Source: Pelagibacterium limicola | Lineage (GTDB): Bacteria; Pseudomonadota; Alphaproteobacteria; Rhizobiales; Devosiaceae | NCBI RefSeq assembly: GCF_015694405.1 | Contig: NZ_JADQDB010000001.1 | Coordinates: 248,001 to 312,000, forward strand | DNA: 64,000 bases | Direction of reading: 5' to 3' | Shown: positions 1 through 64,000 of the stretch, in pieces | Layout of the letters: each line of letters starts with the position of its first letter | Position numbering within the stretch: the first letter of the stretch is position 1 | Made by a program: the position numbers and the translations under genes | The notes under the pieces: model-generated | The model's input: only the letters and a program-made list of their open reading frames with translations | Database searches by the model: none | Told to the model about the DNA's origin: nothing

Positions 1-701
1 AGCAGGATCGCGCTGACGAGATCGCCCACATGCACGAAATTGCGTTTGAGCGGCGCGCCCTCGCGATCCCGCATGAAGGGGACCGCGCCGTCGCGCGCGC
101 TTTGCTGCAGTTCCTCGGCGGTGAGCAGCGTATCCCACGCCGGCCCTCCGAACTGCTCGGTCAGGCTCAGCGCGAACCGGAAGTCGTCCTTTTCCATGAT
201 CCATGGGGCCCGCAGGCAGCACCCGTTGATTCCATACTGGATGCGGTACTGCTCAAGCATCACCTCTTCGATCACCTTGGTGAGTGCGTAGCACCCCGGA
301 TAGGCGCGCAGCGGCGATGTCTCGGTTATCGGCGCATCGTATCCGTGAAAGATATGACCGACCGAGCAATCCCCACCGATCAGGATGAACTGGCGCGCCG
401 TCGAAGACGTCCTGAAGGCTTCGAGCAGGTTGAACATGCCCTTGACCCCGACATCCATCGCGAGGTCCGGCGATTCCTTGACCGCCGCCATGTGAAGCAC
501 ATGCGTTACCCCGGCCATCGCCGCTTCCACGCCGGCGCGGTCGGCCAGCGAGCCGCGCACGGTCTCGACCCGGTCCATCTCCACGACACGATTGTTGCAA
601 AGCGCCCGGATAGCCCATCCGCTGTGGTATCTCGAGTTCAGGAAGGCTGGCAGGAAGTTGCTCCCGACCTTTCCAGTCGCCCCGGTAATCAATAGTTTCA
701 A
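1..701 (-). CDS. NAD(P)-dependent epimerase/dehydratase (extended SDR), 3'-truncated by window edge
   Basis: The reading frame opens at a TTG at 701 and runs off the left edge after about 233 codons. A good AAGGAG lies 7-8 bases before the TTG and no ATG fits better. The N-terminus has the Rossmann motif GATGKVG (about residues 7-13), and a YxxxK catalytic pair (YALTK) follows near residue 140, both typical of extended short-chain dehydrogenases such as sugar epimerases and reductases. It reads in the same direction as the sugar-binding protein gene about 300 bases upstream of it, so a role in metabolising the imported sugar is likely but inferred. The C-terminal substrate region is not visible. 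Confidence 0.85.
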   Translation of the reverse strand, partial: MKLLITGATGKVGSNFLPAFLNSRYHSGWAIRALCNNRVVEMDRVETVRGSLADRAGVEAAMAGVTHVLHMAAVKESPDLAMDVGVKGMFNLLEAFRTSSTARQFILIGGDCSVGHIFHGYDAPITETSPLRAYPGCYALTKVIEEVMLEQYRIQYGINGCCLRAPWIMEKDDFRFALSLTEQFGGPAWDTLLTAEELQQSARDGAVPFMRDREGAPLKRNFVHVGDLVSAIL

Positions 702-1005
702 TTCGGTCGCTCCTTGCGGCCACTCACACGTTTCGTCGGCGCGCGGAACGCCGCGCGTGTCAGAACGCAAATTCCAAAGACAAGAACCGCACCGTAAAGG
801 CGTGATGTCCCGTCGCTGCGGTACGGGGTGAGAGAGCCGTGATACTCCCTCACCCCCCAAGGTCGGCGGATACCTCGCTCAGGCGCCGGCGTCTCATGGT
901 CGGAGCCCATATCCGCCCCTCGTCTGCGGATCGGCGATGGCATGGCACCTGGACGCGGCGCCACGCCATCTCACCCTAGGGAGGGTGTTTCCGACGGGTT
1001 CTCCC
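702..1005. other. Intergenic stretch with hairpins, no gene
   Basis: This stretch between the binding-protein gene and the epimerase has several G/C inverted repeats (for example GGGGTGAG near 828 pairing with CTCACCCC near 850) but no T-run that would make a clear intrinsic terminator. The short open frames here have no convincing start or ribosome site. They were not called. Confidence 0.5.
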
Positions 1006-1995
1006 CTACTGGGCGCAGAATCCCGGGTCCTCGCGATTGCAGATATCGAGGCCGGTGTAGATCGGATCCTCGACAGCCTCGCCGTTGATGAGCTGGATCA
1101 TCACGTCCGGCGACCGCTGGCCCATCTCGAACGGGCGCTGCCCGACCTGAGCATGGCTGCGGCCTTCATTGAACGCCTGCACCTGCGGAGGCAGGGTATC
1201 GCCCGCGATGATGATGAGCTCATTGGACTGCAACCGGTCCATCACCTGGTCGGTAACTTGGGCATAGGCCTGTGGCGCGAACTGAGCCCAGCCCCCGACC
1301 AGGATGAAAGCATCGAGGTTCGGGTTGGACGTAAACACGTCGGCCATCTGCTGATTCGCCAGGTCGATCTGGTCGTTGGTGAACAGCGGGCAGCCCTCGA
1401 TTTCCGTCCACCCGTTCTGACCGGTCAGGCGATCGGTTCCCTTTTCGCCCGAGATGGTATCCCGGAAGCCGGCCGCGCGTGCGTTGATATTGTCGGCGGC
1501 CACGTTCCCGAGCTGGAGACAGACGGTGCCACCATCGGCCTTGAGCATCTGGGCCTGCTCAGCCATGTAGACACCCATGAGGTAGTTGTCTGTTCCAAGG
1601 AATGTCGCCCGCAGGCTGCGGTCGGCTTCCGAGAGGTCCGCGTCGACCGTCATGACCGGAATGGTCGGCGCGATGTCGCGCAGACGATTGGCCATGGCCG
1701 GGGCGTTGGACGGCGAAATGGCAATAGCCGCCACGCCGCGGGTGATCAGGTCGTCGACCAGCTGTACCTGCCCGGCCTCGTCGGCGCTCGACGCCGGACC
1801 GGTGTAAAGGCACTCATATTCGGAATCCGGGTTGTTGGCCGCCCAGTCCTGGCAGCCAAGATTGATCTGCTCGAAGAACGGATTGTCCAGTCCCTTGACC
1901 ACGATGGCCAGGGTCTTCTTGTCCTGGGCCTGTGCGCCGGCCATAGCCAGCGCGAGAATGGCGGCACTTGCCGCAATTAGATGTACGTACCTCAA
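1006..1995 (-). CDS. Sugar ABC transporter substrate-binding protein
   Basis: This is a 329-residue periplasmic binding protein of the ribose/galactose (Peripla_BP_4) type. I start it at the TTG at 1995, preceded 9 bases upstream by AGGGAGGA; that start gives a clean signal peptide with cleavage after AQA at residue 23, and DNPFFEQ plus VDDLITRGVAAIAISPS follow as in sugar-binding proteins. It is divergent from the ATPase and permease genes, and together they form one complete importer. The ligand cannot be read from sequence. Regulation by the neighbouring LacI-type protein is likely because similar motifs lie in both control regions. Confidence 0.9.
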   Translation of the reverse strand: MRYVHLIAASAAILALAMAGAQAQDKKTLAIVVKGLDNPFFEQINLGCQDWAANNPDSEYECLYTGPASSADEAGQVQLVDDLITRGVAAIAISPSNAPAMANRLRDIAPTIPVMTVDADLSEADRSLRATFLGTDNYLMGVYMAEQAQMLKADGGTVCLQLGNVAADNINARAAGFRDTISGEKGTDRLTGQNGWTEIEGCPLFTNDQIDLANQQMADVFTSNPNLDAFILVGGWAQFAPQAYAQVTDQVMDRLQSNELIIIAGDTLPPQVQAFNEGRSHAQVGQRPFEMGQRSPDVMIQLINGEAVEDPIYTGLDICNREDPGFCAQ

Positions 1996-2170
1996 CTTCT
2001 GTAGTCCTCCCTGTGGTGTCGATCCGGCACTTCTGAATAACCAGCGGCATACCGGAATGGTTTGCAGCGGGCGCCACGGCCCTGACTGCAAATTTCTTGA
2101 GCCTTGGGCATCTCGGACAATCGTCTCCTTGTCCGCTCTACTCCCTTGCCGTCAGGCTCATATTATGCGC

Positions 2171-2181
2171 TAATATCAGCA
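2171..2181. promoter_or_regulatory. Candidate LacI-family operator motif (copy 1)
   Basis: The 11-mer TAATATCAGCA here is repeated as its reverse complement at 5255-5265, upstream of the LacI-type regulator gene. A shorter copy (TAATATCAG) lies at 2362-2370 inside the start of the ATPase gene. Sharing between a regulator promoter and its likely target promoter suggests an operator; this is an inference. Confidence 0.45.
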
Positions 2182-2282
2182 TTCAATTACTGGCATCGTC
2201 AAGCTGAAAATTTCGTGCACGATCCATGTAGGAAGAAATGGCGGCTTGCCTGAAGCCATGTCGCCAGCGAGGGTGGCTTGTA

Positions 2283-2305
2283 TATAATCCGCTGAAATTC
2301 AGCGG
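2283..2305 (+). promoter_or_regulatory. -10 box with abutting 17-bp palindrome
   Basis: TATAAT at 2283-2288 is directly followed by CCGCTGAAATTCAGCGG, a perfect 8-1-8 inverted repeat at 2289-2305. A repressor bound there would cover the transcription start of the ATPase-permease unit. I found no good -35 box at the usual spacing. Confidence 0.5.
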
Positions 2306-2341
2306 TGCTATAAATGATGTAGACTTACCTAGGGAGGACGT

Positions 2342-3082
2342 ATGAGCGCGCTGCGACTCGTTAATATCAGTAAAAATTTCGGGGCGATTCATGCCCTTAG
2401 CGGGGTGACACTCGAGATCGAGCCCGGCGAGGTTGTAGGCCTCATGGGCGACAACGGGGCAGGAAAGTCGACGCTGGTGAAGGTGATCGCCGGCAATTTC
2501 GCCCCCAGCGAAGGTGAGATATTCATCTCGGACGAGAAGGTCGAGTTCCACCGGCCAATCGATGCGCAACGCGCCGGGATCGAGGTTGTCTATCAGGACC
2601 TTGCGATCTGCAACAACCTGTCGGCCGCCTCGAATGTCTTTCTCGGTCGCGAGATGACCAAACAGTTCGGCCCTTTCCGCATCATCGATTATGCCGGGAT
2701 GCGGGCGAAATCGGCCCAATTGTTCGAGCGCTTGAAATCGGAAACCCGTCCGCGGGATCTGGTCTGGCGCATGTCGGGCGGCCAGCGTCAGGCCGTCGCC
2801 ATCGCCCGCACCCTGCTCTCCGATGCCAGGATCGTCCTGATGGACGAGCCGACTGCCGCGATCTCGGTCCGGCAGGTCGCCGAGGTGCTCAAGCTCATCC
2901 GCTATCTCAGCGACCACGGCATCGCCGTCGTTCTCATCAGCCATCGCATGCCGGACGTTTTCGAGGTCGCCGACAAGATCGCGGTGCTGCGCCGCGGCCG
3001 GCTTGTCGCGAGCAAGAGAGCTGCCGACTCCTCACCAGAGGAAATAACCGGCCTCATCACCGGCGCCATCGAGGCTGCCTGA
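2342..3082 (+). CDS. Sugar ABC transporter ATP-binding protein
   Basis: This 246-residue ATPase energises import of the sugar delivered by the divergent binding protein. Walker A is GDNGAGKST (36-44), the ABC signature is SGGQRQ near 145-150 and Walker B is IVLMDEPTA near 164-172. It is a single-domain ATPase, about half the length of RbsA/XylG fusions, so it probably works as a homodimer. The start has AGGGAGGA 5 bases upstream. The permease gene follows 20 bases later in the same unit. Confidence 0.93.
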   Translation: MSALRLVNISKNFGAIHALSGVTLEIEPGEVVGLMGDNGAGKSTLVKVIAGNFAPSEGEIFISDEKVEFHRPIDAQRAGIEVVYQDLAICNNLSAASNVFLGREMTKQFGPFRIIDYAGMRAKSAQLFERLKSETRPRDLVWRMSGGQRQAVAIARTLLSDARIVLMDEPTAAISVRQVAEVLKLIRYLSDHGIAVVLISHRMPDVFEVADKIAVLRRGRLVASKRAADSSPEEITGLITGAIEAA

Positions 3083-3102
3083 TAGGTCACAGGAGAATAG
3101 AT

Positions 3103-4101
3103 ATGTCGAATTCAATTGCCGATGTCATCGGCCAGTCCCAGCACCGCAATGTCCTGTCCCGGCTCGCCAACCAGCAGACCTTCTGGGTGTTTCTAGCCGC
3201 GGTTCTCGCCTGCCTCGCCCTGACGCTGCTCACCGACACCTTTGCGACCGAGCGCAACATGTTCAACGTCTCGCGCAATTTCGCTTTCGTCGCCATCATC
3301 GCCCTCGGCATGACGGCGGTGATCGCCTCGGGCGGCATCGATCTTTCGGTCGGGTCCACCGTTGCCCTTTCGGCCATGACGGTCGCGGTGCTGATGACCT
3401 CGGGCCTGCCGATCTGGGTCGGGATTCCTGCGGCCCTCTTCGTCGCCGCGCTCGTCGGCGCCGTCAACGGCGTGCTGATCGCCTATGCGGGCATGCCGCC
3501 GTTCGTCGTGACGCTGGGCATGTTGTCGGTCGCCCGTTCCCTCGCGATGGTTCTTTCGAACAACCGGATGATCTACGAGTTCGGGCCTGACCACAGCATG
3601 CTGCTCTGGCTGGGCGGCGGCGCCACGTTCGGCCTGCCAAATCCCCTGATCGTCCTTGCCTTCCTTGCCGCCTTCACGGGTTTCCTCTTCAAATGGACCC
3701 GGTGGGGGCAGCACCTGTTCGCCATTGGTGGCAACGAGGAAGCCGCGAAGCTGACCGGCATTCCTGTCCGGCAGCTCAAGGTTTCGGTCTACGTCTTTTC
3801 GGCGCTCATGGCCGGCATTACCGGTGTTCTTGAAGTGGGCTGGCTCGGCGGCGTCACCACCAATCTCGGGCAGGCGATGGAACTGTCCGTGATCGCTGCG
3901 GCCGTTATTGGCGGCGCCAATCTCGCCGGTGGCGTGGGAACTGCGTTCGGCGCGGTCGTCGGGGCGCTGCTGATCGAGGTAATTCGCAACAGCCTGATCC
4001 TTCTGGGGATCAGTACGTTCTGGCAGGGTGCTTTCGTCGGCGCCTTCATCGTCATAGCGGTCGCATTCGACCGGTTCCGAAACGCCCGATCCGCAGATTG
4101 A
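3103..4101 (+). CDS. Sugar ABC transporter permease (RbsC/AraH type)
   Basis: This 332-residue inner-membrane permease belongs to the BPD_transp_2 family. It has many hydrophobic segments and the family signature region GMTAVIASGGIDLSVGSTVAL around residues 69-90. AGGAGA precedes the ATG. It is the last gene of the ATPase-permease unit and is followed by a strong terminator. Together with the ATPase and the divergent binding protein it makes a complete carbohydrate uptake system of unknown substrate. Confidence 0.93.
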   Translation: MSNSIADVIGQSQHRNVLSRLANQQTFWVFLAAVLACLALTLLTDTFATERNMFNVSRNFAFVAIIALGMTAVIASGGIDLSVGSTVALSAMTVAVLMTSGLPIWVGIPAALFVAALVGAVNGVLIAYAGMPPFVVTLGMLSVARSLAMVLSNNRMIYEFGPDHSMLLWLGGGATFGLPNPLIVLAFLAAFTGFLFKWTRWGQHLFAIGGNEEAAKLTGIPVRQLKVSVYVFSALMAGITGVLEVGWLGGVTTNLGQAMELSVIAAAVIGGANLAGGVGTAFGAVVGALLIEVIRNSLILLGISTFWQGAFVGAFIVIAVAFDRFRNARSAD

Positions 4102-4114
4102 AGGATCTACCTCC

Positions 4115-4142
4115 TGCCCCGCTTCGGCGGGGCATTTTTTCT
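4115..4142 (+). terminator. Intrinsic terminator after permease gene
   Basis: TGCCCCGC and GCGGGGCA pair perfectly (8 bp) around a TTCG tetraloop, followed by six T residues. It lies 13 bases after the permease stop codon and also faces the convergent LacI-type gene. Confidence 0.9.
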
Positions 4143-4152
4143 TTGAGGGGCG

Positions 4153-5226
4153 CTACCGCGCCAGCGCCCTGCGCCGGACCACGGGCCTCTCGACAACCTG
4201 TGTCGATTCGCGCACGATCAGGTCGCAAGTCACCTTGATCCGGCCCGGCGGCACCTGCAGGCCACCCGCAATATCGAGCAACAGTTCCGCCGCCGACCGG
4301 CCCATTTCGTAATGAGGCAGCACGAGCGTGGAGAGCGGCGGGTGCATGAACTGCGCCAGTTCACGATCGTCGAAACCGATCACTGCAACATCGCCCGGCA
4401 CGTCGATCCCCAGTTCCTTGAGCGCGTCGTAGCAGCCCAGCGCCATCATGTCGTTGGCGCAGAAGATCGCGTCCGGCGGATTGGCGAGCGCCATGAGTTC
4501 GTGCGTCATCTCGTATCCCGCCGAGGGCTCCCAGTTGCCCGGGCGGACGAGCGCAGGATCGAAAGGAATGTCGTTGCTGGCGAGGGCCTGCTTGTAGCCC
4601 TTGAGCCGGTCGCGTGCCGCGTCGACCCCTTGCTGGCCATTGATGAACCCGATCCGGCGCCGCCCGGTGGAAATCAGATGTTCCGTCGCCGTCCGGCCGC
4701 CCAGCGTATCGCCCGGCATGACCGAATGAAACTTGCGGTCTTCGTCATAACTGTTGGCGAGCACCAGTCGACGGTCGGCCAGCGCGGCAGGCACCTTGAC
4801 CAGCCGGGTGAGGATGGTCCCGTAGATCACCCCAAGCACGGGCACGTTGCCCATTCCGGAAAGGATGCTGGCCTCGACATCCGCATCCCCGTGGCTCACC
4901 GCCAGCAGGACGCTGATCCCATATTCGAGCGCCTTGTCCCGCGCGCCTTCAAAGGCCAGAGACATCCATGGGTCGGCTGATATTTCGTCCGCAATGAAGA
5001 TGATCGACGATTTGCCGCCCGGCGCGACCCGCGATCCGCGGCGCACGAACTTGTACCCGAGCGCCTGCGCCGCCTCCAGAACACGCCGGCGTGTGGAATC
5101 TGCGAGCCGTGCCCCCTTGCTGCCACTGAGGACGAGCGACACCGTCGCCTGCGACACGCCGGCTGCCGCCGCCACGTCCATCATCGTGGGGCGCACCCCG
5201 GCAGCTTTTTCTTTCACTTTGACCAT
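4153..5226 (-). CDS. LacI family transcriptional regulator
   Basis: This 357-residue repressor has an N-terminal LacI helix-turn-helix (MMDVAAAAGVSQATVSLVLSG, about residues 15-35) and a C-terminal periplasmic-binding-like ligand domain (FCANDMMALGCYDALKELGI; VIGFDDRELAQF). I chose the ATG at 5226 with CAGGGA just upstream; an in-frame TTG at 5247 would add seven residues. It converges on the transporter permease gene. The TGCTGATATTA motif in its own upstream region also occurs in the transporter control region, which suggests it represses both itself and the importer. Confidence 0.92.
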   Translation of the reverse strand: MVKVKEKAAGVRPTMMDVAAAAGVSQATVSLVLSGSKGARLADSTRRRVLEAAQALGYKFVRRGSRVAPGGKSSIIFIADEISADPWMSLAFEGARDKALEYGISVLLAVSHGDADVEASILSGMGNVPVLGVIYGTILTRLVKVPAALADRRLVLANSYDEDRKFHSVMPGDTLGGRTATEHLISTGRRRIGFINGQQGVDAARDRLKGYKQALASNDIPFDPALVRPGNWEPSAGYEMTHELMALANPPDAIFCANDMMALGCYDALKELGIDVPGDVAVIGFDDRELAQFMHPPLSTLVLPHYEMGRSAAELLLDIAGGLQVPPGRIKVTCDLIVRESTQVVERPVVRRRALAR

Positions 5227-5254
5227 ATGTCCCTGTGCACCACGCAAATAATCG

Positions 5255-5265
5255 TGCTGATATTA
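5255..5265. promoter_or_regulatory. Candidate LacI-family operator motif (copy 2)
   Basis: TGCTGATATTA lies about 30 bases before the LacI-type start codon and is the reverse complement of the motif at 2171-2181. It would fit an autoregulatory operator. Confidence 0.45.
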
Positions 5266-5424
5266 CCAGCCATGCGTTTCAATAGCACAAACTTTTCCGC
5301 GAGGCACAATACCGACTTTTGGCGGGAGGCGAAGCCTCGCACCGCAACAGGCGGTCCGCGCAACGTCTTGCGCGGGCTTTAGCGCGTCATGCGCCGAACG
5401 GTAAGGCGCGTAAGATATCGAAAA

Positions 5425-5500
5425 TGGTGGGCCCGGAGGGACTCGAACCCCCAACCAGACCGTTATGAGCGGTCGGCTCTAACCATTGAGCTACAGGCCC
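5425..5500 (-). tRNA. tRNA with CAU anticodon, probably tRNA-Ile2
   Basis: The 76-base gene has a 7-bp acceptor stem (GGGCCTG with CGGGCCC), discriminator A and an encoded CCA end. The D arm is GCTC/GAGC, the anticodon stem GACCG/CGGTC encloses CTCATAA, and the T loop is TTCGAGT. The anticodon is CAU. The acceptor and variable-loop pattern resembles the isoleucine tRNA whose wobble C becomes lysidine, rather than initiator or elongator Met, but the anticodon alone does not decide this. The stretch on either side (5266-5424 and 5501-5674) holds no gene. Confidence 0.93.
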
Positions 5501-5674
5501 ACGCGATGCGTTTCCTAACGGCTTCATGGCGTAAGGTCCATCATGTTTTTCATCTTGGCGTCGATGAATTCCGCCGCAAATCTGTCGCAATGAACATGGA
5601 CTTTCTCGCGCATTCAGCGCCGGTTCAGTCTGCGTGCCCGACAAGCGCCGGCATCTTCATCGAGGAGTCTCCCC

Positions 5675-6385
5675 ATGAGTTTCATAAAATCCATTGCCTC
5701 TACCACCCTGATACTGGCGCTCGCCTCCCCCGCTTTTGCCGGGGAAATCTCACTTTCTGGTACCGGCGTCGTCCGCGCTGCGCCCGACATGGCCACCATT
5801 TCGACCGGCGTGGTAAGTCAGGCCGAAACTGCCCGCGAAGCTCTCGATGCCAACAACGCGGCAATGGAACGCCTGATCGCCGTACTGCGCGAAGCGGGCC
5901 TGGAAAACCGCGACATTCAAACCTCGGATTTCAATGTCAGCCCGCAATATGTCTATTCCGACCGGCGCGACCCCCGCGGCTACAGCTTGCCCCCGGAAAT
6001 CTCCGGCTATCAGGTGTCCAACACCGTGACCATCGCGGTCCGTGACCTCGAAAAGCTCGGCACGATTCTCGATCAGGCCGTTTCGGAAGGCGCCAATGCA
6101 ATCAATGGCATCTCCTTTTCGGTCGCCGAGTCCGACAAGCTGCTCGAACAGGCCCGTCGTCGCGCCTTTGCCGATGCGCACAGCAAGGCGCTTGTCTATG
6201 CCGACGCCGCCGGCGTCGAACTTGGCGCCATCGAATCGATTTCCGAGCATCAGGACTATATGCCGCCGCAGCCGATGCTGAGGACACAAGCCATGGATAT
6301 GGAAGCGGCCCAGTCCGTTCCCGTCGAAGCTGGCGAGTTGTCGTTCTCGGTGAACGTTTCGGTCACTTGGGAAATCAGCGAATAG
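5675..6385 (+). CDS. SIMPL domain (DUF541) periplasmic protein
   Basis: This 236-residue protein has a signal peptide ending in AFAGE (about residue 22) and a SIMPL/DUF541 domain over most of its length. The family pattern GTGVVRAAPDMATISTGV sits at the mature N-terminus, and a DIQTSDFNVSPQY stretch follows. Family members are periplasmic or outer-membrane associated and of unclear biochemical role. GAGGAG lies 7 bases before the ATG. The gene stands alone between the tRNA and a convergent TSUP permease gene. Confidence 0.9.
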   Translation: MSFIKSIASTTLILALASPAFAGEISLSGTGVVRAAPDMATISTGVVSQAETAREALDANNAAMERLIAVLREAGLENRDIQTSDFNVSPQYVYSDRRDPRGYSLPPEISGYQVSNTVTIAVRDLEKLGTILDQAVSEGANAINGISFSVAESDKLLEQARRRAFADAHSKALVYADAAGVELGAIESISEHQDYMPPQPMLRTQAMDMEAAQSVPVEAGELSFSVNVSVTWEISE

Positions 6386-6396
6386 TTTCCCGGCTT

Positions 6397-7239
6397 TCAG
6401 CCAATCACGGCCTGCGCGATCATGCGCAGGCCAACCACGACGAGAAACACCGCAAACACCGCCTTGAGCAGTTTGGCATTGAGCTTGTGCGCCAGCACGA
6501 CGCCCAATGGCGCGCTTAGGGCGGCCATGCCCCCGATCAGGACGAACGAGGGCAAATTGATAAAGCCAAGGCTTAGCGGCGGCGTCCCCGCCACGCCCCA
6601 GCCTGAAATGACGAACCCGATCGCAGCGGGTATAGCCAGTATCACCCCCAGCGCCGAGCTCGTGCCTACTGCAGTGTGAATCGGCACGCCGAACGCGGTC
6701 AGCGTCGGCACCGTGAGCGATCCGCCCCCGATCCCCATAAGCGCCGAGATATAGCCGATCACCGCTGCCGATATCCGGTTAGCCATCGGCATGCCCGCCA
6801 GCTTCTCCATCATCTGGCGCTGCACCGGCAGCACCATGTTGAGCGCGATAAACAACGCCATTGCCCCGAAAATGATCTTGAGCGCCGCCGCGGTATAAAG
6901 CCCCGCCATCAACCCGCCGAGCAATGAGGCAGCGACGATCCATGGGCCCCACCGCCTCACAATATCGCGGTCTACCGCCCCGCGCTTGTCGTGCGATTGC
7001 GCGCTCCTCAGCCCTGTCGGGACGATGACCGCGAGCGAGGTGCCCACCGCGACATGCATGATGACAGCCGGATCATAGCCCAGGAGCTGGTAAGCCAGCA
7101 CCATGGCCGGCACCATGATGATGCCACCGCCGATGCCCAGCAAGCCAGCCATGATCCCGGACGCCAGCCCTGTGACGATGAGCCCTGCGGCGAAAGGCAG
7201 ATATGGGAAGATCGTTCCGGACAAGGCAAAAAGACTCAA
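6397..7239 (-). CDS. TSUP (TauE/SafE) family sulfite/anion permease
   Basis: This 280-residue inner-membrane protein has about eight hydrophobic segments and two TSUP half-repeats with the glycine-rich signatures GLASGIMAGLLGIGGGIIMVP (near the N-terminus) and ALMGIGGGSLTVP (central). Known members export sulfite, sulfoacetate or related anions. The substrate here is unknown. It converges with the SIMPL gene, with only 11 bases between the stop codons. Confidence 0.92.
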   Translation of the reverse strand: MSLFALSGTIFPYLPFAAGLIVTGLASGIMAGLLGIGGGIIMVPAMVLAYQLLGYDPAVIMHVAVGTSLAVIVPTGLRSAQSHDKRGAVDRDIVRRWGPWIVAASLLGGLMAGLYTAAALKIIFGAMALFIALNMVLPVQRQMMEKLAGMPMANRISAAVIGYISALMGIGGGSLTVPTLTAFGVPIHTAVGTSSALGVILAIPAAIGFVISGWGVAGTPPLSLGFINLPSFVLIGGMAALSAPLGVVLAHKLNAKLLKAVFAVFLVVVGLRMIAQAVIG

Positions 7240-7288
7240 TAAAGGAAGGATGTGCGACTATCCGTCCGCTGCACGCTCCTGTCCAGAC

Positions 7289-7708
7289 CTACGCGCCGAG
7301 GAGATGGAACACCAGCTTGCGCCGATGCGGCGCCCGGCGGTGCTCGAACAGATAGATTCCTTGCCACGTTCCCAGAACCATCTGCCCGCCGGCAAGAGGT
7401 ATCCCAAGCGAGGTTTGCGTCAGCGCGGCCTTGATATGCGCCGGCATGTCGTCTGGCCCCTCGGTGGTATGCACCAGCCAGTCCATGCCCTCGGGCACCA
7501 ACCGCGCGAAAAATCCCTTGAGATCGGTCTGCACGTCGGGGTCGGCATTCTCCTGAATGAGCAGCGAACACGACGTATGGCGACAAAAGATCGTCAGCAG
7601 TCCGGTGGCGATCCCGCTCTGCGAGATGAACCGTCCGGCCTCGCCGGTAATTTCATACAGGCCGCCGCCCCGGGTATCGACCGCCATTTCCGTCTGATGC
7701 TGTATCAT
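7289..7708 (-). CDS. YjbQ family protein (UPF0047)
   Basis: This 139-residue protein carries the YjbQ fold signature HTSCSLLIQENADPDV (about 43-58) and a C-terminal GTWQGIYLFEHR. YjbQ homologues show weak thiamine-phosphate synthase activity; their physiological role is uncertain. The length matches the family. It lies upstream of the TSUP gene on the same strand with a 49-base gap, so co-transcription is possible. Confidence 0.92.
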   Translation of the reverse strand: MIQHQTEMAVDTRGGGLYEITGEAGRFISQSGIATGLLTIFCRHTSCSLLIQENADPDVQTDLKGFFARLVPEGMDWLVHTTEGPDDMPAHIKAALTQTSLGIPLAGGQMVLGTWQGIYLFEHRRAPHRRKLVFHLLGA

Positions 7709-7903
7709 CGCGCCGCTCCTTCCGTTTCTCCAACGCTATCAGCCCACGGGAACCCAAATCAAACGCGGACGTTTCTCTCCCTGAGTCACAGCGGTCAGGC
7801 AGTTTGCGCCATGGTGCAGGCGCAGGACCGATGGACGAACTGCCGGTGAAATGCTCTTGCCCATACGATTCTGTAATCGCCGGCGCAGACATGGAGAAGA
7901 CAT

Positions 7904-8260
7904 ATGGCTGATATTGATCGCGACTATCCCCAGCGCGAGCGGACAGAACGCACCCACTATCAATCCATGAGCACTGGTAACAGCGCAGGATGGTGGATTG
8001 CGGGACTGCTGGTTCTCGCTGTCATCATCATCGGATTCATTGCCATGACTGGCGGTGAGCCCGCGCCGGTTGACCCTGCGGCAACCACGCTCGAAACCCC
8101 GGTCGCACCGCCCGCCGATGGCGCAGCGCCCATGACCGACCCGGCTCCCCTGACTGAGCCTGCGCCGGTAACGGACCCTGCAGCACCGGCTGCTCCGGCA
8201 GACGCGACCCCGGTGGAGCCCGCCCCGGTCGCCCCGGCTGAGCCCGCTCCGGGCAATTGA
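7904..8260 (+). CDS. Small membrane-anchored proline/alanine-rich protein
   Basis: This 118-residue protein has one membrane helix (WWIAGLLVLAVIIIGFIAM, about 30-48) after a charged cytoplasmic N-terminus. The rest is a low-complexity periplasmic tail built of APVTDPA/PAPV-type repeats. GGAGAAGACAT precedes the ATG. No catalytic domain is visible. It resembles small Rhizobiales envelope proteins and sits just before an OmpA-like gene with a similarly proline-rich region, which hints at a shared cell-wall-spanning role. Confidence 0.8.
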   Translation: MADIDRDYPQRERTERTHYQSMSTGNSAGWWIAGLLVLAVIIIGFIAMTGGEPAPVDPAATTLETPVAPPADGAAPMTDPAPLTEPAPVTDPAAPAAPADATPVEPAPVAPAEPAPGN

Positions 8261-8416
8261 TATTGATGCACTTTTTGAGAACGCGCCTTCAACCCTTGGA
8301 GGCGCGTTCAGCCTGCAGTCATCTTGTAGTCTGTAAGTGAAGACCATGATTTTGCCGCACACGCTGAGCAACCTGCGCGCATGGCATCCAATGCCGGGGG
8401 GCAAAGGAGAATCCCG

Positions 8417-10531
8417 ATGAAATTCAAGCAAATGCTTATGGCCAGCACAGCGATGCTCATGCTGGCGACACCTTATCTGCCTGCTCAGGCCCAAGGCGTA
8501 TCCCAAATTCGCCTGGGGGTCGCCCAGGCAGCCCCCCCCGCCCTCGCTGGAGCCGTCCGGACCTATCTCGAAGCCCAGGCAATGCTCGAAGCGGCCCAGG
8601 CCGCCGGCAGCGATACGGCCGCCGCCGAGGATGCGCTGGAAGCGGCAGAAGCCGAACTTTCCGCACTCTGCGCCGCGCTTGGCCAGCCCGACCTCGAAGC
8701 CTGTATCGCCCTCGTCGAGAGCGGCGGTTTCGGTGCGCCTGCGCCAGAGCCGCAAGCTCAGCCCGAGCCCGAGCCGGAGCCTGAACCAGAGCCCGAACCC
8801 GAGCCGGAACCCCAGCCCGCGCCTGAGCCGCAACCAGAACCTCAACCCGCACCTGAGCCTCAGCCCCAACCAGAGCCCGAACCCGCTCCGGTCGTCGAAG
8901 AGCCCCAGCCAGCCCCCATGCCGCAGGAAACCGTCCAGACTCAAGAGGCGACACCACCAGCGACAGAGGCACAGCAGCCTCAGGACACCACTCAAGCGCC
9001 TTCCCAGGCCCCTGGCGCTGCCCTACCCGCCCCGCTCGCTGCGGCCGTCGAAGCCTACCGTCAGGCGTTGGCCGATTACGAGGCAGCCGTGGCGTCCGGC
9101 GGCGATACCACCGCAGCCGCCCAGGCGCTTATCAGAGCGGAAGCCGACCTGCGCGAGATCTGCTCGGCCGTCGGTCTCACCGATCTCGACACCTGCCTGG
9201 CAACATTTGGCATAGACCTCGAAATCGTGACCCCAGAGGCTGATGCGCCCGCCGTTACGCTTCCTGAACCCGAAGTGGTGCCGGACCCGCAGGACGTCGA
9301 GGTTGAAGTGGAGTTGCGTGACGATATCGTGCTCGAAGGCGACGTTCAGGGCGAAATGGTGCCCGAAGGCGTCGACGCTTCTGAGGTGGCTCCGCTCCTC
9401 GACAGCGAAAAGGATGCCTTCGCTGCCGAAGTCCGCGGTGATGCCGAAATCGAAGCTGAACTCGATGTCGAGGCGGAAGCCGAGATCGTTGCCGAACCGG
9501 TTGAGGCCGGACCGGCCCCCACGACCGACGCCGAGGCTCAGCCGCAGGTTGATACTCAGGCGATCGTGGCCATCACCGCCGAGGAAGGCACGCGCCGCGA
9601 AACTGCGCCGCTGACCACCCAGCAGCAGGCCGCCCAGCTTATCGGTCCGGTCCAGCAGCCGACCAACATCGAGATCATCACCACGATCGGCCTGGCCACG
9701 GTGTTTGCCATCGGCGCCAATTATTTCATCAACGCCCCCGATACGCCCCGCCTCGTTGAGGACAACTATCGCGACTACTGGATCGAGGACCTGCCCGGCG
9801 GGCGGACCCGCGAAGTGATCTTGCGGCCCGACGGCACCCAGCTCGTCACCATTCGCGACCGCTACGGCGACATCATCCGGCGCTCGCGCATCGAACGCGA
9901 TGGCCGCGAGATTCTCCTCGTCTATGTTGATGAGAGCTATCGTCGCTATGACGATCAGGGCCGCTGGATCGATCCGGGCCGGCAATTGCCCCCGCTTCGG
10001 CTCAACATCCCGGCACGCGAATATGTGCTCGATGCGTCCTATGCCGACCAGCAACGCGTTGCGTCCTTCCTTGGCCAGCCTCCGGTGGAAACGCTCCAGC
10101 GTTATTACACCATCGAGGAGGTCAAGCGCTCGTCCCGCCTGCGTGACATGGTCCGGCGCCTTGAGATCGGCGATCTCACCTTCGAGACCAACAGCGCCAA
10201 TATCGGCCCCGATCAGGTGTCGAACCTTTCGGCCGTGGCCTATGCCATGCTCGATCTGATCGCCGCCAACCCGGCCGAAACCTTCCTGATCGAAGGCCAC
10301 ACCGACGCTGTGGGATCGGACCTCCACAACCTCGATCTTTCCAACCGCCGTGCGGAATCGATCGCCTACGCCCTCACCCGCGTCTACGGCATCCCGCCGG
10401 AAAACCTGGCGACACAGGGCTATGGCGAGCGGTACCTCAAGATCAACACGCCCTACGCCGAGCGCCTCAATCGGCGTGTGACGATCCGCAGGATTACCCC
10501 GCTGATCACCCCGGTCGGCTCGGTAGGCTGA
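8417..10531 (+). CDS. OmpA-family protein with duplicated Cys-pair domain and Glu/Pro-rich linker
   Basis: I start this 704-residue protein at 8417, where AAGGAG lies 6-7 bases upstream and a signal peptide (cleavage after AQA near 26) follows. Two related helical units (about 37-95 and 204-263) each end in a C-x10-C pair. Between them lies a long EPEP/QPAP linker. A membrane-like patch ([16 protein letters not shown], about 419-434) and a YD-like basic region lead to a C-terminal OmpA peptidoglycan-binding domain ([33 protein letters not shown]). It probably anchors the envelope to peptidoglycan. A terminator follows. Confidence 0.88.
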
Positions 10532-10551
10532 CCGCCGGAGACACACACGGG

Positions 10552-10579
10552 AAAGCCGGGCAAAGCGCCCGGCTTTTTC
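10552..10579 (+). terminator. Intrinsic terminator after OmpA-like gene
   Basis: GCCGGGC and GCCCGGC pair around AAAGC, with flanking AAA/TTT pairs and a T-run. The A-rich left side may let it act for the convergent gene as well. Confidence 0.88.
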
Positions 10580-10583
10580 TTGC

Positions 10584-10961
10584 CTATTCTTCCAATGTCA
10601 GGCGCGCCGCTACCCATGCCCGCAAGGGAGCAATCTGTGCCTCCTGCGTTGCGCGAATCTCTTTTGCAAGCGCCGCCAACTCCGGATCGCTACCGAAGTC
10701 CAGAACCATCTCCGCCAGGTCGATGATCGCCTGTTGAAGCACGATCGTCCTGATTGCGAAATCCAGATTCGCATCGCCCAGGAGTTCGACCCGCATCATC
10801 GCCGCCCCAAGGTGGTCCATCGTCGCTTCTAACGCCGCGTCCGCATCGACATAGATTGTCCGCCGCCCGTCGGGTGTCCCTTCATCCGGCTGTGCTGCGG
10901 CCTCCATCGGCAGGGCAGCGAGCGCGAGCAAGGCCAGCACATGCCTCAGCAATTTTCCCAA
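10584..10961 (-). CDS. Secreted DUF305-like protein lacking the metal-binding His pair
   Basis: This 125-residue protein has a signal peptide ending near AAAQ (residue 24). Its body follows the DUF305 (CopM-type) plan: a GDANLDFAI turn, the helix QQAIIDLAEMVLDFG, then DPELAALAKEI and TQEAQIAPLRAW. In canonical members the helix begins MIPHHQGAIDMA, where the His pair and Met bind copper. Here those positions read IVLQQAIIDLA, so metal binding at that site looks lost. The family assignment comes from pattern memory and should be treated as probable. Confidence 0.7.
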   Translation of the reverse strand: MGKLLRHVLALLALAALPMEAAAQPDEGTPDGRRTIYVDADAALEATMDHLGAAMMRVELLGDANLDFAIRTIVLQQAIIDLAEMVLDFGSDPELAALAKEIRATQEAQIAPLRAWVAARLTLEE

Positions 10962-10992
10962 GCGTTTCTCCTTCTTCTGGCCGGATAGGTCG

Positions 10993-11610
10993 TCACTTCA
11001 CCGGCTGCCGCAAAACCGTCCTGAGCTTGACCGCCGCGACCTTGCGCGGGTCCGATAGATAGATCTCGTGGTGCCTGCCCGTCATCGTCAGCCCCTTTGC
11101 CGGTATGAACGCGTTATGCAGCTCGGCCAGCACCGGCGTTTCGTCGTCGTAGGAGCCCGTATGCAGCACCTGCACCGCACGCCCCTCCTCAAGCACCTCC
11201 ACCCGCATTTTCCCGAGCGCGGGCGGCGCTTTTTTCTTTGCCACCTTGTTGATTGCCGCATCGATCATCTTCGGGCCAATCCAGTCGGGGACCATGAGCA
11301 TCATCGTCCATTTCCATTTGGATTTCTCCCGCGTGAGAAATGTCGACATATCGTCGGCCCACCACAGCCCTTCGAGCGGCGGTACGACATAGTCCCGCCC
11401 CAACTCGGACTTGCTCGCGAACTTTATGGCATAGGCAACGGAATAGAGCGTCTCGACCGCGTCGGCGTAGGCCGCGGCTGTGTTGGGATCGCCCTCGCCA
11501 TCGATCATGAGGAACCGCATCGGCGGCACATCGACGAAATGAAAGCCCTGCCGGGCGCCCGGCGCATAGAGGGACTTGAGGGTCTTCTTGAAATCGGTCT
11601 TGTCCGCCAT
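10993..11610 (-). CDS. GyrI-like small-molecule-binding domain protein
   Basis: This 205-residue protein starts at ATG 11610, where MADKTDFKK opens the conserved part; longer upstream readings run through non-coding-looking sequence. It has the family's FHFVDVPPMRFLMIDGEGDPN opening and a C-terminal LHTGSYDDETPVLAELHNAF and HHEIYLSDPRK, typical of stand-alone GyrI-like (SRPBCC/AraC effector-binding) proteins of Gram-negative and Gram-positive bacteria. The ligand is unknown. It is divergent from the DUF533 gene. Confidence 0.88.
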   Translation of the reverse strand: MADKTDFKKTLKSLYAPGARQGFHFVDVPPMRFLMIDGEGDPNTAAAYADAVETLYSVAYAIKFASKSELGRDYVVPPLEGLWWADDMSTFLTREKSKWKWTMMLMVPDWIGPKMIDAAINKVAKKKAPPALGKMRVEVLEEGRAVQVLHTGSYDDETPVLAELHNAFIPAKGLTMTGRHHEIYLSDPRKVAAVKLRTVLRQPVK

Positions 11611-11701
11611 CCTCCACCCTGCAATTTTGCCGCACCGCCCCTTGCGCGGACTCGCCTCCGCGCCTATTTCGCGAGTGAACCGTTTATCGGGACCAAAGAC
11701 A

Positions 11702-12313
11702 ATGTTCGATATCGACAAGATCATCACCGCCCTAAAGACCGATCCCAATCTTCAGCGGGCCGCCGGCACCGGAGCGGCCGGGCTGGCCGCGGGAATGCTG
11801 CTCGGCGGCGGCGGCGTCAAAAAGCTCGTCAAATATGGGGCGCTGGCCGCCATCGGTTCCATCGCCTACAACGCGTGGCAGAAGAGCCGGCAGCCTGGAG
11901 ACTTCACCCCCGTCGAAACCCCACCGCCTGGACCGTTCATGCCCGCGCCTTCGGAGGAAACCGCGAGGGAAGACCTCGCCAAATCGCTCGTGCGCGCCAT
12001 GATTGCTGCGGCCAAGGCCGATGGCGGCATCGATGCGGAAGAAAAGGAACGCATCTTCGCCCGTCTTGAGGGCATGAACCTTTCCGCCGCCGAAAAGGCC
12101 TTTGTCTTTGATGAACTGTCTTCGCCGCTCGATATCGAGGCCGTCCTCCGCGGCGCGGACACTCCCGAGCACGCGGCGGAAATCTACGCCGCCTCGCTAG
12201 TCGCGATAAACGGAACGCGACCCGAGGAACTGCGGTATCTCGAAACCCTCGCGAGCCGCCTCAATCTTCCCGACGCGCTCGTCTCGGAAATTCACGCCGC
12301 AGCAACACAATAA
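11702..12313 (+). CDS. DUF533/TerB-like inner-membrane protein (YebE type)
   Basis: This 203-residue protein has a glycine-rich hydrophobic segment (GTGAAGLAAGMLLGGG, about 22-37) and a C-terminal TerB-like helical domain (LVRAMIAAAKADGGIDAEEKERI, ADTPEHAAEIYAASLVAI). This is the layout of YebE/DUF533 proteins, whose function is unknown. The ATG at 11702 follows a weak purine tract. It is transcribed away from the GyrI-like gene. Confidence 0.88.
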   Translation: MFDIDKIITALKTDPNLQRAAGTGAAGLAAGMLLGGGGVKKLVKYGALAAIGSIAYNAWQKSRQPGDFTPVETPPPGPFMPAPSEETAREDLAKSLVRAMIAAAKADGGIDAEEKERIFARLEGMNLSAAEKAFVFDELSSPLDIEAVLRGADTPEHAAEIYAASLVAINGTRPEELRYLETLASRLNLPDALVSEIHAAATQ

Positions 12314-12376
12314 TCCCGGGAACCAAACTGCCGGTCCGAGGGTTACCACTGATGCAACGTTAGGGGGGTCTGCACC

Positions 12377-12550
12377 ATGACCTATCTTGACCCGAGCCAT
12401 CCACGCAGCCGTAACGACGCGACCCGCTGGATCGTACGCATTCTCGCGACCGCTGGCATCCTTGCGTTCGGCTGGTTTGCGCTGACCGTCGGAACCGGTC
12501 CTACCGGATCCCCGACAATCGTTCAGGAACCGGTCAACGGCGGCCTCTAG
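12377..12550 (+). CDS. Small single-pass membrane protein (57 aa)
   Basis: An ATG at 12377 preceded by AGGGGGG opens 57 codons ending at TAG 12548-12550. The product has a basic N-terminus (HPRSRNDATRW) followed by one hydrophobic helix (IVRILATAGILAFGWFALTV, about 19-38) and a short Gly/Pro tail. I do not recognise a family. Size, ribosome site and helix make it a believable small membrane protein. Confidence 0.6.
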   Translation: MTYLDPSHPRSRNDATRWIVRILATAGILAFGWFALTVGTGPTGSPTIVQEPVNGGL

Positions 12551-12616
12551 GACATCTGCCGAAATCGCGGAAATCGCTTGGTGCCCGAGCAGTCTGGGCC
12601 CGGTCCCGAAAGCTGG

Positions 12617-12841
12617 TTATTTCTTTCCGCTACGCTTGATCGACTTGATCGCCAGGGGCGGCATACCGGATTTTTGCGAGATTTCGCGGTCCTGGTCCAT
12701 GATGGCGGTACGCGCCGGCTCGTCGCCGTCGAGCCCTCCGAGCAGGCTCGCATCTACCTTGCGGTTGGACCGCTGGCTACCGTCCTCATAAACAACGTCG
12801 AAAAGCACGTACTCGGTACGCACCGTCGGTTTCCTTGCCAT
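12617..12841 (-). CDS. Small hypothetical protein, basic C-terminus
   Basis: This is 74 residues from the ATG at 12841 (a TTG at 12862 would add seven). It begins ARKPTVRTEYVLFDVVYEDGSQRSN and ends in a lysine-rich tail (IKSIKRSGKK). No signal peptide or membrane segment is present and I recognise no named family. The codon pattern looks coding. It lies 78 bases downstream of the HlyU-like gene on the same strand. Confidence 0.6.
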   Translation of the reverse strand: MARKPTVRTEYVLFDVVYEDGSQRSNRKVDASLLGGLDGDEPARTAIMDQDREISQKSGMPPLAIKSIKRSGKK

Positions 12842-12919
12842 AAGGCATGTCCAATTCTGCAATGAAATAAGCGAGATTGGCGCCCTTCTAGCGCCACGCC
12901 GTCAGGAAAGCAAATCCGA

Positions 12920-13207
12920 TCAGGAAAACAGCGTCCGTCCCTGCTCCTTGACGATCTGCCGGCCCTTGCCGAGCGTCGCGGCAGCCGCGTCCTCCCTGGA
13001 GGAAAACTTGTCGGCCCGGATAAAGGAATAGGTCTTCAACTCCCCATCGATTTCCTTCTCGATGGTCCCCGCAATCTGGAACTCGCCCCCGGCCTTCATC
13101 AGCGTGGCCTTGATAACGAACCCCTCGAATTCCTCCTGGGCGTCCGGGGCAGCCGAAGCAGCACTTCCTGCATCCCCGCCTCCAAACAGCTTTTTCCAAA
13201 ATGACAT
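12920..13207 (-). CDS. HlyU family protein
   Basis: This 95-residue protein starts at ATG 13207 (MSFWKKLFGGG). The family pattern is clear: EEFEGFVIKATLMKAGGEFQIAG, then KTYSFIRADKFSSREDA and GRQIVKEQG. HlyU proteins are called transcriptional regulators after the Vibrio founder, but most alphaproteobacterial members are untested. It follows rpoD on the same strand after a hairpin. Confidence 0.88.
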   Translation of the reverse strand: MSFWKKLFGGGDAGSAASAAPDAQEEFEGFVIKATLMKAGGEFQIAGTIEKEIDGELKTYSFIRADKFSSREDAAAATLGKGRQIVKEQGRTLFS

Positions 13208-13232
13208 CGCATGCCCTCCGTCTGAAATACGA

Positions 13233-13253
13233 GGGGCGGCTCGAGGCCGCCCC
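13233..13253 (-). terminator. Hairpin between rpoD and the HlyU gene
   Basis: GGGGCGGC and GCCGCCCC pair (8 bp) around TCGAG. Read on the minus strand it is followed by a weak T-rich stretch, so it may end most rpoD transcripts. It is not a perfect terminator. Confidence 0.45.
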
Positions 13254-13285
13254 AAACGCGCGAGATAGTATTAGTCCGATACGGC

Positions 13286-15367
<2,082 letters not shown>

Positions 15368-15566
15368 AAAGTTGCTCTCCTGAGCCGCGCCGCTCGGGCG
15401 CCGGTATCATCCTTCGCGACGGATAGGACGGGTCAACTGGGCAAGGGACGCCATCAGGGTTAACAATTCGCTTCTCACCGCGAAAAATCCCCGATCATGG
15501 CTCGCTACCCCTCTAAAATTGCGCAGCGCATATACGCAAAAACGCGCCGACACGAAACACCCTTTT

Positions 15567-17486
15567 TCAAAGGCTCCGCGTCGCACGCCCGGATAACGAA
15601 CCAAATCCCTCGATCAGCGCCTCTGTTCCATCGACACTGGAAATCTGGTTCTGGATGTCTCGCAGCCTTTCAAATGAATGTTCGCTCAGGTCTTCGCCTA
15701 GCGCCGTCTCGGCTGCTTTGAGTTCCCTATTTAGTCGAACCGATTTGTAATGCAAGGCCAGCGCGTGTTTTAATCCGGTCTCTGCGTCGATTTGTGCGGT
15801 ATCGGCGTCCACCTGCCACACCCCCTGCCGGGCCAGCAGCGTCCGCATCCGCTCGAGGATCGGGCCGTGCCCCCGCGCGATCAAGGCCTCGTGCACGCCA
15901 TTGGCGCCGAGATCGGGATGCACCGTTGCAAGATCGAGAAACGCCGCCAAAGCCTGCCGAGCGGGGAGCGATTGGAATTCGATTTCCGCCAGCGATTCCA
16001 GCCGCGATTGCGCCAGTTCGGGATGGTTCACCAGACTGAGGATGATCACCGCCTCGCGCGGGGTCGCATCCGGCGCCGCCCCGCTTTTCAGCAACCGCGA
16101 ATTGCGCAAGGTATCGGAGACCAGCGTGCGCGGATTACCCCGCGGTCCGGACCTGCGCCCGTCATACCCCCCCTGCCCGCGGCGCTGCCAGTTGCCGCGC
16201 GCCCTAACGAACAGGGCCGAAATCTTCTCGTCGAACGCCTGGGAATAATGCCGCCGCACCGAAACGTCGGCAATCTGCGCTGCCCGCTCACGCAGTCGCG
16301 CCTCGAGCGCCGCACGCTGCTCGGGCGCTTCGGGTATCCCTGCGGCCGTCTCGATGGCCCACACCGCCTCGGCCAGCGGTCGCGCATTGGCGATGAGGTC
16401 CGCAAATGCCTGCCGCCCGCGCTGCTTGATGAGATCGTCCGGATCCAGCCCATCGGGAAGCGTGGCGATCGAAACGCTCTTGCCGGGCTTGAGCAGCGGC
16501 AAGGCCATGTCCACGGCCCGTTCCGCCGCCCGCAACCCCGCGCTGTCGCCATCGAAGCACAACACCGGAATATCGGTCATCCGCCACAACAGCGTCAGGT
16601 GGTCCTCGGTCAGCGCCGTGCCCATTCCGGCCGTCGCACCCTCGAACCCCGCCGCCACAGCGGCAATCACGTCGAGATAGCCTTCAACGACGATAATCGG
16701 CTTGCCATCGTACCCCGCCTGCCGGGCGGCCTGCCCGTTGTATAGGGTCTGGCGTTTGTGGAAGAGCTCGGTTTCCGGCGAGTTTAGATATTTCGCCGCC
16801 ACGTCCGCCGAGAGCGCCCGCCCGCCAAAAGCGATCACCCGCCCCCGGAAATCGGAAATCGGAAACATCAGTCGGTTGCGGAACCGGTCATAGGGCACCG
16901 CGATGTCCTCGCCATGCACCACCAGCCCGGTATCGATCATGTCCTTGAGCGGAACCCCGTTTGCCGCAAGGAACTCTTTCAGCCCGTTCCGGCTGTCCGG
17001 CGCGAACCCGATCCGGAACCGCTGCTGCATTGCGGCGGGCACCGCCCGCTCCAGGAGATACCCCCGCGCCCGCGCGCCCACGTTATGCGCCAGCGCCTCG
17101 GTGAAATAGGTCGTCGCCAGTTCCATGACATCGTAAAGCGAGCGCCGCGCCTCTGCCCGCTTTTCCGCGCGCTCGTCCCGCGCAGGCATCGGCACGCCCG
17201 CCCGGCCCGCCAGCAACTCCACGGCCTCGGGAAAGCTCATCCCCGTCTTGTCGGTCAGGAACCGGAAATGATCCCCCGACGCCCCGCACCCGAAACAGTG
17301 ATACCGCCCGCGCTTGTCGTCGGCATGAAAGGAAGGGCTCTTTTCGCCATGAAATGGGCAGCACGCCCACATGTCGCCCTTGCCCGGCTGGCTCTTGCGC
17401 TTGTCCCAGACAACATGCTCCCCCACCACCTGCGTAATCGGCAGGCGGTTGCGGATCTCGTCGAGAAAAGCATCGGAAAAGCGCAT
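15567..17486 (-). CDS. dnaG: DNA primase DnaG
   Basis: This 639-residue primase makes RNA primers for replication. The N-terminal CHC2 zinc ribbon reads CPFHGEKSPSFH ... YHCFGCGASGD (about 42-73), and the TOPRIM core contains IIVVEGYLDVIAA and CFDGDSAGLRAA. The C-terminal helicase-interaction region is more divergent. The ATG at 17486 begins MRFSDAFLDEIRNRLPI, the usual start. It lies just upstream of rpoD on the same strand. Confidence 0.98.
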   Translation of the reverse strand: MRFSDAFLDEIRNRLPITQVVGEHVVWDKRKSQPGKGDMWACCPFHGEKSPSFHADDKRGRYHCFGCGASGDHFRFLTDKTGMSFPEAVELLAGRAGVPMPARDERAEKRAEARRSLYDVMELATTYFTEALAHNVGARARGYLLERAVPAAMQQRFRIGFAPDSRNGLKEFLAANGVPLKDMIDTGLVVHGEDIAVPYDRFRNRLMFPISDFRGRVIAFGGRALSADVAAKYLNSPETELFHKRQTLYNGQAARQAGYDGKPIIVVEGYLDVIAAVAAGFEGATAGMGTALTEDHLTLLWRMTDIPVLCFDGDSAGLRAAERAVDMALPLLKPGKSVSIATLPDGLDPDDLIKQRGRQAFADLIANARPLAEAVWAIETAAGIPEAPEQRAALEARLRERAAQIADVSVRRHYSQAFDEKISALFVRARGNWQRRGQGGYDGRRSGPRGNPRTLVSDTLRNSRLLKSGAAPDATPREAVIILSLVNHPELAQSRLESLAEIEFQSLPARQALAAFLDLATVHPDLGANGVHEALIARGHGPILERMRTLLARQGVWQVDADTAQIDAETGLKHALALHYKSVRLNRELKAAETALGEDLSEHSFERLRDIQNQISSVDGTEALIEGFGSLSGRATRSL

Positions 17487-17571
17487 GGGCCTTAGGTAAG
17501 CACCAACACGCCAAAAGTCACCATGTCAGGCGTTTTCCACAGACCCCGCCGGCGATGACATGCGCCAGCGA

Positions 17572-17919
17572 CTATTCGGGAACCGGCGCGCCTCCCAACC
17601 CGACTTCATTGCCATCCGGATCCCTATAGAGTGCCTTGCGAACGCCGTTACGATATGTAACGCGCTCGGTCGGCTCGACGCCACGCTGGGCAATTCGCGT
17701 CACCCAATCTTCGAAATCATCGACGAATATCGTCAGGACAGAATGGCCGGCATGGTCGGCGTTCTGGTCGATAAAGACACTTCTGTGCTCTTCCAGTTCC
17801 CAGACAACTTCAGTGTCCGATGCAACAAAACTTGGCCCGGACCCGAACAATTGTGCATACCACTGTTTGGCAATCTCGATGTCACGAACGTAAATGCCTG
17901 CATACATGTCGAGTGGCAC
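17572..17919 (-). CDS. VOC family (glyoxalase/bleomycin-resistance fold) protein
   Basis: This 115-residue protein starts at GTG 17919, with AAGGAG 8 bases upstream. It has the paired beta-alpha-beta-beta-beta layout of VOC proteins: MYAGIYVRDIEIAKQWYAQLF at the start and ALYRDPDGNEVGLG near the end. Such small members include glyoxalase-like and resistance proteins; substrate and metal dependence cannot be told here. It lies between dnaG and yqeY on the same strand. Confidence 0.85.
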   Translation of the reverse strand: MPLDMYAGIYVRDIEIAKQWYAQLFGSGPSFVASDTEVVWELEEHRSVFIDQNADHAGHSVLTIFVDDFEDWVTRIAQRGVEPTERVTYRNGVRKALYRDPDGNEVGLGGAPVPE

Positions 17920-18037
17920 GGGACATTCTCCTTGGTTTCGTCAGCCTCCATTACGGCAAGACGATTGGGCAGGGAAATTGTCGACACGTTGGAGCCAAGT
18001 TTCTGCAGCAATTTGTGCATAGAGATGCGATACAGAA

Positions 18038-18487
18038 CTATCCCCCCAGCGCCGCCTTCACCTGCTTGGATGCCGCGCCGAAATCGATCTGCCCGGGATA
18101 CTTCGCCTTCAAGACACCGATTACCTTGCCCATGTCCTTGACGCCCTCGGCGCCCGTCTCCGCGATCGCCGCCTTGATCGCGGCATCGACTTCCGCCTCG
18201 TCCATGGCCTTGGGCAGAAACTCCTGGATGATGGCGATTTCCGCGCGCTCCTTGGCCTCGAGTTCGGGCCGGGCGTTCTCGGCATAGATCGCCGCGGACT
18301 CCTCGCGCTGTTTCACCATCTTTTGTAGCAGTGCCAGAATATCCTCGTCGCCCACCGACTTGCCTTCGCCGCGTGCTGCGATGTCGCGATCCTTGATCGC
18401 GGCGCTGATCATCCGCAGCGTGGAGGTGCGGGCTGCGTTGCGAGCCTTGAGAGCGTCCTTCATTGCAGTATTGATCGTCTCGCGCAT
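18038..18487 (-). CDS. GatB/YqeY domain protein
   Basis: This 149-residue protein from ATG 18487 (AGGAAGGAT upstream) is a YqeY-type protein: MRETINTAMKDALKARN, ILALLQKMVKQREESAAIY, AIIQEFLPKAMDE and DMGKVIGVLKAKYPGQID. YqeY resembles the tail domain of the GatB amidotransferase subunit, but the stand-alone form has no settled function. In many proteobacteria it sits near rpoD/dnaG, as here, and beside carA, which is divergent. Confidence 0.93.
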   Translation of the reverse strand: MRETINTAMKDALKARNAARTSTLRMISAAIKDRDIAARGEGKSVGDEDILALLQKMVKQREESAAIYAENARPELEAKERAEIAIIQEFLPKAMDEAEVDAAIKAAIAETGAEGVKDMGKVIGVLKAKYPGQIDFGAASKQVKAALGG

Positions 18488-18740
18488 GATCGAAATCCTT
18501 CCTCGAAATGACTTGCCCGAGCATATACCCCACGTCCCGATGAAAGCCAATTGCCGCGACAATTCATCAACCCATTGATATCAAACGATTTCCAGCGCCC
18601 AGATCGCGGTTGACCGCTGCCCGGCCTTGAACTAGTTTCCGCCCAACCCATTATTAGGTACGACCCATGGATTCCCCCGGCCTCAGTCGCCCGGCGGTTT
18701 CCCCGCGCCAAGAGCACCGCAAAACGCCAAGGAGCACCCC

Positions 18741-19928
18741 ATGTCCGGTTGGCAGGAAACGCCCCCCTCCGCAGTCCTCATCCTGCGCGATGGCACCCGC
18801 CTCGAAGGCCACGGCATCGGCGCTATCGGCATGGCTGCCGGGGAAGTGTGCTTCAACACCGCGATGACCGGTTACCAGGAGATCCTAACCGATCCCTCTT
18901 ATGCCGGGCAGATCATCACCTTCACTTTTCCTCACATCGGCAATGTCGGCACCAACGATGAAGACATCGAAACCGTCAACATGGCCGGCGCGTCCGGCGT
19001 GCGCGGCGCGGTGATCAAGGCCGATATCACCAGCCCGTCCAACTACCGTGCCGCCGAAAAGCTCGACGCCTGGCTCAAGAAGCGCGGCATCATCGGCATC
19101 GCCGGGCTCGACACCCGCGCCTTGACGGCGCTGATCCGCGAAAACGGCATGGCCGATGCCGTCATCGCCCATGCTCCCGACGGCAAGTTCGACGAAGCCG
19201 CCCTGCAGGCCGAGCTTGACGCCTTCCCGGGCCTTGAGGGCCTCGATCTAGCCAAGGAAGTTTCCACCACCCAGACCTACCGCTGGGACGAAACCCGCTG
19301 GCGCTGGGGCGAGGGCTACGGCACCGTCGAGAACCCGGAATTCCACATCGTGGCCATGGATTTCGGTGCCAAGCGCAACATTCTGCGCTGCATTGCCGAT
19401 CAGGGCGCGCGGGTCACCGTCGTTCCTGCCACCGCCTCAGCCGAAGACGTTCTCGCGCATAACCCGGACGGCATCTTCCTCTCCAACGGACCCGGCGATC
19501 CGGCCGCGACCGGCGAATATGCCGTGCCGACCATCCGGGCGCTCATGGAAACCGGCAAGCCCGTTTTCGGCATCTGCCTGGGCCACCAGCTTCTGGGCCT
19601 CGCGCTGGGCGGCAAGACCCAGAAGATGCATCAGGGCCATCACGGCGCCAACCACCCCGTCAAGGACCTCACCACAGGCAAGGTCGAGATCACCTCGATG
19701 AACCACGGTTTTGCCGTCGACCGCGACAGTCTCCCCGCTGGCGTCGTCGAAACCCATGTCTCTCTGTTCGATGGTTCGAATGCTGGCCTTGCCGTTGAAG
19801 GAAAGCCGATCTTTTCGGTGCAGTACCACCCCGAAGCCTCCCCCGGCCCGCATGACGCCCACTACCTCTTCACGCGGTTCTTAAATCATGTCCGGGAGCA
19901 GAAAGGCGTCGCCGCGGAAGCCGAATAG
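18741..19928 (+). CDS. carA: Carbamoyl-phosphate synthase small subunit
   Basis: This 395-residue protein supplies ammonia from glutamine to CarB for arginine and pyrimidine synthesis. The N-terminal CarA domain (GEVCFNTAMTGYQEILTDPS) is followed by a class I glutamine amidotransferase domain with the nucleophile in GICLGHQLLG and the His-Glu pair in QYHPEASPGP. AAGGAG precedes the ATG at 18741. carB is not adjacent but about 9.5 kb downstream in the same direction. Confidence 0.98.
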   Translation: MSGWQETPPSAVLILRDGTRLEGHGIGAIGMAAGEVCFNTAMTGYQEILTDPSYAGQIITFTFPHIGNVGTNDEDIETVNMAGASGVRGAVIKADITSPSNYRAAEKLDAWLKKRGIIGIAGLDTRALTALIRENGMADAVIAHAPDGKFDEAALQAELDAFPGLEGLDLAKEVSTTQTYRWDETRWRWGEGYGTVENPEFHIVAMDFGAKRNILRCIADQGARVTVVPATASAEDVLAHNPDGIFLSNGPGDPAATGEYAVPTIRALMETGKPVFGICLGHQLLGLALGGKTQKMHQGHHGANHPVKDLTTGKVEITSMNHGFAVDRDSLPAGVVETHVSLFDGSNAGLAVEGKPIFSVQYHPEASPGPHDAHYLFTRFLNHVREQKGVAAEAE

Positions 19929-20019
19929 GGATCAGGGGCAGGCCACCGCCCGCCCCTGTCGAAGGAAGTAAGAGTTGGGCAGATGCCTGTCGTCGTGCGC
20001 CAGCCACCCGTCCCACGTT

Positions 20020-20226
20020 CTAGTTCGTCACGTCCACTTCGACGTCGGGCACATTGACGGCGGGCACCTCGATCTCGAGTCTCCCGCCCTGTCCGCCCGT
20101 ATTGGCATTCACAAACCAGATAATGCCGATAATGACGACGACGCCGATGAGGATGGCGGCAATCAACCCGCCGCTTCCGCCTCCGCCGTCGTTTACGACA
20201 ACCGTTTCACGTTCACGTTCGACCAT
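20020..20226 (-). CDS. Small single-pass membrane protein (68 aa)
   Basis: From ATG 20226 (AAAGGA 9-10 bases upstream) this codes for 68 residues. A charged N-terminus (VERERETVVVND) leads to a glycine run, one membrane helix (LIAAILIGVVVIIGIIWFV, about 20-38) and a valine/acid-rich tail (LEIEVPAVNVPDVEVDV). The layout is common among uncharacterised Hyphomicrobiales proteins. I do not know a function. Confidence 0.75.
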   Translation of the reverse strand: MVERERETVVVNDGGGGSGGLIAAILIGVVVIIGIIWFVNANTGGQGGRLEIEVPAVNVPDVEVDVTN

Positions 20227-20348
20227 GTGTCCAATTCCTTTTGCACTGGCCCCTTGACGCGAAAACGGAGGGAGGGAACGAAAGTTCCTAGCGCCCATTG
20301 ACGCCAGCGGCAGGAGGTCGTCCAATCCTTGGGCGAGAGGAGAATGCT

Positions 20349-21983
20349 ATGGCCGAGCCGGGCGCCTCTGACCCCTTTGCGGTCTACAACCAGCCGCCGC
20401 TCCGTGACGGGATCGACCTTTGGCACGCGGACCCTCTGTTGCGTTCCGGGGTTGCCGCCTTTTCTCCAGATTTCGCACCGGGCGTAATGGGCTTTGCCGC
20501 GACCCTTGGCCAGCCCGGCACCGTTGCTGCCGGCCATAGCCTCGCCACCAGCCAGCGTCCGGTTCTCCAACGCTTCGACACCGGCGGGCGGCGCATCGAG
20601 ACCGTCGCCTATCCCGACGCCTATCATGCCTTCATGACCACCGGCATGGGAGCCGGGTATGCCGCCCTTCCTTGGACCGCCAGCGAAAGCGGCCACGCCG
20701 CTCACGCCGCGATGGTCTATCTCATGAGCCAGGTCGAGCCCGGCGTCTGCTGCCCCATGACCATGACCTATGCGGCGGTCCCGGCCCTCCTCAAGGGCGA
20801 GGGCCTCGCTGCCGATCTCGCCCGCCGCGCCATGAGCGCCCGATACGACCCGGCCGATGTTCCTGTCCCCCAGAAACAGGGCGCGACCATCGGCATGGCC
20901 ATGACCGAGAAGCAAGGGGGTTCGGACGTTCGCGCCAACCTCGCACAAGCCGAACCCGGCGATGGCGGCTTTTTCCTCTTCGGGCATAAATGGTTCTGCT
21001 CGGCTCCGATGTCCGATGCGTTCCTGACCCTTGCCCGGCGCCCGGAGGGACTCTCCTGCTTTGTCGTTCCCCGCCGTCTTCCCGACGGCACGCTCAACGC
21101 CATCCACCTGATGCGGCTCAAGGACAAGCTGGGAAACCGCGCCAACGCCTCGGCCGAAATCGAATATCATGGCGCTTATGCGCAAATGCTCGGCGAGCCC
21201 GGCGATGGTATCCGCACCATCCTCGAAATGGTCCACCACACGCGCCTCGATACCTCCATCGCGCCCGCCGGCCTCATGCGCCGTGCGCTCGTTGAAGCCC
21301 ATTACTGGGCAAGACATCGTTCCGTCTTCGGCGCGCCCCTCATCGATCAGCCCTTGATGCGCAACGTCCTTGCCGACCTTACGCTCGAATGGGCCTCGGC
21401 CTTCCTCCTCGCCATGCGCGTCGCCCGCGCCTTCGATGCGGCCGGGAGGGATCCCGGCGAACACGCCTTTGCCCGCCTCGCCGTGGCACTCGCCAAATAT
21501 TCCAACAACAAGGCCTGCCCGGCTGTGGTTTGCGAGGCGATGGAGTGCCTGGGCGGCATGGGCTATGTCGAGGATACCCCCGTGCCCTGGCTCTATCGTG
21601 AGGCCCCCCTCAATGCCATCTGGGAGGGCTCGGGCAATGTCGTCTGCCTCGATGTCCTACGCACGCTTTCAAGATTGCCCCGTTCGGCAGAAATCCTGCT
21701 CACCGAACTCGAATCCGCTCGCGGCGCTCATCCCGATTTTGACACTGCCCTCGTGGCGCTGAAGGATCGCCTTGTCTCCCCGATCGCCGAGGCGGACGCC
21801 CGTTATCTTACCGGACAAATGGCGCTTCTCCTCGCCACCGCCCTGATGATCGAACATCATCCGGGCCCGATCGCCGAGACGTTCGCCGCCACCCGCCTGG
21901 GCAACGCCAAAGGCCCCACATTGGGCGCCTTCAGCCGAACGGTCCCAGTGGACGCCATCCTTACAATTGTGGAAGCGGGATAA
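20349..21983 (+). CDS. AidB-like acyl-CoA dehydrogenase
   Basis: This 544-residue flavoprotein closely follows the E. coli AidB pattern: an N-terminal FAVYNQPPL, then CCPMTMTYAAVPAL, GMAMTEKQGGSDVRANL, GHKWFCSAPMSDAFL, LKDKLGNRANASAEIE and a C-terminal NAIWEGSGNVVCLDVLR. AidB protects DNA during alkylation stress, although the catalytic role of the flavin is unclear. The ATG at 20349 has AGAGGAG upstream. No ada or alkB gene is near. Confidence 0.92.
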   Translation: MAEPGASDPFAVYNQPPLRDGIDLWHADPLLRSGVAAFSPDFAPGVMGFAATLGQPGTVAAGHSLATSQRPVLQRFDTGGRRIETVAYPDAYHAFMTTGMGAGYAALPWTASESGHAAHAAMVYLMSQVEPGVCCPMTMTYAAVPALLKGEGLAADLARRAMSARYDPADVPVPQKQGATIGMAMTEKQGGSDVRANLAQAEPGDGGFFLFGHKWFCSAPMSDAFLTLARRPEGLSCFVVPRRLPDGTLNAIHLMRLKDKLGNRANASAEIEYHGAYAQMLGEPGDGIRTILEMVHHTRLDTSIAPAGLMRRALVEAHYWARHRSVFGAPLIDQPLMRNVLADLTLEWASAFLLAMRVARAFDAAGRDPGEHAFARLAVALAKYSNNKACPAVVCEAMECLGGMGYVEDTPVPWLYREAPLNAIWEGSGNVVCLDVLRTLSRLPRSAEILLTELESARGAHPDFDTALVALKDRLVSPIAEADARYLTGQMALLLATALMIEHHPGPIAETFAATRLGNAKGPTLGAFSRTVPVDAILTIVEAG

Positions 21984-22055
21984 GTGAACCCCGGAGCTTC
22001 CCGTTTCTGTTTCAACGAGAACGGAAGGGTTTGGACGAGAAATGCCGCGATACGC

Positions 22056-22568
22056 TCACCCCCACGCCCGCAACAGCGGCCCATCCCACCCTGCGACCGG
22101 ATCGGTCTGCGGCACCGGGACTTTCGCAATCGTCTCATCGGCCTGCGGCCGCTCGCCCTCCTCTCCCTTGAGGAGATCGTAGTCCTGGCCCGGGGGATAG
22201 GCCCCCACCATCATGAAATCCTCGCTCGCGCTTTCGCACATATGCGCGACCCCCGCAGGAATCACCACGACATCCCCGGCCTTCACCGCCAGCGTTTCCC
22301 CATTCGGCCCACCGAACCTGATCCGGGCTTCCCCCCGGGCACAACCCAGCGCCTCGTGTGCACTCGAATGATAGTGGTGGAAATCGTAGACCGTGTACCG
22401 CCATTGCGGGGGCCAGCCACTGGCGTCGAACATCTGCTCGACGGCCTCCGGCGTTACCGCTTCTCCGGTGATGGCCTGTGCATAAACGATCAGCGGTAGC
22501 CGGTTGTTGGGAAACCGCCCGTCATCGGCAAAAAAGTGCTGGCTGACCTTGGCGACATTGCCGCGCAT
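22056..22568 (-). CDS. Cupin domain protein, YjlB-like
   Basis: This 170-residue protein from ATG 22568 (GAGGAG upstream) has a single cupin barrel. HHYHSSAHEALGCARGEARI carries the first metal-binding His/Glu set and GDVVVIPAGVAHMCESASEDF the second. The opening FADDGRFPNNRLPLIVY and the MVGAYPPGQDYDLLKGE stretch match Bacillus YjlB-type proteins, which are structurally known but not biochemically assigned. It is convergent with the AidB-like gene. Confidence 0.88.
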   Translation of the reverse strand: MRGNVAKVSQHFFADDGRFPNNRLPLIVYAQAITGEAVTPEAVEQMFDASGWPPQWRYTVYDFHHYHSSAHEALGCARGEARIRFGGPNGETLAVKAGDVVVIPAGVAHMCESASEDFMMVGAYPPGQDYDLLKGEEGERPQADETIAKVPVPQTDPVAGWDGPLLRAWG

Positions 22569-22789
22569 TCCGTCTCTCCTCTCGCTCTCCGATGCCCCCG
22601 AATGCTCCAGTTCCCCACCGGTTCCACACCGGATCAATAGTTATTTGACCAATCGGTCAAACTTTGTCTAACTTTCATCATCGCGTCACGGTGTCGTCAC
22701 GCAAGAACGGCAAGTGGGGCAGCTCGGCTGTCGCCGCGCGCGGCACAAGGCCACGAGCACCACAACCAGCGTCCATCAGGAGGGACATC

Positions 22790-24775
22790 ATGAAACTGTT
22801 TGGATCCATTTCCCGCCGAGCCTTCCTCGCGGGATCGGCCAGCGTCGGCGTATCCGCCGTCGTCATGCACCCGTTTGCAGTCATGGCACAGGCCCGCCAG
22901 GCCCATCTCCGCATCCTCGAAACCACGGACATCCACGTCAACGTCGTTCCCTACGATTATTTCGCCGACGCTCCCGACGACACCTTGGGCCTCGCGCGCA
23001 CGGCTTCGATCATCGATGACATCCGGGCCGAAGCCGGCAATGCGATCCTCCTCGACAACGGCGATACCATCCAGGGTAGCCCGATGGGCGATTATGTCGC
23101 CTATGAACGCGGCGTTGACGGCGAGAACGTCCATCCTACAATCGCGGCGATGAACGCGCTCGGTTATGATGCTGCCACCATTGGCAACCACGAGTTCAAC
23201 TACGGCCTCGAATTCCTCGAAGCCTCGTTCTCTGGTGCCGGCTTCCCGGTCGTCCTCGCCAACGTCATCCGCGGCACCGAATTGGGCGCTACCCCGCTCG
23301 AAGACGACACGCTCTACCCGCCCTACATCATCATCGACAAGGAACTGGTCGATGGCGCGGGCGAAACCCATACCATCCGTATCGGCATCATCGGCTTCAC
23401 CCCGCCCCAGATCATGATGTGGGACGCTGGGCACCTTGAAGGCCGCGTTGCCGTACGCGATATCGTTGAGACTGCCGAGGCTTGGGTCCCGCGCATCCGC
23501 GAGGAAGGTGCCGACATCGTCGTGGCACTCTCGCACTCGGGCATTTCGGGCGAATACCAGACCACCGGCGAAAACGCCTCGCTCCAGCTCGCCGGCGTCG
23601 ACGGCATCGACGTCGTTCTCACCGGCCACCATCACCTCGTTTTCCCCGGTCCCGACTATGACGGCATTGAGGGTGTCGATATCGAAGCCGGCACGCTCAA
23701 CGGCAAGCCTGCCGTCATGGCCGGGTTCTGGGGCAGCCATATGGGCCTCGTCGACCTGCTGCTCGAAGTCGGCGATGACGGCACCTGGTCCATTCTCTCC
23801 CACACCTCCGAGGCGCGCCCGATCTACAATCGCGTCGATGGCGCGATCGTTCCGACCGTGGGGGACAATGATGCGGTGCTCGCCTCCGTCGAGGAGCCGC
23901 ATCGGGAAACCCTCGATTATGTCCGCCGCCCCGTCGGCGAAACCGCGGCCCCGCTCCACTCCTATTTCGCACTTGTCGCCGACGATCCATCCGTCCAGAT
24001 CGTCAACATCGCGCAAACCGCCTATCTCCAGCAGATGCTGGCCGGCACCGAATATGAAGGCCTGCCCATGCTCTCCGCCGCCGCCCCGTTCAAGGCCGGC
24101 GGACGCGGCGGCCCCGCTTACTACACCGACGTTCCTGTCGGCCCCGTCGCCATCCGCAACGTTGCCGATCTCTACCTCTATCCCAACACGTTCAAGGCGG
24201 TGAAAATCACCGGCGCGGACGTCAAGAACTGGCTTGAACGCTCCGCCGGCATCTTCAATCAGGTGACCCCCGGCGAGGCCGACCAACCCCTGATCGATTC
24301 CACCTTCCCGTCCTACAATTTCGACGTCATCGACGGGGTAACCTACCGGATCGATATCACCCAGCCCTCGCGCTACAGCGCCGATGGCCGTGAGGAGATC
24401 AACCCGGGCGCCAGCCGCATCGTCGATCTCATGTACAACGGCGCGCCCATCGATCCCGATCAGGAATTCATCGTCGCCACCAACAACTACCGCGCTGGCG
24501 GCGGCGGCCGCTTCCCTGGCATCGGCCCCGACAAGATCGTCTTCGAAGGCCCCGATACCAATCGCGACCTGATCGTGCGCTATATCGTCGAACAGGGCAC
24601 CATCAACCCGGCCGCGGACAATAACTGGTCGCTGGCCGAAATCGGCGGCACCACCGTCCTCTTCGAAACCGGCCCCGCCGGCGCCGAACATCTGGGCGAC
24701 GTCACCGCCGTCTCCATCGAAGCCACCGGCGATACCAGCGAAGCCGGCTTCGGCATCTACCGCATAACACTCTGA
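22790..24775 (+). CDS. cpdB: Periplasmic 2',3'-cyclic-nucleotide 2'-phosphodiesterase/3'-nucleotidase
   Basis: This 661-residue secreted enzyme starts at ATG 22790 (AGGAGG upstream). A Tat-type signal SRRAFLAG (about 8-15) leads the protein. The metallophosphoesterase domain has [34 protein letters not shown] and [11 protein letters not shown], and the C-terminal 5'-nucleotidase domain contains FKAGGRGG and [13 protein letters not shown]. CpdB-type enzymes salvage phosphate and nucleosides from extracellular nucleotides. A G/C hairpin follows the gene. Confidence 0.93.
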
Positions 24776-24782
24776 CCCGGCT

Positions 24783-24813
24783 ACAGGGCCGGACCCCTCC
24801 GGACCGGCCCTGT
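24783..24813. terminator. G/C hairpin after nucleotidase gene
   Basis: ACAGGGCCGG and CCGGCCCTGT form a perfect 10-bp stem between the convergent nucleotidase and metallopeptidase genes. No T-run follows, so termination is only suggested. Confidence 0.4.
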
Positions 24814-24871
24814 GCTTCCTGCCTCTCACCCGTTCGCTTGCGTTAAAGCGTGAAGACTCTGGGGTCAGGAC

Positions 24872-25762
24872 CTAGATCGCCACTGAATAGGTGTCGCACG
24901 CGCTGACGTCGCCGCTCTCATATCCTCGGCTAAACCAAGCCTGCCGCTGCGCCGATGTGCCATGCGTGAATGTCTTGGGGATGGCCATCCCCTGCGTCCG
25001 CTCCTGGATCGTGTCATCCCCGATCTGCTCGGCCGCATTCAGCGCTTCCTCGATATCTCCGCTCTCGAGGAGATTTTGCTGCCCCGCGTAATTGGCCCAG
25101 ATCCCCGCATAGCAGTCCGCCTGCAATTCGATCCGCACCGAATAGGCATTGACCTCCTCGGTGCTCATCCGCTGCCGCGCCTGATTGAACTGGGTCAGCA
25201 CCCCGGTAAGCTGTTGCACGTGATGCCCGATTTCGTGCGCGATAACATAGGCCTGCGCAAAATCCCCCGGCGCTCCGAACTCCCGGTGCAACTGCTCGTA
25301 AAATGAAAGATCGATATAAACGCTCCGATCGGACGGACAATAAAAAGGCCCTGTCCGCGCATCTGCCAGCCCGCAGGCCGACCGATCCTGCCCCGAAAAC
25401 AGCACCACCGTCGCCGGTTCGTAGGTCATGCCGTTCTCGGCAAAAACCTGATGCCATAAATCCTCGGTCTCCTGCACGACCACCGCGACGAAATCTGCCA
25501 GCTCGTCCTCGCCCTCCGCCGGCAATTGCTGCGAGCTCGACGCCGCCGTCCCGCCCGTCGGCCCCACGCTTCCGTCAAGCAAGGTCAACGGGTTGATGCC
25601 GAACACCATGCCGATAATGATGATTATGACAACCGCGCCAACGCTCAGCCCGCCCCCGCCGCCCATCCGGATCCCGGGCGACCGCCCCGGGCCCAACATT
25701 CCGCCCCGCGCACCGCGCCGGTCCACGACATTGCCCGAACGCTTCCGACCCGACCATTTCAT
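24872..25762 (-). CDS. YpfJ family zinc metallopeptidase
   Basis: This 296-residue protein from ATG 25762 has a basic, glycine-rich N-terminus (RKRSGNVVDRRG, GGGGGLSVGAVVIIIIIGMVF) with one membrane helix near residues 39-55. The zinc motif is HEIGHHVQ (about 179-186), and the third ligand is probably in ELQADCYAG. Four Cys positions (ACGLADARTG, FYCPSD, ADCYAG, SACDTYS) fit the extracytoplasmic family. The substrate is unknown. Confidence 0.92.
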   Translation of the reverse strand: MKWSGRKRSGNVVDRRGARGGMLGPGRSPGIRMGGGGGLSVGAVVIIIIIGMVFGINPLTLLDGSVGPTGGTAASSSQQLPAEGEDELADFVAVVVQETEDLWHQVFAENGMTYEPATVVLFSGQDRSACGLADARTGPFYCPSDRSVYIDLSFYEQLHREFGAPGDFAQAYVIAHEIGHHVQQLTGVLTQFNQARQRMSTEEVNAYSVRIELQADCYAGIWANYAGQQNLLESGDIEEALNAAEQIGDDTIQERTQGMAIPKTFTHGTSAQRQAWFSRGYESGDVSACDTYSVAI

Positions 25763-25856
25763 CTTGTGCAATCCCTTGCTTACAGGCAATCTCACGCCCG
25801 CCTTGCAAATGCTCTATACATTCGCCGGTTCCCGATCCATCCCGACAAAAAGCACC

Positions 25857-26318
25857 ATGCCCGCTCCCCATATCCGCCCCGCCACCGCCGAAGACCTGGC
25901 CTTCATCGTCAACCTCATAGAGGCCGACGGCATGGTCGGTTCGACCGAGGATACCGCCAACCCGCAAGGCCCCGGCTACATGGCCGCCCTCGCGGCCATC
26001 GAAGCCGACCCCAACCAGCTCCTGCTGATCGCGGAACTGGATGGCCAGCCCGTCGGCACCTTCCAATTGACCTTCACCCCCGGCATCTCCCGCAAGGGCG
26101 CCTGGCGCTGCACCATCGAGGGTGTCCACGTCTCCCCCGAACACCGCAACAAAAAGATCGGTGAAACCATGATGGTATGGGCAGTCGAAACCGCCCGCGC
26201 CCGCAATTGCGTCATGGTGCAACTGACCTCCAACAAAGCCCGCACCAACGCCCACCGCTTCTACAACCGCCTCGGCTTCAAACAGAGCCACGAGGGTTTC
26301 AAGCTGATGCTCGGCTAG
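25857..26318 (+). CDS. GNAT family N-acetyltransferase
   Basis: This 153-residue protein starts at ATG 25857 (MPAPHIRPATAEDLAF). The acetyl-CoA-binding stretch VHVSPEHRNKKIGETMM is the motif A of GNAT enzymes, and FYNRLGFKQSHEGFK is motif B. The acceptor is unknown. Its last 20 bases overlap the end of the convergent isochorismatase-like gene, and it is divergent from the metallopeptidase gene. Confidence 0.9.
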   Translation: MPAPHIRPATAEDLAFIVNLIEADGMVGSTEDTANPQGPGYMAALAAIEADPNQLLLIAELDGQPVGTFQLTFTPGISRKGAWRCTIEGVHVSPEHRNKKIGETMMVWAVETARARNCVMVQLTSNKARTNAHRFYNRLGFKQSHEGFKLMLG

Positions 26319-26952
26319 CCGCCATATCGCCCGCCCGGGCCGCGTTGAAGGATGCAATGATGTCGCCCGCCTCGGGCCGCGTCCCGCCAGCTAGGTGCCC
26401 GATCCATTCCGCCGTCGTGCAGACCGCCGCGAACCGCGCCTGCATTACAACGAGAACCACCCGGTGAATCTCCTCGGCAGTGGCGAACCCGGCACTGTTC
26501 GCATAGGGAACCGTTCCGGTGGCGTCCGACAAAACCTCCACCGTAAAGCCCATATGCAAGGCATGTACCGCGGTCGAGAAATCGCAATTCTGCGTCATAT
26601 ATCCGACGATACTCACCGTATCGATTGATCTCTCGCGCAGCCATTCTTCGAGCCCCGTACCGGTAAAGGCCGAAGGTAGGCGCTTGTCCATCACCACATC
26701 GGCGTGCCGCCGCGCAATTTCGGGGTGAAGGTCCGCCCCTTGCGTTCCCTTGGCAAACACCGGCGCCGCCTCCGGCAGGTCCATGCGGATCACGATCACT
26801 GGAAGCCCCGCACCGTGCGCCGCATCCATAGCCGCCGCAACATTGGGCAGTGTCTCGTTAAAGGGCGGATGCTGGATTGCCAGCGCGCCTCCGGCGTCAT
26901 AGTCGTTCTGCACATCCACCACGATCAGGGCGCGTTTCGGAGTCTGGGTCAT
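26299..26952 (-). CDS. Isochorismatase-like cysteine hydrolase
   Basis: This 217-residue enzyme has the family triad: Asp in ALIVVDVQNDYDAGG (about residue 13), Lys in VVMDKRLPSAF and Cys in GYMTQNCDFSTAVHA. Nicotinamidases, biuret and other amide hydrolases share this fold. The substrate is not evident. AAAGGAG lies ahead of the ATG. It is divergent from a GlxA-type regulator gene 109 bases away, a typical regulator-target layout. Confidence 0.9.
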   Translation of the reverse strand: MTQTPKRALIVVDVQNDYDAGGALAIQHPPFNETLPNVAAAMDAAHGAGLPVIVIRMDLPEAAPVFAKGTQGADLHPEIARRHADVVMDKRLPSAFTGTGLEEWLRERSIDTVSIVGYMTQNCDFSTAVHALHMGFTVEVLSDATGTVPYANSAGFATAEEIHRVVLVVMQARFAAVCTTAEWIGHLAGGTRPEAGDIIASFNAARAGDMAASRASA

Positions 26953-27061
26953 CTGTATCTCCTTTCAGAAACCGCACCCCTTGTCTCATACCCTCCGCGT
27001 TGACAGTGATTGGCTCAATTGCCTATCTTCGAAATAATCAGGCCAAATCGGATCGCTGCTC

Positions 27062-28009
27062 GTGCGTGTCGTGACCTTCGCTTTTTCGGGCATGTCCCCG
27101 TTTCATCTCTCGGTTCCAGGGCTGATCTTTGAAACCGAACGCAAGGCCATCGGCCTGCCACACATCGACTACGCCCTGGCGTCGCTAGACGGGAACGATG
27201 TCAAACTGCCCAACGGTCTGCTGATGCGCCCTGCCGGGGACGTAACCCTTCTGGCCCAGGCGGATCTTGCGATAATTCCCAGTTGGACCGATCTCGACGG
27301 CGCGATTCCCCAAGCATTGGTGGATGCCTTGAATGACGTGGTAAATTCGGGTGGCCGCGCCGCTGGCCTCTGCCTCGGAGCCTATGCGCTGGCGGGCGCC
27401 GGTCTGCTGGACGGCAAAGAGGCCACTACGCATTGGAGCTGGGCGGATCATTTCAGCAACCGCTTCCCCGAAGTGCGGGTAAGACCTGATATGCTCTACG
27501 TCGAATCCGGCCTCTGCCTCACATCGGCCGGCGTCGCCGCCGCGCTCGATGCGTGCCTCCATCTCGTCCGGACAACCTATGGCGAAACGGTCGCCGCCCG
27601 GCTGGCGCGCGCCATCGTCATGGCACCGCACAGGTCCGGCGGTCAGGCGCAGTTCATCGAGCGCCCCGTGCCGCAACAGCCTTCCGACAAACAGCTCGCC
27701 GCCGCTCTTGACCGGATCGGCAAGGACGCCGGCCTGCGCTGGTCCCTCGATTCCGCCGCCGATGCCGCCGGCATGAGCCGCCGCACGTTCACCCGCCGCC
27801 TCAAGGCACAGACGGGACAATCGTTCAGCGATTGGCTGGCGGAACGCCGGGTGAGCCTTGCCTGCGAGATGCTCGAACGCACCGGCCTTTCGGTCGATGC
27901 CATTGCCGAAACGTCCGGGCTCGGCAGCCCGGCAAACCTGCGGACCCGCTTCGCCCGCTATACCGGCCTCACGCCAACCGAGTGGCGCGCCCGCTTCGCC
28001 GCCCGCTGA
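27062..28009 (+). CDS. GlxA-type transcriptional regulator (DJ-1/PfpI + AraC)
   Basis: This 315-residue regulator begins at GTG 27062. The N-terminal DJ-1/PfpI domain contains the nucleophile-elbow-like AAGLCLGAYALAGAGLLDG (about 99-117), and the C-terminal AraC domain has MSRRTFTRRLKAQTGQSFSDW and VDAIAETSGLGSPANLRTRF. Family members often control genes for amidases or nitrogen compounds. Its divergent partner is an isochorismatase-like amidohydrolase, which makes that gene the likeliest target (inference). Confidence 0.92.
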   Translation: MRVVTFAFSGMSPFHLSVPGLIFETERKAIGLPHIDYALASLDGNDVKLPNGLLMRPAGDVTLLAQADLAIIPSWTDLDGAIPQALVDALNDVVNSGGRAAGLCLGAYALAGAGLLDGKEATTHWSWADHFSNRFPEVRVRPDMLYVESGLCLTSAGVAAALDACLHLVRTTYGETVAARLARAIVMAPHRSGGQAQFIERPVPQQPSDKQLAAALDRIGKDAGLRWSLDSAADAAGMSRRTFTRRLKAQTGQSFSDWLAERRVSLACEMLERTGLSVDAIAETSGLGSPANLRTRFARYTGLTPTEWRARFAAR

Positions 28010-28018
28010 ATACGCGCC

Positions 28019-28846
28019 TCACGTAAACACCAGCGGATCGGGCCCCGTCCGCCCATCCGCCGTATCGAGCGCCGCGATCCGCTCCATATCCTCTCCATCG
28101 AGCGCGAAATCGAACACGTCGAAATTCTCCGCCAGCCGCGCCGCATTCGCCGTCTTGGGAAAGAGGATCAGCCCCTGCTCGATATGCCAGCGGATCACGA
28201 CCTGCCCGGGCGTCTTCCCGTGCTTTTGCGCAATCGAAACGATCGCCGGATCGCCCAGCACGTTCCTCTTCCCGAGCGGCGTCCAGCTTTCGATGGCAAT
28301 GCCCTTGTCCGCATGGACCGCCCGCAAATCGCGCCTCTGGAAGCGCGGATGCAACTCGATCTGGTTGACCGAAGGCACCACCCCCGTCTCCCCGATGATC
28401 CGCTCCAGATGGTCGGGATTGAAATTCGATACCCCGATGGACCGGATGCGCCCTTCTTCCCTGAGCCGGATAAACGCCTTCCAGCTCTCGACATACCGAT
28501 CCACCCGCGGCATCGGCCAGTGGATCAGGTAGAGATCGAGCACATCGAGCCCGAGCCGCTGCATCGTCCCGTCGAACGCGCGCAGCGTCTCGTCGAACCC
28601 GTGCTCGCCATTACGCAGCTTCGAGGTGACAAACACCTCCTCCCGCGCCAGCCCCGATTGCCTGACGGCCTCCCCCACGCCGCGCTCGTTCTCATAGCCC
28701 GCCGCCGTGTCGATATGCCGGTAGCCGAGCCGGAAGGCCTCCAGCGCAACGCCGGTCACCTCCGTATCGGAAAGCTGCCACGTCCCCAGCCCCATCTGCG
28801 GAATGGAAACGCCGTCATTGAGCGTTACGAATGTCTGCTCGGCCAT
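28019..28846 (-). CDS. Aldo/keto reductase (2,5-diketo-gluconate reductase type)
   Basis: This 275-residue NADPH-dependent oxidoreductase shows the AKR tetrad: Asp and Tyr in IDTAAGYENE, Lys in VFVTSKLRN and His in YLIHWPMP. Later GVSNFNPDHLERI and FPKTANAARLAENFDVFDF complete the barrel. It resembles DkgA/DkgB enzymes, which reduce small aldehydes or keto acids. It lies 12 bases after the DUF985 cupin gene on the same strand, so the two are probably co-transcribed. Confidence 0.93.
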   Translation of the reverse strand: MAEQTFVTLNDGVSIPQMGLGTWQLSDTEVTGVALEAFRLGYRHIDTAAGYENERGVGEAVRQSGLAREEVFVTSKLRNGEHGFDETLRAFDGTMQRLGLDVLDLYLIHWPMPRVDRYVESWKAFIRLREEGRIRSIGVSNFNPDHLERIIGETGVVPSVNQIELHPRFQRRDLRAVHADKGIAIESWTPLGKRNVLGDPAIVSIAQKHGKTPGQVVIRWHIEQGLILFPKTANAARLAENFDVFDFALDGEDMERIAALDTADGRTGPDPLVFT

Positions 28847-28858
28847 AAGCCTTCTCCT

Positions 28859-29299
28859 CTACTTGATAATGTCGAAATCGGGCGCCGCGAGCTCGAACCC
28901 CTCGAAGCGGAACCCGGGCGACACCGTGCACCCAACGAGCGAGAACGCCCCAAGGCTCCGCGCCGCCTGCCAGTGCATCACCGGCACGATCGCCTGCGGC
29001 AATTCCCCAGCCAGGACGTCCGGCCCCAATCGGCGTTCGATCGCCGGCCCGGCCTCATCAGCTGCCACCGAAAGCACCAAAGGCGCCCCGGCATGGAAAT
29101 GCCAGATCTCCGTCGCATCGATCCGATGCCAATGACTCCGTTCCCCGTCCCTGAGCAGAAAAAGAATGGACGTCCCGAATGCTCGCCCCTCCGCCGTCAC
29201 CTGCTCATCCACCCAAACCTGCCGATACCACCCGCCTTCGGGGTGCTGCTCAAGCCTGAGCTTTTCGATGATTTCATCGGCTGTGCTTTCGCCCCGCAT
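28859..29299 (-). CDS. DUF985 cupin protein
   Basis: This 146-residue cupin has the DUF985 pattern LEQHPEGGWYRQVW, then SHWHRIDATEIWHFHAG with metal-ligand histidines, and LVGCTVSPGFRFEGFELA. Members are related to yeast YML079W and to epimerase-like cupins; the natural ligand is unknown. The length is full for the family. It is first in a two-gene unit with the aldo/keto reductase. Confidence 0.9.
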   Translation of the reverse strand: MRGESTADEIIEKLRLEQHPEGGWYRQVWVDEQVTAEGRAFGTSILFLLRDGERSHWHRIDATEIWHFHAGAPLVLSVAADEAGPAIERRLGPDVLAGELPQAIVPVMHWQAARSLGAFSLVGCTVSPGFRFEGFELAAPDFDIIK

Positions 29300-29451
29300 G
29301 TCGCCGTCTCCGCTCCTTCACAAAAAATCCCGCTTTATGCTGGAAATCCACCACCGCTTCGTCTAGAGAGACCGCCTAGCCAACAGAATCCCTGCCCCGT
29401 TCACCGCGCGACAGCTTCGCCCGCCGCGCGCCTGATGACGAGAGCCACCCG

Positions 29452-32400
29452 ATGCCAAAACGCACCGACATCAAATCCATCCTCATCATCGGGGCTGGAC
29501 CGATCATTATCGGCCAGGCCTGCGAGTTCGATTATTCCGGCACCCAGGCCTGCAAGGCGCTGCGCGAGGAAGGCTATCGCATCATTCTGGTGAATTCCAA
29601 CCCGGCCACGATCATGACCGATCCGGACGTTGCCGATGCCACCTATATGGAGCCGATCACCCCCGAGGTCGTCGCCAAGATCATCGAGAAGGAGCGCCCC
29701 GACGCGCTGCTGCCCACCATGGGCGGCCAAACTGCGCTTAATTGCGCGCTCTCGCTCAACAAGATGGGTGTGCTCGAAAAATTCGGCGTCGAGATGATCG
29801 GCGCCACCGCCGAGGCCATCGACAAGGCCGAGGATCGCGAACTGTTCCGCGACGCCATGACGAAGATCGGGCTGGCCACGCCCAAATCCCGCCTTGCGCA
29901 CAACACCATCGAATCCCTGCAGGCGCTCGAGGATATCGGCCTTCCAGCCATCATCCGCCCCAGCTTCACGCTCGGCGGCACCGGTGGCGGCATCGCATAC
30001 AACCGCGAGGAATACCTCGCCATCTGCGAAAGCGGCATCGACGCCTCGCCCACCAATGAAGTCCTGATCGAGGAATCCGTCCTCGGCTGGAAAGAGTATG
30101 AAATGGAAGTTGTCCGCGACAAGAAGGACAACTGCATCATCGTCTGCTCCATCGAGAACATCGATCCGATGGGCGTCCACACCGGCGATTCCATCACCGT
30201 CGCTCCGGCCCTGACGCTGACCGACAAGGAATACCAGATCATGCGCGACGCCTCGCTGGCCGTCCTGCGCGAGATCGGTGTCGAGACTGGCGGTTCAAAC
30301 GTCCAGTTCGCCATCAATCCCGAAGATGGCCGCATGATCGTCATCGAGATGAACCCGCGCGTCTCGCGCTCCTCCGCCCTGGCCTCCAAAGCCACCGGCT
30401 TCCCCATCGCCAAGGTCGCGGCGCGGCTGGCCGTCGGCTACACGCTCGATGAGCTCGAAAACGACATCACCGGCGGTGCAACCCCCGCATCGTTCGAGCC
30501 GACCATCGATTACGTCGTCACCAAGATCCCGCGTTTCGCCTTCGAGAAATTCCCCGGTGCCGACAATCGCCTGACCACCGCCATGAAGTCGGTCGGCGAA
30601 GCGATGGCCATTGGCCGCACCTTCCCGGAATCGCTGCAAAAGGCCTTGCGCAGCCTCGAAACCGGTCTCACCGGCCTCAACGAGATCGGCATCCCCGGCC
30701 TTGGCGAAGGCGACGACAAGAATGCAGTCCGCGCTGCGCTCGGCACCCCGACGCCCGACCGTCTGCTCTGGGTCGCCGAAGCCATGCGGCGCGGCTACGA
30801 CCACCAGATGATCCATGAAGCGTGCCGCATCGACCCCTGGTTCCTCGAGCAGCTTCAATCCATCGTCGATACCGAAAACAAGGTCCGCGAACACGGCCTG
30901 CCCCAGACCGACGGCCAGATGCGGACGCTCAAGGCCATGGGCTTTTCCGATGCCCGCCTCGCCGAACTGTCCGGCAAGTCCGCCCGCGAGGTCATGGCCC
31001 ACCGCCACAAGCTCGGCGTCAGGCCCGTCTATAAGCGCATCGACACCTGCGCCGCCGAATTCGCCTCCCCCACCGCCTATATGTATTCGACCTACGAGGC
31101 CCCCTTCGCCGGCACGCCTGCCGACGAGGCCCGCCCCTCGGACAAGAAAAAGATCGTCATCCTGGGCGGCGGCCCCAACCGCATCGGCCAGGGTATCGAG
31201 TTCGATTATTGCTGCTGCCACGCCGCCTTCGCGCTCTCGGATGCGGGCTATGAGACCATCATGGTCAACTGCAACCCCGAAACCGTCTCGACCGACTACG
31301 ACACCTCCGACCGCCTCTATTTCGAGCCGTTGACGGAAGAAGACGTCATCGAGATCCTCACCACGGAACAGCAGAACGGCACGCTTCATGGCGTCATCGT
31401 CCAGTTCGGTGGCCAGACGCCTCTCAAGCTCGCCGCCGCCGTCGAACGCGCCGGCGTCCCCATCCTCGGCACCCAGCCCGAAAAGATCGATCTGGCCGAA
31501 GACCGCGACCAGTTCATGAAGCTCTTGAACCGGCTCGATCTCACCCAGCCTAAAAACGGTATCGCCTATAGCCTCGAACAGGCCCGGCTCGTTGCCGAAG
31601 GTCTCGGCTTCCCCATGGTTATCCGCCCCTCGAACGTGCTCGGCGGGCGCGCCATGATCATCTGCCACTCCGCCGAAGAGTTCGAGCGCTACGTGCAATC
31701 GACGCTCACCGAACTGGTGCCGCCCGACATCCGGCACAAATACCCCAACGACAAGACCGGCCAGATCAATTCGGTCCTCGCCGCCAATCCGCTCCTGTTT
31801 GACTCCTATCTCGAAGGTGCGACCGAAATCGACGTAGATTGCCTCTCGGACGGCACCGATGTGTTCGTCGCCGGCATCATGGAGCATATCGAGGAGGCCG
31901 GCATCCACTCAGGCGACAGCGCCTGTTCGCTCCCGCCGCGCAGCCTTTCGCCAGCAATCATTGCCGAGCTCAAGCGCCAGGCCACGGAACTGGCCCGCTC
32001 GCTCAAGGTCGGCGGGCTGATGAACGTGCAGTTCGCCTTGAAGGACGACACGCTCTACATCCTCGAAGTGAACCCCCGCGCATCGCGCACCGTGCCTTTC
32101 GTCGCCAAGGTCATCGGCTACCCGCTCGCCAAGATCGCCGCGCGCATCATGGCGGGCGAAAAGCTCGACGCCTTCGATCTCCAGGAGCGCGAGATCAAGC
32201 ATATCGGCATCAAGGAAGCCGTCTTCCCCTTCGCCCGCTTCCCCGGCGTCGATACGGTTCTTGGCCCGGAAATGAAATCCACCGGCGAAGTCATCGGCCT
32301 CGACACCGATTTCGCTATCGCCTTCGCCAAATCCCAGCTCGGGGCGAATGTGAAGGTGCCAAAGGAAGGCACGGTCTTCATCTCTGTCCGCGACAGCGAC

Positions 32401-32763
32401 AAAGCGGCCATCGTCGGTGCCGTCCGCGACCTCGCCAATGCGGGTTTCCAGATCATCGCCACCGGCGGCACCCAGCGCTATCTTGTCGAGCAGGGCATCG
32501 ACTGCATCAAGATCAACAAGGTCCTCGAAGGCCGCCCGCACATCGTCGATGCCATCAAGAACAGCGATGTCCATCTCGTCATCAACACCACCGACGGCGC
32601 GAAGGCGGTTTCCGACAGCCGCGACATCCGCCGCGCCGCGCTGATGGCCAAGGTGCCCTATTACACCACCATCCCCGGCGCCAACGCCGCAGTCGAAGGC
32701 ATCCTCGCCTATCGCGGCGGCAATCTCACGGTTAAGGCGCTGCAGGAATACTTCGCGGCGTAA
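29452..32763 (+). CDS. carB: Carbamoyl-phosphate synthase large subunit
   Basis: At 1103 residues the length is full for CarB. Two homologous synthetase halves are visible: [23 protein letters not shown] near the start and [23 protein letters not shown] around residue 565. Each half has an ATP-grasp domain with [18 protein letters not shown] or [22 protein letters not shown]. The C-terminal MGS-type allosteric domain carries [24 protein letters not shown]. With CarA it makes carbamoyl phosphate. It is separated from carA by about 9.5 kb of unrelated genes. Confidence 0.98.
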
Positions 32764-33044
32764 TCCCTCACGACCCGGCGGCGTCATATTTGCCCGCCGG
32801 GCCGGCTCATGGGCTGCCAATGGCCCTTTTTACTTCCGATCGAAGACGATGACGGGACGTTCGCCGCGAGCGTCCTGGTGGCCCCAGGCCGGCTTTCGAC
32901 CCGCTAGGCCGAGACCGGGGACCAACCTCTCGAGTGGCATAAGTAGCACGCCTCGAAATAAGTTAACCCTCTATGAACTGTCTCATTGCAATACACCTTG
33001 AGAGGATTTATTCATAAAGAATTAACTAATGGGGGATCCTCAAA

Positions 33045-33506
33045 ATGAAATCGCGGTTTCTGCTTTCAGTTGCCGTCTCACTTCTCGCCATGGGGAGCGC
33101 AATGGCTGCTCCTCCCGCATCCAAGCCGAACCAGCCCAATAATGTGACACCGGGTCAGAACGGTCAGGGCGGCGCGAATGGCTTTATCGACAGGACGTTC
33201 GAAGTCATTGTCGAGACGTCCAGCGAAGCCCAGTTTATGGGTATGAGCAACAAAACGCCGCCGAATGCGAATGCCGCTGCCAGCCAGGGCACCCGCACTG
33301 AAACGATCACCACCATCACCACGTACGACGTGGACGTGACCGGGCCGAACGGACAGCTCAAGGACTACGAACTTCCTGACAACTACGAGCTTCAGGAAGA
33401 AGGCGATAAACTCCCGGGTTGCGCGAATTGCGAAATCACCGATATCACCGAGACGGGCAGCGACAGCACTACGGAGATCACTGATCTTCCGGGCGCAAAT
33501 CGTTAA
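33045..33506 (+). CDS. Secreted hypothetical protein (153 aa)
   Basis: This protein has a signal peptide ending AMAAPP (near 22) and a low-complexity Asn/Gln/Gly-rich start (NQPNNVTPGQNGQGG). Thr-rich segments TETITTITTYDV and TDITETGSDSTTEITD follow, and a CANC pair sits near 129-132. No family is recognised. The upstream 100 bases are markedly AT-rich compared with the surroundings, and a strong terminator follows, so it is likely a single-gene unit. Confidence 0.75.
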   Translation: MKSRFLLSVAVSLLAMGSAMAAPPASKPNQPNNVTPGQNGQGGANGFIDRTFEVIVETSSEAQFMGMSNKTPPNANAAASQGTRTETITTITTYDVDVTGPNGQLKDYELPDNYELQEEGDKLPGCANCEITDITETGSDSTTEITDLPGANR

Positions 33507-33529
33507 TACCGCTTTGCTTTGAAGCCTTC

Positions 33530-33560
33530 GATCCGCCAGCTGTCTGGCGGGTCTTTTTTT
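33530..33560 (+). terminator. Intrinsic terminator after secreted hypothetical gene
   Basis: GATCCGCCAG and CTGGCGGGTC pair (one G-T) around CTGT and are followed by seven T residues. Confidence 0.9.
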
Positions 33561-33613
33561 GGCCAATGGGTGCTCGGACCGTTGCCCTACTGCCCACTTC
33601 CAGCCTGTAAGGG

Positions 33614-34405
33614 TCAGCTGTGCGGCGCTTTGCCCATTGCCCTTGCTACAACCGCGTCGAAACGGCTGTCCATGCAAACGCTCAGATCCGTTGTCACGAA
33701 CCGGCCGTCTATGAACAGGCTGAAGATCGTTGCGGGGGTGGGCGCCGACTGAGCGGCTTCCAGGCTGTCCAGCTTGATGATGTTCGCGGTCAGGTTCCGC
33801 TTCTCGCACGTCTCTCTGAGCGAGACGTTGACATGGTACTCGGAGAACGGACAGCGGTTGGAGTAGTAGACCGTAACCCCGTTCGAATCGGGACCGAGGC
33901 CGTTTATCGCGCTATCGCCGAACCGCGGTAGATCCGGCGAGACGGCGCCGTCGACCTCGAGCGCAAGCAGGGAAAAGCCGCTGTCGAGCGCGTCGACCTC
34001 CCGGAAGCCCTGCCGCAGCAACCACTCTCCGTCGCTCTGAAAATGCATTTTCTTCTTTCCCGCCACCGAGACCAGGCCATGGCGGCCCTGTTTCGCGACC
34101 TCATCCATGGCAGTCGCAAGTAGGGCTTTGCCGTGACCATGGCCCTTGAATTGGCCAGAGACCCAGAAGCAGCCCATCACCATCCATCCGGGTGCAACGA
34201 CCGGCATCCAGGCGTGCTCGCTCGGACCATATTCGATGAAAACCTTGCCCCGCTCATCGAGGCGGCTGAACCGGTAGCCCCGGCCGTATTGCTCTGCCAG
34301 CCACTGCTTCTTGGCGGCATAACCATCGGCGCATTTCTTGTCCGAAATTGCACAACAGATTTGCTCTTTCGGCAGCGTGTCTGGCGTAAGGGTGATAATC
34401 GACAT
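33614..34405 (-). CDS. YoaP-like GNAT acetyltransferase with C-terminal thioredoxin-like domain
   Basis: I start this 263-residue protein at ATG 34405, where AAGGAG is upstream. The N-terminal half is a GNAT domain (GCFWVSGQFKGHGHGKALL near 79-97). The C-terminal half (from about 175) has VTVYYSNRCPFSEYHV followed by an alternating pattern like a thioredoxin/YoaP domain with a single Cys. YoaP-type proteins are known in Bacillus but their substrate is not. It is divergent from the ArsR gene. Confidence 0.82.
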   Translation of the reverse strand: MSIITLTPDTLPKEQICCAISDKKCADGYAAKKQWLAEQYGRGYRFSRLDERGKVFIEYGPSEHAWMPVVAPGWMVMGCFWVSGQFKGHGHGKALLATAMDEVAKQGRHGLVSVAGKKKMHFQSDGEWLLRQGFREVDALDSGFSLLALEVDGAVSPDLPRFGDSAINGLGPDSNGVTVYYSNRCPFSEYHVNVSLRETCEKRNLTANIIKLDSLEAAQSAPTPATIFSLFIDGRFVTTDLSVCMDSRFDAVVARAMGKAPHS

Positions 34406-34524
34406 GCCGGTCTCCTTGCGGGCGATCCATGGCCCCAAGGATAATCCATCGGCTCACCCGGTCATTGACGTCGGTCAAAAATAACTGTTGCCAGCGCCCA
34501 TCCGCCAGTCAATAACTGAACCAA

Positions 34525-34887
34525 ATGGTTCAGTATATAGACACATCCTTGGATGCCAAATTCGCTGCCCTTTCGGACGCCACCCGACGTGGCGTTCTGG
34601 AGCGGCTGTTTCAGGGCGAAGCCTCAATCAGCGATCTGGCCGAGCGCTTCCACATGACGCTGACCGGCATGAAAAAGCACGTCAGTGTTCTCGAACAGGC
34701 GGGGCTGGTGGCAAGCGAGAAGGTCGGACGGGTCAGGACGTGCCGTCTGGGACCCGGAACTCTGGAGGCCGAAATGGAATGGATGGCGCAATATCACGCG
34801 CTGTGGACGGCCCGGTTCAAGGCGCTCGATAGAGTGATTGCAGATTTGAAATCGAAGGAACAGGGCAATGAACAGGAAAATGACTGA
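34525..34887 (+). CDS. ArsR family winged-helix regulator
   Basis: This 120-residue protein has the ArsR helix-turn-helix: FAALSDATRRGVLERLF, ASISDLAERFHMTLTGMKKHVSVLEQAGLV and TCRLGPGTLEAEMEW. There is no Cys metal site, so it is a non-metal type as usual when paired with an AHSA1 gene. Its last 20 bases overlap the SRPBCC gene, so translation is coupled and the pair is an operon. It is divergent from the YoaP-like gene. Confidence 0.92.
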   Translation: MVQYIDTSLDAKFAALSDATRRGVLERLFQGEASISDLAERFHMTLTGMKKHVSVLEQAGLVASEKVGRVRTCRLGPGTLEAEMEWMAQYHALWTARFKALDRVIADLKSKEQGNEQEND

Positions 34888-35347
34888 GCGCGTATCGGAT
34901 CGCGAACTTTTGGTACGGCGCAGCTTCAATGCAAGAGCCAGCATCGTGTTCAAGGCCTGGACGACACCGGAACTGATGATGCGCTGGTGGGCCCCCGAAA
35001 GCTTTGGCATCACCTTCATCTCGGCGGAGATGGATGTGCGCGAGGGTGGGCGTTACCGCTTTGTCTTCGGCCATCCGGCGGCGGACGAACCGATGGCGTT
35101 TGTCGGGCGCTATCTCGAGGTCGTGCCGGATGCGCGCCTGGTCTGGACAAACGAAGAGGGCGAGGACGGGGCGGTAACGACAGTGACCTTTACCGAGCGC
35201 GATGGCTGGACCGAAGTTGAATTGCGCGATCTCTATCCGAGCAAGGAGGCGCTCGATGCCGCCATCGAGCAGGGGAGCGTCAGCGGATATGACGAGCAGC
35301 TTGCCGAGCTTGACGTTTTCCTTGGCACGCTCGAAACGGAGGGTTGA
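34868..35347 (+). CDS. SRPBCC (AHSA1-like) domain protein
   Basis: This 159-residue protein has the activator-of-Hsp90-homologue fold pattern: RSFNARASIVFKAWTTPELMMRWWAPESF, EMDVREGGRYRFVF and TVTFTERDGWTEVEL. Stand-alone SRPBCC proteins bind hydrophobic ligands. It overlaps the ArsR-type gene by 20 bases, a layout repeated in many proteobacteria. The ligand and true function are unknown. Confidence 0.92.
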   Translation: MNRKMTERVSDRELLVRRSFNARASIVFKAWTTPELMMRWWAPESFGITFISAEMDVREGGRYRFVFGHPAADEPMAFVGRYLEVVPDARLVWTNEEGEDGAVTTVTFTERDGWTEVELRDLYPSKEALDAAIEQGSVSGYDEQLAELDVFLGTLETEG

Positions 35348-35350
35348 TCT

Positions 35351-35803
35351 CTATTCGACAAAGCAGGATATGGGACCGGTGAACTCGAAGAGTTGCGCCT
35401 CCCCGCCCTGCGAATCCCCCGCTTGGTAGGCGGCGACCGAAAAGTCTCCGAGATAGTCTTCGCCGCTCTCATCGACCATCGTCCGGACGACGACCTGGAC
35501 GCTGAAATAGGGAACGTCGCCCTCGGCCTCCCGGTAGAGAACCAGCCTCAACGTCTCTCCATCAAGCCAGTATTGCGCCACATGCTCTTGCTCGAAGCGG
35601 GCCTCGCGCGCCGCCGGGGATAACCGCTGATCGGCTATCGCCAATTCGCCGGCAAACGCGAAGAGCGGCCCACCCATGCCGTGCGTAACGCCGCTCTGGA
35701 TGTCGATCAGAATGGGCCCATGATCCGCGCCGCACGAAATTCCCCCGCTGGCGGCCGCAGGAAAAGCAACCAGGCTGGCGAAAGCGGCAATGATCAGTCG
35801 CAT
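35351..35803 (-). CDS. Secreted hypothetical protein (150 aa)
   Basis: From ATG 35803 (GGAG 8 bases upstream) the protein has a signal peptide ending FPAAASGG (near 20). Two Cys residues (ISCGADHGP near the mature N-terminus and GPISCFVE at the C-terminus) could form a disulfide joining both ends. The body has no motif I recognise. It converges on the SRPBCC gene with a 3-base gap. Confidence 0.75.
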   Translation of the reverse strand: MRLIIAAFASLVAFPAAASGGISCGADHGPILIDIQSGVTHGMGGPLFAFAGELAIADQRLSPAAREARFEQEHVAQYWLDGETLRLVLYREAEGDVPYFSVQVVVRTMVDESGEDYLGDFSVAAYQAGDSQGGEAQLFEFTGPISCFVE

Positions 35804-36049
35804 GGGTCTCACTCCACGTAGCTATGGCCGAAACGGCGCATATGCGGTTTTCGATTGTCACCAGAGGTAATCCGATAGAGACGCCTTGCGCGAGCATTAT
35901 TCGCCCGGGGGCGTGCAATCTTCCCGCTGGGCAGCTAGGCGACGCACCCCTCCATGAAATTTTCCCCTCATTGTCGGCCCGCTCCTGCCCCGTCCGTCGT
36001 CTCCTTCGAAAACGCACAATTTCCACGCAAACATCCAAGGAGGACCGAT

Positions 36050-36919
36050 ATGTTCCGCAGAACCGTCACCATCGCTCTCGTCCTGCTCGCAACAGGAGGC
36101 TCCCCTCTCATGGCACAGTCCGAACCCGCCGGCGCTACCGTCGAGGTCAACGGAATGCAGATGTATTACGAGGTCTCGGGCGAAGGCGACCCGCTCATCG
36201 TCCTGCACGGCGCCTATATGAACATCGATACAATGGGCGAAATCATCCCCATGCTGGCCGAAAGCCGCAAGATCTACGCCATCGAGTTCCAGGGCCACGG
36301 CCGCACCACCGATATCGACCGTCCCATCACCTATCCCAACCTTGCAGACGACATCGCCGCCTTCATGGATGAAGTCGGGCTCGAAAAGGCCGATGTCTTC
36401 GGCTATTCGATGGGCGCCGCCGCCGGCCTGCAATTTGCCATCCGCCACCCCAAAAGGATCGGCAAGCTCGCCGCCGCCTCGGTCTCTTACGATGCCAGAG
36501 GGTGGCAGCCCGCTTTCCTCGAATTCATCCCTATGATGACTCCCGAATTCTTCGTCGACACACCGATGGAGGATGAATACCGCAAACTGGCCCCCAACCC
36601 CGACGGCTTCCCCGCGCTCGTCGAAAAACTCATCGCGCTCGAGCACGAGCCCATGGCCTGGGAGGATGACGTCAAAAAGCTCGAAACCCCGGTCCTCGTC
36701 ATCGCGGGCGACGCCGACGTGACGACCCTCGAACACACCGTCGCGCTGTTCCGCCTGCTTGGTGGTGGGGGCATGGGCGACATGGGCGAACCGCTGCCCG
36801 AGTCTCGCCTCGCCATCCTGCCTGCCTCCTCCCACACCGCAGTCATCGACCAGGCCGAAATCCTTCGTAGCTTCGTCATCGATTTCCTCGAAGGCAAGGT
36901 TCCTGCCGGGTTCATGTAA
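36050..36919 (+). CDS. Secreted alpha/beta hydrolase
   Basis: This 289-residue protein starts at ATG 36050 (AAGGAGG upstream) with a signal peptide ending SPLMAQSE (near 20). The alpha/beta-hydrolase core shows the oxyanion region LIVLHGAYMN, the nucleophile elbow GYSMGAA (Ser near 123), the acid in VIAGDADVT and the His in LPASSHTAVI. It resembles many epoxide-hydrolase/esterase-like proteins. The substrate is unknown. An 11-bp hairpin lies between it and the next gene. Confidence 0.9.
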   Translation: MFRRTVTIALVLLATGGSPLMAQSEPAGATVEVNGMQMYYEVSGEGDPLIVLHGAYMNIDTMGEIIPMLAESRKIYAIEFQGHGRTTDIDRPITYPNLADDIAAFMDEVGLEKADVFGYSMGAAAGLQFAIRHPKRIGKLAAASVSYDARGWQPAFLEFIPMMTPEFFVDTPMEDEYRKLAPNPDGFPALVEKLIALEHEPMAWEDDVKKLETPVLVIAGDADVTTLEHTVALFRLLGGGGMGDMGEPLPESRLAILPASSHTAVIDQAEILRSFVIDFLEGKVPAGFM

Positions 36920-36962
36920 GCGCGCCAAAAGCGGCTTGACCGCACTTTCTGCTGGAACCAAT

Positions 36963-36987
36963 ATCCCGGCGCCTCAGGTGCCGGGAT
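36963..36987 (+). terminator. Hairpin between hydrolase and secreted protein genes
   Basis: ATCCCGGCGCC and GGTGCCGGGAT pair (11 bp, one G-T) around TCA. No T-run follows, and the stem ends 9 bases before the next ATG, so it may affect translation of that gene as much as termination. Confidence 0.4.
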
Positions 36988-36996
36988 TCGATTGTC

Positions 36997-37938
36997 ATGA
37001 AATACGCTGCTGCCTCCCTTGCCATCTTCGCGCTGGCCGGCATTGCCTCACCTGCAGCGGCCTCGGAACCGGCGGTCGATATCGCCATCGAAAGCTTCAT
37101 CGCCGCTACCGGCTTTGCGCGGATCGACCCGGTACAATTGGAAGAAAGCCTTGGGCCTTTATGGCTCCAGACCGATCTCGTTCCCCCCTCCGGCCCGGTC
37201 GGCCCTATCGAAAAGGCGCTGCTGATCGCAACCGGGGCGATCCCCTCGACCCGCACCCGCACGGCGCTCTCTTATGGCCAGTTGATCGATAGCGAAGGCG
37301 ACAGCCAGGCCTCACCAGTGAGCTTCATCGAAGTCCGCCATTACAACCTGGCGTCCGAAATCCGCGACGAAAACATAAAGGCGTATGGCCTCGAGGACGT
37401 GGCGGACCTCGAAATGTTCGGGCTCGGCGAACACCGCGCCTGGCGCTTCGTTTTCCAGCCACTGGCAGGCTATACCGCCCTGCTTATCGATGCGAGCACA
37501 CGGGAAATCGATGACCGCGAGGCCGCGGACCACGATTGCACCGGCCTGCGCTGCCTCAAGTATTTCACACACAGCAGCGAATTGGCGACGTGGGAAGCGA
37601 TGGACGTGACAATCCCCGATTGGCCGCGCCTTTATCCCGACTGGATGAAAGAAACCTCGACCCCCGCTCACGCCGCCGCCGAACTTGCCGTGCTCGGCTT
37701 CTGGGCCAATGCTGAATCCGGCACCTACCAGTGGACCGGCGGCGAACACCCCGAAGCCGTACGCGGCATCGAGCCTTTCCGCTTCATCGGCATCGACAGG
37801 AACCTCGGACAGGAAGCCGCCATCGACGCGATCTGGATTGAAACCCTGCTCAACGACACCTCGATATCCGAGATCTGGTTCCGCCGTTCAGAGGTCGCGG
37901 GCGACGTCTATTTCGACACCTTCACCATACCCCGTTGA
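36997..37938 (+). CDS. Secreted hypothetical protein (313 aa)
   Basis: A signal peptide (cleavage near SPAAASEP, about 22) precedes a soluble 290-residue protein. Two Cys in DHDCTGLRCLKYF may pair. Other segments (GEHRAWRFVFQPLAGYTALLIDAST; EIWFRRSEVAGDVYFDTF) show a beta-rich fold, but I recognise no family. The start ATG is close to the hairpin at 36963-36987 and has no strong ribosome site. Confidence 0.75.
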   Translation: MKYAAASLAIFALAGIASPAAASEPAVDIAIESFIAATGFARIDPVQLEESLGPLWLQTDLVPPSGPVGPIEKALLIATGAIPSTRTRTALSYGQLIDSEGDSQASPVSFIEVRHYNLASEIRDENIKAYGLEDVADLEMFGLGEHRAWRFVFQPLAGYTALLIDASTREIDDREAADHDCTGLRCLKYFTHSSELATWEAMDVTIPDWPRLYPDWMKETSTPAHAAAELAVLGFWANAESGTYQWTGGEHPEAVRGIEPFRFIGIDRNLGQEAAIDAIWIETLLNDTSISEIWFRRSEVAGDVYFDTFTIPR

Positions 37939-38121
37939 CTCCACGGCAGGCCGTCTTCATCTTCGCGGCCATGATGATGTCCTGCAAATTCGCTGTTTTC
38001 CTCAGCGCCTGACCGGCGCTTTCCCGGGAACGAAAGCATTGTGAGCCGGATCGCCGAAGCGATCGGCTAGGGCCGCGCACGAACCGTCGCGCGGCGAAAT
38101 GCGAATTCATGGATATCTCGA

Positions 38122-38910
38122 ATGCCCCACATCACACCCGCGCTCGATGCAGCGCAGATCGATGCCTTCATCGCCGATGGCTTCGTCCGCATCGATAACG
38201 CCTTCCCCCGCGAATTGGCCGATGAGGCCCGCGCCATTCTCTGGCGCGACACCGGTTGCGACCCGGACGATCGTGCCACATGGACCCGGCCCGTCATCCG
38301 CCTCGGTTTTTATCATGACGCCCCGTTTCGGGCGGCGGCCAACACGCCGGTCCTTCATGCCGCCTATGACCGGCTTGTCGGCGAAGGTCGCTGGCTCCCC
38401 CCGCGAGGGCTCGGCACCTTCCCCGTCCGCTTCCCGTCGAGCGAGGGACCCGGCGATGATGGCTGGCACGTAGATGTCAGCTTCGGGTTCGAGAACCCCG
38501 ATTTCATGGAATGGCGGGCGAACGTCAAATCCAGCGGCCGGGCGCTATTGATGCTGTTCCTCTTGTCCGATGTCGGGCCCCAGGACGCACCCACCCGTAT
38601 CCGCAAGGGCTCGCACGCGGTCATTGCGCGCGAACTCCTGCCCTTTGGCGAGGCCGGCGCTACCCTGCGGCAGCTTTCCGCCGATGGCTACGCCTCGAGC
38701 GCGGGCTGCGAGGAAGACCTGGCCACCGGGCCAGCGGGCACCGTTTATCTGTGCCACCCCTTCCTCGTCCACGCGGCCCAGCCGCATCGCGGAACCGGGG
38801 TCAAGTTCATGGCCCAGCCACCCTTGCTACCCAAGGGCGAGTTTGATCCTGCGCTGCCGCCCTCGCCCGTGCAGGTCGCCATCCGCAAGGCCTGCGGCCT
38901 GACGATGTAG
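38122..38910 (+). CDS. Phytanoyl-CoA dioxygenase-like Fe(II)/2OG oxygenase
   Basis: This 262-residue protein has the cupin-like oxygenase pattern with HVD in GWHVDVSFGFENPDF (iron ligands) and a distal His in CHPFLVHAAQPHRG. The opening DAFIADGFVRIDNAFP is typical of PhyH-family proteins. They hydroxylate small molecules using oxygen and 2-oxoglutarate. The substrate is unknown. It is convergent with the methyltransferase gene across a perfect 10-bp hairpin. Confidence 0.85.
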   Translation: MPHITPALDAAQIDAFIADGFVRIDNAFPRELADEARAILWRDTGCDPDDRATWTRPVIRLGFYHDAPFRAAANTPVLHAAYDRLVGEGRWLPPRGLGTFPVRFPSSEGPGDDGWHVDVSFGFENPDFMEWRANVKSSGRALLMLFLLSDVGPQDAPTRIRKGSHAVIARELLPFGEAGATLRQLSADGYASSAGCEEDLATGPAGTVYLCHPFLVHAAQPHRGTGVKFMAQPPLLPKGEFDPALPPSPVQVAIRKACGLTM

Positions 38911-38920
38911 ACGCCGAGAT

Positions 38921-38943
38921 CCCCGGGAGCGCTGCTCCCGGGG
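38921..38943. terminator. Symmetric hairpin between convergent genes
   Basis: CCCCGGGAGC and GCTCCCGGGG pair perfectly (10 bp) around GCT. It may serve both convergent genes, although neither side carries a T-run. Confidence 0.5.
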
Positions 38944-38950
38944 GCACGGT

Positions 38951-39940
38951 TCAATTCGATAGCCCCAGCACCGACCCGGGCGCGATGTCCTCCGACACCG
39001 GCGCGTCGATAATCGCATCCGGCTTGCGCGCCACGATCAGCAACCCCGGGACCGGCTGCCCGCGATCCATCCGTATCGTCCCGGCGCTGGCTTTGAGGAG
39101 TTCGAACCCGGCCGCCGCCAGTCCGCGCCGGATCGCCTCGCCATTGTGCGCATAGCGTAGCGAGGCCTGCAGCACCTGTGCTTCCTCGCCCTCATGGCGT
39201 TCCACGGAGAAGGCGAACATCCCGCCCGGACGAAGAATGGCAGATACCGCCTCGAAAATCGGTGCCAATGAGGGACAATATATAAAGACGTCCGCAGCCG
39301 TCACGATATCGGCCACCCGTCCCTCCTGTCGGAGGAAGGCCAGCAATTCGCCCTGCTCAACGCCATCATATATGGTCTTGCTGGCGGTTTCCGCGACCAT
39401 CGCTGCCGAAATATCCACGCCGACGAGGTAGGAAACAACGCGCCGCAGCCGCTCGCCCATCAATCCGGTGCCGCAGCCCAGATCGATCCCGCGGGCAAAG
39501 CCCTCTATGCCCCGCCGTTCCATCTCCGCAGCAAGAAGCGCCATGAGGTTTTCGGGCACCGAATAGCCCAGCTTTTGCACCAGCTCCTCTTCGAAGCGCT
39601 CGGCATACTGGTCGAACAAGGCTTCAACATAGGCCACCTGAGCCGTTGGCTCGACATCGTCGACCCCATGTGCCGCCAGATGCATCTGTGCGCCCAATCG
39701 GCCCGCAGGATCGAGCGCCGCTGCCCGCTCCCACGCTGTAATCGCCGCTCCCAGCGCGCCGGTCTTGAGATGGAATTCCCCCGCCATCATCCAGCCCGCG
39801 GCCCAGTCCGGCGCTGTCTCCAGCGCCTGCGCCATGAGCTCGGCCCCTGCCGCAAAATCACCGGCCTCGGCCAGCATCCGCGCATACTGCGCTCGCCGAT
39901 CGATGACCAGATCGCCCGAAGACAAGAATATCGCTGTCAA
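38951..39940 (-). CDS. TPR-containing SAM-dependent methyltransferase
   Basis: This 329-residue protein combines an N-terminal TPR region (DRRAQYARMLAEAGDFAAGAELMAQALE and AGWMMAGEFHLKTGALGAAI) with a class I methyltransferase domain (GIDLGCGTGLMGERL near 161-175; FIYCPSLAPIFEAVSAIL; RPGGMFAFSVE). I place the start at a TTG at 39940 because related proteins begin with FLSSGDL right there; a TTG at 40006 would add 22 basic residues. The methyl acceptor is unknown. Confidence 0.8.
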   Translation of the reverse strand: MTAIFLSSGDLVIDRRAQYARMLAEAGDFAAGAELMAQALETAPDWAAGWMMAGEFHLKTGALGAAITAWERAAALDPAGRLGAQMHLAAHGVDDVEPTAQVAYVEALFDQYAERFEEELVQKLGYSVPENLMALLAAEMERRGIEGFARGIDLGCGTGLMGERLRRVVSYLVGVDISAAMVAETASKTIYDGVEQGELLAFLRQEGRVADIVTAADVFIYCPSLAPIFEAVSAILRPGGMFAFSVERHEGEEAQVLQASLRYAHNGEAIRRGLAAAGFELLKASAGTIRMDRGQPVPGLLIVARKPDAIIDAPVSEDIAPGSVLGLSN

Positions 39941-40049
39941 TTTCCGTGAAGCACTCGAAGAACGACCGGCCGTGCGCCGGCGCGCGGGAAATGTGCCTTT
40001 TCGCAACGAAAATCAAGCGGGAAAATGGAGATCGGGCGTGGCCGCGAAC

Positions 40050-41096
40050 CTATTGAGCAGCGAACACCCTCTCGCCCTGTCCCTTGAAAAATGCGCCCGC
40101 CGCTTCCAGCGCCGCCGCGAGCGCATCGTCCCCGACGTCCTTGTGCGTCACCCAGCGCAGCTCGCCGTAGCGCCCGGAAACCCCGATCCCGCTGGCCGCC
40201 ATGTGTTCGGCGAAACGGTCGCCCAGCCGCTCCTCCACGCGCATGAAGTTGATGTTGGTTTGCGGCATTTCGAGAGAGAGCCCGGGATATTGCGCAAAGC
40301 CCTCGGCCAGCCGCCGCGCCCGCGCATGATCTTCGGCCAGCCGCGCTACATTGTTTTCGAGGGCATAGAGCCCTGCCGCCGCAAGGATTCCTGCCTGCCG
40401 CATCCCCCCGCCCAACATCTTGCGCAAACGCCGCCCCGTTGCGATGGCGTCTGTGCTTCCAACCAGCACCGAGCCCACCGGCGCGCCGAGCCCCTTTGAA
40501 AGACACACCGAGACCGTATCGAACGGAGCGGCGAGCTCGCCCGCCCTGCGCCCGCTCCCCACCGCGGCATTGAAAATCCGGGCCCCGTCGAGATGCGTCG
40601 CGAGCCCATGTTGCCGCGCCAGTCCGGTCGCCTCGCGCACGAAATCCTCCGGCAATATCCGACCGCCGATCGTGTTCTCGAGCGCCAGAAGCCGCGTTCG
40701 CGCAAAATGGGGGTCTTCAGGCTTGATCGCCGCAGCGATCTTGCCCAGGTCCATCGTGCCGTCCGGGAGGTTCTCGACCGGCTGCGGCTGGATAGAGCCG
40801 AGCACCGCCGCCCCGCCCGCCTCGTATTTGTAGCAATGGGCATTCTGCCCCGCGATGAATTCGTCCCCGCGTCCGCAATGGATCATCAGCGCAATGAGGT
40901 TCGATTGCGTGCCCGAGGGCAGGAACAGCCCTGCCGCCTTGCCCATGATTTCCGCCACGCGTCCTTCGAGCGCCGCAACCGTCCGATCCTGGCCATAGAC
41001 ATCGTCGCCCACCTCGGCGACAGCCATCGCCTTGCGCATGCCCGAGCATGGCCGGGTAACGGTGTCGGAACGGAAATCATGAACAATGGCAGTCAC
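40050..41096 (-). CDS. ltaE: Low-specificity threonine aldolase
   Basis: This 348-residue PLP enzyme cleaves threonine to glycine and acetaldehyde. It starts at GTG 41096 (GGGGAG 7-8 bases upstream). DFRSDTVTRP, GDDVYGQDRTVAALE and LPSGTQSNLIAL are at the N-terminus, and the PLP lysine is in SVCLSKGLGAPVGSVL. HLDGARIFNAAV carries the conserved Asp. Length and motifs are complete for the family. Confidence 0.93.
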   Translation of the reverse strand: MTAIVHDFRSDTVTRPCSGMRKAMAVAEVGDDVYGQDRTVAALEGRVAEIMGKAAGLFLPSGTQSNLIALMIHCGRGDEFIAGQNAHCYKYEAGGAAVLGSIQPQPVENLPDGTMDLGKIAAAIKPEDPHFARTRLLALENTIGGRILPEDFVREATGLARQHGLATHLDGARIFNAAVGSGRRAGELAAPFDTVSVCLSKGLGAPVGSVLVGSTDAIATGRRLRKMLGGGMRQAGILAAAGLYALENNVARLAEDHARARRLAEGFAQYPGLSLEMPQTNINFMRVEERLGDRFAEHMAASGIGVSGRYGELRWVTHKDVGDDALAAALEAAGAFFKGQGERVFAAQ

Positions 41097-41536
41097 AGCA
41101 GGCTCCCCATTGGGCTCGAGGTTTGAACGCCTGTTGTAATGCGATCGGGCGCACGATGGAAACGCCCCTCTCCCGCGCCCCGCGATTACTCTGGCGATTT
41201 TCCGCACCCGCCATCGGTTATGGAGAATTACTTATGCGCTGGATGCGGAACGCATAAAGATTAGCGTATCATTACTGACATGTTAGGAAGCCCGGCTTTC
41301 GGCAAGCGCGCTTCTACTGTCGTTCGGAAGGTAAAATTTTTCAGATTTGGCCGATATTCACATCCTCTTGAATATTAGCCACATTTCATCTACAAAATCG
41401 GCATCGAATTTGCGGCCGACCGATCTAGCCTAGCGATTTTCGCCTGCTGACGTCCTGAACCACAAAGTTTCGATAGGCACGGAAACAGTCTCCGGACTGT
41501 TCCACGAATACGACAGCACGACGAAAGGACACGCCA
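41097..41536. promoter_or_regulatory. Divergent control region between ltaE and cspA
   Basis: This 440-base region is AT-richer than its flanks between about 41210 and 41410. It must hold the promoters of both divergent genes and a long 5' leader typical of cold-shock genes. No open frame with a ribosome site was found. Confidence 0.5.
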
Positions 41537-41749
41537 ATGGCTACCGGCACTGTCAAATGGTTCAACACTCAGAAGGGCTACGGCTTCATCCAGCCTGACG
41601 AGGGCGGCGCGGACGTTTTCGTCCACATTTCGGCCGTTCAGAACAGCGGCATGGCGGGTCTCGATGAGGGGCAACGCATCGCTTACGAGATCGTCAAGGA
41701 CAAGCGCACCGGCAAGTCCGCTGCCGGCAATCTCCAGGCTTCCGAATAG
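41537..41749 (+). CDS. cspA: Cold shock protein (CspA family)
   Basis: This 70-residue OB-fold RNA chaperone carries both RNA-binding motifs, KGYGFIQP (RNP1, near 14-21) and VFVHISAVQ (RNP2, near 31-39). GAAAGGA precedes the ATG. The upstream 300 bases contain a long leader, where cold-shock genes often control expression by RNA structure. The exact paralogue number is unknown, so the symbol denotes the family. Confidence 0.95.
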
Positions 41750-42069
41750 CCTCGAACCGCCAATTGAGCTAACGCCCGGCTCAAGCGGCCGGGAGGACAA
41801 CAATTTGTCAGGGCGCGGAACCCGGGAGGGTTTTGCGCCCTTATCACGTTCACCGAACCGGGATGACCTTGTGAACACTATCACAGCACCCATATTCGCT
41901 GGATGCCGACCGGGAAGCTGAGCCGCATGCCCTTGACCCTGAGGTCAGAGCGGGGCAACCTGTGCAGCACGGCAATTCCCCGAAAACACCTAAAGCGAAT
42001 ACCGCTGATGATGTATCGGCGATATTCCGGTTTTGTGACTCACTCCATGTGGAAGGAGCGAAAGGAAAA

Positions 42070-42543
42070 ATGGACAAGATCCCGATGACCGTGGCAGGAC
42101 ATGCCGCGTTGGTCGAAGAACTGCAGCGCCGCACCTCGCAGGATCGCCCCGCGATCATTGAGGCGATTTCCGAAGCGCGCGCGCATGGCGACCTCTCGGA
42201 AAACGCGGAATATCACGCCGCCAAGGAACAGCAGAGCCTCAACGAAGGCCGCATCATGGAACTCGAATCCCTGCTGGCCATGGCGGAAATCATCGACATC
42301 TCCAAGCTCTCCGGCGACACCGTCAAGTTCGGTGCCACCGTGACGCTGGTCGATGAGGATACCGACGAGGAAAAGACCTACCAGATCGTGGGCGATGCCG
42401 AAGCCGACGCCAGCAATGGCCGCATTTCGGTTTCCTCCCCCATTGCCCGCGCCCTGATCGGCAAGGCCGAAGGCGATTCGATCGAAGTCTCTGCCCCCGG
42501 CGGAGCCCGCGGCTACGAAATCCTCAAGATCGCCTTCGTTTAG
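42070..42543 (+). CDS. greA: Transcription elongation factor GreA
   Basis: This 157-residue factor rescues backtracked RNA polymerase. I start it at ATG 42070, with GGAGCGAAAGGA upstream. The coiled-coil has [26 protein letters not shown] with the catalytic acidic tip (DLSENAEY), and the C-terminal FKBP-like domain has [21 protein letters not shown]. It lies in the greA - trxB - LysR order seen in many Hyphomicrobiales. Confidence 0.96.
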
Positions 42544-42843
42544 GACGGCTCGTCGGTCCACGAAATCGGGCCGACCCGCCGGCGCGCGGCCAATCCATGA
42601 ACCCCGGGAATGGATCCCGGGGTGATACTTTATGTGGGGACGGGCCCTGAGCGTCACCGCCCATGCTCCCCCAAATGAAGCGCCGGATTTGCTCTCTTTT
42701 TAGGCATCCCCGGCGCTATCTCCGCCATTTGCGGCAAAATAGCCGCAAGCCCACAGCTTTCGGCCCCTGGCACCCGCTCGCGACTTGTCACCCGCGCGCA
42801 GCGTGCCATATTTTGTTCAATCGAACCTGACAACCACAAGACC
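42544..42843. other. greA-trxB spacer with perfect hairpin
   Basis: This 300-base spacer holds ACCCCGGGA paired with TCCCGGGGT (9 bp, loop ATGGA) at 42601-42623. It is probably the greA terminator or an interspersed repeat. The rest shows no gene. The last 60 bases should contain the trxB promoter. Confidence 0.5.
42601..42623. terminator. Perfect 9-bp hairpin after greA
   Basis: ACCCCGGGA and TCCCGGGGT pair fully around ATGGA about 58 bases after the greA stop. A weak T-rich stretch (ACTTTATG) follows. Confidence 0.45.
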
Positions 42844-43794
42844 ATGCACGCCAAGACAATCATCATCGGTTCCGGCCCTGCCGGATACACTGCTGCTATT
42901 TATGCTGCCCGGGCCATGCTCGAGCCGCTCATGATCACCGGCATGCAACCCGGCGGCCAGTTGACCATCACCACCGACGTCGAGAACTATCCCGGCTTCG
43001 CCGATCCCATTCAGGGGCCCTGGCTCATGGATCAGATGCGGGCCCAGGCCGAGCACATGGGGACGCGAATCGAACACGACATGATCGTCGATGTCGATTT
43101 CAACATCCGTCCGTTCCGGCTCACTGCCGATAGCGGCACCGTCTATACCGCCGACACCGTCATCATCGCCACCGGCGCGCAGGCCAAGTGGCTTGGCCTG
43201 CCTTCGGAAGAAAAGTTCAAGGGCTTCGGCGTATCCGCCTGCGCGACCTGCGATGGCTTCTTCTACCGCGAAAAGACCGTGCTGGTCGTCGGTGGCGGCA
43301 ACACGGCGGTCGAGGAAGCCCTCTTCCTCACCAACTTCGCGTCCAAGGTCATCCTCGTCCATCGCCGCGACCAGTTCACGGCCGAAAAAGTCATGCAGCA
43401 GCGCCTGTTCAAGCATCCCAAAATCGAGGTCCGCTGGAACACCGTGCTCGACGAGGTCAAGGGTGACAACATGCCCCCCTCGGTCCGCGCCGCAATCCTG
43501 CGCGACATATCGACGGGCGAAAGCACCGAAATCGAGGTCGACGGGATTTTCATCGCCATCGGTCACGCTCCGGCCACGGAAATCTTCAAGAACAAGCTCG
43601 AAATGAAGCCCGGCGGCTATATCTGGACCGCGCCCGACAGCACCGGAACCTCGGTGCCCGGCGTCTACGCGGCGGGCGACGTCACCGACGACGTCTATCG
43701 TCAGGCGGTCACAGCGGCGGGCATGGGCTGCATGGCCGCCCTTGAGGCCGAGCGCTACCTTGCGGCCCACGAATTGGCCGAAGCCGCCGAATAA
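42844..43794 (+). CDS. trxB: Thioredoxin reductase
   Basis: This 316-residue flavoenzyme transfers electrons from NADPH to thioredoxin. FAD-binding GSGPAGYTAAIYAARA (near 11-26), the redox CATCDG (near 137-142), the NADPH-binding VGGGNTAVEEALFL and the C-terminal GVYAAGDVTDDVYRQAVTAAG are all present. The LysR-type gene starts 57 bases later, so they are likely one unit, as in other Rhizobiales. Confidence 0.97.
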   Translation: MHAKTIIIGSGPAGYTAAIYAARAMLEPLMITGMQPGGQLTITTDVENYPGFADPIQGPWLMDQMRAQAEHMGTRIEHDMIVDVDFNIRPFRLTADSGTVYTADTVIIATGAQAKWLGLPSEEKFKGFGVSACATCDGFFYREKTVLVVGGGNTAVEEALFLTNFASKVILVHRRDQFTAEKVMQQRLFKHPKIEVRWNTVLDEVKGDNMPPSVRAAILRDISTGESTEIEVDGIFIAIGHAPATEIFKNKLEMKPGGYIWTAPDSTGTSVPGVYAAGDVTDDVYRQAVTAAGMGCMAALEAERYLAAHELAEAAE

Positions 43795-43850
43795 CGGAGT
43801 ATCGGGAAGAGCGGGACACCGCTTTTCCGATCAACAGAAGGGATTGGGGG

Positions 43851-44744
43851 ATGCTGGACTGGGACAAGCTGCGCATATTTCATGTCGCCGCTGAGTCGGG
43901 GAGCTTCACCCATTCCGCCGAAAAGCTCGGCATGTCGCAGTCCGCCGTCTCGCGCCAGATTTCCGCGCTCGAGGAAGACCTGGGCCTAAAGCTCTTCATC
44001 CGCCACGCCCGCGGGCTGGTGCTTACCGAAGTCGGCGAGCAGCTCTTCCGCACCGCACACCGGATGGCCTGGGAACTGCAATCGGTCCAGGCGCAGATGA
44101 CCGAGAGCCAGGACGTCCCCACCGGCCCGCTGATCGTCACGACGACAGTCGGCTTCGGCTCGACCTGGCTCACAAAGCGCATCCACGAGTTCGTGACGCT
44201 CTATCCCACGATCCAGCTCGAAATAAAGCTCAACGACGCCGAACTAGATCTCGCCATGCGCGAAGCCGACGTCGCCATCCGCCTGCACCGGCCGAACCAG
44301 TCCGAGATGATCCAGCGCAAGCTGTTCACCGTGCACTTTCACATCTATGCCTCCGAGGAATACCTCGCCGAGAACGGTACGCCGCAAACCATCGAGGATC
44401 TCGACGCCCACAAGATCATCACTTTCGGCGAGCCCTCGCCCTCCTATCTGGGGGACGTCAACTTCCTTGAGCGCGTGGGGCGTCCCGATAACAACCCCCG
44501 CCGCACCAATCTCAAGGTCAACGCCATTTACGGGATGATGCAGGCTTGCCGCCAGGGCATCGGCATCGCCATGCTCCCCGATTACATCACCGAGGAGGAA
44601 TCGCGGCTTGTGCGCGTCCTCTCCGATATTTCGCTGCCCGCGTTTGAAACCTATTTCGTCTACCCGCCCGCACTCAAGAACTCCAAGCGCGTGGGTGTCT
44701 TCCGCGATTTCCTCGTCGACAAGGCAAAAGACTGGCACTTCTGA
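43851..44744 (+). CDS. LysR-type regulator of the LsrB/VtlR type
   Basis: This 297-residue regulator opens MLDWDKLRIFHVAAESGSF with the winged HTH EKLGMSQSAVSRQISALEE. Position after trxB and upstream of CCUCC-rich small RNAs matches LsrB (Sinorhizobium) and VtlR (Brucella), whose targets include AbcR-type sRNAs. The C-terminal effector domain is intact. The T-N11-A palindromes before each of the three small RNAs downstream are natural candidate sites for this protein (inference). Confidence 0.9.
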   Translation: MLDWDKLRIFHVAAESGSFTHSAEKLGMSQSAVSRQISALEEDLGLKLFIRHARGLVLTEVGEQLFRTAHRMAWELQSVQAQMTESQDVPTGPLIVTTTVGFGSTWLTKRIHEFVTLYPTIQLEIKLNDAELDLAMREADVAIRLHRPNQSEMIQRKLFTVHFHIYASEEYLAENGTPQTIEDLDAHKIITFGEPSPSYLGDVNFLERVGRPDNNPRRTNLKVNAIYGMMQACRQGIGIAMLPDYITEEESRLVRVLSDISLPAFETYFVYPPALKNSKRVGVFRDFLVDKAKDWHF

Positions 44745-44751
44745 GGTCGCA

Positions 44752-45246
44752 ATGCGCAAAGCCCTGACACTGATCTCCCTCTCCGCCGCGCTCTACGCGG
44801 CCCCTGCAGCCGCACAGTTCGAGGGCGACAGCGTTGAGCAAGCCGCCGCTGTCTTTTGCGAAAGTCACGGCGATCTCGATATCGGGGCGCGCGCGCCCTA
44901 TCTTTCCCCCGCCCTTCTAGAGGCGATCGCCGCCGCCGACGCCGTCAGCCAGCTCTATGTCGACGCCTATCCGGATGAAAAGCCCCCGCTAGGCGATGGC
45001 ATTCCCTGGCAGGCCTGGCCCGATTATGCCGATGCCTGTACGCCGGGCGATCCTCTTTACGATGGAGACGAGGCCACGGTCGCCATCACCTACACCTTCA
45101 TCGAATATCCCGACGCGACCTATTCGGACGAGTTGCGATTCGTGCGCGTTGACGGCGATTGGCTGATCGACGACGTCATCTATGCCGAGAACACGCTGAC
45201 TCTGCGCTCGATCCTGGACAATATTGCCGCAACCCCGCCGGAATAG
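44752..45246 (+). CDS. Secreted hypothetical protein, DUF3828-like
   Basis: This 164-residue protein from ATG 44752 has a signal peptide ending PAAAQFEG (near 21). The C-terminal part (DELRFVRVDGDWLIDDVIY, then LRSILDNI) has the NTF2/DUF3828-like pattern of a lumen-facing binding domain. Two Cys (VFCESHGD and DACTPGDP) may pair. It begins 8 bases after the LysR stop, so it is probably in that operon. No function is known. Confidence 0.8.
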   Translation: MRKALTLISLSAALYAAPAAAQFEGDSVEQAAAVFCESHGDLDIGARAPYLSPALLEAIAAADAVSQLYVDAYPDEKPPLGDGIPWQAWPDYADACTPGDPLYDGDEATVAITYTFIEYPDATYSDELRFVRVDGDWLIDDVIYAENTLTLRSILDNIAATPPE

Positions 45247-45343
45247 CCCGTTTTTTCCGAATATAGACGTTCGTCTTGCGCGTGCGATTTGTGCTTAGAT
45301 TTCAGGCGCTTTGCTCATAAAGAGCGCAGAGCCATGCGATTTC

Positions 45344-45356
45344 TGCATAGCAGGCA
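45344..45356. promoter_or_regulatory. T-N11-A box upstream of small RNA A
   Basis: TGCATAGCAGGCA has T at 45344 and A at 45356 with 11 bases between, the classic LysR-type box. Related copies lie before units B and C at matching distances from the promoter. Confidence 0.6.
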
Positions 45357-45369
45357 TTCGATCAGCGAG

Positions 45370-45398
45370 CTTGTCGCTGCCATGCCGAAACACTACCT
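45370..45398 (+). promoter_or_regulatory. Sigma-70 promoter of small RNA A
   Basis: CTTGTC (45370-45375) and CTACCT (45393-45398) are separated by 17 bases, close to the alphaproteobacterial CTTGAC-N17-CTATAT. A start near 45406 would give a transcript of about 112 bases. Confidence 0.6.
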
Positions 45399-45405
45399 GT
45401 CCGCC

Positions 45406-45517
45406 AGACATTACGCGCTTTTCCCCCTCCCTTTGAGCGCGTTTGATGTTCCCTCCTTGCGAGAGGTTCGCCTCTTGCACTCGGGCCCCGCTCTCCCCTC
45501 GAGCGGGGCTTTTTTTT
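45406..45517 (+). ncRNA. AbcR-like (alpha-r15-like) small RNA A
   Basis: The predicted transcript has hairpin 1 at 45413-45442 (ACGCGCT with AGCGCGT), whose loop exposes CCCCCTCCC. An unpaired linker with GTTCCCTCC follows, then hairpin 2 at 45459-45478 (TTCG loop) and the terminator hairpin. Size, position after trxB-LysR and the CUCCC motif in a loop plus linker match AbcR sRNAs, which bind ribosome sites of transporter mRNAs. The 5' end is a promoter-based estimate. Confidence 0.7.
45485..45517 (+). terminator. Intrinsic terminator of small RNA A
   Basis: GCCCCGCTC and GAGCGGGGC pair perfectly (9 bp) around TCCCCTC, followed by eight T residues. Confidence 0.93.
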
Positions 45518-45609
45518 GCGCTCCGCCTCTTCCCACCACACGAATTGGGCGTACCCGAAGGCGGTTAAGCCTCCGCGCACCCTTGCATTTTTATCACACT
45601 TGCACGCAG

Positions 45610-45622
45610 TGCATGGCTGCCA
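45610..45622. promoter_or_regulatory. T-N11-A box upstream of small RNA B
   Basis: TGCATGGCTGCCA lies in the near-perfect inverted repeat CATGGC-T-GCCATG (45612-45624). T at 45610 and A at 45622 define the LysR-type spacing. Confidence 0.65.
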
Positions 45623-45635
45623 TGTGTATTCACTA

Positions 45636-45665
45636 CTTTTCAAGTCGTGATTAAACCGGCATATA
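45636..45665 (+). promoter_or_regulatory. Candidate promoter of small RNA B
   Basis: CTTTTC (45636-45641) and CATATA (45660-45665) are 18 bases apart. The -35 box begins 11 bases after the CATGGC-T-GCCATG repeat, matching the layout at unit A. Confidence 0.45.
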
Positions 45666-45666
45666 G

Positions 45667-45850
45667 GCATGGTCACTGAGACGCGGCGCGCTTTTCCTCC
45701 TCCCTTAGCTCCCCGCGACCATGACAAATGAGCGGCAAAGGTTCCTCCTCCTCCCTCCTGACCCGCTCCACGGCCAATAATCGAACCTCCTCCCTCGATT
45801 TTGGCCGACAGTTCTGGCCCCGCCTTCCTCGAAGGTGGGGCCTCTTTTTT
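45667..45850 (+). ncRNA. CCUCCUCCC-loop small RNA B
   Basis: Three hairpins each present a C/U-rich anti-Shine-Dalgarno loop: hairpin 1 at 45668-45723 (CATGGTC with GACCATG outside), hairpin 2 at 45730-45768 (GAGCGG with CCGCTC) and hairpin 3 at 45772-45806 (GGCCAA/TTGGCC, TCGA/TCGA, loop ACCTCCTCCC). A terminator follows. The loop motif matches the cuckoo/CcsR/alpha-r14 RNAs of alphaproteobacteria. The 5' end is estimated. Confidence 0.7.
45816..45850 (+). terminator. Intrinsic terminator of small RNA B
   Basis: GGCCCCGCCTT pairs with AAGGTGGGGCC (one G-T) around CCTCG, followed by TCTTTTTT. Confidence 0.93.
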
Positions 45851-45885
45851 GCCTAAAATATGGTCAGACTTTGCAATCTGCCTAA

Positions 45886-45898
45886 TGCATGGCTGCTA
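45886..45898. promoter_or_regulatory. T-N11-A box upstream of small RNA C
   Basis: TGCATGGCTGCTA lies in GCATGGC-T-GCTATGC, an inverted repeat with one internal mismatch. T at 45886 and A at 45898 match the boxes of units A and B. Confidence 0.65.
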
Positions 45899-45912
45899 TG
45901 CGCAATTGCGCA

Positions 45913-45941
45913 TTGTACGCAGGAACCATCTCGCTCATATT
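45913..45941 (+). promoter_or_regulatory. Candidate promoter of small RNA C
   Basis: TTGTAC (45913-45918) and CATATT (45936-45941) are 17 bases apart, with the same distance to the palindrome as in units A and B. Confidence 0.5.
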
Positions 45942-45947
45942 CGCATT

Positions 45948-46137
45948 GTCAACCGAGCGACGCGCCCCTCCTCCTCCCTGGGCCCCTCGCTCCTGACACC
46001 CGAACAGGCTTCGTATCCTCCTCCCACGATCCCTGTTCACCCGATCGGCCGTATCCTCCTCCCACGGCCCGATCGCAAACTGTGAGATTAGGGCTCTGCC
46101 CGATCAAGGCTCCGTCTTTTGACGGAGCCTCTTTTTT
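45948..46137 (+). ncRNA. CCUCCUCCC-loop small RNA C
   Basis: It has the same plan as unit B. Hairpin 1 is at 45955-45992 (GAGCGA/TCGCTC, loop around CTCCTCCTCCCT). Hairpins 2 (46002-46038, GAACAGG/CCTGTTC) and 3 (46042-46075) both close an identical 11-base loop ATCCTCCTCCC. A terminator hairpin ends the unit. The matching loops in unrelated stems show that the loop, not the stem, is conserved. The 5' end is a promoter-based estimate. Confidence 0.7.
46108..46137 (+). terminator. Intrinsic terminator of small RNA C
   Basis: GGCTCCGTC and GACGGAGCC pair perfectly (9 bp) around TTTT, followed by TCTTTTTT. Confidence 0.93.
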
Positions 46138-46202
46138 GTCTCGCTCCGGGCAATTGCCATTGCTATGAGCATATCAACACCGAAATGACGCTGGAGGAGT
46201 CG

Positions 46203-47234
46203 ATGAAAGCCCTGGTTCTGGAAAAAATCCGCGAACTCTCGTTGCGCGACATCGCGCTACCCCAGGAAGTCGGCCCCCGCGACGTGAAGATCGCCATCCA
46301 CACTGTGGGCATCTGCGGTTCCGACGTGCATTATTACACCCATGGCCGCATTGGCCCGTTCGTTGTCGAGGAGCCCATGGTCCTCGGCCATGAGGCCGCA
46401 GGCACCGTGGTGGAAACCGGCAGCGCCGTCACCAGCCTCAAGCCCGGTGATCGCGTATGCATGGAGCCGGGCATTCCCAACCCCAATTCACGCGCCTCCC
46501 GGCTCGGGCTCTACAACCTCGATCCCGAGGTCACCTTCTGGGCCACACCGCCCGTTCATGGCTGCCTGACGCCGCACGTCGTCCATCCGGCCGACTATGC
46601 CTATAAGCTCCCCGATGCCGTTTCGTTTGCCGAAGGGGCCATGGTCGAACCCCTCGCGGTCGGCATTCATGCCGCTGCCAAGGCGCGCATCGCGCCGGGC
46701 GAGACCGCCCTCGTCACCGGCGCCGGCCCCATCGGCATTCTCACCGCCCTTGCGGCGCTCGCCGCCGGTTGCGCACGCGTCTTCATTTCCGACTTGCAGC
46801 AGGCAAAGCTCGACATCGCCGGCCGTTATCCCGGCATCACGCCGGTCAACATCGCCACCGGCAACCTGCGCCAGACAATCGCGGAGGCCACCGGCGATTG
46901 GGGCGTGGACGTGGTCTTTGAAGCCAGCGGCAACGCGCGGGCCTTTGAAGGCCTGTTCGACCTTATCCGCCCTGGCGGCGCGGCCGTCCTCGTCGGCATG
47001 CCGGTCTCCCCCGTCCCCTTCGATGTCGTCGCCGCCCAGGCCCGCGAGGTCCGCATCGAAACCGTCTTCCGATACGCCCATGTCTACGACCGCGCGATAG
47101 ACCTCATCGCCTCGGGCAAGATCGATTTGAAACCGCTGATCACCGAGACCTTCGCTTTCGAAGACGCCATAACCGCCTTCGAACGCGCCGCCGAAGGCCG
47201 TCCGGGCGATGTGAAGCTGCAGATCAGGCTTTAG
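46203..47234 (+). CDS. Xylitol/sorbitol-type zinc alcohol dehydrogenase
   Basis: This 343-residue MDR enzyme starts at ATG 46203, with GGAGGAG 5 bases upstream. The catalytic zinc site uses Cys in [11 protein letters not shown] and His-Glu in [28 protein letters not shown] and [11 protein letters not shown] are typical of xylitol dehydrogenases lacking the structural-zinc Cys set. [19 protein letters not shown] binds NAD. It oxidises a polyol to a ketose; the exact polyol is uncertain. It follows the sRNA cluster directly, and its GGAGGAG leader could pair with the sRNA loops. Confidence 0.9.
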
Positions 47235-47245
47235 CCACCACCAGC

Positions 47246-48454
<1,209 letters not shown>

Positions 48455-48471
48455 TTATCCCGGCTGGAGCG

Positions 48472-48819
48472 TTATCCGTTCACGGTATAGCGCGAGATGC
48501 CGTAGGGCGCCACGTCCAGACGCTGCCGCGCCTCGCCATAGCCGATCACGCCAGCATCCACGTCCCAACACCCTGCGCTCACGGTAAAGCTGTAGCTTTG
48601 GCCCGGCGCAATCGCCGTCCCGGACGGCAGGCGGTTGAGGCCATAGCTGCTCTCGACGCACGCCGAAATCAGCACCACGTCGATATGCATCGACGTACCG
48701 TTGACGACCTCGATGGTGCCAGTCGGCCCGCTGTCGCGCACGAGATCGCCGCCGGTGACAAGGCTCGTGCACCCGGCAAGCAGCACGGGCACGGCCAGCG
48801 CCGCGTACAATTTGAACAT
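48472..48819 (-). CDS. Small lipoprotein (115 aa)
   Basis: From ATG 48819 (GGGGGGA upstream) the protein has a lipobox LLAGC (Cys near 17), so it is probably lipid-anchored in the envelope. Conserved-looking features are GTIEVVNGTSMHIDVVLISAC and APGQSYSFTVSAGCWDVDAG, with a second Cys pair. The family is not recognised. It starts upstream of the aminotransferase gene on the same strand with a 23-base gap. Confidence 0.8.
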   Translation of the reverse strand: MFKLYAALAVPVLLAGCTSLVTGGDLVRDSGPTGTIEVVNGTSMHIDVVLISACVESSYGLNRLPSGTAIAPGQSYSFTVSAGCWDVDAGVIGYGEARQRLDVAPYGISRYTVNG

Positions 48820-48970
48820 GAAATCCCCCCGGAATGGGCCGATATCCGGCCACCGGGCCAATCTATTACATCCATGGCAAAGCGCAATCCGCCCTGGTGA
48901 GCCAAAGTCGGTCTTGCGCGTTGGGTATGATCGGGGCAAGCTTACCCCCAATAAAAGAGGAGCCAGCGTC

Positions 48971-49396
48971 ATGTTCGTTGAAGCGATTCTGAATGCCAAG
49001 GGTGACAACGTCATCACCGTCACGTCCCAATCCACCATAGGCGAACTCATCGCCACATTGGCCCGGCACAATATCGGCGCGGTGCTCGTCGTCGACGAGG
49101 GCAAGCTCGTCGGCATCGTCTCCGAACGCGATATCGTCCGCCACCTGGCCGGCAGCGCCGAAGGGTTCCGCGCCCAGCCCGTTTCCACCATCATGACCCG
49201 CAACCTCAAGACCTGCGCCCCCGGCGACACGCTCGACGATGCCATGACCACCATGAGCAGCGGCCGCTTCCGCCACCTCCCCGTCATCGACAACGGCGAA
49301 CTCATCGGCGTCATCTCGATGGGCGACGTCGTCAAGCGCAAGATCGACGAAGCCGAACACGAAGCCAGCCAACTCCGCGAATACATCGCGAGCTAA
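48971..49396 (+). CDS. CBS domain protein
   Basis: This 141-residue protein from ATG 48971 (AGAGGAG upstream) consists of two CBS motifs: STIGELIATLARHNIGAVLVVDEGKLVGIVSERDIV and DTLDDAMTTMSSGRFRHLPVIDNGELIGVISMGDVV, the second ending in KRKIDEAEHEASQLREYI. Such pairs bind adenosyl nucleotides and act as small sensors. It is divergent from the small lipoprotein gene. The ligand and target are unknown. Confidence 0.93.
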   Translation: MFVEAILNAKGDNVITVTSQSTIGELIATLARHNIGAVLVVDEGKLVGIVSERDIVRHLAGSAEGFRAQPVSTIMTRNLKTCAPGDTLDDAMTTMSSGRFRHLPVIDNGELIGVISMGDVVKRKIDEAEHEASQLREYIAS

Positions 49397-49605
49397 AGCA
49401 GCAACGTCTCACCGAACTGCCCTTTGCCCTTTGCCGTGAAGGGAGCAAAGCCGCATCGCGGCTATGCCTTAATCGGCGTTCGCGAAACGAAAGGCCGATA
49501 AGAAGGAAGCGGTGTCTCTGCTGAACGTCGCTATGGGGTGGTTTCCTGCCTGTCGGCTTCCGGAACAATAATGCGCGGAGCCGCCATTCCAGATATCATC
49601 GGAAA

Positions 49606-50136
49606 ATGACGTCAAAACCAAAAGCTTTTCTACTTCATGGTTTCCTAGGCGCTGGGAAAACGACCTTCGCGAAGCGCTTGGAGATGGACCAAGACGCCGT
49701 TCGCTTCACCCATGATGAATGGATGGCCCGGCTCTACGGCGACGACCCACCGGCCGAACTGTTCCAAGCCTACGCCAGACGGGTTTCCGAGGTGATGGAA
49801 GAAACGTGGATCAGGTGTCTACAACTCGGGACGAACGTCGTGCTCGATTTTGGCTTCTGGTCGCGAGCTGAGCGAAGACGCGTCCGCGCCGTGGCGGCGT
49901 CGCACGGAGCCGTGGCCATCCTCTATCGTTTGAACTGCTCAGAAGATGTGGCATGGGCGCGGATAGCCGAGCGAAACAAGCGATTGGCCGGAAATCTCTA
50001 CGTCGCGCCGAACACGTTCCAAGTCCTCAAAGCCCGCTTCGAACCCTTACATGAAGATGAAGACCGCATTGAGATCGGGGGAGAGAAACCCAGCACACAA
50101 CAACCTGCTCGACCTGGTGCACATGAACCCAGATAA
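49606..50136 (+). CDS. P-loop ATP-binding protein (zeta/AAA kinase-like)
   Basis: This 176-residue protein has a Walker A GFLGAGKTTFAKRL (near 12-25), a DEW motif (TTHDEWMARLYG-like segment near 36-46) and VVLDFGFWSRAERRRVR, the layout of small P-loop kinases often annotated as ATP-binding proteins or zeta-toxin-like. The phosphate acceptor is unknown. The neighbouring region is less GC-rich than most of the window. The gene stands alone between the CBS protein and the frameshifted hydrolase genes. Confidence 0.8.
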   Translation: MTSKPKAFLLHGFLGAGKTTFAKRLEMDQDAVRFTHDEWMARLYGDDPPAELFQAYARRVSEVMEETWIRCLQLGTNVVLDFGFWSRAERRRVRAVAASHGAVAILYRLNCSEDVAWARIAERNKRLAGNLYVAPNTFQVLKARFEPLHEDEDRIEIGGEKPSTQQPARPGAHEPR

Positions 50137-50269
50137 CGTCCACTTCCTGCATGGGTTTGTGAACGACGGGACGACGTGGAGTGGTGGAAGGATGGTCCGG
50201 TTTGGGAAGGAATTGTCGATTTACTGCCGTCCACCTCCGGTATCGATCAGTTCATGTCTTTGTGCGCTT

Positions 50270-51196
50270 CTAAGAACTGGAGGATCGCTTCCACGACACC
50301 GAGCGCAAGGGGTAGGTTGGATCAGCATAGGTGGCGATGTTGGCTGCCACGTCGTTCGGAGGAACGACTTTGAGCACATGGTTGGTGTTGGGAACTAGGA
50401 CGAAATCCGCCGATGGCGCCGCGGCTTTCAGAGCCTCCGCGTCCGCAACGCCGACCTGAACGTCCGCTTCCCCCTGAACAATCAGGATTGGCTTGGAGAT
50501 GCGCTCGACCAGTTGGGTGGGGTTCAGGGAGAACGCGCTGATCAGAAATCCCTGTATGGCAGGCGCGAACAAGGGGGTCAGCGGTGCTGGCAGATCGGCA
50601 TCGTCGACCTGCCTGCCTGCCGCCAGGGCGTCGATAGTCGCATCGGCTTGAGAAAGAAGTGGGGCGTTGGCCGGATTGGAGCGGAGTTGCTCCTTCAGCA
50701 CGTCGCCGAGCGGACGACCGGGCGTCGCCACGAGGATCAGCCCGCAGACTGCATCTTCTTCCTGAGCGGTGGCCAAAGCGACAAGGCCACCTTCGCTGTG
50801 TCCAAGGAGCCAGACACAGTCCGTTCCGGTCGCGTCGCGAATGGTTTTCACCCAGGCGCGGGTATCGTCCACGTAGTCGTCGATCGTCACCGCGTTGGCA
50901 TCCGGAATTGCACCGGCGCTACCAAACATGCCCCGCTTGTCGATCCGGACTGTCGAGACCCCTTGCGCGCCTAGTTCCTCGGCCAGCAGGCGGTATGATC
51001 CGGCATTGATCCCGAGAGGGCTGTTTCCGTCCCGGTCTGTCGGCCCGGAACCTGGGATGATGAGAACGACGGGGGCAGCAGGGTCTTCGGTTCTCGTTAG
51101 GGATCTCTTCAAGTCTCCCTGAGGACCGGGAGCCAGGATGTCCTCTGATGGCAAGGCGGCTGCGGCGAGCGCGATCGTGGACGCAAACAGAAGCAT
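50270..51196 (-). pseudogene. Alpha/beta hydrolase with frameshifted C-terminus
   Basis: I start it at ATG 51196 (GGAGGAG upstream), giving a signal peptide ending AAAALPSED. Core motifs GSGPTDRDGNSPLG, GHSEGG (nucleophile Ser) and VQGEADVQVG are intact. Near the end the frame shifts at a G-run (GGGG at 50309-50312): the read-through tail is RSVSWKRSSSS, while one extra base there would give PLALGVVEAILQFLEAHKD, a normal hydrolase C-terminal helix, stopping at 50247. It may be a real mutation or an assembly error; the enzyme may still fold. Confidence 0.75.
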
Positions 51197-51380
51197 CACT
51201 CCTCCGACGCTGGCAGGGAATCCTCCAAGCACCTGCATATTCGAGCAGTGTCCGCTTTCGAGCAAGCCTTGATCGCGTCGGAAGGGCAGACTTGGGGTCG
51301 CTGGCGGCTGGCCCGCGTTCAGCAGTCGCTAAGCTCGTCAGCGAGTTCATGGAGGGGGGAGCGGATGTTGGACAGACCGA

Positions 51381-51764
51381 TCATGGGTCTTGCAGGTTGG
51401 ATCTGGGCTTTTCTCTTCTCAACTCATCCAAGGCCCCGATAGCGCGCCGGGCACGATGCAGCGACGGGAGAGTCGGACCGTGGGCGTGACGGCGTGCCGC
51501 CGCCCGTTCGTCCGCACTTAAACCGAGTTTCCGCACATAGGCGTCAAAGCCCTGCCAGTCGGCTGGGTCAATTGCCCGCGCCACGACCTCGACCTCTTGG
51601 TCAAACTCATCCTCGGCTAAAAACGAAATCTCCGAAGGGCTGTCCAGGCTTCGATCACCGGCCTCCGGTCGGCCCGTTTGCACCACTCGGTGGGCTTCAG
51701 CCCTTGCTCGCAGCGCAATGCCGATAAGCCAATCAACGGGACGGGAAAGAAGCAGCCACTTCAC
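51381..51764 (-). CDS. Uncertain small protein (about 127 aa)
   Basis: A frame from GTG 51764 encodes about 127 residues beginning VKWLLLSRPVDWLIGI with a short hydrophobic start, then a mixed helical part (AEDEFDQEVEVVARAIDPADWQGF). The coding signal is weak: no clear ribosome site, no recognised family, and the tail (RREKPRSNLQDP) looks arbitrary. It lies in a patch of unusual composition. I keep it as low-confidence rather than as a firm gene. Confidence 0.3.
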   Translation of the reverse strand: MKWLLLSRPVDWLIGIALRARAEAHRVVQTGRPEAGDRSLDSPSEISFLAEDEFDQEVEVVARAIDPADWQGFDAYVRKLGLSADERAAARRHAHGPTLPSLHRARRAIGALDELRREKPRSNLQDP

Positions 51765-51949
51765 GAATGTTCTCTGCAAAGGTCAAACTGGGCATGGATG
51801 GCAAATTAGCGAGCGCAATGGCGCATTGGCAATGTCCGAAATTAGGTTGAAAGCCCAAACGCTCCCCGAGCCCCTCCCATCGCCGCCCCTTGCCCGAGCC
51901 CGTCCAACCCGCTACCACTCGCCTCCCGCCGCCAATATCCCCCAGGCCC

Positions 51950-52840
51950 ATGCCCCGCTCCCTAGCTCTCCTCTGCCTCCTCGTCGCCACCGTCATCTGG
52001 GGCTTTGCCTTCATCGCGCAGAAAACGGCAATGGACGTCATGGGGCCGCTGACCTTCATGGCCGGTCGCTATCTCCTCGGCGGCCTCGTCATCCTGCCGC
52101 TCGCCCTTTACGAGAACGCCCGCCGCCCCGAGCCGTTGACCGGTCGCCAATGGGCGCTGATCGGTTTTCTCAGCGTCAACTTCTTCATGGGCTCGTGGCT
52201 GCAGCAGGCCGGGTTGCTCTATACGACCGTCACCAATAGCGGTTTCCTCACCGGGCTTTACGTCTTCTTCGTGCCGCTGATCCTGCTCGTCGTCTTCCGC
52301 ACGCCGCCCTCGAGGCTTGTGTGGCTCGCGGTTCCCATCGCGCTTTTCGGCCTGTTTCTCCTCAACGGGGCAACGCTCGACGGCTTCAACCAGGGCGATC
52401 TGCTGGTCATCGGCAGCGCGGTGTTCTGGGCGCTGCAGGTCCTCGTGCTGGGCTTTCTCGCCCGCGAGACCGGCCGTCCGGTATTCATTTCCGCAATCAG
52501 CTTCCTCGCCGCGGGCCTCCTCAGCGCCGGCGGCGCCTTCGCCTTCGAAGCGCCAACCCTCCAGGCCGTCCAGCTCGGCTGGGTCGAAATCCTTTATGCG
52601 GGCCTGCTCTCAACCGCCATCGGTTTCACGCTTCAGGCCGTCGGCCAGCAGCACGTGCCCCCGGCCAATGCGGCCATTATCCTCTCGGCGGAAACCCTTT
52701 TCGCCGCCCTGGGCGGGGCCGTCATCCTCGGCGAGCGCCTGCCCGGGGCGGGTTACGCCGGCGCCGCGCTGATCTTCGCCGCCATCCTTCTGGTCGAAGT
52801 GATCCCCCAGTTCAAACGGAAAGCAGCCGTGCTCGGCTGA
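51950..52840 (+). CDS. DMT (EamA) family transporter
   Basis: This 296-residue protein has about ten membrane helices and the two EamA halves: ATVIWGFAFIAQKTAMDVMGP at the start and GWVEILYAGLLSTAIGFTLQAVGQQHVPPANAA with SAETLFAALGGAVILGERL in the second. DMT carriers export amino acids, metabolites or drugs. I prefer ATG 51950; an in-frame TTG at 51890 would add 20 residues. The substrate is unknown. Confidence 0.88.
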   Translation: MPRSLALLCLLVATVIWGFAFIAQKTAMDVMGPLTFMAGRYLLGGLVILPLALYENARRPEPLTGRQWALIGFLSVNFFMGSWLQQAGLLYTTVTNSGFLTGLYVFFVPLILLVVFRTPPSRLVWLAVPIALFGLFLLNGATLDGFNQGDLLVIGSAVFWALQVLVLGFLARETGRPVFISAISFLAAGLLSAGGAFAFEAPTLQAVQLGWVEILYAGLLSTAIGFTLQAVGQQHVPPANAAIILSAETLFAALGGAVILGERLPGAGYAGAALIFAAILLVEVIPQFKRKAAVLG

Positions 52841-52889
52841 GCCGTCGGCTCGGCCAGCACGACCGGCTCGCCCGAGCGCGGTCTGGCGG

Positions 52890-53291
52890 CTACCGCACGC
52901 GGCGAAGCCTGATGTCCTCGCAGAAGACGAAGAGAACACACGCATTGAGCCGCATCGTATTGGCGTTCGTTTGCGTCACCGTCCCGCCGATATTGAATCC
53001 CTCGAGCGTCACCGTGCCCTGCCAGTGCCCCGGCCGCGTCTGCCGCGCGTCCTTGAACATGTAGGTGTTGAGATATTTGGTGTTGCGCGCGTCCTTCTTG
53101 TCTTCCTGGATCCAGATCAGCTCCGCGCACAACCGGTCTCCGTTCGGCCCGCAATAGGTGAATTCGTAGCGCGACTCGCGGTTGTCCGGCTCCCATATCC
53201 CGATCGGATCGAGCTGCTGCGCACCCGCGCCGGCCGCGCCCAACAGGGCCAGCGAAAACCCCAGAACCAGAGAGAACAATTTACGCTGCAT
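52890..53291 (-). CDS. DUF2147-like secreted protein
   Basis: This 133-residue protein starts at ATG 53291 (AAGGAG upstream) with a signal peptide ending AGAGAQQ (near 25). The mature domain has GIWEPDNRESRYEFTYC, CAELIWIQEDKKDARNTKYL and the C-terminal VLFVFCEDIRLRRV, the usual DUF2147 pattern. Family members are secreted and of unknown function. It faces the DMT transporter gene convergently. Confidence 0.85.
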   Translation of the reverse strand: MQRKLFSLVLGFSLALLGAAGAGAQQLDPIGIWEPDNRESRYEFTYCGPNGDRLCAELIWIQEDKKDARNTKYLNTYMFKDARQTRPGHWQGTVTLEGFNIGGTVTQTNANTMRLNACVLFVFCEDIRLRRVR

Positions 53292-53564
53292 TTTTAGCTC
53301 CTTGAGCAAGAACAGCCTCTTATATCCCGACGGCACCTGAACGGCGGCTGAATCGATGCCCCCCGATTGCGTCATATCAATGTCACGAGGCACCCTTAGG
53401 ACTCCCAGTCAGCAGGCTCAACCCCGCCTGCGCCGCCGGTTCCCCGCCGGCCCCCTCCACGGTCGCCCGTCCCGGCGACCGTTTTTCTGTGGACGCGCCC
53501 GTCCCTGCTGGTGGCCCGGCCGCCAAGCCGCGATATGAAACGCTAAACGCGTCCGGGATCGCCC

Positions 53565-54158
53565 ATGGCCAAGCTCTATTTCTCCTATGCCGCGATGAAT
53601 GCCGGCAAGTCGACCATTCTGCTCCAGGCGTCCCACAATTATCGCGAGCGGGGCATGAACACCCTTCTCTTTACGGCCGCACTGGACGACCGCGCGGGTC
53701 TCGGTGTCATCGCGTCCCGCATCGGCGTTTCGACACAGGCGCGATACTTCAGCCCCGAGGACGACCTGTTCACCCAGATCGCCGAGGCGCACGCCCGCGA
53801 AACCTGCAGTTGCGTATTCTTCGATGAAGCCCAGTTCCTGACCCCCGATCAGGTCTGGCAGCTCGCCCGCGTCGCCGACCGCCTCGGTATCCCTGTCATG
53901 TGCTATGGGCTCCGCACCGATTTCCAGGGCAAGCTCTTTCCCGGCTCCGCCGAATTGCTGGCCATTGCCGATAGCCTGCGCGAGATTCGCACCATCTGCC
54001 ATTGCGGGGCCAAGGCCACCATGGTCGTTCGCCTGGGCGCCGACGGCGCGCCCCTGACCGAAGGCGACCAGATCGACATTGGCGGCAATGACAAATATGT
54101 ATCGCTATGCCGACGTCACTGGGAAGAAGAGACGGGACACTACCCGCCGGAAGGATAG
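53565..54158 (+). CDS. tdk: Thymidine kinase
   Basis: This 197-residue enzyme phosphorylates thymidine in pyrimidine salvage. The P-loop is AAMNAGKSTILL (near 9-20), the acidic catalytic region is FFDEAQFLTPDQV, and zinc-binding Cys appear in ICHCGAKATMV and SLCRRHW. Length is normal for the bacterial TK1-like family. The thioesterase gene starts 4 bases after its stop, so the two form an operon. Confidence 0.96.
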   Translation: MAKLYFSYAAMNAGKSTILLQASHNYRERGMNTLLFTAALDDRAGLGVIASRIGVSTQARYFSPEDDLFTQIAEAHARETCSCVFFDEAQFLTPDQVWQLARVADRLGIPVMCYGLRTDFQGKLFPGSAELLAIADSLREIRTICHCGAKATMVVRLGADGAPLTEGDQIDIGGNDKYVSLCRRHWEEETGHYPPEG

Positions 54159-54162
54159 AGAT

Positions 54163-54549
54163 ATGAGCGCAGACACCGAACCCCGGGGCAAGCTGACCAT
54201 CCGCACCATGGCCATGCCCGCCGACACCAACGCTGCGGGGGACATCTTCGGCGGCTGGGTCATGAGCCAGATGGATATTGCCGGCGGCATCGCCGCCGTG
54301 GAGGAATTCGGCGGACGCTTCGCAACCGTCGCCGTCGAAGCGATGACCTTTATCGCCCCGGTCAAGGTCGGCGACGTCCTCTGCGTCTACACCTGGGTCG
54401 AGCGCGTTGGCACCACCTCGATCAAGATCGGCATGGAAGCCCATACCCGCTCCCGCCGCGCGCCCAACCGCACCAAGGTCACCGAAGGCCACTTCATCTA
54501 TGTCGCCTTGACCGACGACGGCCAGAAACGCGTGATCGGCAAGAGCTGA
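54163..54549 (+). CDS. YciA-like acyl-CoA thioesterase
   Basis: This 128-residue hotdog-fold enzyme from ATG 54163 (AAGGATAGAGAT upstream) has MPADTNAAGDIFGGWVMSQMD with the catalytic Asp, VAVEAMTFIAPVKVGD and RTKVTEGHFIYVAL. YciA-type enzymes hydrolyse medium to long acyl-CoAs. It is directly downstream of tdk and translationally close, but no functional link is obvious. Confidence 0.92.
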   Translation: MSADTEPRGKLTIRTMAMPADTNAAGDIFGGWVMSQMDIAGGIAAVEEFGGRFATVAVEAMTFIAPVKVGDVLCVYTWVERVGTTSIKIGMEAHTRSRRAPNRTKVTEGHFIYVALTDDGQKRVIGKS

Positions 54550-54880
54550 CCCACCGGGCCGGACTTCGCGACCAAACAGGGTCCCGGCCCTTGCTGGAGT
54601 TGAGGGACACCCGCCCCGAATACCCCATCCTCTGTTCATGTCCGGTTCAACCGCCATCGATTATTCATGGTGATCATGATATCGATGCGCGTTTGCAATA
54701 AACGCGTCTGCGGTATTGGGAACTTACTGGCATTGCTGGAAGTTTTCCATCCAGTCGAGCGTTTCTCGAAGAAGTGGCTGCCACTTGTTCATAGGGAAGC
54801 GCGGTAAAAACAAAAGCCCTGGGTCTCCCCTTTTTGTCGAATGGGAGTTCCCCGGGTCGTCGCCTCCAAGGGAGAAAGAA
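54550..54880. other. Intergenic region before SH3-domain gene
   Basis: This 331-base region contains a G/C hairpin near the thioesterase end (GGGCCGG pairs with CCGGCCC, with a bulge) and a second hairpin near 54690 (CGCGTTT with AAACGCG). No gene was seen. The promoter of the secreted SH3 gene should be here. Confidence 0.45.
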
Positions 54881-55522
54881 ATGAATATGCGCAAACTTGC
54901 CACAGCCGCCATCGTCGCACTGGCGACGCTCCTGGGCGGCGCCGGCACCGCCTTCGCCTACGACGCAGCCGCGACCACCACCCTCAATGTGCGTTCCGGC
55001 CCCGGCACCAACTTCCGCGTGGTCGGCGTTCTTGACCGCAACCAGATCGTGCAGGTCATCGAGTGTAATGCCTCCAACACCTGGTGCCGCGTGCAGGATC
55101 GTACGCTGCAGGGCTGGGCATCGGCGCGTTACCTGCAGCCGGTTGCCGGCGGCACCCCGCCGCGTCCGCAGCCGGCGCCCACACGGCCCGATGTCGGCAT
55201 TTCCATCACCACGCCCGGTTTCTCGATCGGCATCGGCACGGGCCGTCCCGGTGTCACGCCGCCGGCTGGCCAGATCTGCTTTTTCGAGGAATTCGATTAC
55301 CGCGGGCGCAGCCTTTGCGTAAACGAAGGCGCTTCCGCGCGCTTCATCGAGCGCTTCTGGGATAATCGCATCCGCTCGGCCCGCGTCGAAGGCAATGTCG
55401 AAGCCACTGTCTGCACCCAGTCCAATTTCGCCGGCCGTTGTGCGGTGATCGACCGCTCGGTGCGCAACCTTGGCATGCTCTCGGACGATATTTCGTCCTA
55501 CTGGGTTTCCCGCGCCCGGTAA
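54881..55522 (+). CDS. Secreted SH3-domain protein with crystallin-like C-terminus
   Basis: This 213-residue protein starts at ATG 54881 (GGGAGA upstream), with a signal peptide ending AFAYDAA (near 25). The SH3-type domain follows (TTLNVRSGPGTNFRVVGVLDRNQIVQVIE, GWASARYLQP), then a proline-rich hinge (PPRPQPAPTRP) and a beta/gamma-crystallin-like part (CFFEEFDYRGRSLCVNEG, CTQSNFAGRCAVID). Such proteins are periplasmic and probably bind cell wall or protein ligands. A very strong terminator follows. Confidence 0.85.
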   Translation: MNMRKLATAAIVALATLLGGAGTAFAYDAAATTTLNVRSGPGTNFRVVGVLDRNQIVQVIECNASNTWCRVQDRTLQGWASARYLQPVAGGTPPRPQPAPTRPDVGISITTPGFSIGIGTGRPGVTPPAGQICFFEEFDYRGRSLCVNEGASARFIERFWDNRIRSARVEGNVEATVCTQSNFAGRCAVIDRSVRNLGMLSDDISSYWVSRAR

Positions 55523-55559
55523 CAGGGCCGCGCTCGGCGCTTGCAGGGTTTAGTTACCC

Positions 55560-55597
55560 AAGCCCCTCCCCCGAACGGGGGAGGGGCTTTTTGTTTT
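55560..55597 (+). terminator. Strong intrinsic terminator, 13-bp stem
   Basis: AAGCCCCTCCCCC pairs with GGGGGAGGGGCTT around GAAC, followed by a T-rich run. The 13-bp perfect stem makes this the strongest terminator in the window. Confidence 0.95.
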
Positions 55598-55775
55598 GGC
55601 AGCCGCCCCACCATTGTCCCCCCACGGCCACATATCCATCCTCCAGAGCATATTTCTGTTGCACGATTGCAATAGTTCCCGACGTACGGCCCTCCCCAGC
55701 GAATCGGCGCCCCTTTCTCGCCACATGCCCATGCAGAACCGGTTCTCAGCGTCAATATCTGAAGGTTAGGGTTTA

Positions 55776-56174
55776 ATGAAATTCATCAAAGCTGCCGCGC
55801 TTGCCGCGGCATTGGGTACCGGTGTGGCATCTTTCGCGGCTCCGGTCTCCTTCGCGCAGGAAATGGTCGCCGTCGTCCAGACCTCGACCGGAGTTGCTTC
55901 CTGGTATGGCGGAAAGTTCCACGGCCGCCGCACCGCATCGGGCGAAACCTACAATCAGCACGCCCTCACCGCTGCCCACCGTTCGCTGCCCTTCGGCACC
56001 GAAGTTGTGGTCACCAATCAGGCCAACGGCCGGAGTGTCGTTGTCCGCATCAATGATCGGGGGCCATTTTCCGGCGGTCGCGTCATTGACCTTTCCCATA
56101 AGGCTGCCAGCCAGATCGGCATGGTCAATTCAGGCACTGCGCGCGTTACCATCGAGGTTATCGGCGGCGCGTAG
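55776..56174 (+). CDS. RlpA-like double-psi beta-barrel protein
   Basis: This 132-residue protein has a signal peptide ending SFAQEMV (near 28) and a DPBB domain with GVASWYGGKFHGRRTASGE, LPFGTEVVVTNQANGRSVVVRI and NDRGPFSGGRVIDLSHKAA. RlpA-type proteins act on peptidoglycan (denuded glycan strands) or localise to septa. The SPOR domain of full RlpA is missing, so this is a short form. No lipobox Cys is present, so it is soluble. Confidence 0.9.
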   Translation: MKFIKAAALAAALGTGVASFAAPVSFAQEMVAVVQTSTGVASWYGGKFHGRRTASGETYNQHALTAAHRSLPFGTEVVVTNQANGRSVVVRINDRGPFSGGRVIDLSHKAASQIGMVNSGTARVTIEVIGGA

Positions 56175-56327
56175 GCTCCGGACACACAAGTCCGCAGACA
56201 AAGGTAAACCTAAAATTTACCTACAAATTTAGTTTCCCGCACAAGGGCCGGCGACAGGAGCATAATCGCTCCTGATGCTGGCCCCGCGGGGGTTTCCCAA
56301 GGCGCCAGGGAGTAGAGGAGAGTTGCC

Positions 56328-56447
56328 ATGTCTTACAAACTGCCGGCACAAAAGCTCGTCTCGATGACCGTCGCCGCTCTGACAGGTGCCGTGATGTGCG
56401 GCCTGTTCGCGTTTGTCCTGCTGGTCACTGGTGCGCTAGCCGCCTGA
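56328..56447 (+). CDS. Miniprotein 1, single-pass membrane (39 aa)
   Basis: ATG 56328 follows GAGGAG by 7 bases and ends at TGA 56445-56447. The product is KLVSMTVAALTGAVMC ... LVTGALAA, nearly all one hydrophobic helix after a short polar start (MSYKLPAQ). It is clearly a paralogue of the miniprotein 164 bases downstream: both have L(V/I)xM(S/T)(V/I)Ax(x)TGAV and end in TGA-x-A. No family is known to me. Confidence 0.7.
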   Translation: MSYKLPAQKLVSMTVAALTGAVMCGLFAFVLLVTGALAA

Positions 56448-56611
56448 GCCGCCCGGGCGGCGCAGCCGCCTGCCTGAACCGTCCATTCAGTGGCCATTCA
56501 GCCGCATCCTGTTCATTTGCCTGCCTGGAACACGAAAACGTCATTGCGCGAAACCGATCCGCGCCGCGCTGCGTTGAAGGTTTCGAGAGGCATCGAACGA
56601 AGGAGGCAATA

Positions 56612-56713
56612 ATGGCCCGCACCCTGATCCAGATGAGCATTGCCGGCGCGACCGGCGCAGTCCTTTTGACCATGATGGTGGTCGTCATGGCGTTCACCGG
56701 CGCCTTCGCCTGA
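56612..56713 (+). CDS. Miniprotein 2, single-pass membrane (33 aa)
   Basis: ATG 56612 follows AAGGAGG by 6-7 bases. The 33-residue product is MARTLIQMSIAGATGAV, then a hydrophobic stretch ending TGAFA. It parallels miniprotein 1 residue by residue over the helix (LxxMxxAxxTGAV ... TGAxA), with a shorter polar start. The pair is likely a local duplication. The strong ribosome sites argue that both are translated. Confidence 0.7.
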   Translation: MARTLIQMSIAGATGAVLLTMMVVVMAFTGAFA

Positions 56714-56740
56714 CCGCCGCCCCAAAAGCCCTAGTCTTCG

Positions 56741-57253
56741 CTATCGCCCCGCCGCATCCCCCCGGCGGGGCGTTTCGTTTCCCGCCCACAGGCCGAGCCC
56801 CGCATCGAGCGAAAGCGTGCCCCCTCCCATCCGCATCAGAATGATCGTCATCGCTGCCCACGCGAGATGGAAATTGGCCCAACCATCGGGCACCGTAAGC
56901 TGGATGATCGCCGTCATCACCAGCAGCCCCAGCGCCGCATAACGCGTGAAGAGCCCCAGCACCAGCAGCACCGGCAGGACGATCTCCCCGATCGCCGCCG
57001 CCCAGGCCATGAGCCCCGGGAACGGATAGGCATACTGCTCCCCCAGGATGTGCAGCCTGAATTCCTGCCCGAACAGGAACAGCGTACTGGGCCGCATCAC
57101 GAGGAACCCGTCCCACTTGGTCAGCCCCGACCGCCAGAAGGGAACCGCCAGCGCAACCCGCAACAGGACGAGCGCCAGCCATAGCGGTACCGCCCCGATC
57201 CACCCGTCCACCCGCAAACAGGCCGCCCTTGCCCGCGCGCCAATCGCCGTCAT
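56741..57253 (-). CDS. DoxX-family membrane protein in bufferin operon
   Basis: From ATG 57253 this 170-residue protein has four membrane helices in the DoxX layout: PLWLALVLLRVALAVPFWRSGLTKWDGF, then PGLMAWAAAIGEIVLPVLLVLGLFTR, LLVMTAIIQLTV and HLAWAAMTIILMRMGG. It is the last gene of the bufA-bufB-bufC operon, overlapping bufC by 4 bases (ATGA), so translation is coupled. In bufferin operons a DoxX protein is often present; its role is not known. Confidence 0.88.
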   Translation of the reverse strand: MTAIGARARAACLRVDGWIGAVPLWLALVLLRVALAVPFWRSGLTKWDGFLVMRPSTLFLFGQEFRLHILGEQYAYPFPGLMAWAAAIGEIVLPVLLVLGLFTRYAALGLLVMTAIIQLTVPDGWANFHLAWAAMTIILMRMGGGTLSLDAGLGLWAGNETPRRGDAAGR

Positions 57254-58011
57254 GCCCCGTCCTTCCCCCTGAACGCGCCCAGCGCGCACAAGCCCGCGAG
57301 CGCCCTGCCGAAATCGAACCGCCCATCCGCCGCCAAAGCGGCCTCCGCCGCCGTGCCCAGCGTCGCCCCGGCATTCAGCGCTTCGATAAACGCCACATCC
57401 TGCTCTGGCACCACAGTCAGCCGCACTTCGGCCCGTGGCCGCGTGATAAGCACTGTCTCCCGGCGATCCGCGGCGACCTTCCTGCCCTGCCCCCCGCGCT
57501 GCACCGACCAGATCGAACCCACCGCATAAGGCGAGGCCAAAAGCCGTGCTGCTGGATGCAGCCGCAGGACGGTTTCTGCCAGGTCTGCCTCCCCGATCTC
57601 CGCCAGCGCGCGCATGTCGAGCACTGCAGCATCGGCGGCGTGATAACTCTGCGTGCAGAGATATTCGAGCCGCGCCAGGTCGGGCAGGTAGGGCAGCCCC
57701 GCGGCCGGCGGAAACTCTGCGATGAAGTCGCTGAAATCCTCACCATAAAACATCATTACCGGCGATCTGGGCTTGGCCTGCGCCACATAGGCACGCGCCA
57801 TGGAACTGAAAAACGCCTCCCCCACCACCCGCGCGACCGCCGGAAACCCGGCCAGCAGCGCGGAGACCAGCCCGGCATGGACGTTGTTGCGATAAACGGC
57901 GAACCGCAGCGGATCGGCCTCGCCCCGCACGCACCCCACCCCGCCCGGCACCGGCGCCTCGGGATCGAGCACTGCCCCCGCGAACCGAGCCTGCCAGCCC
58001 TCGACGCTCAT
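57250..58011 (-). CDS. BufC-like protein (DUF2063, MNIO partner)
   Basis: This 253-residue protein from ATG 58011 has the DUF2063 N-terminal helical domain ([62 protein letters not shown]) and a C-terminal beta-rich part. In bufferin biosynthesis the DUF2063 protein binds the precursor peptide and helps the MNIO enzyme. It overlaps bufB and the DoxX gene by 4 bases each, so the three genes are tightly coupled. Confidence 0.88.
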
Positions 58012-58871
58012 TGTGCCGCCACCGGCTTGTGCCGCACCGCATCGAGCGCCGCGTCCACCCGCGCCGCCTCCGCCGCCAGTTCGGCAAAGGCGGGCACATT
58101 GTTGTCCCACTCAACCAGCACGGGCTGTGGCCCGGTCCTTTCAAGCGTATGGATGAAGAGATCGAACACGTCCGGCCGCACCGCCGATCCATGCGTATCG
58201 ATCAATAGCCGATCCCCGGCACTGTCGGTGGTCTCGTCATACCCCGCAAGATGAATTTCTCCCACCAGATCGGTGGGAAACCGGTCGATATAGGCAAAGG
58301 GGTCCATCCGGTGATTGACCGCCGAGATCATCACATTGTTGACGTCGAGCAAAAGCCCGCATCCTGTCCGCCTGGCGATCCGCGCCAGAAATTCCGTCTC
58401 CTCGATGGTGCTTTCCTCGAACAGCACATAGGTCGAGGGATTCTCGAGCAGCATCCGCACTCCAAGCGCATCCTGCACCTCCGAGATATGCCCGCATACC
58501 CGGTCAAGCGTCGCTTCGGTGTAGGGCAGCGGCAGCAGGTCGTTGAGATAGCCCGTATCGTGCGTCGACCAGGCCAGATGCTCGGAAAACGACGCGGGCT
58601 TGTACCGCCCGATCAGCTTCTTGAGCCGTGCAAGATGATCCTTGTCCAGCGCCCCCTCGCCGCCGATCGAAAGCCCCACCCCGTGCAGCGAAAGCGGATA
58701 CCGCCCCACGATTGCCTCGAGATACCGGTGCGGCGCCCCGCCCTCCCCCATGTAGTTCTCCGCATGAACCTCGAAAAACCCCATATCAGGCCATCCCGAA
58801 ACGATATCGCCATAATGCTCGGCCTTAAGCCCAACCCCTGCCCTTGCGGGCAAAGTCGATGTGGTGGTCAT
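58008..58871 (-). CDS. BufB-like MNIO enzyme (DUF692)
   Basis: This 287-residue TIM-barrel enzyme starts at ATG 58871 (AAGGGAGA upstream). Metal-ligand regions of the DUF692/MNIO family are visible: [59 protein letters not shown] and [14 protein letters not shown] enzymes use iron to modify Cys in precursor peptides. Here the substrate is probably the small Cys-containing protein encoded upstream. The role is from family knowledge. Confidence 0.92.
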
Positions 58872-58894
58872 GACGCAATCTCCCTTTGCTGTTT

Positions 58895-58950
58895 GGCGAA
58901 CCCCTCTCCCCCTGTGGGAGAGGGGCCGGGTGTGAGGGGGCAGCGATGTC
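58895..58950. repeat. G/C inverted repeat between bufA and bufB
   Basis: CCCCTCTCCC pairs with GGGAGAGGGG around CCTGT, then GGGGCCGGG...GGGGGCAGCGAT follows. The tail resembles the repeats at 60377-60430. It lies in the 97-base bufA-bufB gap and may reduce read-through into bufB. Confidence 0.65.
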
Positions 58951-58968
58951 TGCCAGACGCTCGAAACC

Positions 58969-59259
58969 CTACGGCAGGTCCCGATCCAGTTCCGCGAGCG
59001 AGCCCATGCGCCCGCCCGGCAATTCGATGTCCTCGCACGTTCCCGCCGGAACCAGCGACCACGCATTGCCCTGATAATCGACCGTGGAGGTTCCGGCGCA
59101 TGTCGTGCCCGGCCCGGCGGCGCAATCGTTGGCACCGGCCATGGCAACGCCATAGCACTTCTCCATGGCGTCCATGTCCTGTGCGATTGCCGGTGCGGCT
59201 GTGGCCATCGCCGCGGCGAGCGAGGACGCGAGGGCGAGCGTTACAACCTTGCGATTCAT
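58969..59259 (-). CDS. Bufferin-type RiPP precursor (BufA1, DUF2282)
   Basis: This 96-residue protein from ATG 59259 has a signal peptide ending APAIAQDM (near 28) and four Cys in the mature part: [35 protein letters not shown] and GTCEDIEL. That is the DUF2282/BufA pattern; bufferins are Cys-modified copper-buffering peptides made by MNIO enzymes. It is first in the operon bufA-bufB-bufC-doxX, and a GTAAC-N17-CGAA promoter lies upstream. Confidence 0.9.
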
Positions 59260-59323
59260 GATGATCCATCCTTGTGTTGACTGACAGTACCGGCGCCGCG
59301 CCAATGCAGCACCATGTCCCCAC

Positions 59324-59349
59324 TTCGCGCCCTGACCCTGCTTTGTTAC
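59324..59349 (-). promoter_or_regulatory. ECF-type promoter of bufferin operon
   Basis: On the minus strand GTAAC (59349-59345) and CGAA (59327-59324) are 17 bases apart, about 65 bases before the bufA start codon. The same spacing and boxes occur before the ECF sigma gene at 59544-59569. The motif resembles the sigma-F promoters described for Caulobacter. Confidence 0.7.
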
Positions 59350-59460
59350 ACGGCGCGTTCCCGCACACGGCTTTGTGATCGCCCCGCCGCTCGACGCCGC
59401 CTGCTTTTGCGCTAAGAGCAATTTCGTTCAGGTGGGATCACCCCGTGTACCAACCTCGTC

Positions 59461-59483
59461 ATCACCCGCCTTGTCCGGGTGAT
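59461..59483. repeat. Short palindrome upstream of sigma gene
   Basis: ATCACCCG pairs with CGGGTGAT around CCTTGTC. It matches a widespread interspersed hairpin type of Rhizobiales genomes, from memory, and lies between the bufferin and sigma promoters. Confidence 0.4.
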
Positions 59484-59543
59484 CCAGCGGCGCGTTGTCC
59501 AGCGCGCAGAATGGTCGCCAGCACGGGGCGTCGGCTAACCAAA

Positions 59544-59569
59544 GTAACAATCGGCCGCCTGGGGGCGAA
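59544..59569 (+). promoter_or_regulatory. ECF-type promoter of sigma gene
   Basis: GTAAC (59544-59548) and CGAA (59566-59569) are 17 bases apart and 16 bases before the TTG start. Matching the bufA promoter, it suggests the sigma factor activates its own gene. Confidence 0.7.
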
Positions 59570-59585
59570 TTGAACGGGGAAGCCT

Positions 59586-60125
59586 TTGTCGCCGGAAAAG
59601 GACTGGGAACTGGCAGAGCGGATGCGGGCGGCGCTGGCGGGCGATGAGTCCGGCTATGCCGCGCTTCTGCATGAGGTTTCCGGCCTGGTCCGCGGCATCG
59701 CAAAGGCCAGGCTCGCGCCTGGATTGGGGATAGACCCGGAGGATATCGTGCAGGAAACGCTGCTGGCCATCCATCTCAAGCGCCACACATGGCAGCCCGC
59801 CCGGCCCATCGGCCCGTGGATTTACGCCATCGCGCGCCACAAGATTGCCGATGCCTGCCGGCGGCGTGGCCGTCGGGTCGAGATCGACATCTCCGATCTG
59901 GCCGACACCCTCGCCGCTCCTGTCGAGGAAACAGCTTTGGCACGCGATGTCGAACGCGCACTCGACGGGCTCTCCGAAGGCCAGCGCCGCGTCGTCGCGT
60001 CCGTCGGGATCGAAGGCGCCACCATCGGGGAAACCGCGCGCCGTCTTGGCATGAAGGAAACCGCCGTCCGCGTCTCGCTCCACCGCGGCCTCGCCAGCAT
60101 CGCCGCGAAATTTGGAAAGGCCTAG
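59586..60125 (+). CDS. ECF sigma factor (SigF-like)
   Basis: This 179-residue sigma factor starts at TTG 59586 (GGGGAAG 5 bases upstream). Region 2 has LARLAPGLGIDPEDIVQETLLAIHLK-type motifs (DPEDIVQETLLAIHLK seen directly) and WIYAIARHKIADACRRR; region 4 has LSEGQRRVVASVGIEGATIGETA and GMKETAVRVSLHRGL. The NrsF-like anti-sigma gene follows after 461 bases of repeats, the bufferin operon is divergent, and its own promoter has GTAAC-N17-CGAA. All this matches sigma-F, which answers to copper and other metals in Caulobacter. Confidence 0.9.
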   Translation: MSPEKDWELAERMRAALAGDESGYAALLHEVSGLVRGIAKARLAPGLGIDPEDIVQETLLAIHLKRHTWQPARPIGPWIYAIARHKIADACRRRGRRVEIDISDLADTLAAPVEETALARDVERALDGLSEGQRRVVASVGIEGATIGETARRLGMKETAVRVSLHRGLASIAAKFGKA

Positions 60126-60229
60126 ACGTGTCCGGTTTTGGCAGAAGCTCGCCCGAACGCTTCCTTCACTGTCCCGGCCTTGAGCCGTGCAGCGCTCGCA
60201 TCCGCCCTTTTAGAGATAACGAACGTTCC

Positions 60230-60294
60230 GGCTCTTGCGCCCCCTCCCCCTTGAGGGGAGGGAAGCGGCGGAGCCGCAGTATCCGTGCCCAAAC
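60230..60294. repeat. Intergenic repeat copy 1
   Basis: CCCCTCCCCCTTGAGGGGAGGG forms a snap-back stem, then the tail GAAGCGGCGGAGCCGCAGTA and TCCGTGCCCAAAC. The tail (with one G/A difference) is repeated at 60510-60534. Confidence 0.85.
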
Positions 60295-60376
60295 CATCCC
60301 CATCAAATCCGCTGCAAACGCTGCCACAGCAAAGGGCAGCGCTTGCATCGGCCGTTCTGGAGAACACCAAACTTCC

Positions 60377-60430
60377 GCCTCTTGCGCCCCCTCCCCCTTG
60401 AGGGGAGGGCCGGGGTGGGGGTGCAGCGAT
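60377..60430. repeat. Intergenic repeat copy 2
   Basis: It shares CTCTTGCGCCCCCTCCCCC and TTGAGGGGAGGG with copy 1 but continues with GCCGGGGTGGGGGTGCAGCG. The latter part resembles the bufA-bufB repeat. It is in inverted orientation relative to copy 3. Confidence 0.8.
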
Positions 60431-60465
60431 CTTTCCAAAGGCACCCCGCTTCCTGCAGGCTCCGA

Positions 60466-60534
60466 TACCCCCACCCTCAATCCCTCCCCTCAAGGGGGAG
60501 GGAAGCGGCGGAGCCGCGGTATCCGTGCCCAAAC
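60466..60534. repeat. Intergenic repeat copy 3 (inverted head)
   Basis: CCCTCCCCTCAAGGGGGAGGG inverts the head of copies 1 and 2, then repeats the copy-1 tail GAAGCGGCGGAGCCGCGGTA and TCCGTGCCCAAAC. Copies 2 and 3 face each other and could form one large hairpin. Confidence 0.85.
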
Positions 60535-60586
60535 GCGTTGCGCACCCGCGGCCGGTCGGTTCAACCATAAGACGGGCAGGCCCTGA

Positions 60587-61219
60587 ATGCGGACCGACGA
60601 TCTGATTGCCGCGCTTGCCGCCGACACCGCCAGCCGGCGCCCGGACCTCGACAGAAGCTGGCTGCTTGCCCTCGCTGCCGGCGGGCTGCTGGCCGTCCTC
60701 GTTTTCCTCGGTGCGGTGGGCCCCCGCGCTGACCTCGCTCAGGCCATCCAGACCCCGCGCTTCGATTTCAAGTTCGTGCTCACGCTATCGCTCGCTGTCC
60801 CGGCCTTTTTCGCGCTGCGTGCCCTGGCCATTCCCGGCGCCAAGGTCCCTTTGGCTGCCCTCGCACTGGCCCCCGCACTGGGCATCATGGCCGTCATCGC
60901 CGAACTCATCGTCCTGCCCGCCGATGTCTGGGCGATGAGTGCGGTGGGCAAGAACGCCCGTTATTGCCTCACCTTCATACCCTTGATTGGCGTGGCCCCG
61001 CTCGCCGCCTTCATCGCCGTCCTCCGCCATGGCGCACCCACGCGGCCCGCTCTTGCTGGCGCCGTCGCGGGGCTTCTGGCGGGTGGCATCGCTGCCACGC
61101 TTTATGCTATCCACTGCACCGACGATTCCCCACTCTTCGTCATGACCTGGTACCCCCTCGCCATTGCGATCCTAATCCTCGCCGGTGCCGCTCTAGGACG
61201 GATTTTTGCGCGCTGGTGA
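60587..61219 (+). CDS. NrsF-like anti-sigma factor (DUF1109)
   Basis: This 210-residue protein has a short N-terminal cytoplasmic helix (TDDLIAALAADTASR) and six hydrophobic segments (SWLLALAAGGLLAVLVFLGAV, FVLTLSLAVPAFFALRALA, PLAALALAPALGIMAVIAELIVLP and more). That is the DUF1109/NrsF layout, an anti-sigma that holds sigma-F at the membrane. A Cys in ARYCLTFIP and another in AIHCTDDSP match the paired periplasmic Cys reported to sense metals. It is downstream of the sigma gene after the repeats. Confidence 0.9.
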   Translation: MRTDDLIAALAADTASRRPDLDRSWLLALAAGGLLAVLVFLGAVGPRADLAQAIQTPRFDFKFVLTLSLAVPAFFALRALAIPGAKVPLAALALAPALGIMAVIAELIVLPADVWAMSAVGKNARYCLTFIPLIGVAPLAAFIAVLRHGAPTRPALAGAVAGLLAGGIAATLYAIHCTDDSPLFVMTWYPLAIAILILAGAALGRIFARW

Positions 61220-61371
61220 GAGAAATGCGTGCCAAGCGTCTCGCTATCGACACAGTTCGGTGTTAACTTATGATCATCGCCAGTCCGACACCGGCATACT
61301 GGCGCTAAAGGCGAGAATGGTCCCTTCAAAGAGGCTGGCGCTTTTGCTGCTGCCTAGGAAGGAACCCATCC

Positions 61372-61575
61372 ATGTCGCTATTCCCTGTCAACGACAGGTC
61401 GGCAACCTGCCCGCACTGCAAGGCCAGAAATGTCCTGATCGGCAGTGACCTTGACCTCCATGCCCCCATTGCCTGCTCGACATGCCAACGAGTCATCGGC
61501 ACCTACGCCGACTTTGGCACTTCGGCCGCCGATGCGGAATCCCCTGACGCACCCATGGAAAATTGCGCATCGTGA
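61372..61575 (+). CDS. Small zinc-ribbon-like protein (67 aa)
   Basis: ATG 61372 (GGAAGGA upstream) opens 67 residues with CPHC (near 13-16) and CSTC (near 35-38), a typical four-Cys zinc-ribbon pair, and an acidic tail. It may bind nucleic acid or protein. No family is recognised. It stands alone between the anti-sigma and uvrB genes. Confidence 0.75.
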   Translation: MSLFPVNDRSATCPHCKARNVLIGSDLDLHAPIACSTCQRVIGTYADFGTSAADAESPDAPMENCAS

Positions 61576-61895
61576 TCTGCGTGCTGTCAGGCCGCACCGT
61601 CCAAGCGCCCACCTCTGCCGCCGTATATCAGGAACGGCAAACCGCTGAGCCAGACCGTGTCCGGCGGCGCAAAACGGAGATAGGCACGAGTACGGGTCTG
61701 GCGATGGTTGGGTAAGGCAGGAGAAACCGCATCGAAAGGCAACGCCGCCCCATCTCTCCTGACATACCCTGTCAGCAGGCCCATATAAAAAGCACGCCGA
61801 ACCCGGTTCGTTAGCCCGCGGCGGGAACCAGCCCGTTCCCATTCCGTTCCGCCCGTGCTATTGAATCCGCCCACTTGCCGAACGATATGTGCGCC
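61576..61895. other. Spacer before uvrB
   Basis: This 320-base region holds no firm gene. A minus-strand open frame of 95 codons (61587-61874) exists but has no ribosome site or family signal. The uvrB promoter should lie near the right end. Confidence 0.45.
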
Positions 61896-64000
61896 ATGAC
61901 CTCCGACAAGAAATCCCCCCAGCCCGCCCGGCGCGAGGACGGAAAAACCGTCGGCCGCCCCCAGAAGACCGACTTCTCCATCGACGATTTCGTCCGCGAG
62001 ATCGAGAAGGCGGAGGATGCGGCGATTGCGAAACCGCTGCCGCAGGAGCGCCTGCGCAACAAGCGCCGCCTCGACAGGGAGGCCGCCGCCGCAGCAACGC
62101 CCCCGGTCGAGCCGAAGAAAAAGAAGGCCACAAAATCGCCTGTGACCGGCATGACGCTCAAGTCCCCGAAGTCAAAAGCCAACGCCATCGAGCGCCCCAC
62201 CAATCTCGACGGTTTCGGTGAAGCCGAGCAGGCCGGCTTCGGCCATGTGCCGTCCCAGCCCACCGCCCGCGACATCTCCCGCGCCGCCGCCAAGGACCCC
62301 GCGACCATGGCCCAGCTTCGCGGCGCCCTCGCAACGGCCCGCGACACGTCGACATCCGATTCAAACCTCGTGGGAGTAACGGCCACCGTTCAGGCGCTCG
62401 AACAGATCATCCTCCACGGCCGCAAGGAGGTCGAGGGCGCCGCCCCGTGGAAGCCCCATCGTCCTGAAGCGCTGAAGAAGGATCGCGGCGGCATTCCGTT
62501 CAAGCTGGTGACCGATTACACCCCCGCCGGCGACCAGCCCACCGCGATTGCCGAGCTTGTCGAGGGCATAAACAACGGCGAGACCGACCAGGTCCTGCTG
62601 GGCGTCACCGGCTCGGGCAAAACCTTCACCGCCGCCCAGGTCATCGCCCGCACCAACCGCCCCGCGCTCATCCTCGCCCCCAACAAGACGCTGGCCGCCC
62701 AGCTCTATGGCGAGTTCAAGAACTTCTTCCCCGAAAACGCGGTGGAATATTTCGTCTCCTATTACGACTACTACCAGCCCGAGGCCTACGTCCCGCGCAC
62801 GGATACCTATATCGAGAAGGAATCCACCATCAACGAGCAGATCGACCGGATGCGCCACTCGGCCACCCGCGCGATCCTCGAGCGCGACGACGTCATCATC
62901 GTCGCCTCCGTCTCCTGCATTTACGGTATCGGCTCGGTGGAGGACTACACCACCATGACCATCTGGCTCGAAAAGGGCCAGAAGATCGACCAGCGCGCCC
63001 TATTGAACGAGCTCGTCGCCCTGCAATACAAGCGCGGCGACATCGGCTTCGTGCGCGGCACCTTCCGCGTGCGTGGCGATACGGTGGAAATCTTCCCCGC
63101 CCACTATGAGGATGCCGCCTGGCGCATCACCCTCTTCGGCGACGAGATCGAGACCATCGCCGAATTCGATCCCCTGACCGGCAAGAAATCCGCCGAGCTC
63201 AACGCCGTCCGCGTCTTCGCCAATTCCCACCACGTCACCACCCGCACGACGATGAACGCGGCCATCAAGGAGATCAAGAAGGAGCTCCAGGCCCGCCTGC
63301 AGGAATTGAACGGCGCCGGCCGCTTCCTCGAAGCCCAGCGCCTCGAACAGCGCACGCTCTTCGATCTCGAGATGATGGAAGCCACCGGCTCCTGCGCCGG
63401 CATCGAGAACTATTCGCGCTATTTCTCCGGCCGCAAGCCCGGCGAGCCGCCCCCCACGCTCTTCGAATACCTCCCCGACAACGCGCTGGTGTTCGTTGAT
63501 GAATCCCACGTCACCATCGGCCAGCTCGGCGCCATGTATCGCGGCGACCTCCGCCGCAAGGCGACCCTCGCCGAATATGGCTTCCGCCTGCCCTCCTGCA
63601 TGGACAACCGCCCCCTGCGCTTTGAGGAATGGAACGCCATGCGCCCGCAAACGGTCTATGTCTCGGCAACGCCAGGCGCGTGGGAGCTCGAACAGACCGG
63701 TGGCGTTTTCGCCGAACAGGTCATCCGCCCCACCGGCCTCACCGACCCCAATGTGGAGATCCGCCCGGCCACCAGCCAGGTCGATGACGTGGTCGATGAA
63801 ATCCGCAAGACCACCGACGCGGGCTATCGCACCCTGCTCACCGTCCTCACCAAGAAAATGGCCGAGGACCTCACCGAATATCTGCACGAACAGGGCATCC
63901 GCGTGCGCTACATGCATTCCGACATCGACACCATCGAGCGCATCGAGATCATTCGCGACCTGCGCCTTGGCGCCTTCGACGTGCTGGTCGGCATCAACCT
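61896..64000 (+). CDS. uvrB: UvrABC system protein B (excinuclease subunit), 3'-truncated by window edge
   Basis: UvrB is the DNA damage-verifying helicase of nucleotide excision repair. The frame starts at ATG 61896 (an ATG at 61887 is in frame too) and is open to the window edge. After a ~200-residue Lys/Ala-rich N-terminal extension the conserved protein begins: [21 protein letters not shown], Walker [11 protein letters not shown], the beta-hairpin region [25 protein letters not shown] and [14 protein letters not shown]. The extension is common in Rhizobiales UvrB. The C-terminal helicase and UVR domains lie beyond the edge. Confidence 0.96.

Follow-up and report, generated by a model that had tools for sequence, protein, structure and literature searches.

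What occupies the interval between a LysR-type regulator gene and the dehydrogenase gene that follows it in Pelagibacterium, and which regulator would control its contents? The locus lies in a 64-kb stretch of a Pelagibacterium genome, family Devosiaceae (G000:C3:248001-312000; hereafter, the window), where the gene order is trxB, lsrB, a gene for a 164-aa protein, an array of small RNA (sRNA) units and a zinc-dependent dehydrogenase gene. The thioredoxin reductase gene trxB (42844..43794, + strand; TIGR01292, 408 bits against a cut-off of 343) is directly 5' of the LysR gene (43851..44744, + strand), whose product carries HTH_1 and LysR_substrate domains and has its nearest named relatives in Pelagibacterium species (89-94% identity). 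The 164-aa protein, encoded at 44752-45246 between lsrB and the array, is without a Pfam match, and the dehydrogenase gene (46203-47234) lies 3' of the array. Because abcR1-abcR2 come after trxB-vtlR in A. tumefaciens (PMC7486931), and abcR1/2 are located between lsrB and an ArsR gene in S. meliloti (PMC8844928), the LysR gene is assigned by synteny as lsrB/vtlR. The DNA-binding part of its product shares 77% identity with LsrB of genome G058 (locus L147), in which a Rfam-confirmed ar15 (AbcR) pair comes directly after lsrB. On balance of the evidence presented below, we consider it likely that the interval encodes three independently transcribed, trans-acting sRNAs that are activated by LsrB and repress mRNAs through anti-Shine-Dalgarno loops.

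Three sRNA units, all on the + strand, were found between lsrB and the dehydrogenase gene, and each begins with a 14-bp box and a -10 element whose first base is exactly 50 bp from that of the box (45394, 45660 and 45936). In unit 1, operator 1 (TGCATAGCAGGCAT; 45344..45357, +) precedes a probable promoter, TTGTCG-N17-TACCTG (45371..45399, +), the -10 of which is weak in Pelagibacterium; the predicted RNA (45406..45517, +) contains a C/U-loop hairpin, a GUUCCCUCC core, a second hairpin and a terminator (45483-45517). In unit 2, operator 2 (TGCATGGCTGCCAT; 45610..45623, +) is followed by the -10 element CATATA (45660..45665, +), with a weak -35, and by an RNA (45672..45850, +) with three hairpins, CCUCCUCCC loops at 45696, 45747 and 45786, and a terminator (45816-45850). 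Unit 3 is composed of operator 3 (TGCATGGCTGCTAT; 45886..45899, +), promoter TTGTAC-N17-CATATT (45913..45941, +), and an RNA (45948..46137, +) with three hairpins, CCUCCUCCC loops at 45970, 46017 and 46055, a small hairpin and a terminator (46107-46137). All three promoter assignments draw on the sequence and on a family-wide promoter profile.

Several features set these units apart from shuffled sequence. The strong terminators end near 45517, 45850 and 46137, and the scan returned six terminator-like sites against 0.9 expected. Six of the eight CCTCCTCCC copies in the window fall at 45696-46063 (shuffles: mean 1.2, maximum 4), and all six CCUCCUCCC copies of units 2 and 3 are in hairpin loops. 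Folding z-scores were -7.2, -6.4 and -7.5 for units 1, 2 and 3, respectively, and no shuffle folded equally well. This anatomy agrees with the earlier note, which had read the DNA after trxB-LysR as three tandem sRNA units, each with an operator-like repeat, a promoter, C/U loops and a strong terminator; the ends that it gave coincide exactly with those of the predicted terminators. Its division of the units into one AbcR-like and two with triple CCUCCUCCC hairpins, as well as its expectation of covariance across relatives, held up in the comparisons described below. A coding role for the units is not supported: only one of 63 unit-1 and 10 of 113 unit-2/3 sequences contain a Shine-Dalgarno-preceded open reading frame of 10 aa or more.

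Unit 1 is positioned directly 3' of trxB-lsrB with an LsrB-type operator, both in the window and at most loci of the family. Its Devosiaceae alignment supports 20 pairs, with 92.5% of cells paired and 74 double-change cells as compared with 29 in shuffles, a count that none of 500 shuffles reached; CUCC falls in hairpin loops in 53% of cases versus 14-15% in shuffled sequences. A covariance model built from Devosiaceae unit 1, with no other family included (R1), scored 96.3 bits on the window unit. It also picked up both members of the G058 ar15 pair, at 29.0 bits (E 1.4e-6) and 24.2 bits (E 4.5e-5), as well as the unit next to lsrB in many other families. Part of the R1 score comes from generic C/U-loop and terminator features; unit 2 receives 33 bits. 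The lsrB-adjacent units of other families have a common core, CAGCTGTTCCCCTCTGGAAGGTG, of which unit 1 retains GTTCCC before diverging. When run on 37 Devosiaceae genomes, among them the window genome, the Rfam ar15 model (RF02345, cut-off 40 bits) gave no hit at E <= 0.01, and the reverse test with a model (R3) built from the AbcR-like units of other families was weak, at 11.2 bits. Since ar15 misses the unit and the reverse model is weak, we name it AbcR-type rather than a proven member: it is probably a diverged AbcR1-type RNA and a positional orthologue of AbcR, and the label is based on position, the GUUCCC core and the purpose-built model R1.

Whether unit 1 might instead be a copy of MmgR (alpha-r8, Rfam suhB) has to be asked, as suhB is its best Rfam match (39.3 bits, cut-off 41). 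The same model, however, also scores above its cut-off on the G058 ar15 (AbcR) pair (58.4 and 53.6 bits) and therefore does not separate MmgR from AbcR, while the position and core of unit 1 match AbcR; we thus consider an MmgR copy unlikely. The suhB hits on that pair lie at G058:C1448:185006-185306.

The alignment of units 2 and 3 supports 23 pairs (93.0% paired), with 190 double-change cells against 60 in shuffles and a covariation score of 0.555 against 0.244; the counted helices exclude the third C/U hairpin, which is misregistered in the alignment. None of 500 shuffles reached 190 double-change cells, and the covariation values collapsed once partners were slid by one column. Exactly three exact CCUCCUCCC copies are present in 100 of the 113 unit-2/3 sequences, and CUCC is in hairpin loops in 81% of cases (14% in shuffles). 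A covariance model for these units (R2) scored 95 bits on unit 2 and 155 bits on unit 3, recovered units 2/3 from almost every Devosiaceae genome, with hardly any matches away from the lsrB locus, and gave 35-36 bits on two strong ar14 members of G058.

At Rfam gathering thresholds, only a tRNA was found in the 64-kb window. The Rfam comparison suggested by the earlier note thus yielded nothing at gathering scores in the interval, and its sub-threshold matches, in addition to that of suhB, were ar14 (RF02344, cut-off 58.8 bits) at unit 3 (33.0 bits) and unit 2 (29.3 bits) and CcsR1 (RF02791, cut-off 65.3) at 29.4 bits. The ar14 model does pass its cut-off at array units of G004 (61.0 bits) and G005 (62.2 bits), which are other Pelagibacterium genomes with the match at the counterpart of unit 2, and of G034 (67.8 bits), which belongs to another genus. 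We assign units 2 and 3 to the alpha-r14 (NfeR1/cuckoo) type; the window copies fall below the ar14 cut-off. A second ar14 match in the window genome, at G000:C9:38942-39056, was rejected: it has no box and is a normal terminator, with CUCC in its loop, that follows a coding region. In a FastTree analysis, Pelagibacterium unit 2 and unit 3 separated with support of 1.0 and 0.96, and Devosia copies formed a separate set (0.92); possession of two copies may therefore be ancient, on what is a short alignment.

We then considered the operator boxes. Operator 1 fits exactly the TGCA-N6-GCAT sequence of PnfeR1, which S. meliloti LsrB binds at -72 to -57 of the nfeR1 promoter and where LsrB is indispensable for transcription (PMC10746234), but it deviates from GCAT-N3-TG-N3-T (AG instead of TG). 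The latter, proposed as the LsrB-binding (VtlR/LsrB) consensus in Brucella and Agrobacterium and located between -61 and -49 in PabcR1 (PMC8844928), is contained without deviation in operators 2 and 3. A TGCA-N6-GCAT operator before a sigma-70 promoter is present in both the window and the family profile when one or two mismatches are allowed. Across 176 units (63 unit-1 and 113 unit-2/3 sequences), nearly constant distances separate the box from an ATTG core at -35 and a TATAT/CATAT element at -10, and the boxes lie about as far from the predicted starts as in the published nfeR1 and abcR1 promoters. The only zero-mismatch box copies in the window are the three of the array. A degenerate form matched six distinct sites in the 3.47-Mb genome, three of them at the array, while a reversed control pattern matched five; the other three sites were rejected as sRNA units, being without a C/U unit 3' and within the chance level of that control.

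As the array boxes match the published LsrB/VtlR operator, the neighboring LysR gene is the probable activator. The RNAs could be real and yet have boxes that serve a regulator other than LsrB, or constitutive promoters with the box as some other element. In A. tumefaciens LsrB, C144 and C273 are conserved redox cysteines (PMC11975290), and these positions are V or I and V, respectively, in all 81 Devosiaceae LsrB proteins; further, LsrB of other families is only about 47-60% identical to that of the window. Nonetheless, the box agrees in both sequence and position with two published LsrB operators, it adjoins lsrB in almost every genome of the family, and the DNA-binding part of LsrB is well kept, all of which makes a non-LsrB function of the boxes improbable. 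Most other families of the order likewise lack these cysteines, and thiol redox sensing by LsrB looks to be restricted to a subset such as the Rhizobiaceae-type proteins. Given the absence of these residues in Devosiaceae LsrB, its signal, and perhaps its mode of activation, may differ.

For the array as a whole, we infer the following sequence of events. LsrB would bind a TGCAT-RGC-WG-SYAT box approximately 50-60 bp 5' of each start site and activate transcription from each unit promoter, in the class-I manner proposed for nfeR1. The three resulting RNAs, one AbcR-type and two alpha-r14/NfeR1-type with three CCUCCUCCC hairpins each, would display C/U-rich anti-Shine-Dalgarno loops that pair with the ribosome-binding sites of many mRNAs, probably those of ABC-transporter and metabolic genes, and this pairing would block translation of the targets. 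The array would then constitute an output battery of LsrB/VtlR through which uptake and metabolic mRNAs are repressed, and the extra units could add dosage, different decay or different pairing outside the loops. The many near-identical loop motifs per RNA, and the several RNAs per locus, would also suit a sponge, in which the units mainly titrate a protein or RNA (e.g., a CcaF1-type RNA-binding protein) rather than pair with mRNAs. However, the C/U loops are the most conserved part of the units and are complementary to the Shine-Dalgarno core, whereas the stems drift; in addition, genetic evidence has confirmed that NfeR1 silences targets via its three motifs (PMC7143759), and the anti-Shine-Dalgarno motifs of AbcR1/2 act on mRNAs (PMC8844928). 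We therefore judge titration to be an improbable main role, and favor mRNA pairing.

Conservation of the array was examined at 80 named loci, chosen for having the closest LsrB proteins and drawn from Devosiaceae or related MAGs by name and identity. A search that required a box, a C/U motif and a terminator to occur in that order returned 200 units in 298 kb 3' of lsrB (box with at most three mismatches), none on the opposite strand of the same 298 kb, and none in a 741-kb control from the trxB-lsrB side. With up to four box mismatches, at least one unit was present at 74 loci: three at 49, four at 10 and five at one; several loci with other unit numbers are truncated at contig ends. Thus, the suggestion in the earlier note that a triple array is unusual did not survive, as this is the commonest state in Devosiaceae and not an oddity of the window genome. 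The first box lies anywhere from 23 to about 3000 bp 3' of lsrB, and the dehydrogenase gene follows the array at only two of 81 loci; we therefore conclude that the array is tied to lsrB and not to its downstream neighbor. The structured RNA on the same strand, ending about 65 bp before the dehydrogenase start codon, invites the proposal that the interval acts in cis as a leader (attenuator or riboswitch-like) of that gene, but this is scarcely credible and was rejected, since the downstream gene changes between loci while the array is retained, and each unit has its own terminator.

Other boxed or C/U-rich elements were observed near Devosiaceae lsrB. After the array in many Devosia genomes there is a fourth, different boxed unit of approximately 95 nt, in which a CUCCAAGGUC core is conserved and the terminator carries GCCCAUCCCCUCGGGC (L060:5829-5925, L065:7200-7292, L094:6594-6686 and others), which was not found in the 64-kb window. 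At L079, about 890-2520 bp 3' of lsrB, regular CCTCC motif pairs with a period near 180 bp possibly reflect a repeat-protein gene.

Sixty loci from other families of the order were also surveyed. There, trxB adjoins lsrB nearly always, and many loci have a single C/U-loop unit, usually boxed, after lsrB; two units follow it in G058, and three in two further families, at L164 (G100) and L179 (G110). As many of these loci show one unit, the Devosiaceae array is an enlarged, mixed version of an old lsrB-sRNA arrangement. The three tandem C/U-loop units after trxB-lsrB at L164 and L179 are near-identical, which suggests independent amplification. Separately, L187 (G050:C16:81700-82700) has a DUF1127-like small open reading frame and then two nearly identical three-hairpin C/U RNAs, a layout that resembles CcaF1-CcsR. 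A tentative scenario, which we consider possible but somewhat less probable than its negation, is that AbcR and alpha-r14/NfeR1 arose from one box-promoter-sRNA unit that was duplicated at lsrB, with both retained in Devosiaceae and alpha-r14 relocated with its operator in Rhizobiaceae; Devosiaceae LsrB, without redox cysteines, would drive the battery on another signal.

The earlier note had also supposed that the array may be undescribed. This stands for the family, in which the lsrB array appears not to have been described before: a literature search outside the main cuckoo-RNA and alpha-r survey papers yielded no publication that links Devosia to AbcR or sRNAs, and nothing relevant to Pelagibacterium. 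It does not stand for the components, as AbcR, alpha-r14 and LsrB control were already known; single cuckoo RNAs in a Pelagibacterium genome may have been mentioned earlier in the survey literature, and alpha-r14 has been reported from Rhizobiaceae, Brucellaceae and Phyllobacteriaceae (PMC7143759). AbcR1 and NfeR1, both under LsrB/VtlR, rank with the most thoroughly studied metabolic sRNAs in rhizobia and their relatives. The array extends AbcR-type and alpha-r14 RNAs to a family mostly missed by current Rfam models, and its mixed composition offers a compact natural system for shared origin, dosage and division of labor between sibling sRNAs.

Among known systems, AbcR1/AbcR2 (alpha-r15, RF02345) are alike in being tandem sRNAs directly 3' of trxB-lsrB/vtlR, with an LsrB-type operator and promoter, C/U loops and a strong terminator, and the Devosiaceae unit-1 model matches the ar15 pair beside lsrB. 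They differ in that the ar15 model misses unit 1 and that Devosiaceae have three to five units rather than two; moreover, all Devosiaceae array units are boxed, whereas abcR2 of S. meliloti is RpoH1-dependent and not LsrB-dependent (PMC8844928). NfeR1/alpha-r14 (RF02344) and the cuckoo RNAs share with units 2 and 3 a CCUCCUCCC motif in each hairpin, variable stems and an LsrB-type operator 5', and the ar14 model passes its cut-off at the lsrB locus of related genomes. The window units, below that cut-off, each have three C/U hairpins plus a separate terminator hairpin, and the two of them lie inside the lsrB locus, whereas NfeR1 of S. meliloti is away from it. MmgR (alpha-r8, RF00519) is similar to unit 1 in size, C/U motif and terminator, but unit 1 scores under the suhB cut-off, and that model is without power to split AbcR from MmgR. 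The Rhodobacter CcaF1-CcsR1-4 locus resembles the array in having several tandem CCUCCUCCC RNAs. CcsR1-4 have two hairpins each and are processed from one transcript behind a DUF1127 gene, whereas the window units, at an LsrB locus, have separate predicted promoters and terminators and score below the CcsR1 cut-off. Finally, in rhizobia LsrB activates AbcR1, which adjoins lsrB, and NfeR1, which is located elsewhere, whereas in Devosiaceae both types stand beside lsrB, all of them boxed.

Follow-up and report, generated by a model that had tools for sequence, protein, structure and literature searches.

A divergent sigF-nrsF and bufABCD locus in Pelagibacterium limicola is a further member of a described regulatory module, in which repeats fill the space separating sigF from nrsF

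Several published systems couple an ECF sigma factor and its anti-sigma factor to a neighboring target operon. In Caulobacter crescentus, nrsF (CC3252) is reported to be co-transcribed with sigF (CC3253), the unit CC3254–CC3257 encodes DUF2282, DUF692, DUF2063 and DoxX proteins, and the GTAACC-N16-CGAA promoters were examined by 5'RACE and with lacZ fusions (Kohler et al. 2012, PMC3511200). The numbering of these genes places the two units side by side and, together with the gene order, suggests that they are divergent. The cluster is described as copper-induced, and a sigF::Tn5 mutant as copper-sensitive (PMC8224329). In Sinorhizobium meliloti, SMb20530–SMb20527 are divergently transcribed from rpoE7-ecfR7, an ECF16 pair; a GTAAC...CGAA promoter is tabulated for each unit, and overexpression of RpoE7 raises both rpoE7-ecfR7 and SMb20530–SMb20527 (PMC6180224). 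The consensus reported for ECF16 is (T/C)GTAAC-N17-CGAA (PMC8315932), and a survey of MNIO enzymes reports sigma-70 and NrsF genes among Buf1 clusters (PMC12452194).

The window analyzed here is a 64,000-nucleotide stretch of the Pelagibacterium limicola genome, in which two operons diverge: bufABCD (59259 to 56741, minus strand) and sigF-nrsF (59586 to 61219, plus strand; Table 1). This locus is a real, conserved and already described regulatory module. The sequence-only reading had held that physical adjacency sets it apart from Caulobacter. This contrast fails because the adjacent arrangement is already in print: CC3252–CC3253 adjoin CC3254–CC3257 (PMC3511200), and the S. meliloti units are divergent (PMC6180224); for the same reason the mechanism is not new. 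The span first assigned to the locus, 58969–61219, takes in bufA, sigF and nrsF and omits bufB, bufC and bufD.

Table 1. Features of the divergent locus, in window coordinates.
Feature	Position	Strand	Details
bufD, DoxX-family membrane protein	56741..57253	-	PF07681
bufC, DUF2063 partner protein	57250..58011	-	PF09836
bufB, MNIO bufferin maturase	58008..58871	-	PF05114; NCBIfam MNIO_BufB NF050167, 374 bits (cut-off 310)
bufA, Buf1/DUF2282 bufferin precursor, 96 aa, four Cys	58969..59259	-	PF10048, E 4.3e-26
Putative SigF-type promoter of the bufferin operon, GTAAC-N17-CGAA	59324..59349	-	64 nt from CGAA to bufA ATG
Putative SigF-type promoter of sigF-nrsF, GTAAC-N17-CGAA	59544..59569	+	16 nt from CGAA to TTG start
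sigF, ECF sigma factor, 179 aa, TTG start	59586..60125	+	PF04542, PF08281; NCBIfam NF009165
Repeat-filled gap between sigF and nrsF, 461 bp	60126..60586	+	Absent from relatives examined
nrsF, NrsF-family membrane anti-sigma factor, 210 aa, C127 and C177	60587..61219	+	PF06532

Six gene families, the -35/-10 motif and the two NrsF cysteines, both of which are reported to be functional in Caulobacter, are common to CC3252–CC3257 and the present locus. The promoters read GTAACC-N16-CGAA in the Caulobacter consensus and GTAACA-N17-CGAA here, and whereas Caulobacter sigF and nrsF are co-transcribed, here they lie 461 bp apart; Caulobacter also has a further buf operon and a target of the YedY type. 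The S. meliloti locus shares the divergent order and a GTAAC...CGAA motif on both units; in a psymB record (L133), gene order and both motifs agree with what was published. The S. meliloti locus differs in being carried on a megaplasmid, with the sigma and anti-sigma genes only a few bases apart and the repeat-filled gap absent. Against the reported Buf1 clusters with sigma and NrsF genes, only the local gap is different. The Brucella bcrS-abcS/bcrXQP system, an ECF16 system responding to hypochlorous acid, likewise has adjacent sigma and anti-sigma genes with a target operon, but its reported output is a Met-rich peptide and an Msr system rather than a bufferin. The locus is thus another member of a published module, with a local repeat insertion between sigF and nrsF.

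Profile searches bore out the gene identities first assigned to bufA, the sigma factor and the NrsF-like protein. SigF contains ECF sigma regions 2 and 4 only, with PF04542 and PF08281 both above cut-off, and scores 229.5 bits against NF009165 (cut-off 198). The next gene on the same strand, although 461 bp away, is of the DUF1109/NrsF type, the pairing expected of ECF16/SigF. NrsF scores 181 bits against PF06532 (cut-off 26.8), and its C127 and C177 are retained in 81/81 aligned sequences; since it reaches only 108.1 bits against the NCBIfam equivalog NF042994 (cut-off 300), it is classed as a family member and not as the NCBI equivalog. BufA is a DUF2282 precursor whose four conserved cysteines are retained in 56/56 aligned sequences, and its N-terminus, judged by eye, resembles a Sec signal peptide; it falls below the NCBIfam BufA2 equivalog (23 bits, cut-off 60). 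As in Buf1 clusters, the MNIO maturase and DUF2063 partner genes adjoin bufA, and in comparison with solved structures BufB aligns to a DUF692 protein and to MbnB. A second genomic match to NrsF (C9:171294; 20.4 bits, under the cut-off) sits in an ORF that looks rhodanese-like by eye, and was dropped as a candidate nrsF. Two short ORFs without a Pfam match flank the locus, one encoding a 33-residue membrane-like peptide (56612–56710) and the other a 67-residue CxxC-type protein (61372–61572).

The two promoter motifs were found exactly where the sequence-only reading had placed them. They are the only matches to GTAAC-N16/17-CGAA in the window, both with a 17-nt spacer, whereas dinucleotide shuffles of the window gave a mean of 0.29 matches and two matches were reached in 2/100 shuffles. 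GTAAC is preceded by T in the buf promoter and by A in the sigF promoter, and both promoters fit the GTAAC-N17-CGAA core of the ECF16 consensus. Across the 3.47-Mb genome, the motif occurs at 17 sites, compared with 71 for the reversed pattern. Outside the locus, 11 of the 15 sites lie inside predicted ORFs, and among the remaining four only C5:517223 (minus strand) is correctly oriented a short distance, about 146 bp, ahead of a gene-like ORF. The motif is not rare in the genome, and only this one site elsewhere plausibly precedes a gene. The CGTA form of the motif also has 17 genomic sites; of eight inspected, C8:175950 (GTAACAA..CGTA) lies 98 bp before an ORF named by eye as dapF-like. Because of the 17 sites and the 11 of 15 others within ORFs, the pattern alone is weak evidence, and the case for the motif rests on its placement and conservation.

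To assess conservation, relatives were collected by scanning with an alignment of six NrsF sequences, since an initial alignment of 14 proved too diverse for a collection scan. This yielded 225 relatives, and the analysis used the best 80; owing to the six-sequence subset, these lean towards the window's own NrsF subgroup. Gene ends and gaps in relatives were extrapolated from tblastn ends, and the counts are not independent events, as the species are related. The divergent sigF/bufA order was found in 54 of the best 80 relatives, giving 55 loci with the window. A further 20 of the 80 carry sigF-nrsF with no buf gene detected. Among the rest, three gave a tblastn match to nrsF alone (L040, L053, L061), one has buf genes and nrsF with no tblastn match to sigF upstream of nrsF (L090), one has all six genes on the same strand, and one, on a short contig, has bufD and sigF-nrsF.

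Of the 55 divergent loci, 48 have the exact motif before bufA and 32 have it before sigF, with 32 having both. The reversed motif was found in 0/55 loci on either strand, and a first-order Markov control gave on average 0.11 and 0.09 loci per strand per shuffle. Where the sigF side lacks an exact match (23 loci), 22 read CGTA for CGAA and one (L076) reads CGCA. Of the seven bufA sides without one, five read GTAAC..CGTA, four of them 363–378 bp and one (L108) 85 bp away from the start, while L078 and L091 have no motif within one mismatch; in L102 the exact bufA-side motif is 410 bp out. Leader lengths are also alike: the 16 nt (sigF) and 64 nt (bufA) seen here compare with 7–27 and 49–101 nt across the other loci whose exact motifs lie within 350 bp. 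It could be argued that the two motifs are chance matches and that other promoters drive the operons, given that the 17 genomic matches show no enrichment over the 71 of the reversed form. However, the motif precedes both starts, recurs at the corresponding positions in 48 (bufA side) and 32 (sigF side) of 55 loci, where its reverse is found in none, and is the motif of the published S. meliloti and Caulobacter promoters. A chance origin is therefore very improbable, and was rejected on placement and on conservation relative to the reversed control.

The intergenic stretch between bufA and sigF measures 327 bp here and 174–303 bp in most relatives, and exceeds the typical range in 8 of the 54 other divergent loci (398–2167 bp). 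Between the two divergent promoters, window positions 59454–59513 belong to a dispersed repeat, with about 87% identity to three further sites. The CGTA form of the -10 element on the sigF side, seen in 22/55 divergent loci while the bufA promoter mostly retains CGAA, is possibly a way to hold self-activation of the sigma factor below activation of its target. Moreover, a second SigF-NrsF type was observed at L020–L026 and L033, with L023–L026 from the window's own genus. These loci have the same paired GTAAC..CGAA motifs with an output other than bufferin: in seven of the eight, a small Met-rich secreted protein comes next, followed by ORFs that by eye are cytochrome-b-like and molybdo-oxidoreductase-like, a gene set resembling Brucella bcrXQP.

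Taken with the published systems, these data suggest, with a probability of roughly 90%, that the locus joins an ECF16-type SigF/NrsF pair to a divergent Buf1 bufferin operon in a copper-responsive circuit. At rest, membrane-bound NrsF would hold SigF. Periplasmic metal or thiol stress, probably sensed through C127 and C177 of NrsF, would free the sigma factor to direct RNA polymerase to GTAAC-N17-CGAA before both bufABCD and its own gene. BufB and BufC would then convert BufA cysteines into thiooxazoles, and the modified peptide, once exported, would bind excess copper. The genes, their order and both conserved motifs are present in this genome; sigma dependence, copper induction, cysteine sensing, and the chemistry and function of the peptide are predicted by analogy with Caulobacter and S. 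meliloti. The closed circuit put forward in the sequence-only reading accordingly stands in its components, namely a shared SigF-type promoter, an NrsF-type anti-sigma factor and a bufferin operon, and falls in its adjacency contrast. Its self-activation fits the S. meliloti report, and its copper response, reported in Caulobacter (PMC8224329), would extend to this organism by relatedness. Several points count against this reading: the motif has 15 further matches across the genome, NrsF and BufA stay below the cut-offs of the NCBIfam equivalogs, and 20 of the best 80 relatives have sigF-nrsF with no buf gene detected.

The inducer may also differ between species, because the S. meliloti promoter fusions are reported as unresponsive to H2O2, Cd and chromate (PMC6180224). 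A circuit of the same type could take oxidative or chlorine stress, rather than copper, as its main input: Brucella BcrS belongs to an ECF16 system that responds to hypochlorous acid (PMC8315932), and genomes of the same genus as the window have the SigF type that adjoins a Met-rich peptide gene. The output encoded at this locus is, however, a bufferin, which is tied to copper in Caulobacter (PMC8224329), and we regard a predominantly oxidative or chlorine input as decidedly unlikely.

The distinguishing feature of the locus is the spacing of sigF and nrsF. The two genes are 461 bp apart, whereas the spacing ranges from -4 to +11 bp across the 76 other loci in which both were located, and is 2–3 bp in the same-genus loci L037–L039. 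The gap holds dispersed repeats with 28 genomic matches including the gap itself, mostly of 35–50 bp, and one longer match (query bases 209–404, 87%). A direct repeat of 112 nt (75%) and a perfect inverted repeat of 22 nt also lie within it. Palindromes from the gap recur elsewhere in the genome, often paired about 90 bp apart. The gap RNA is predicted to fold strongly (z -6.0), with 0/100 shuffles folding as well. Neither a sigma-70-like promoter nor a terminator was listed by the scan of the gap, and a promoter for nrsF within it was dropped as a candidate on the former result. A gap unique among 77 loci, strongly structured and with no such promoter found, might have uncoupled nrsF from sigF and left the switch leaky or partly constitutive. 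The anti-sigma gene is nevertheless intact with both cysteines, and with no terminator listed, read-through may suffice; we consider uncoupling rather unlikely. The corresponding proposal, that the repeat cluster now between the genes yields a structured RNA which lowers NrsF relative to SigF, and so gives a leaky or pre-induced switch with high standing bufferin, is equally tentative.

Overall, the locus brings a Pelagibacterium-type genome into a regulatory module already in print, and yields a count of paired-promoter conservation that includes a CGTA form of the sigF promoter. Apart from the gap and the promoter counts it is ordinary, and the repeat-filled gap offers a natural setting in which to ask whether a sigma factor and its anti-sigma factor need to be tightly coupled.
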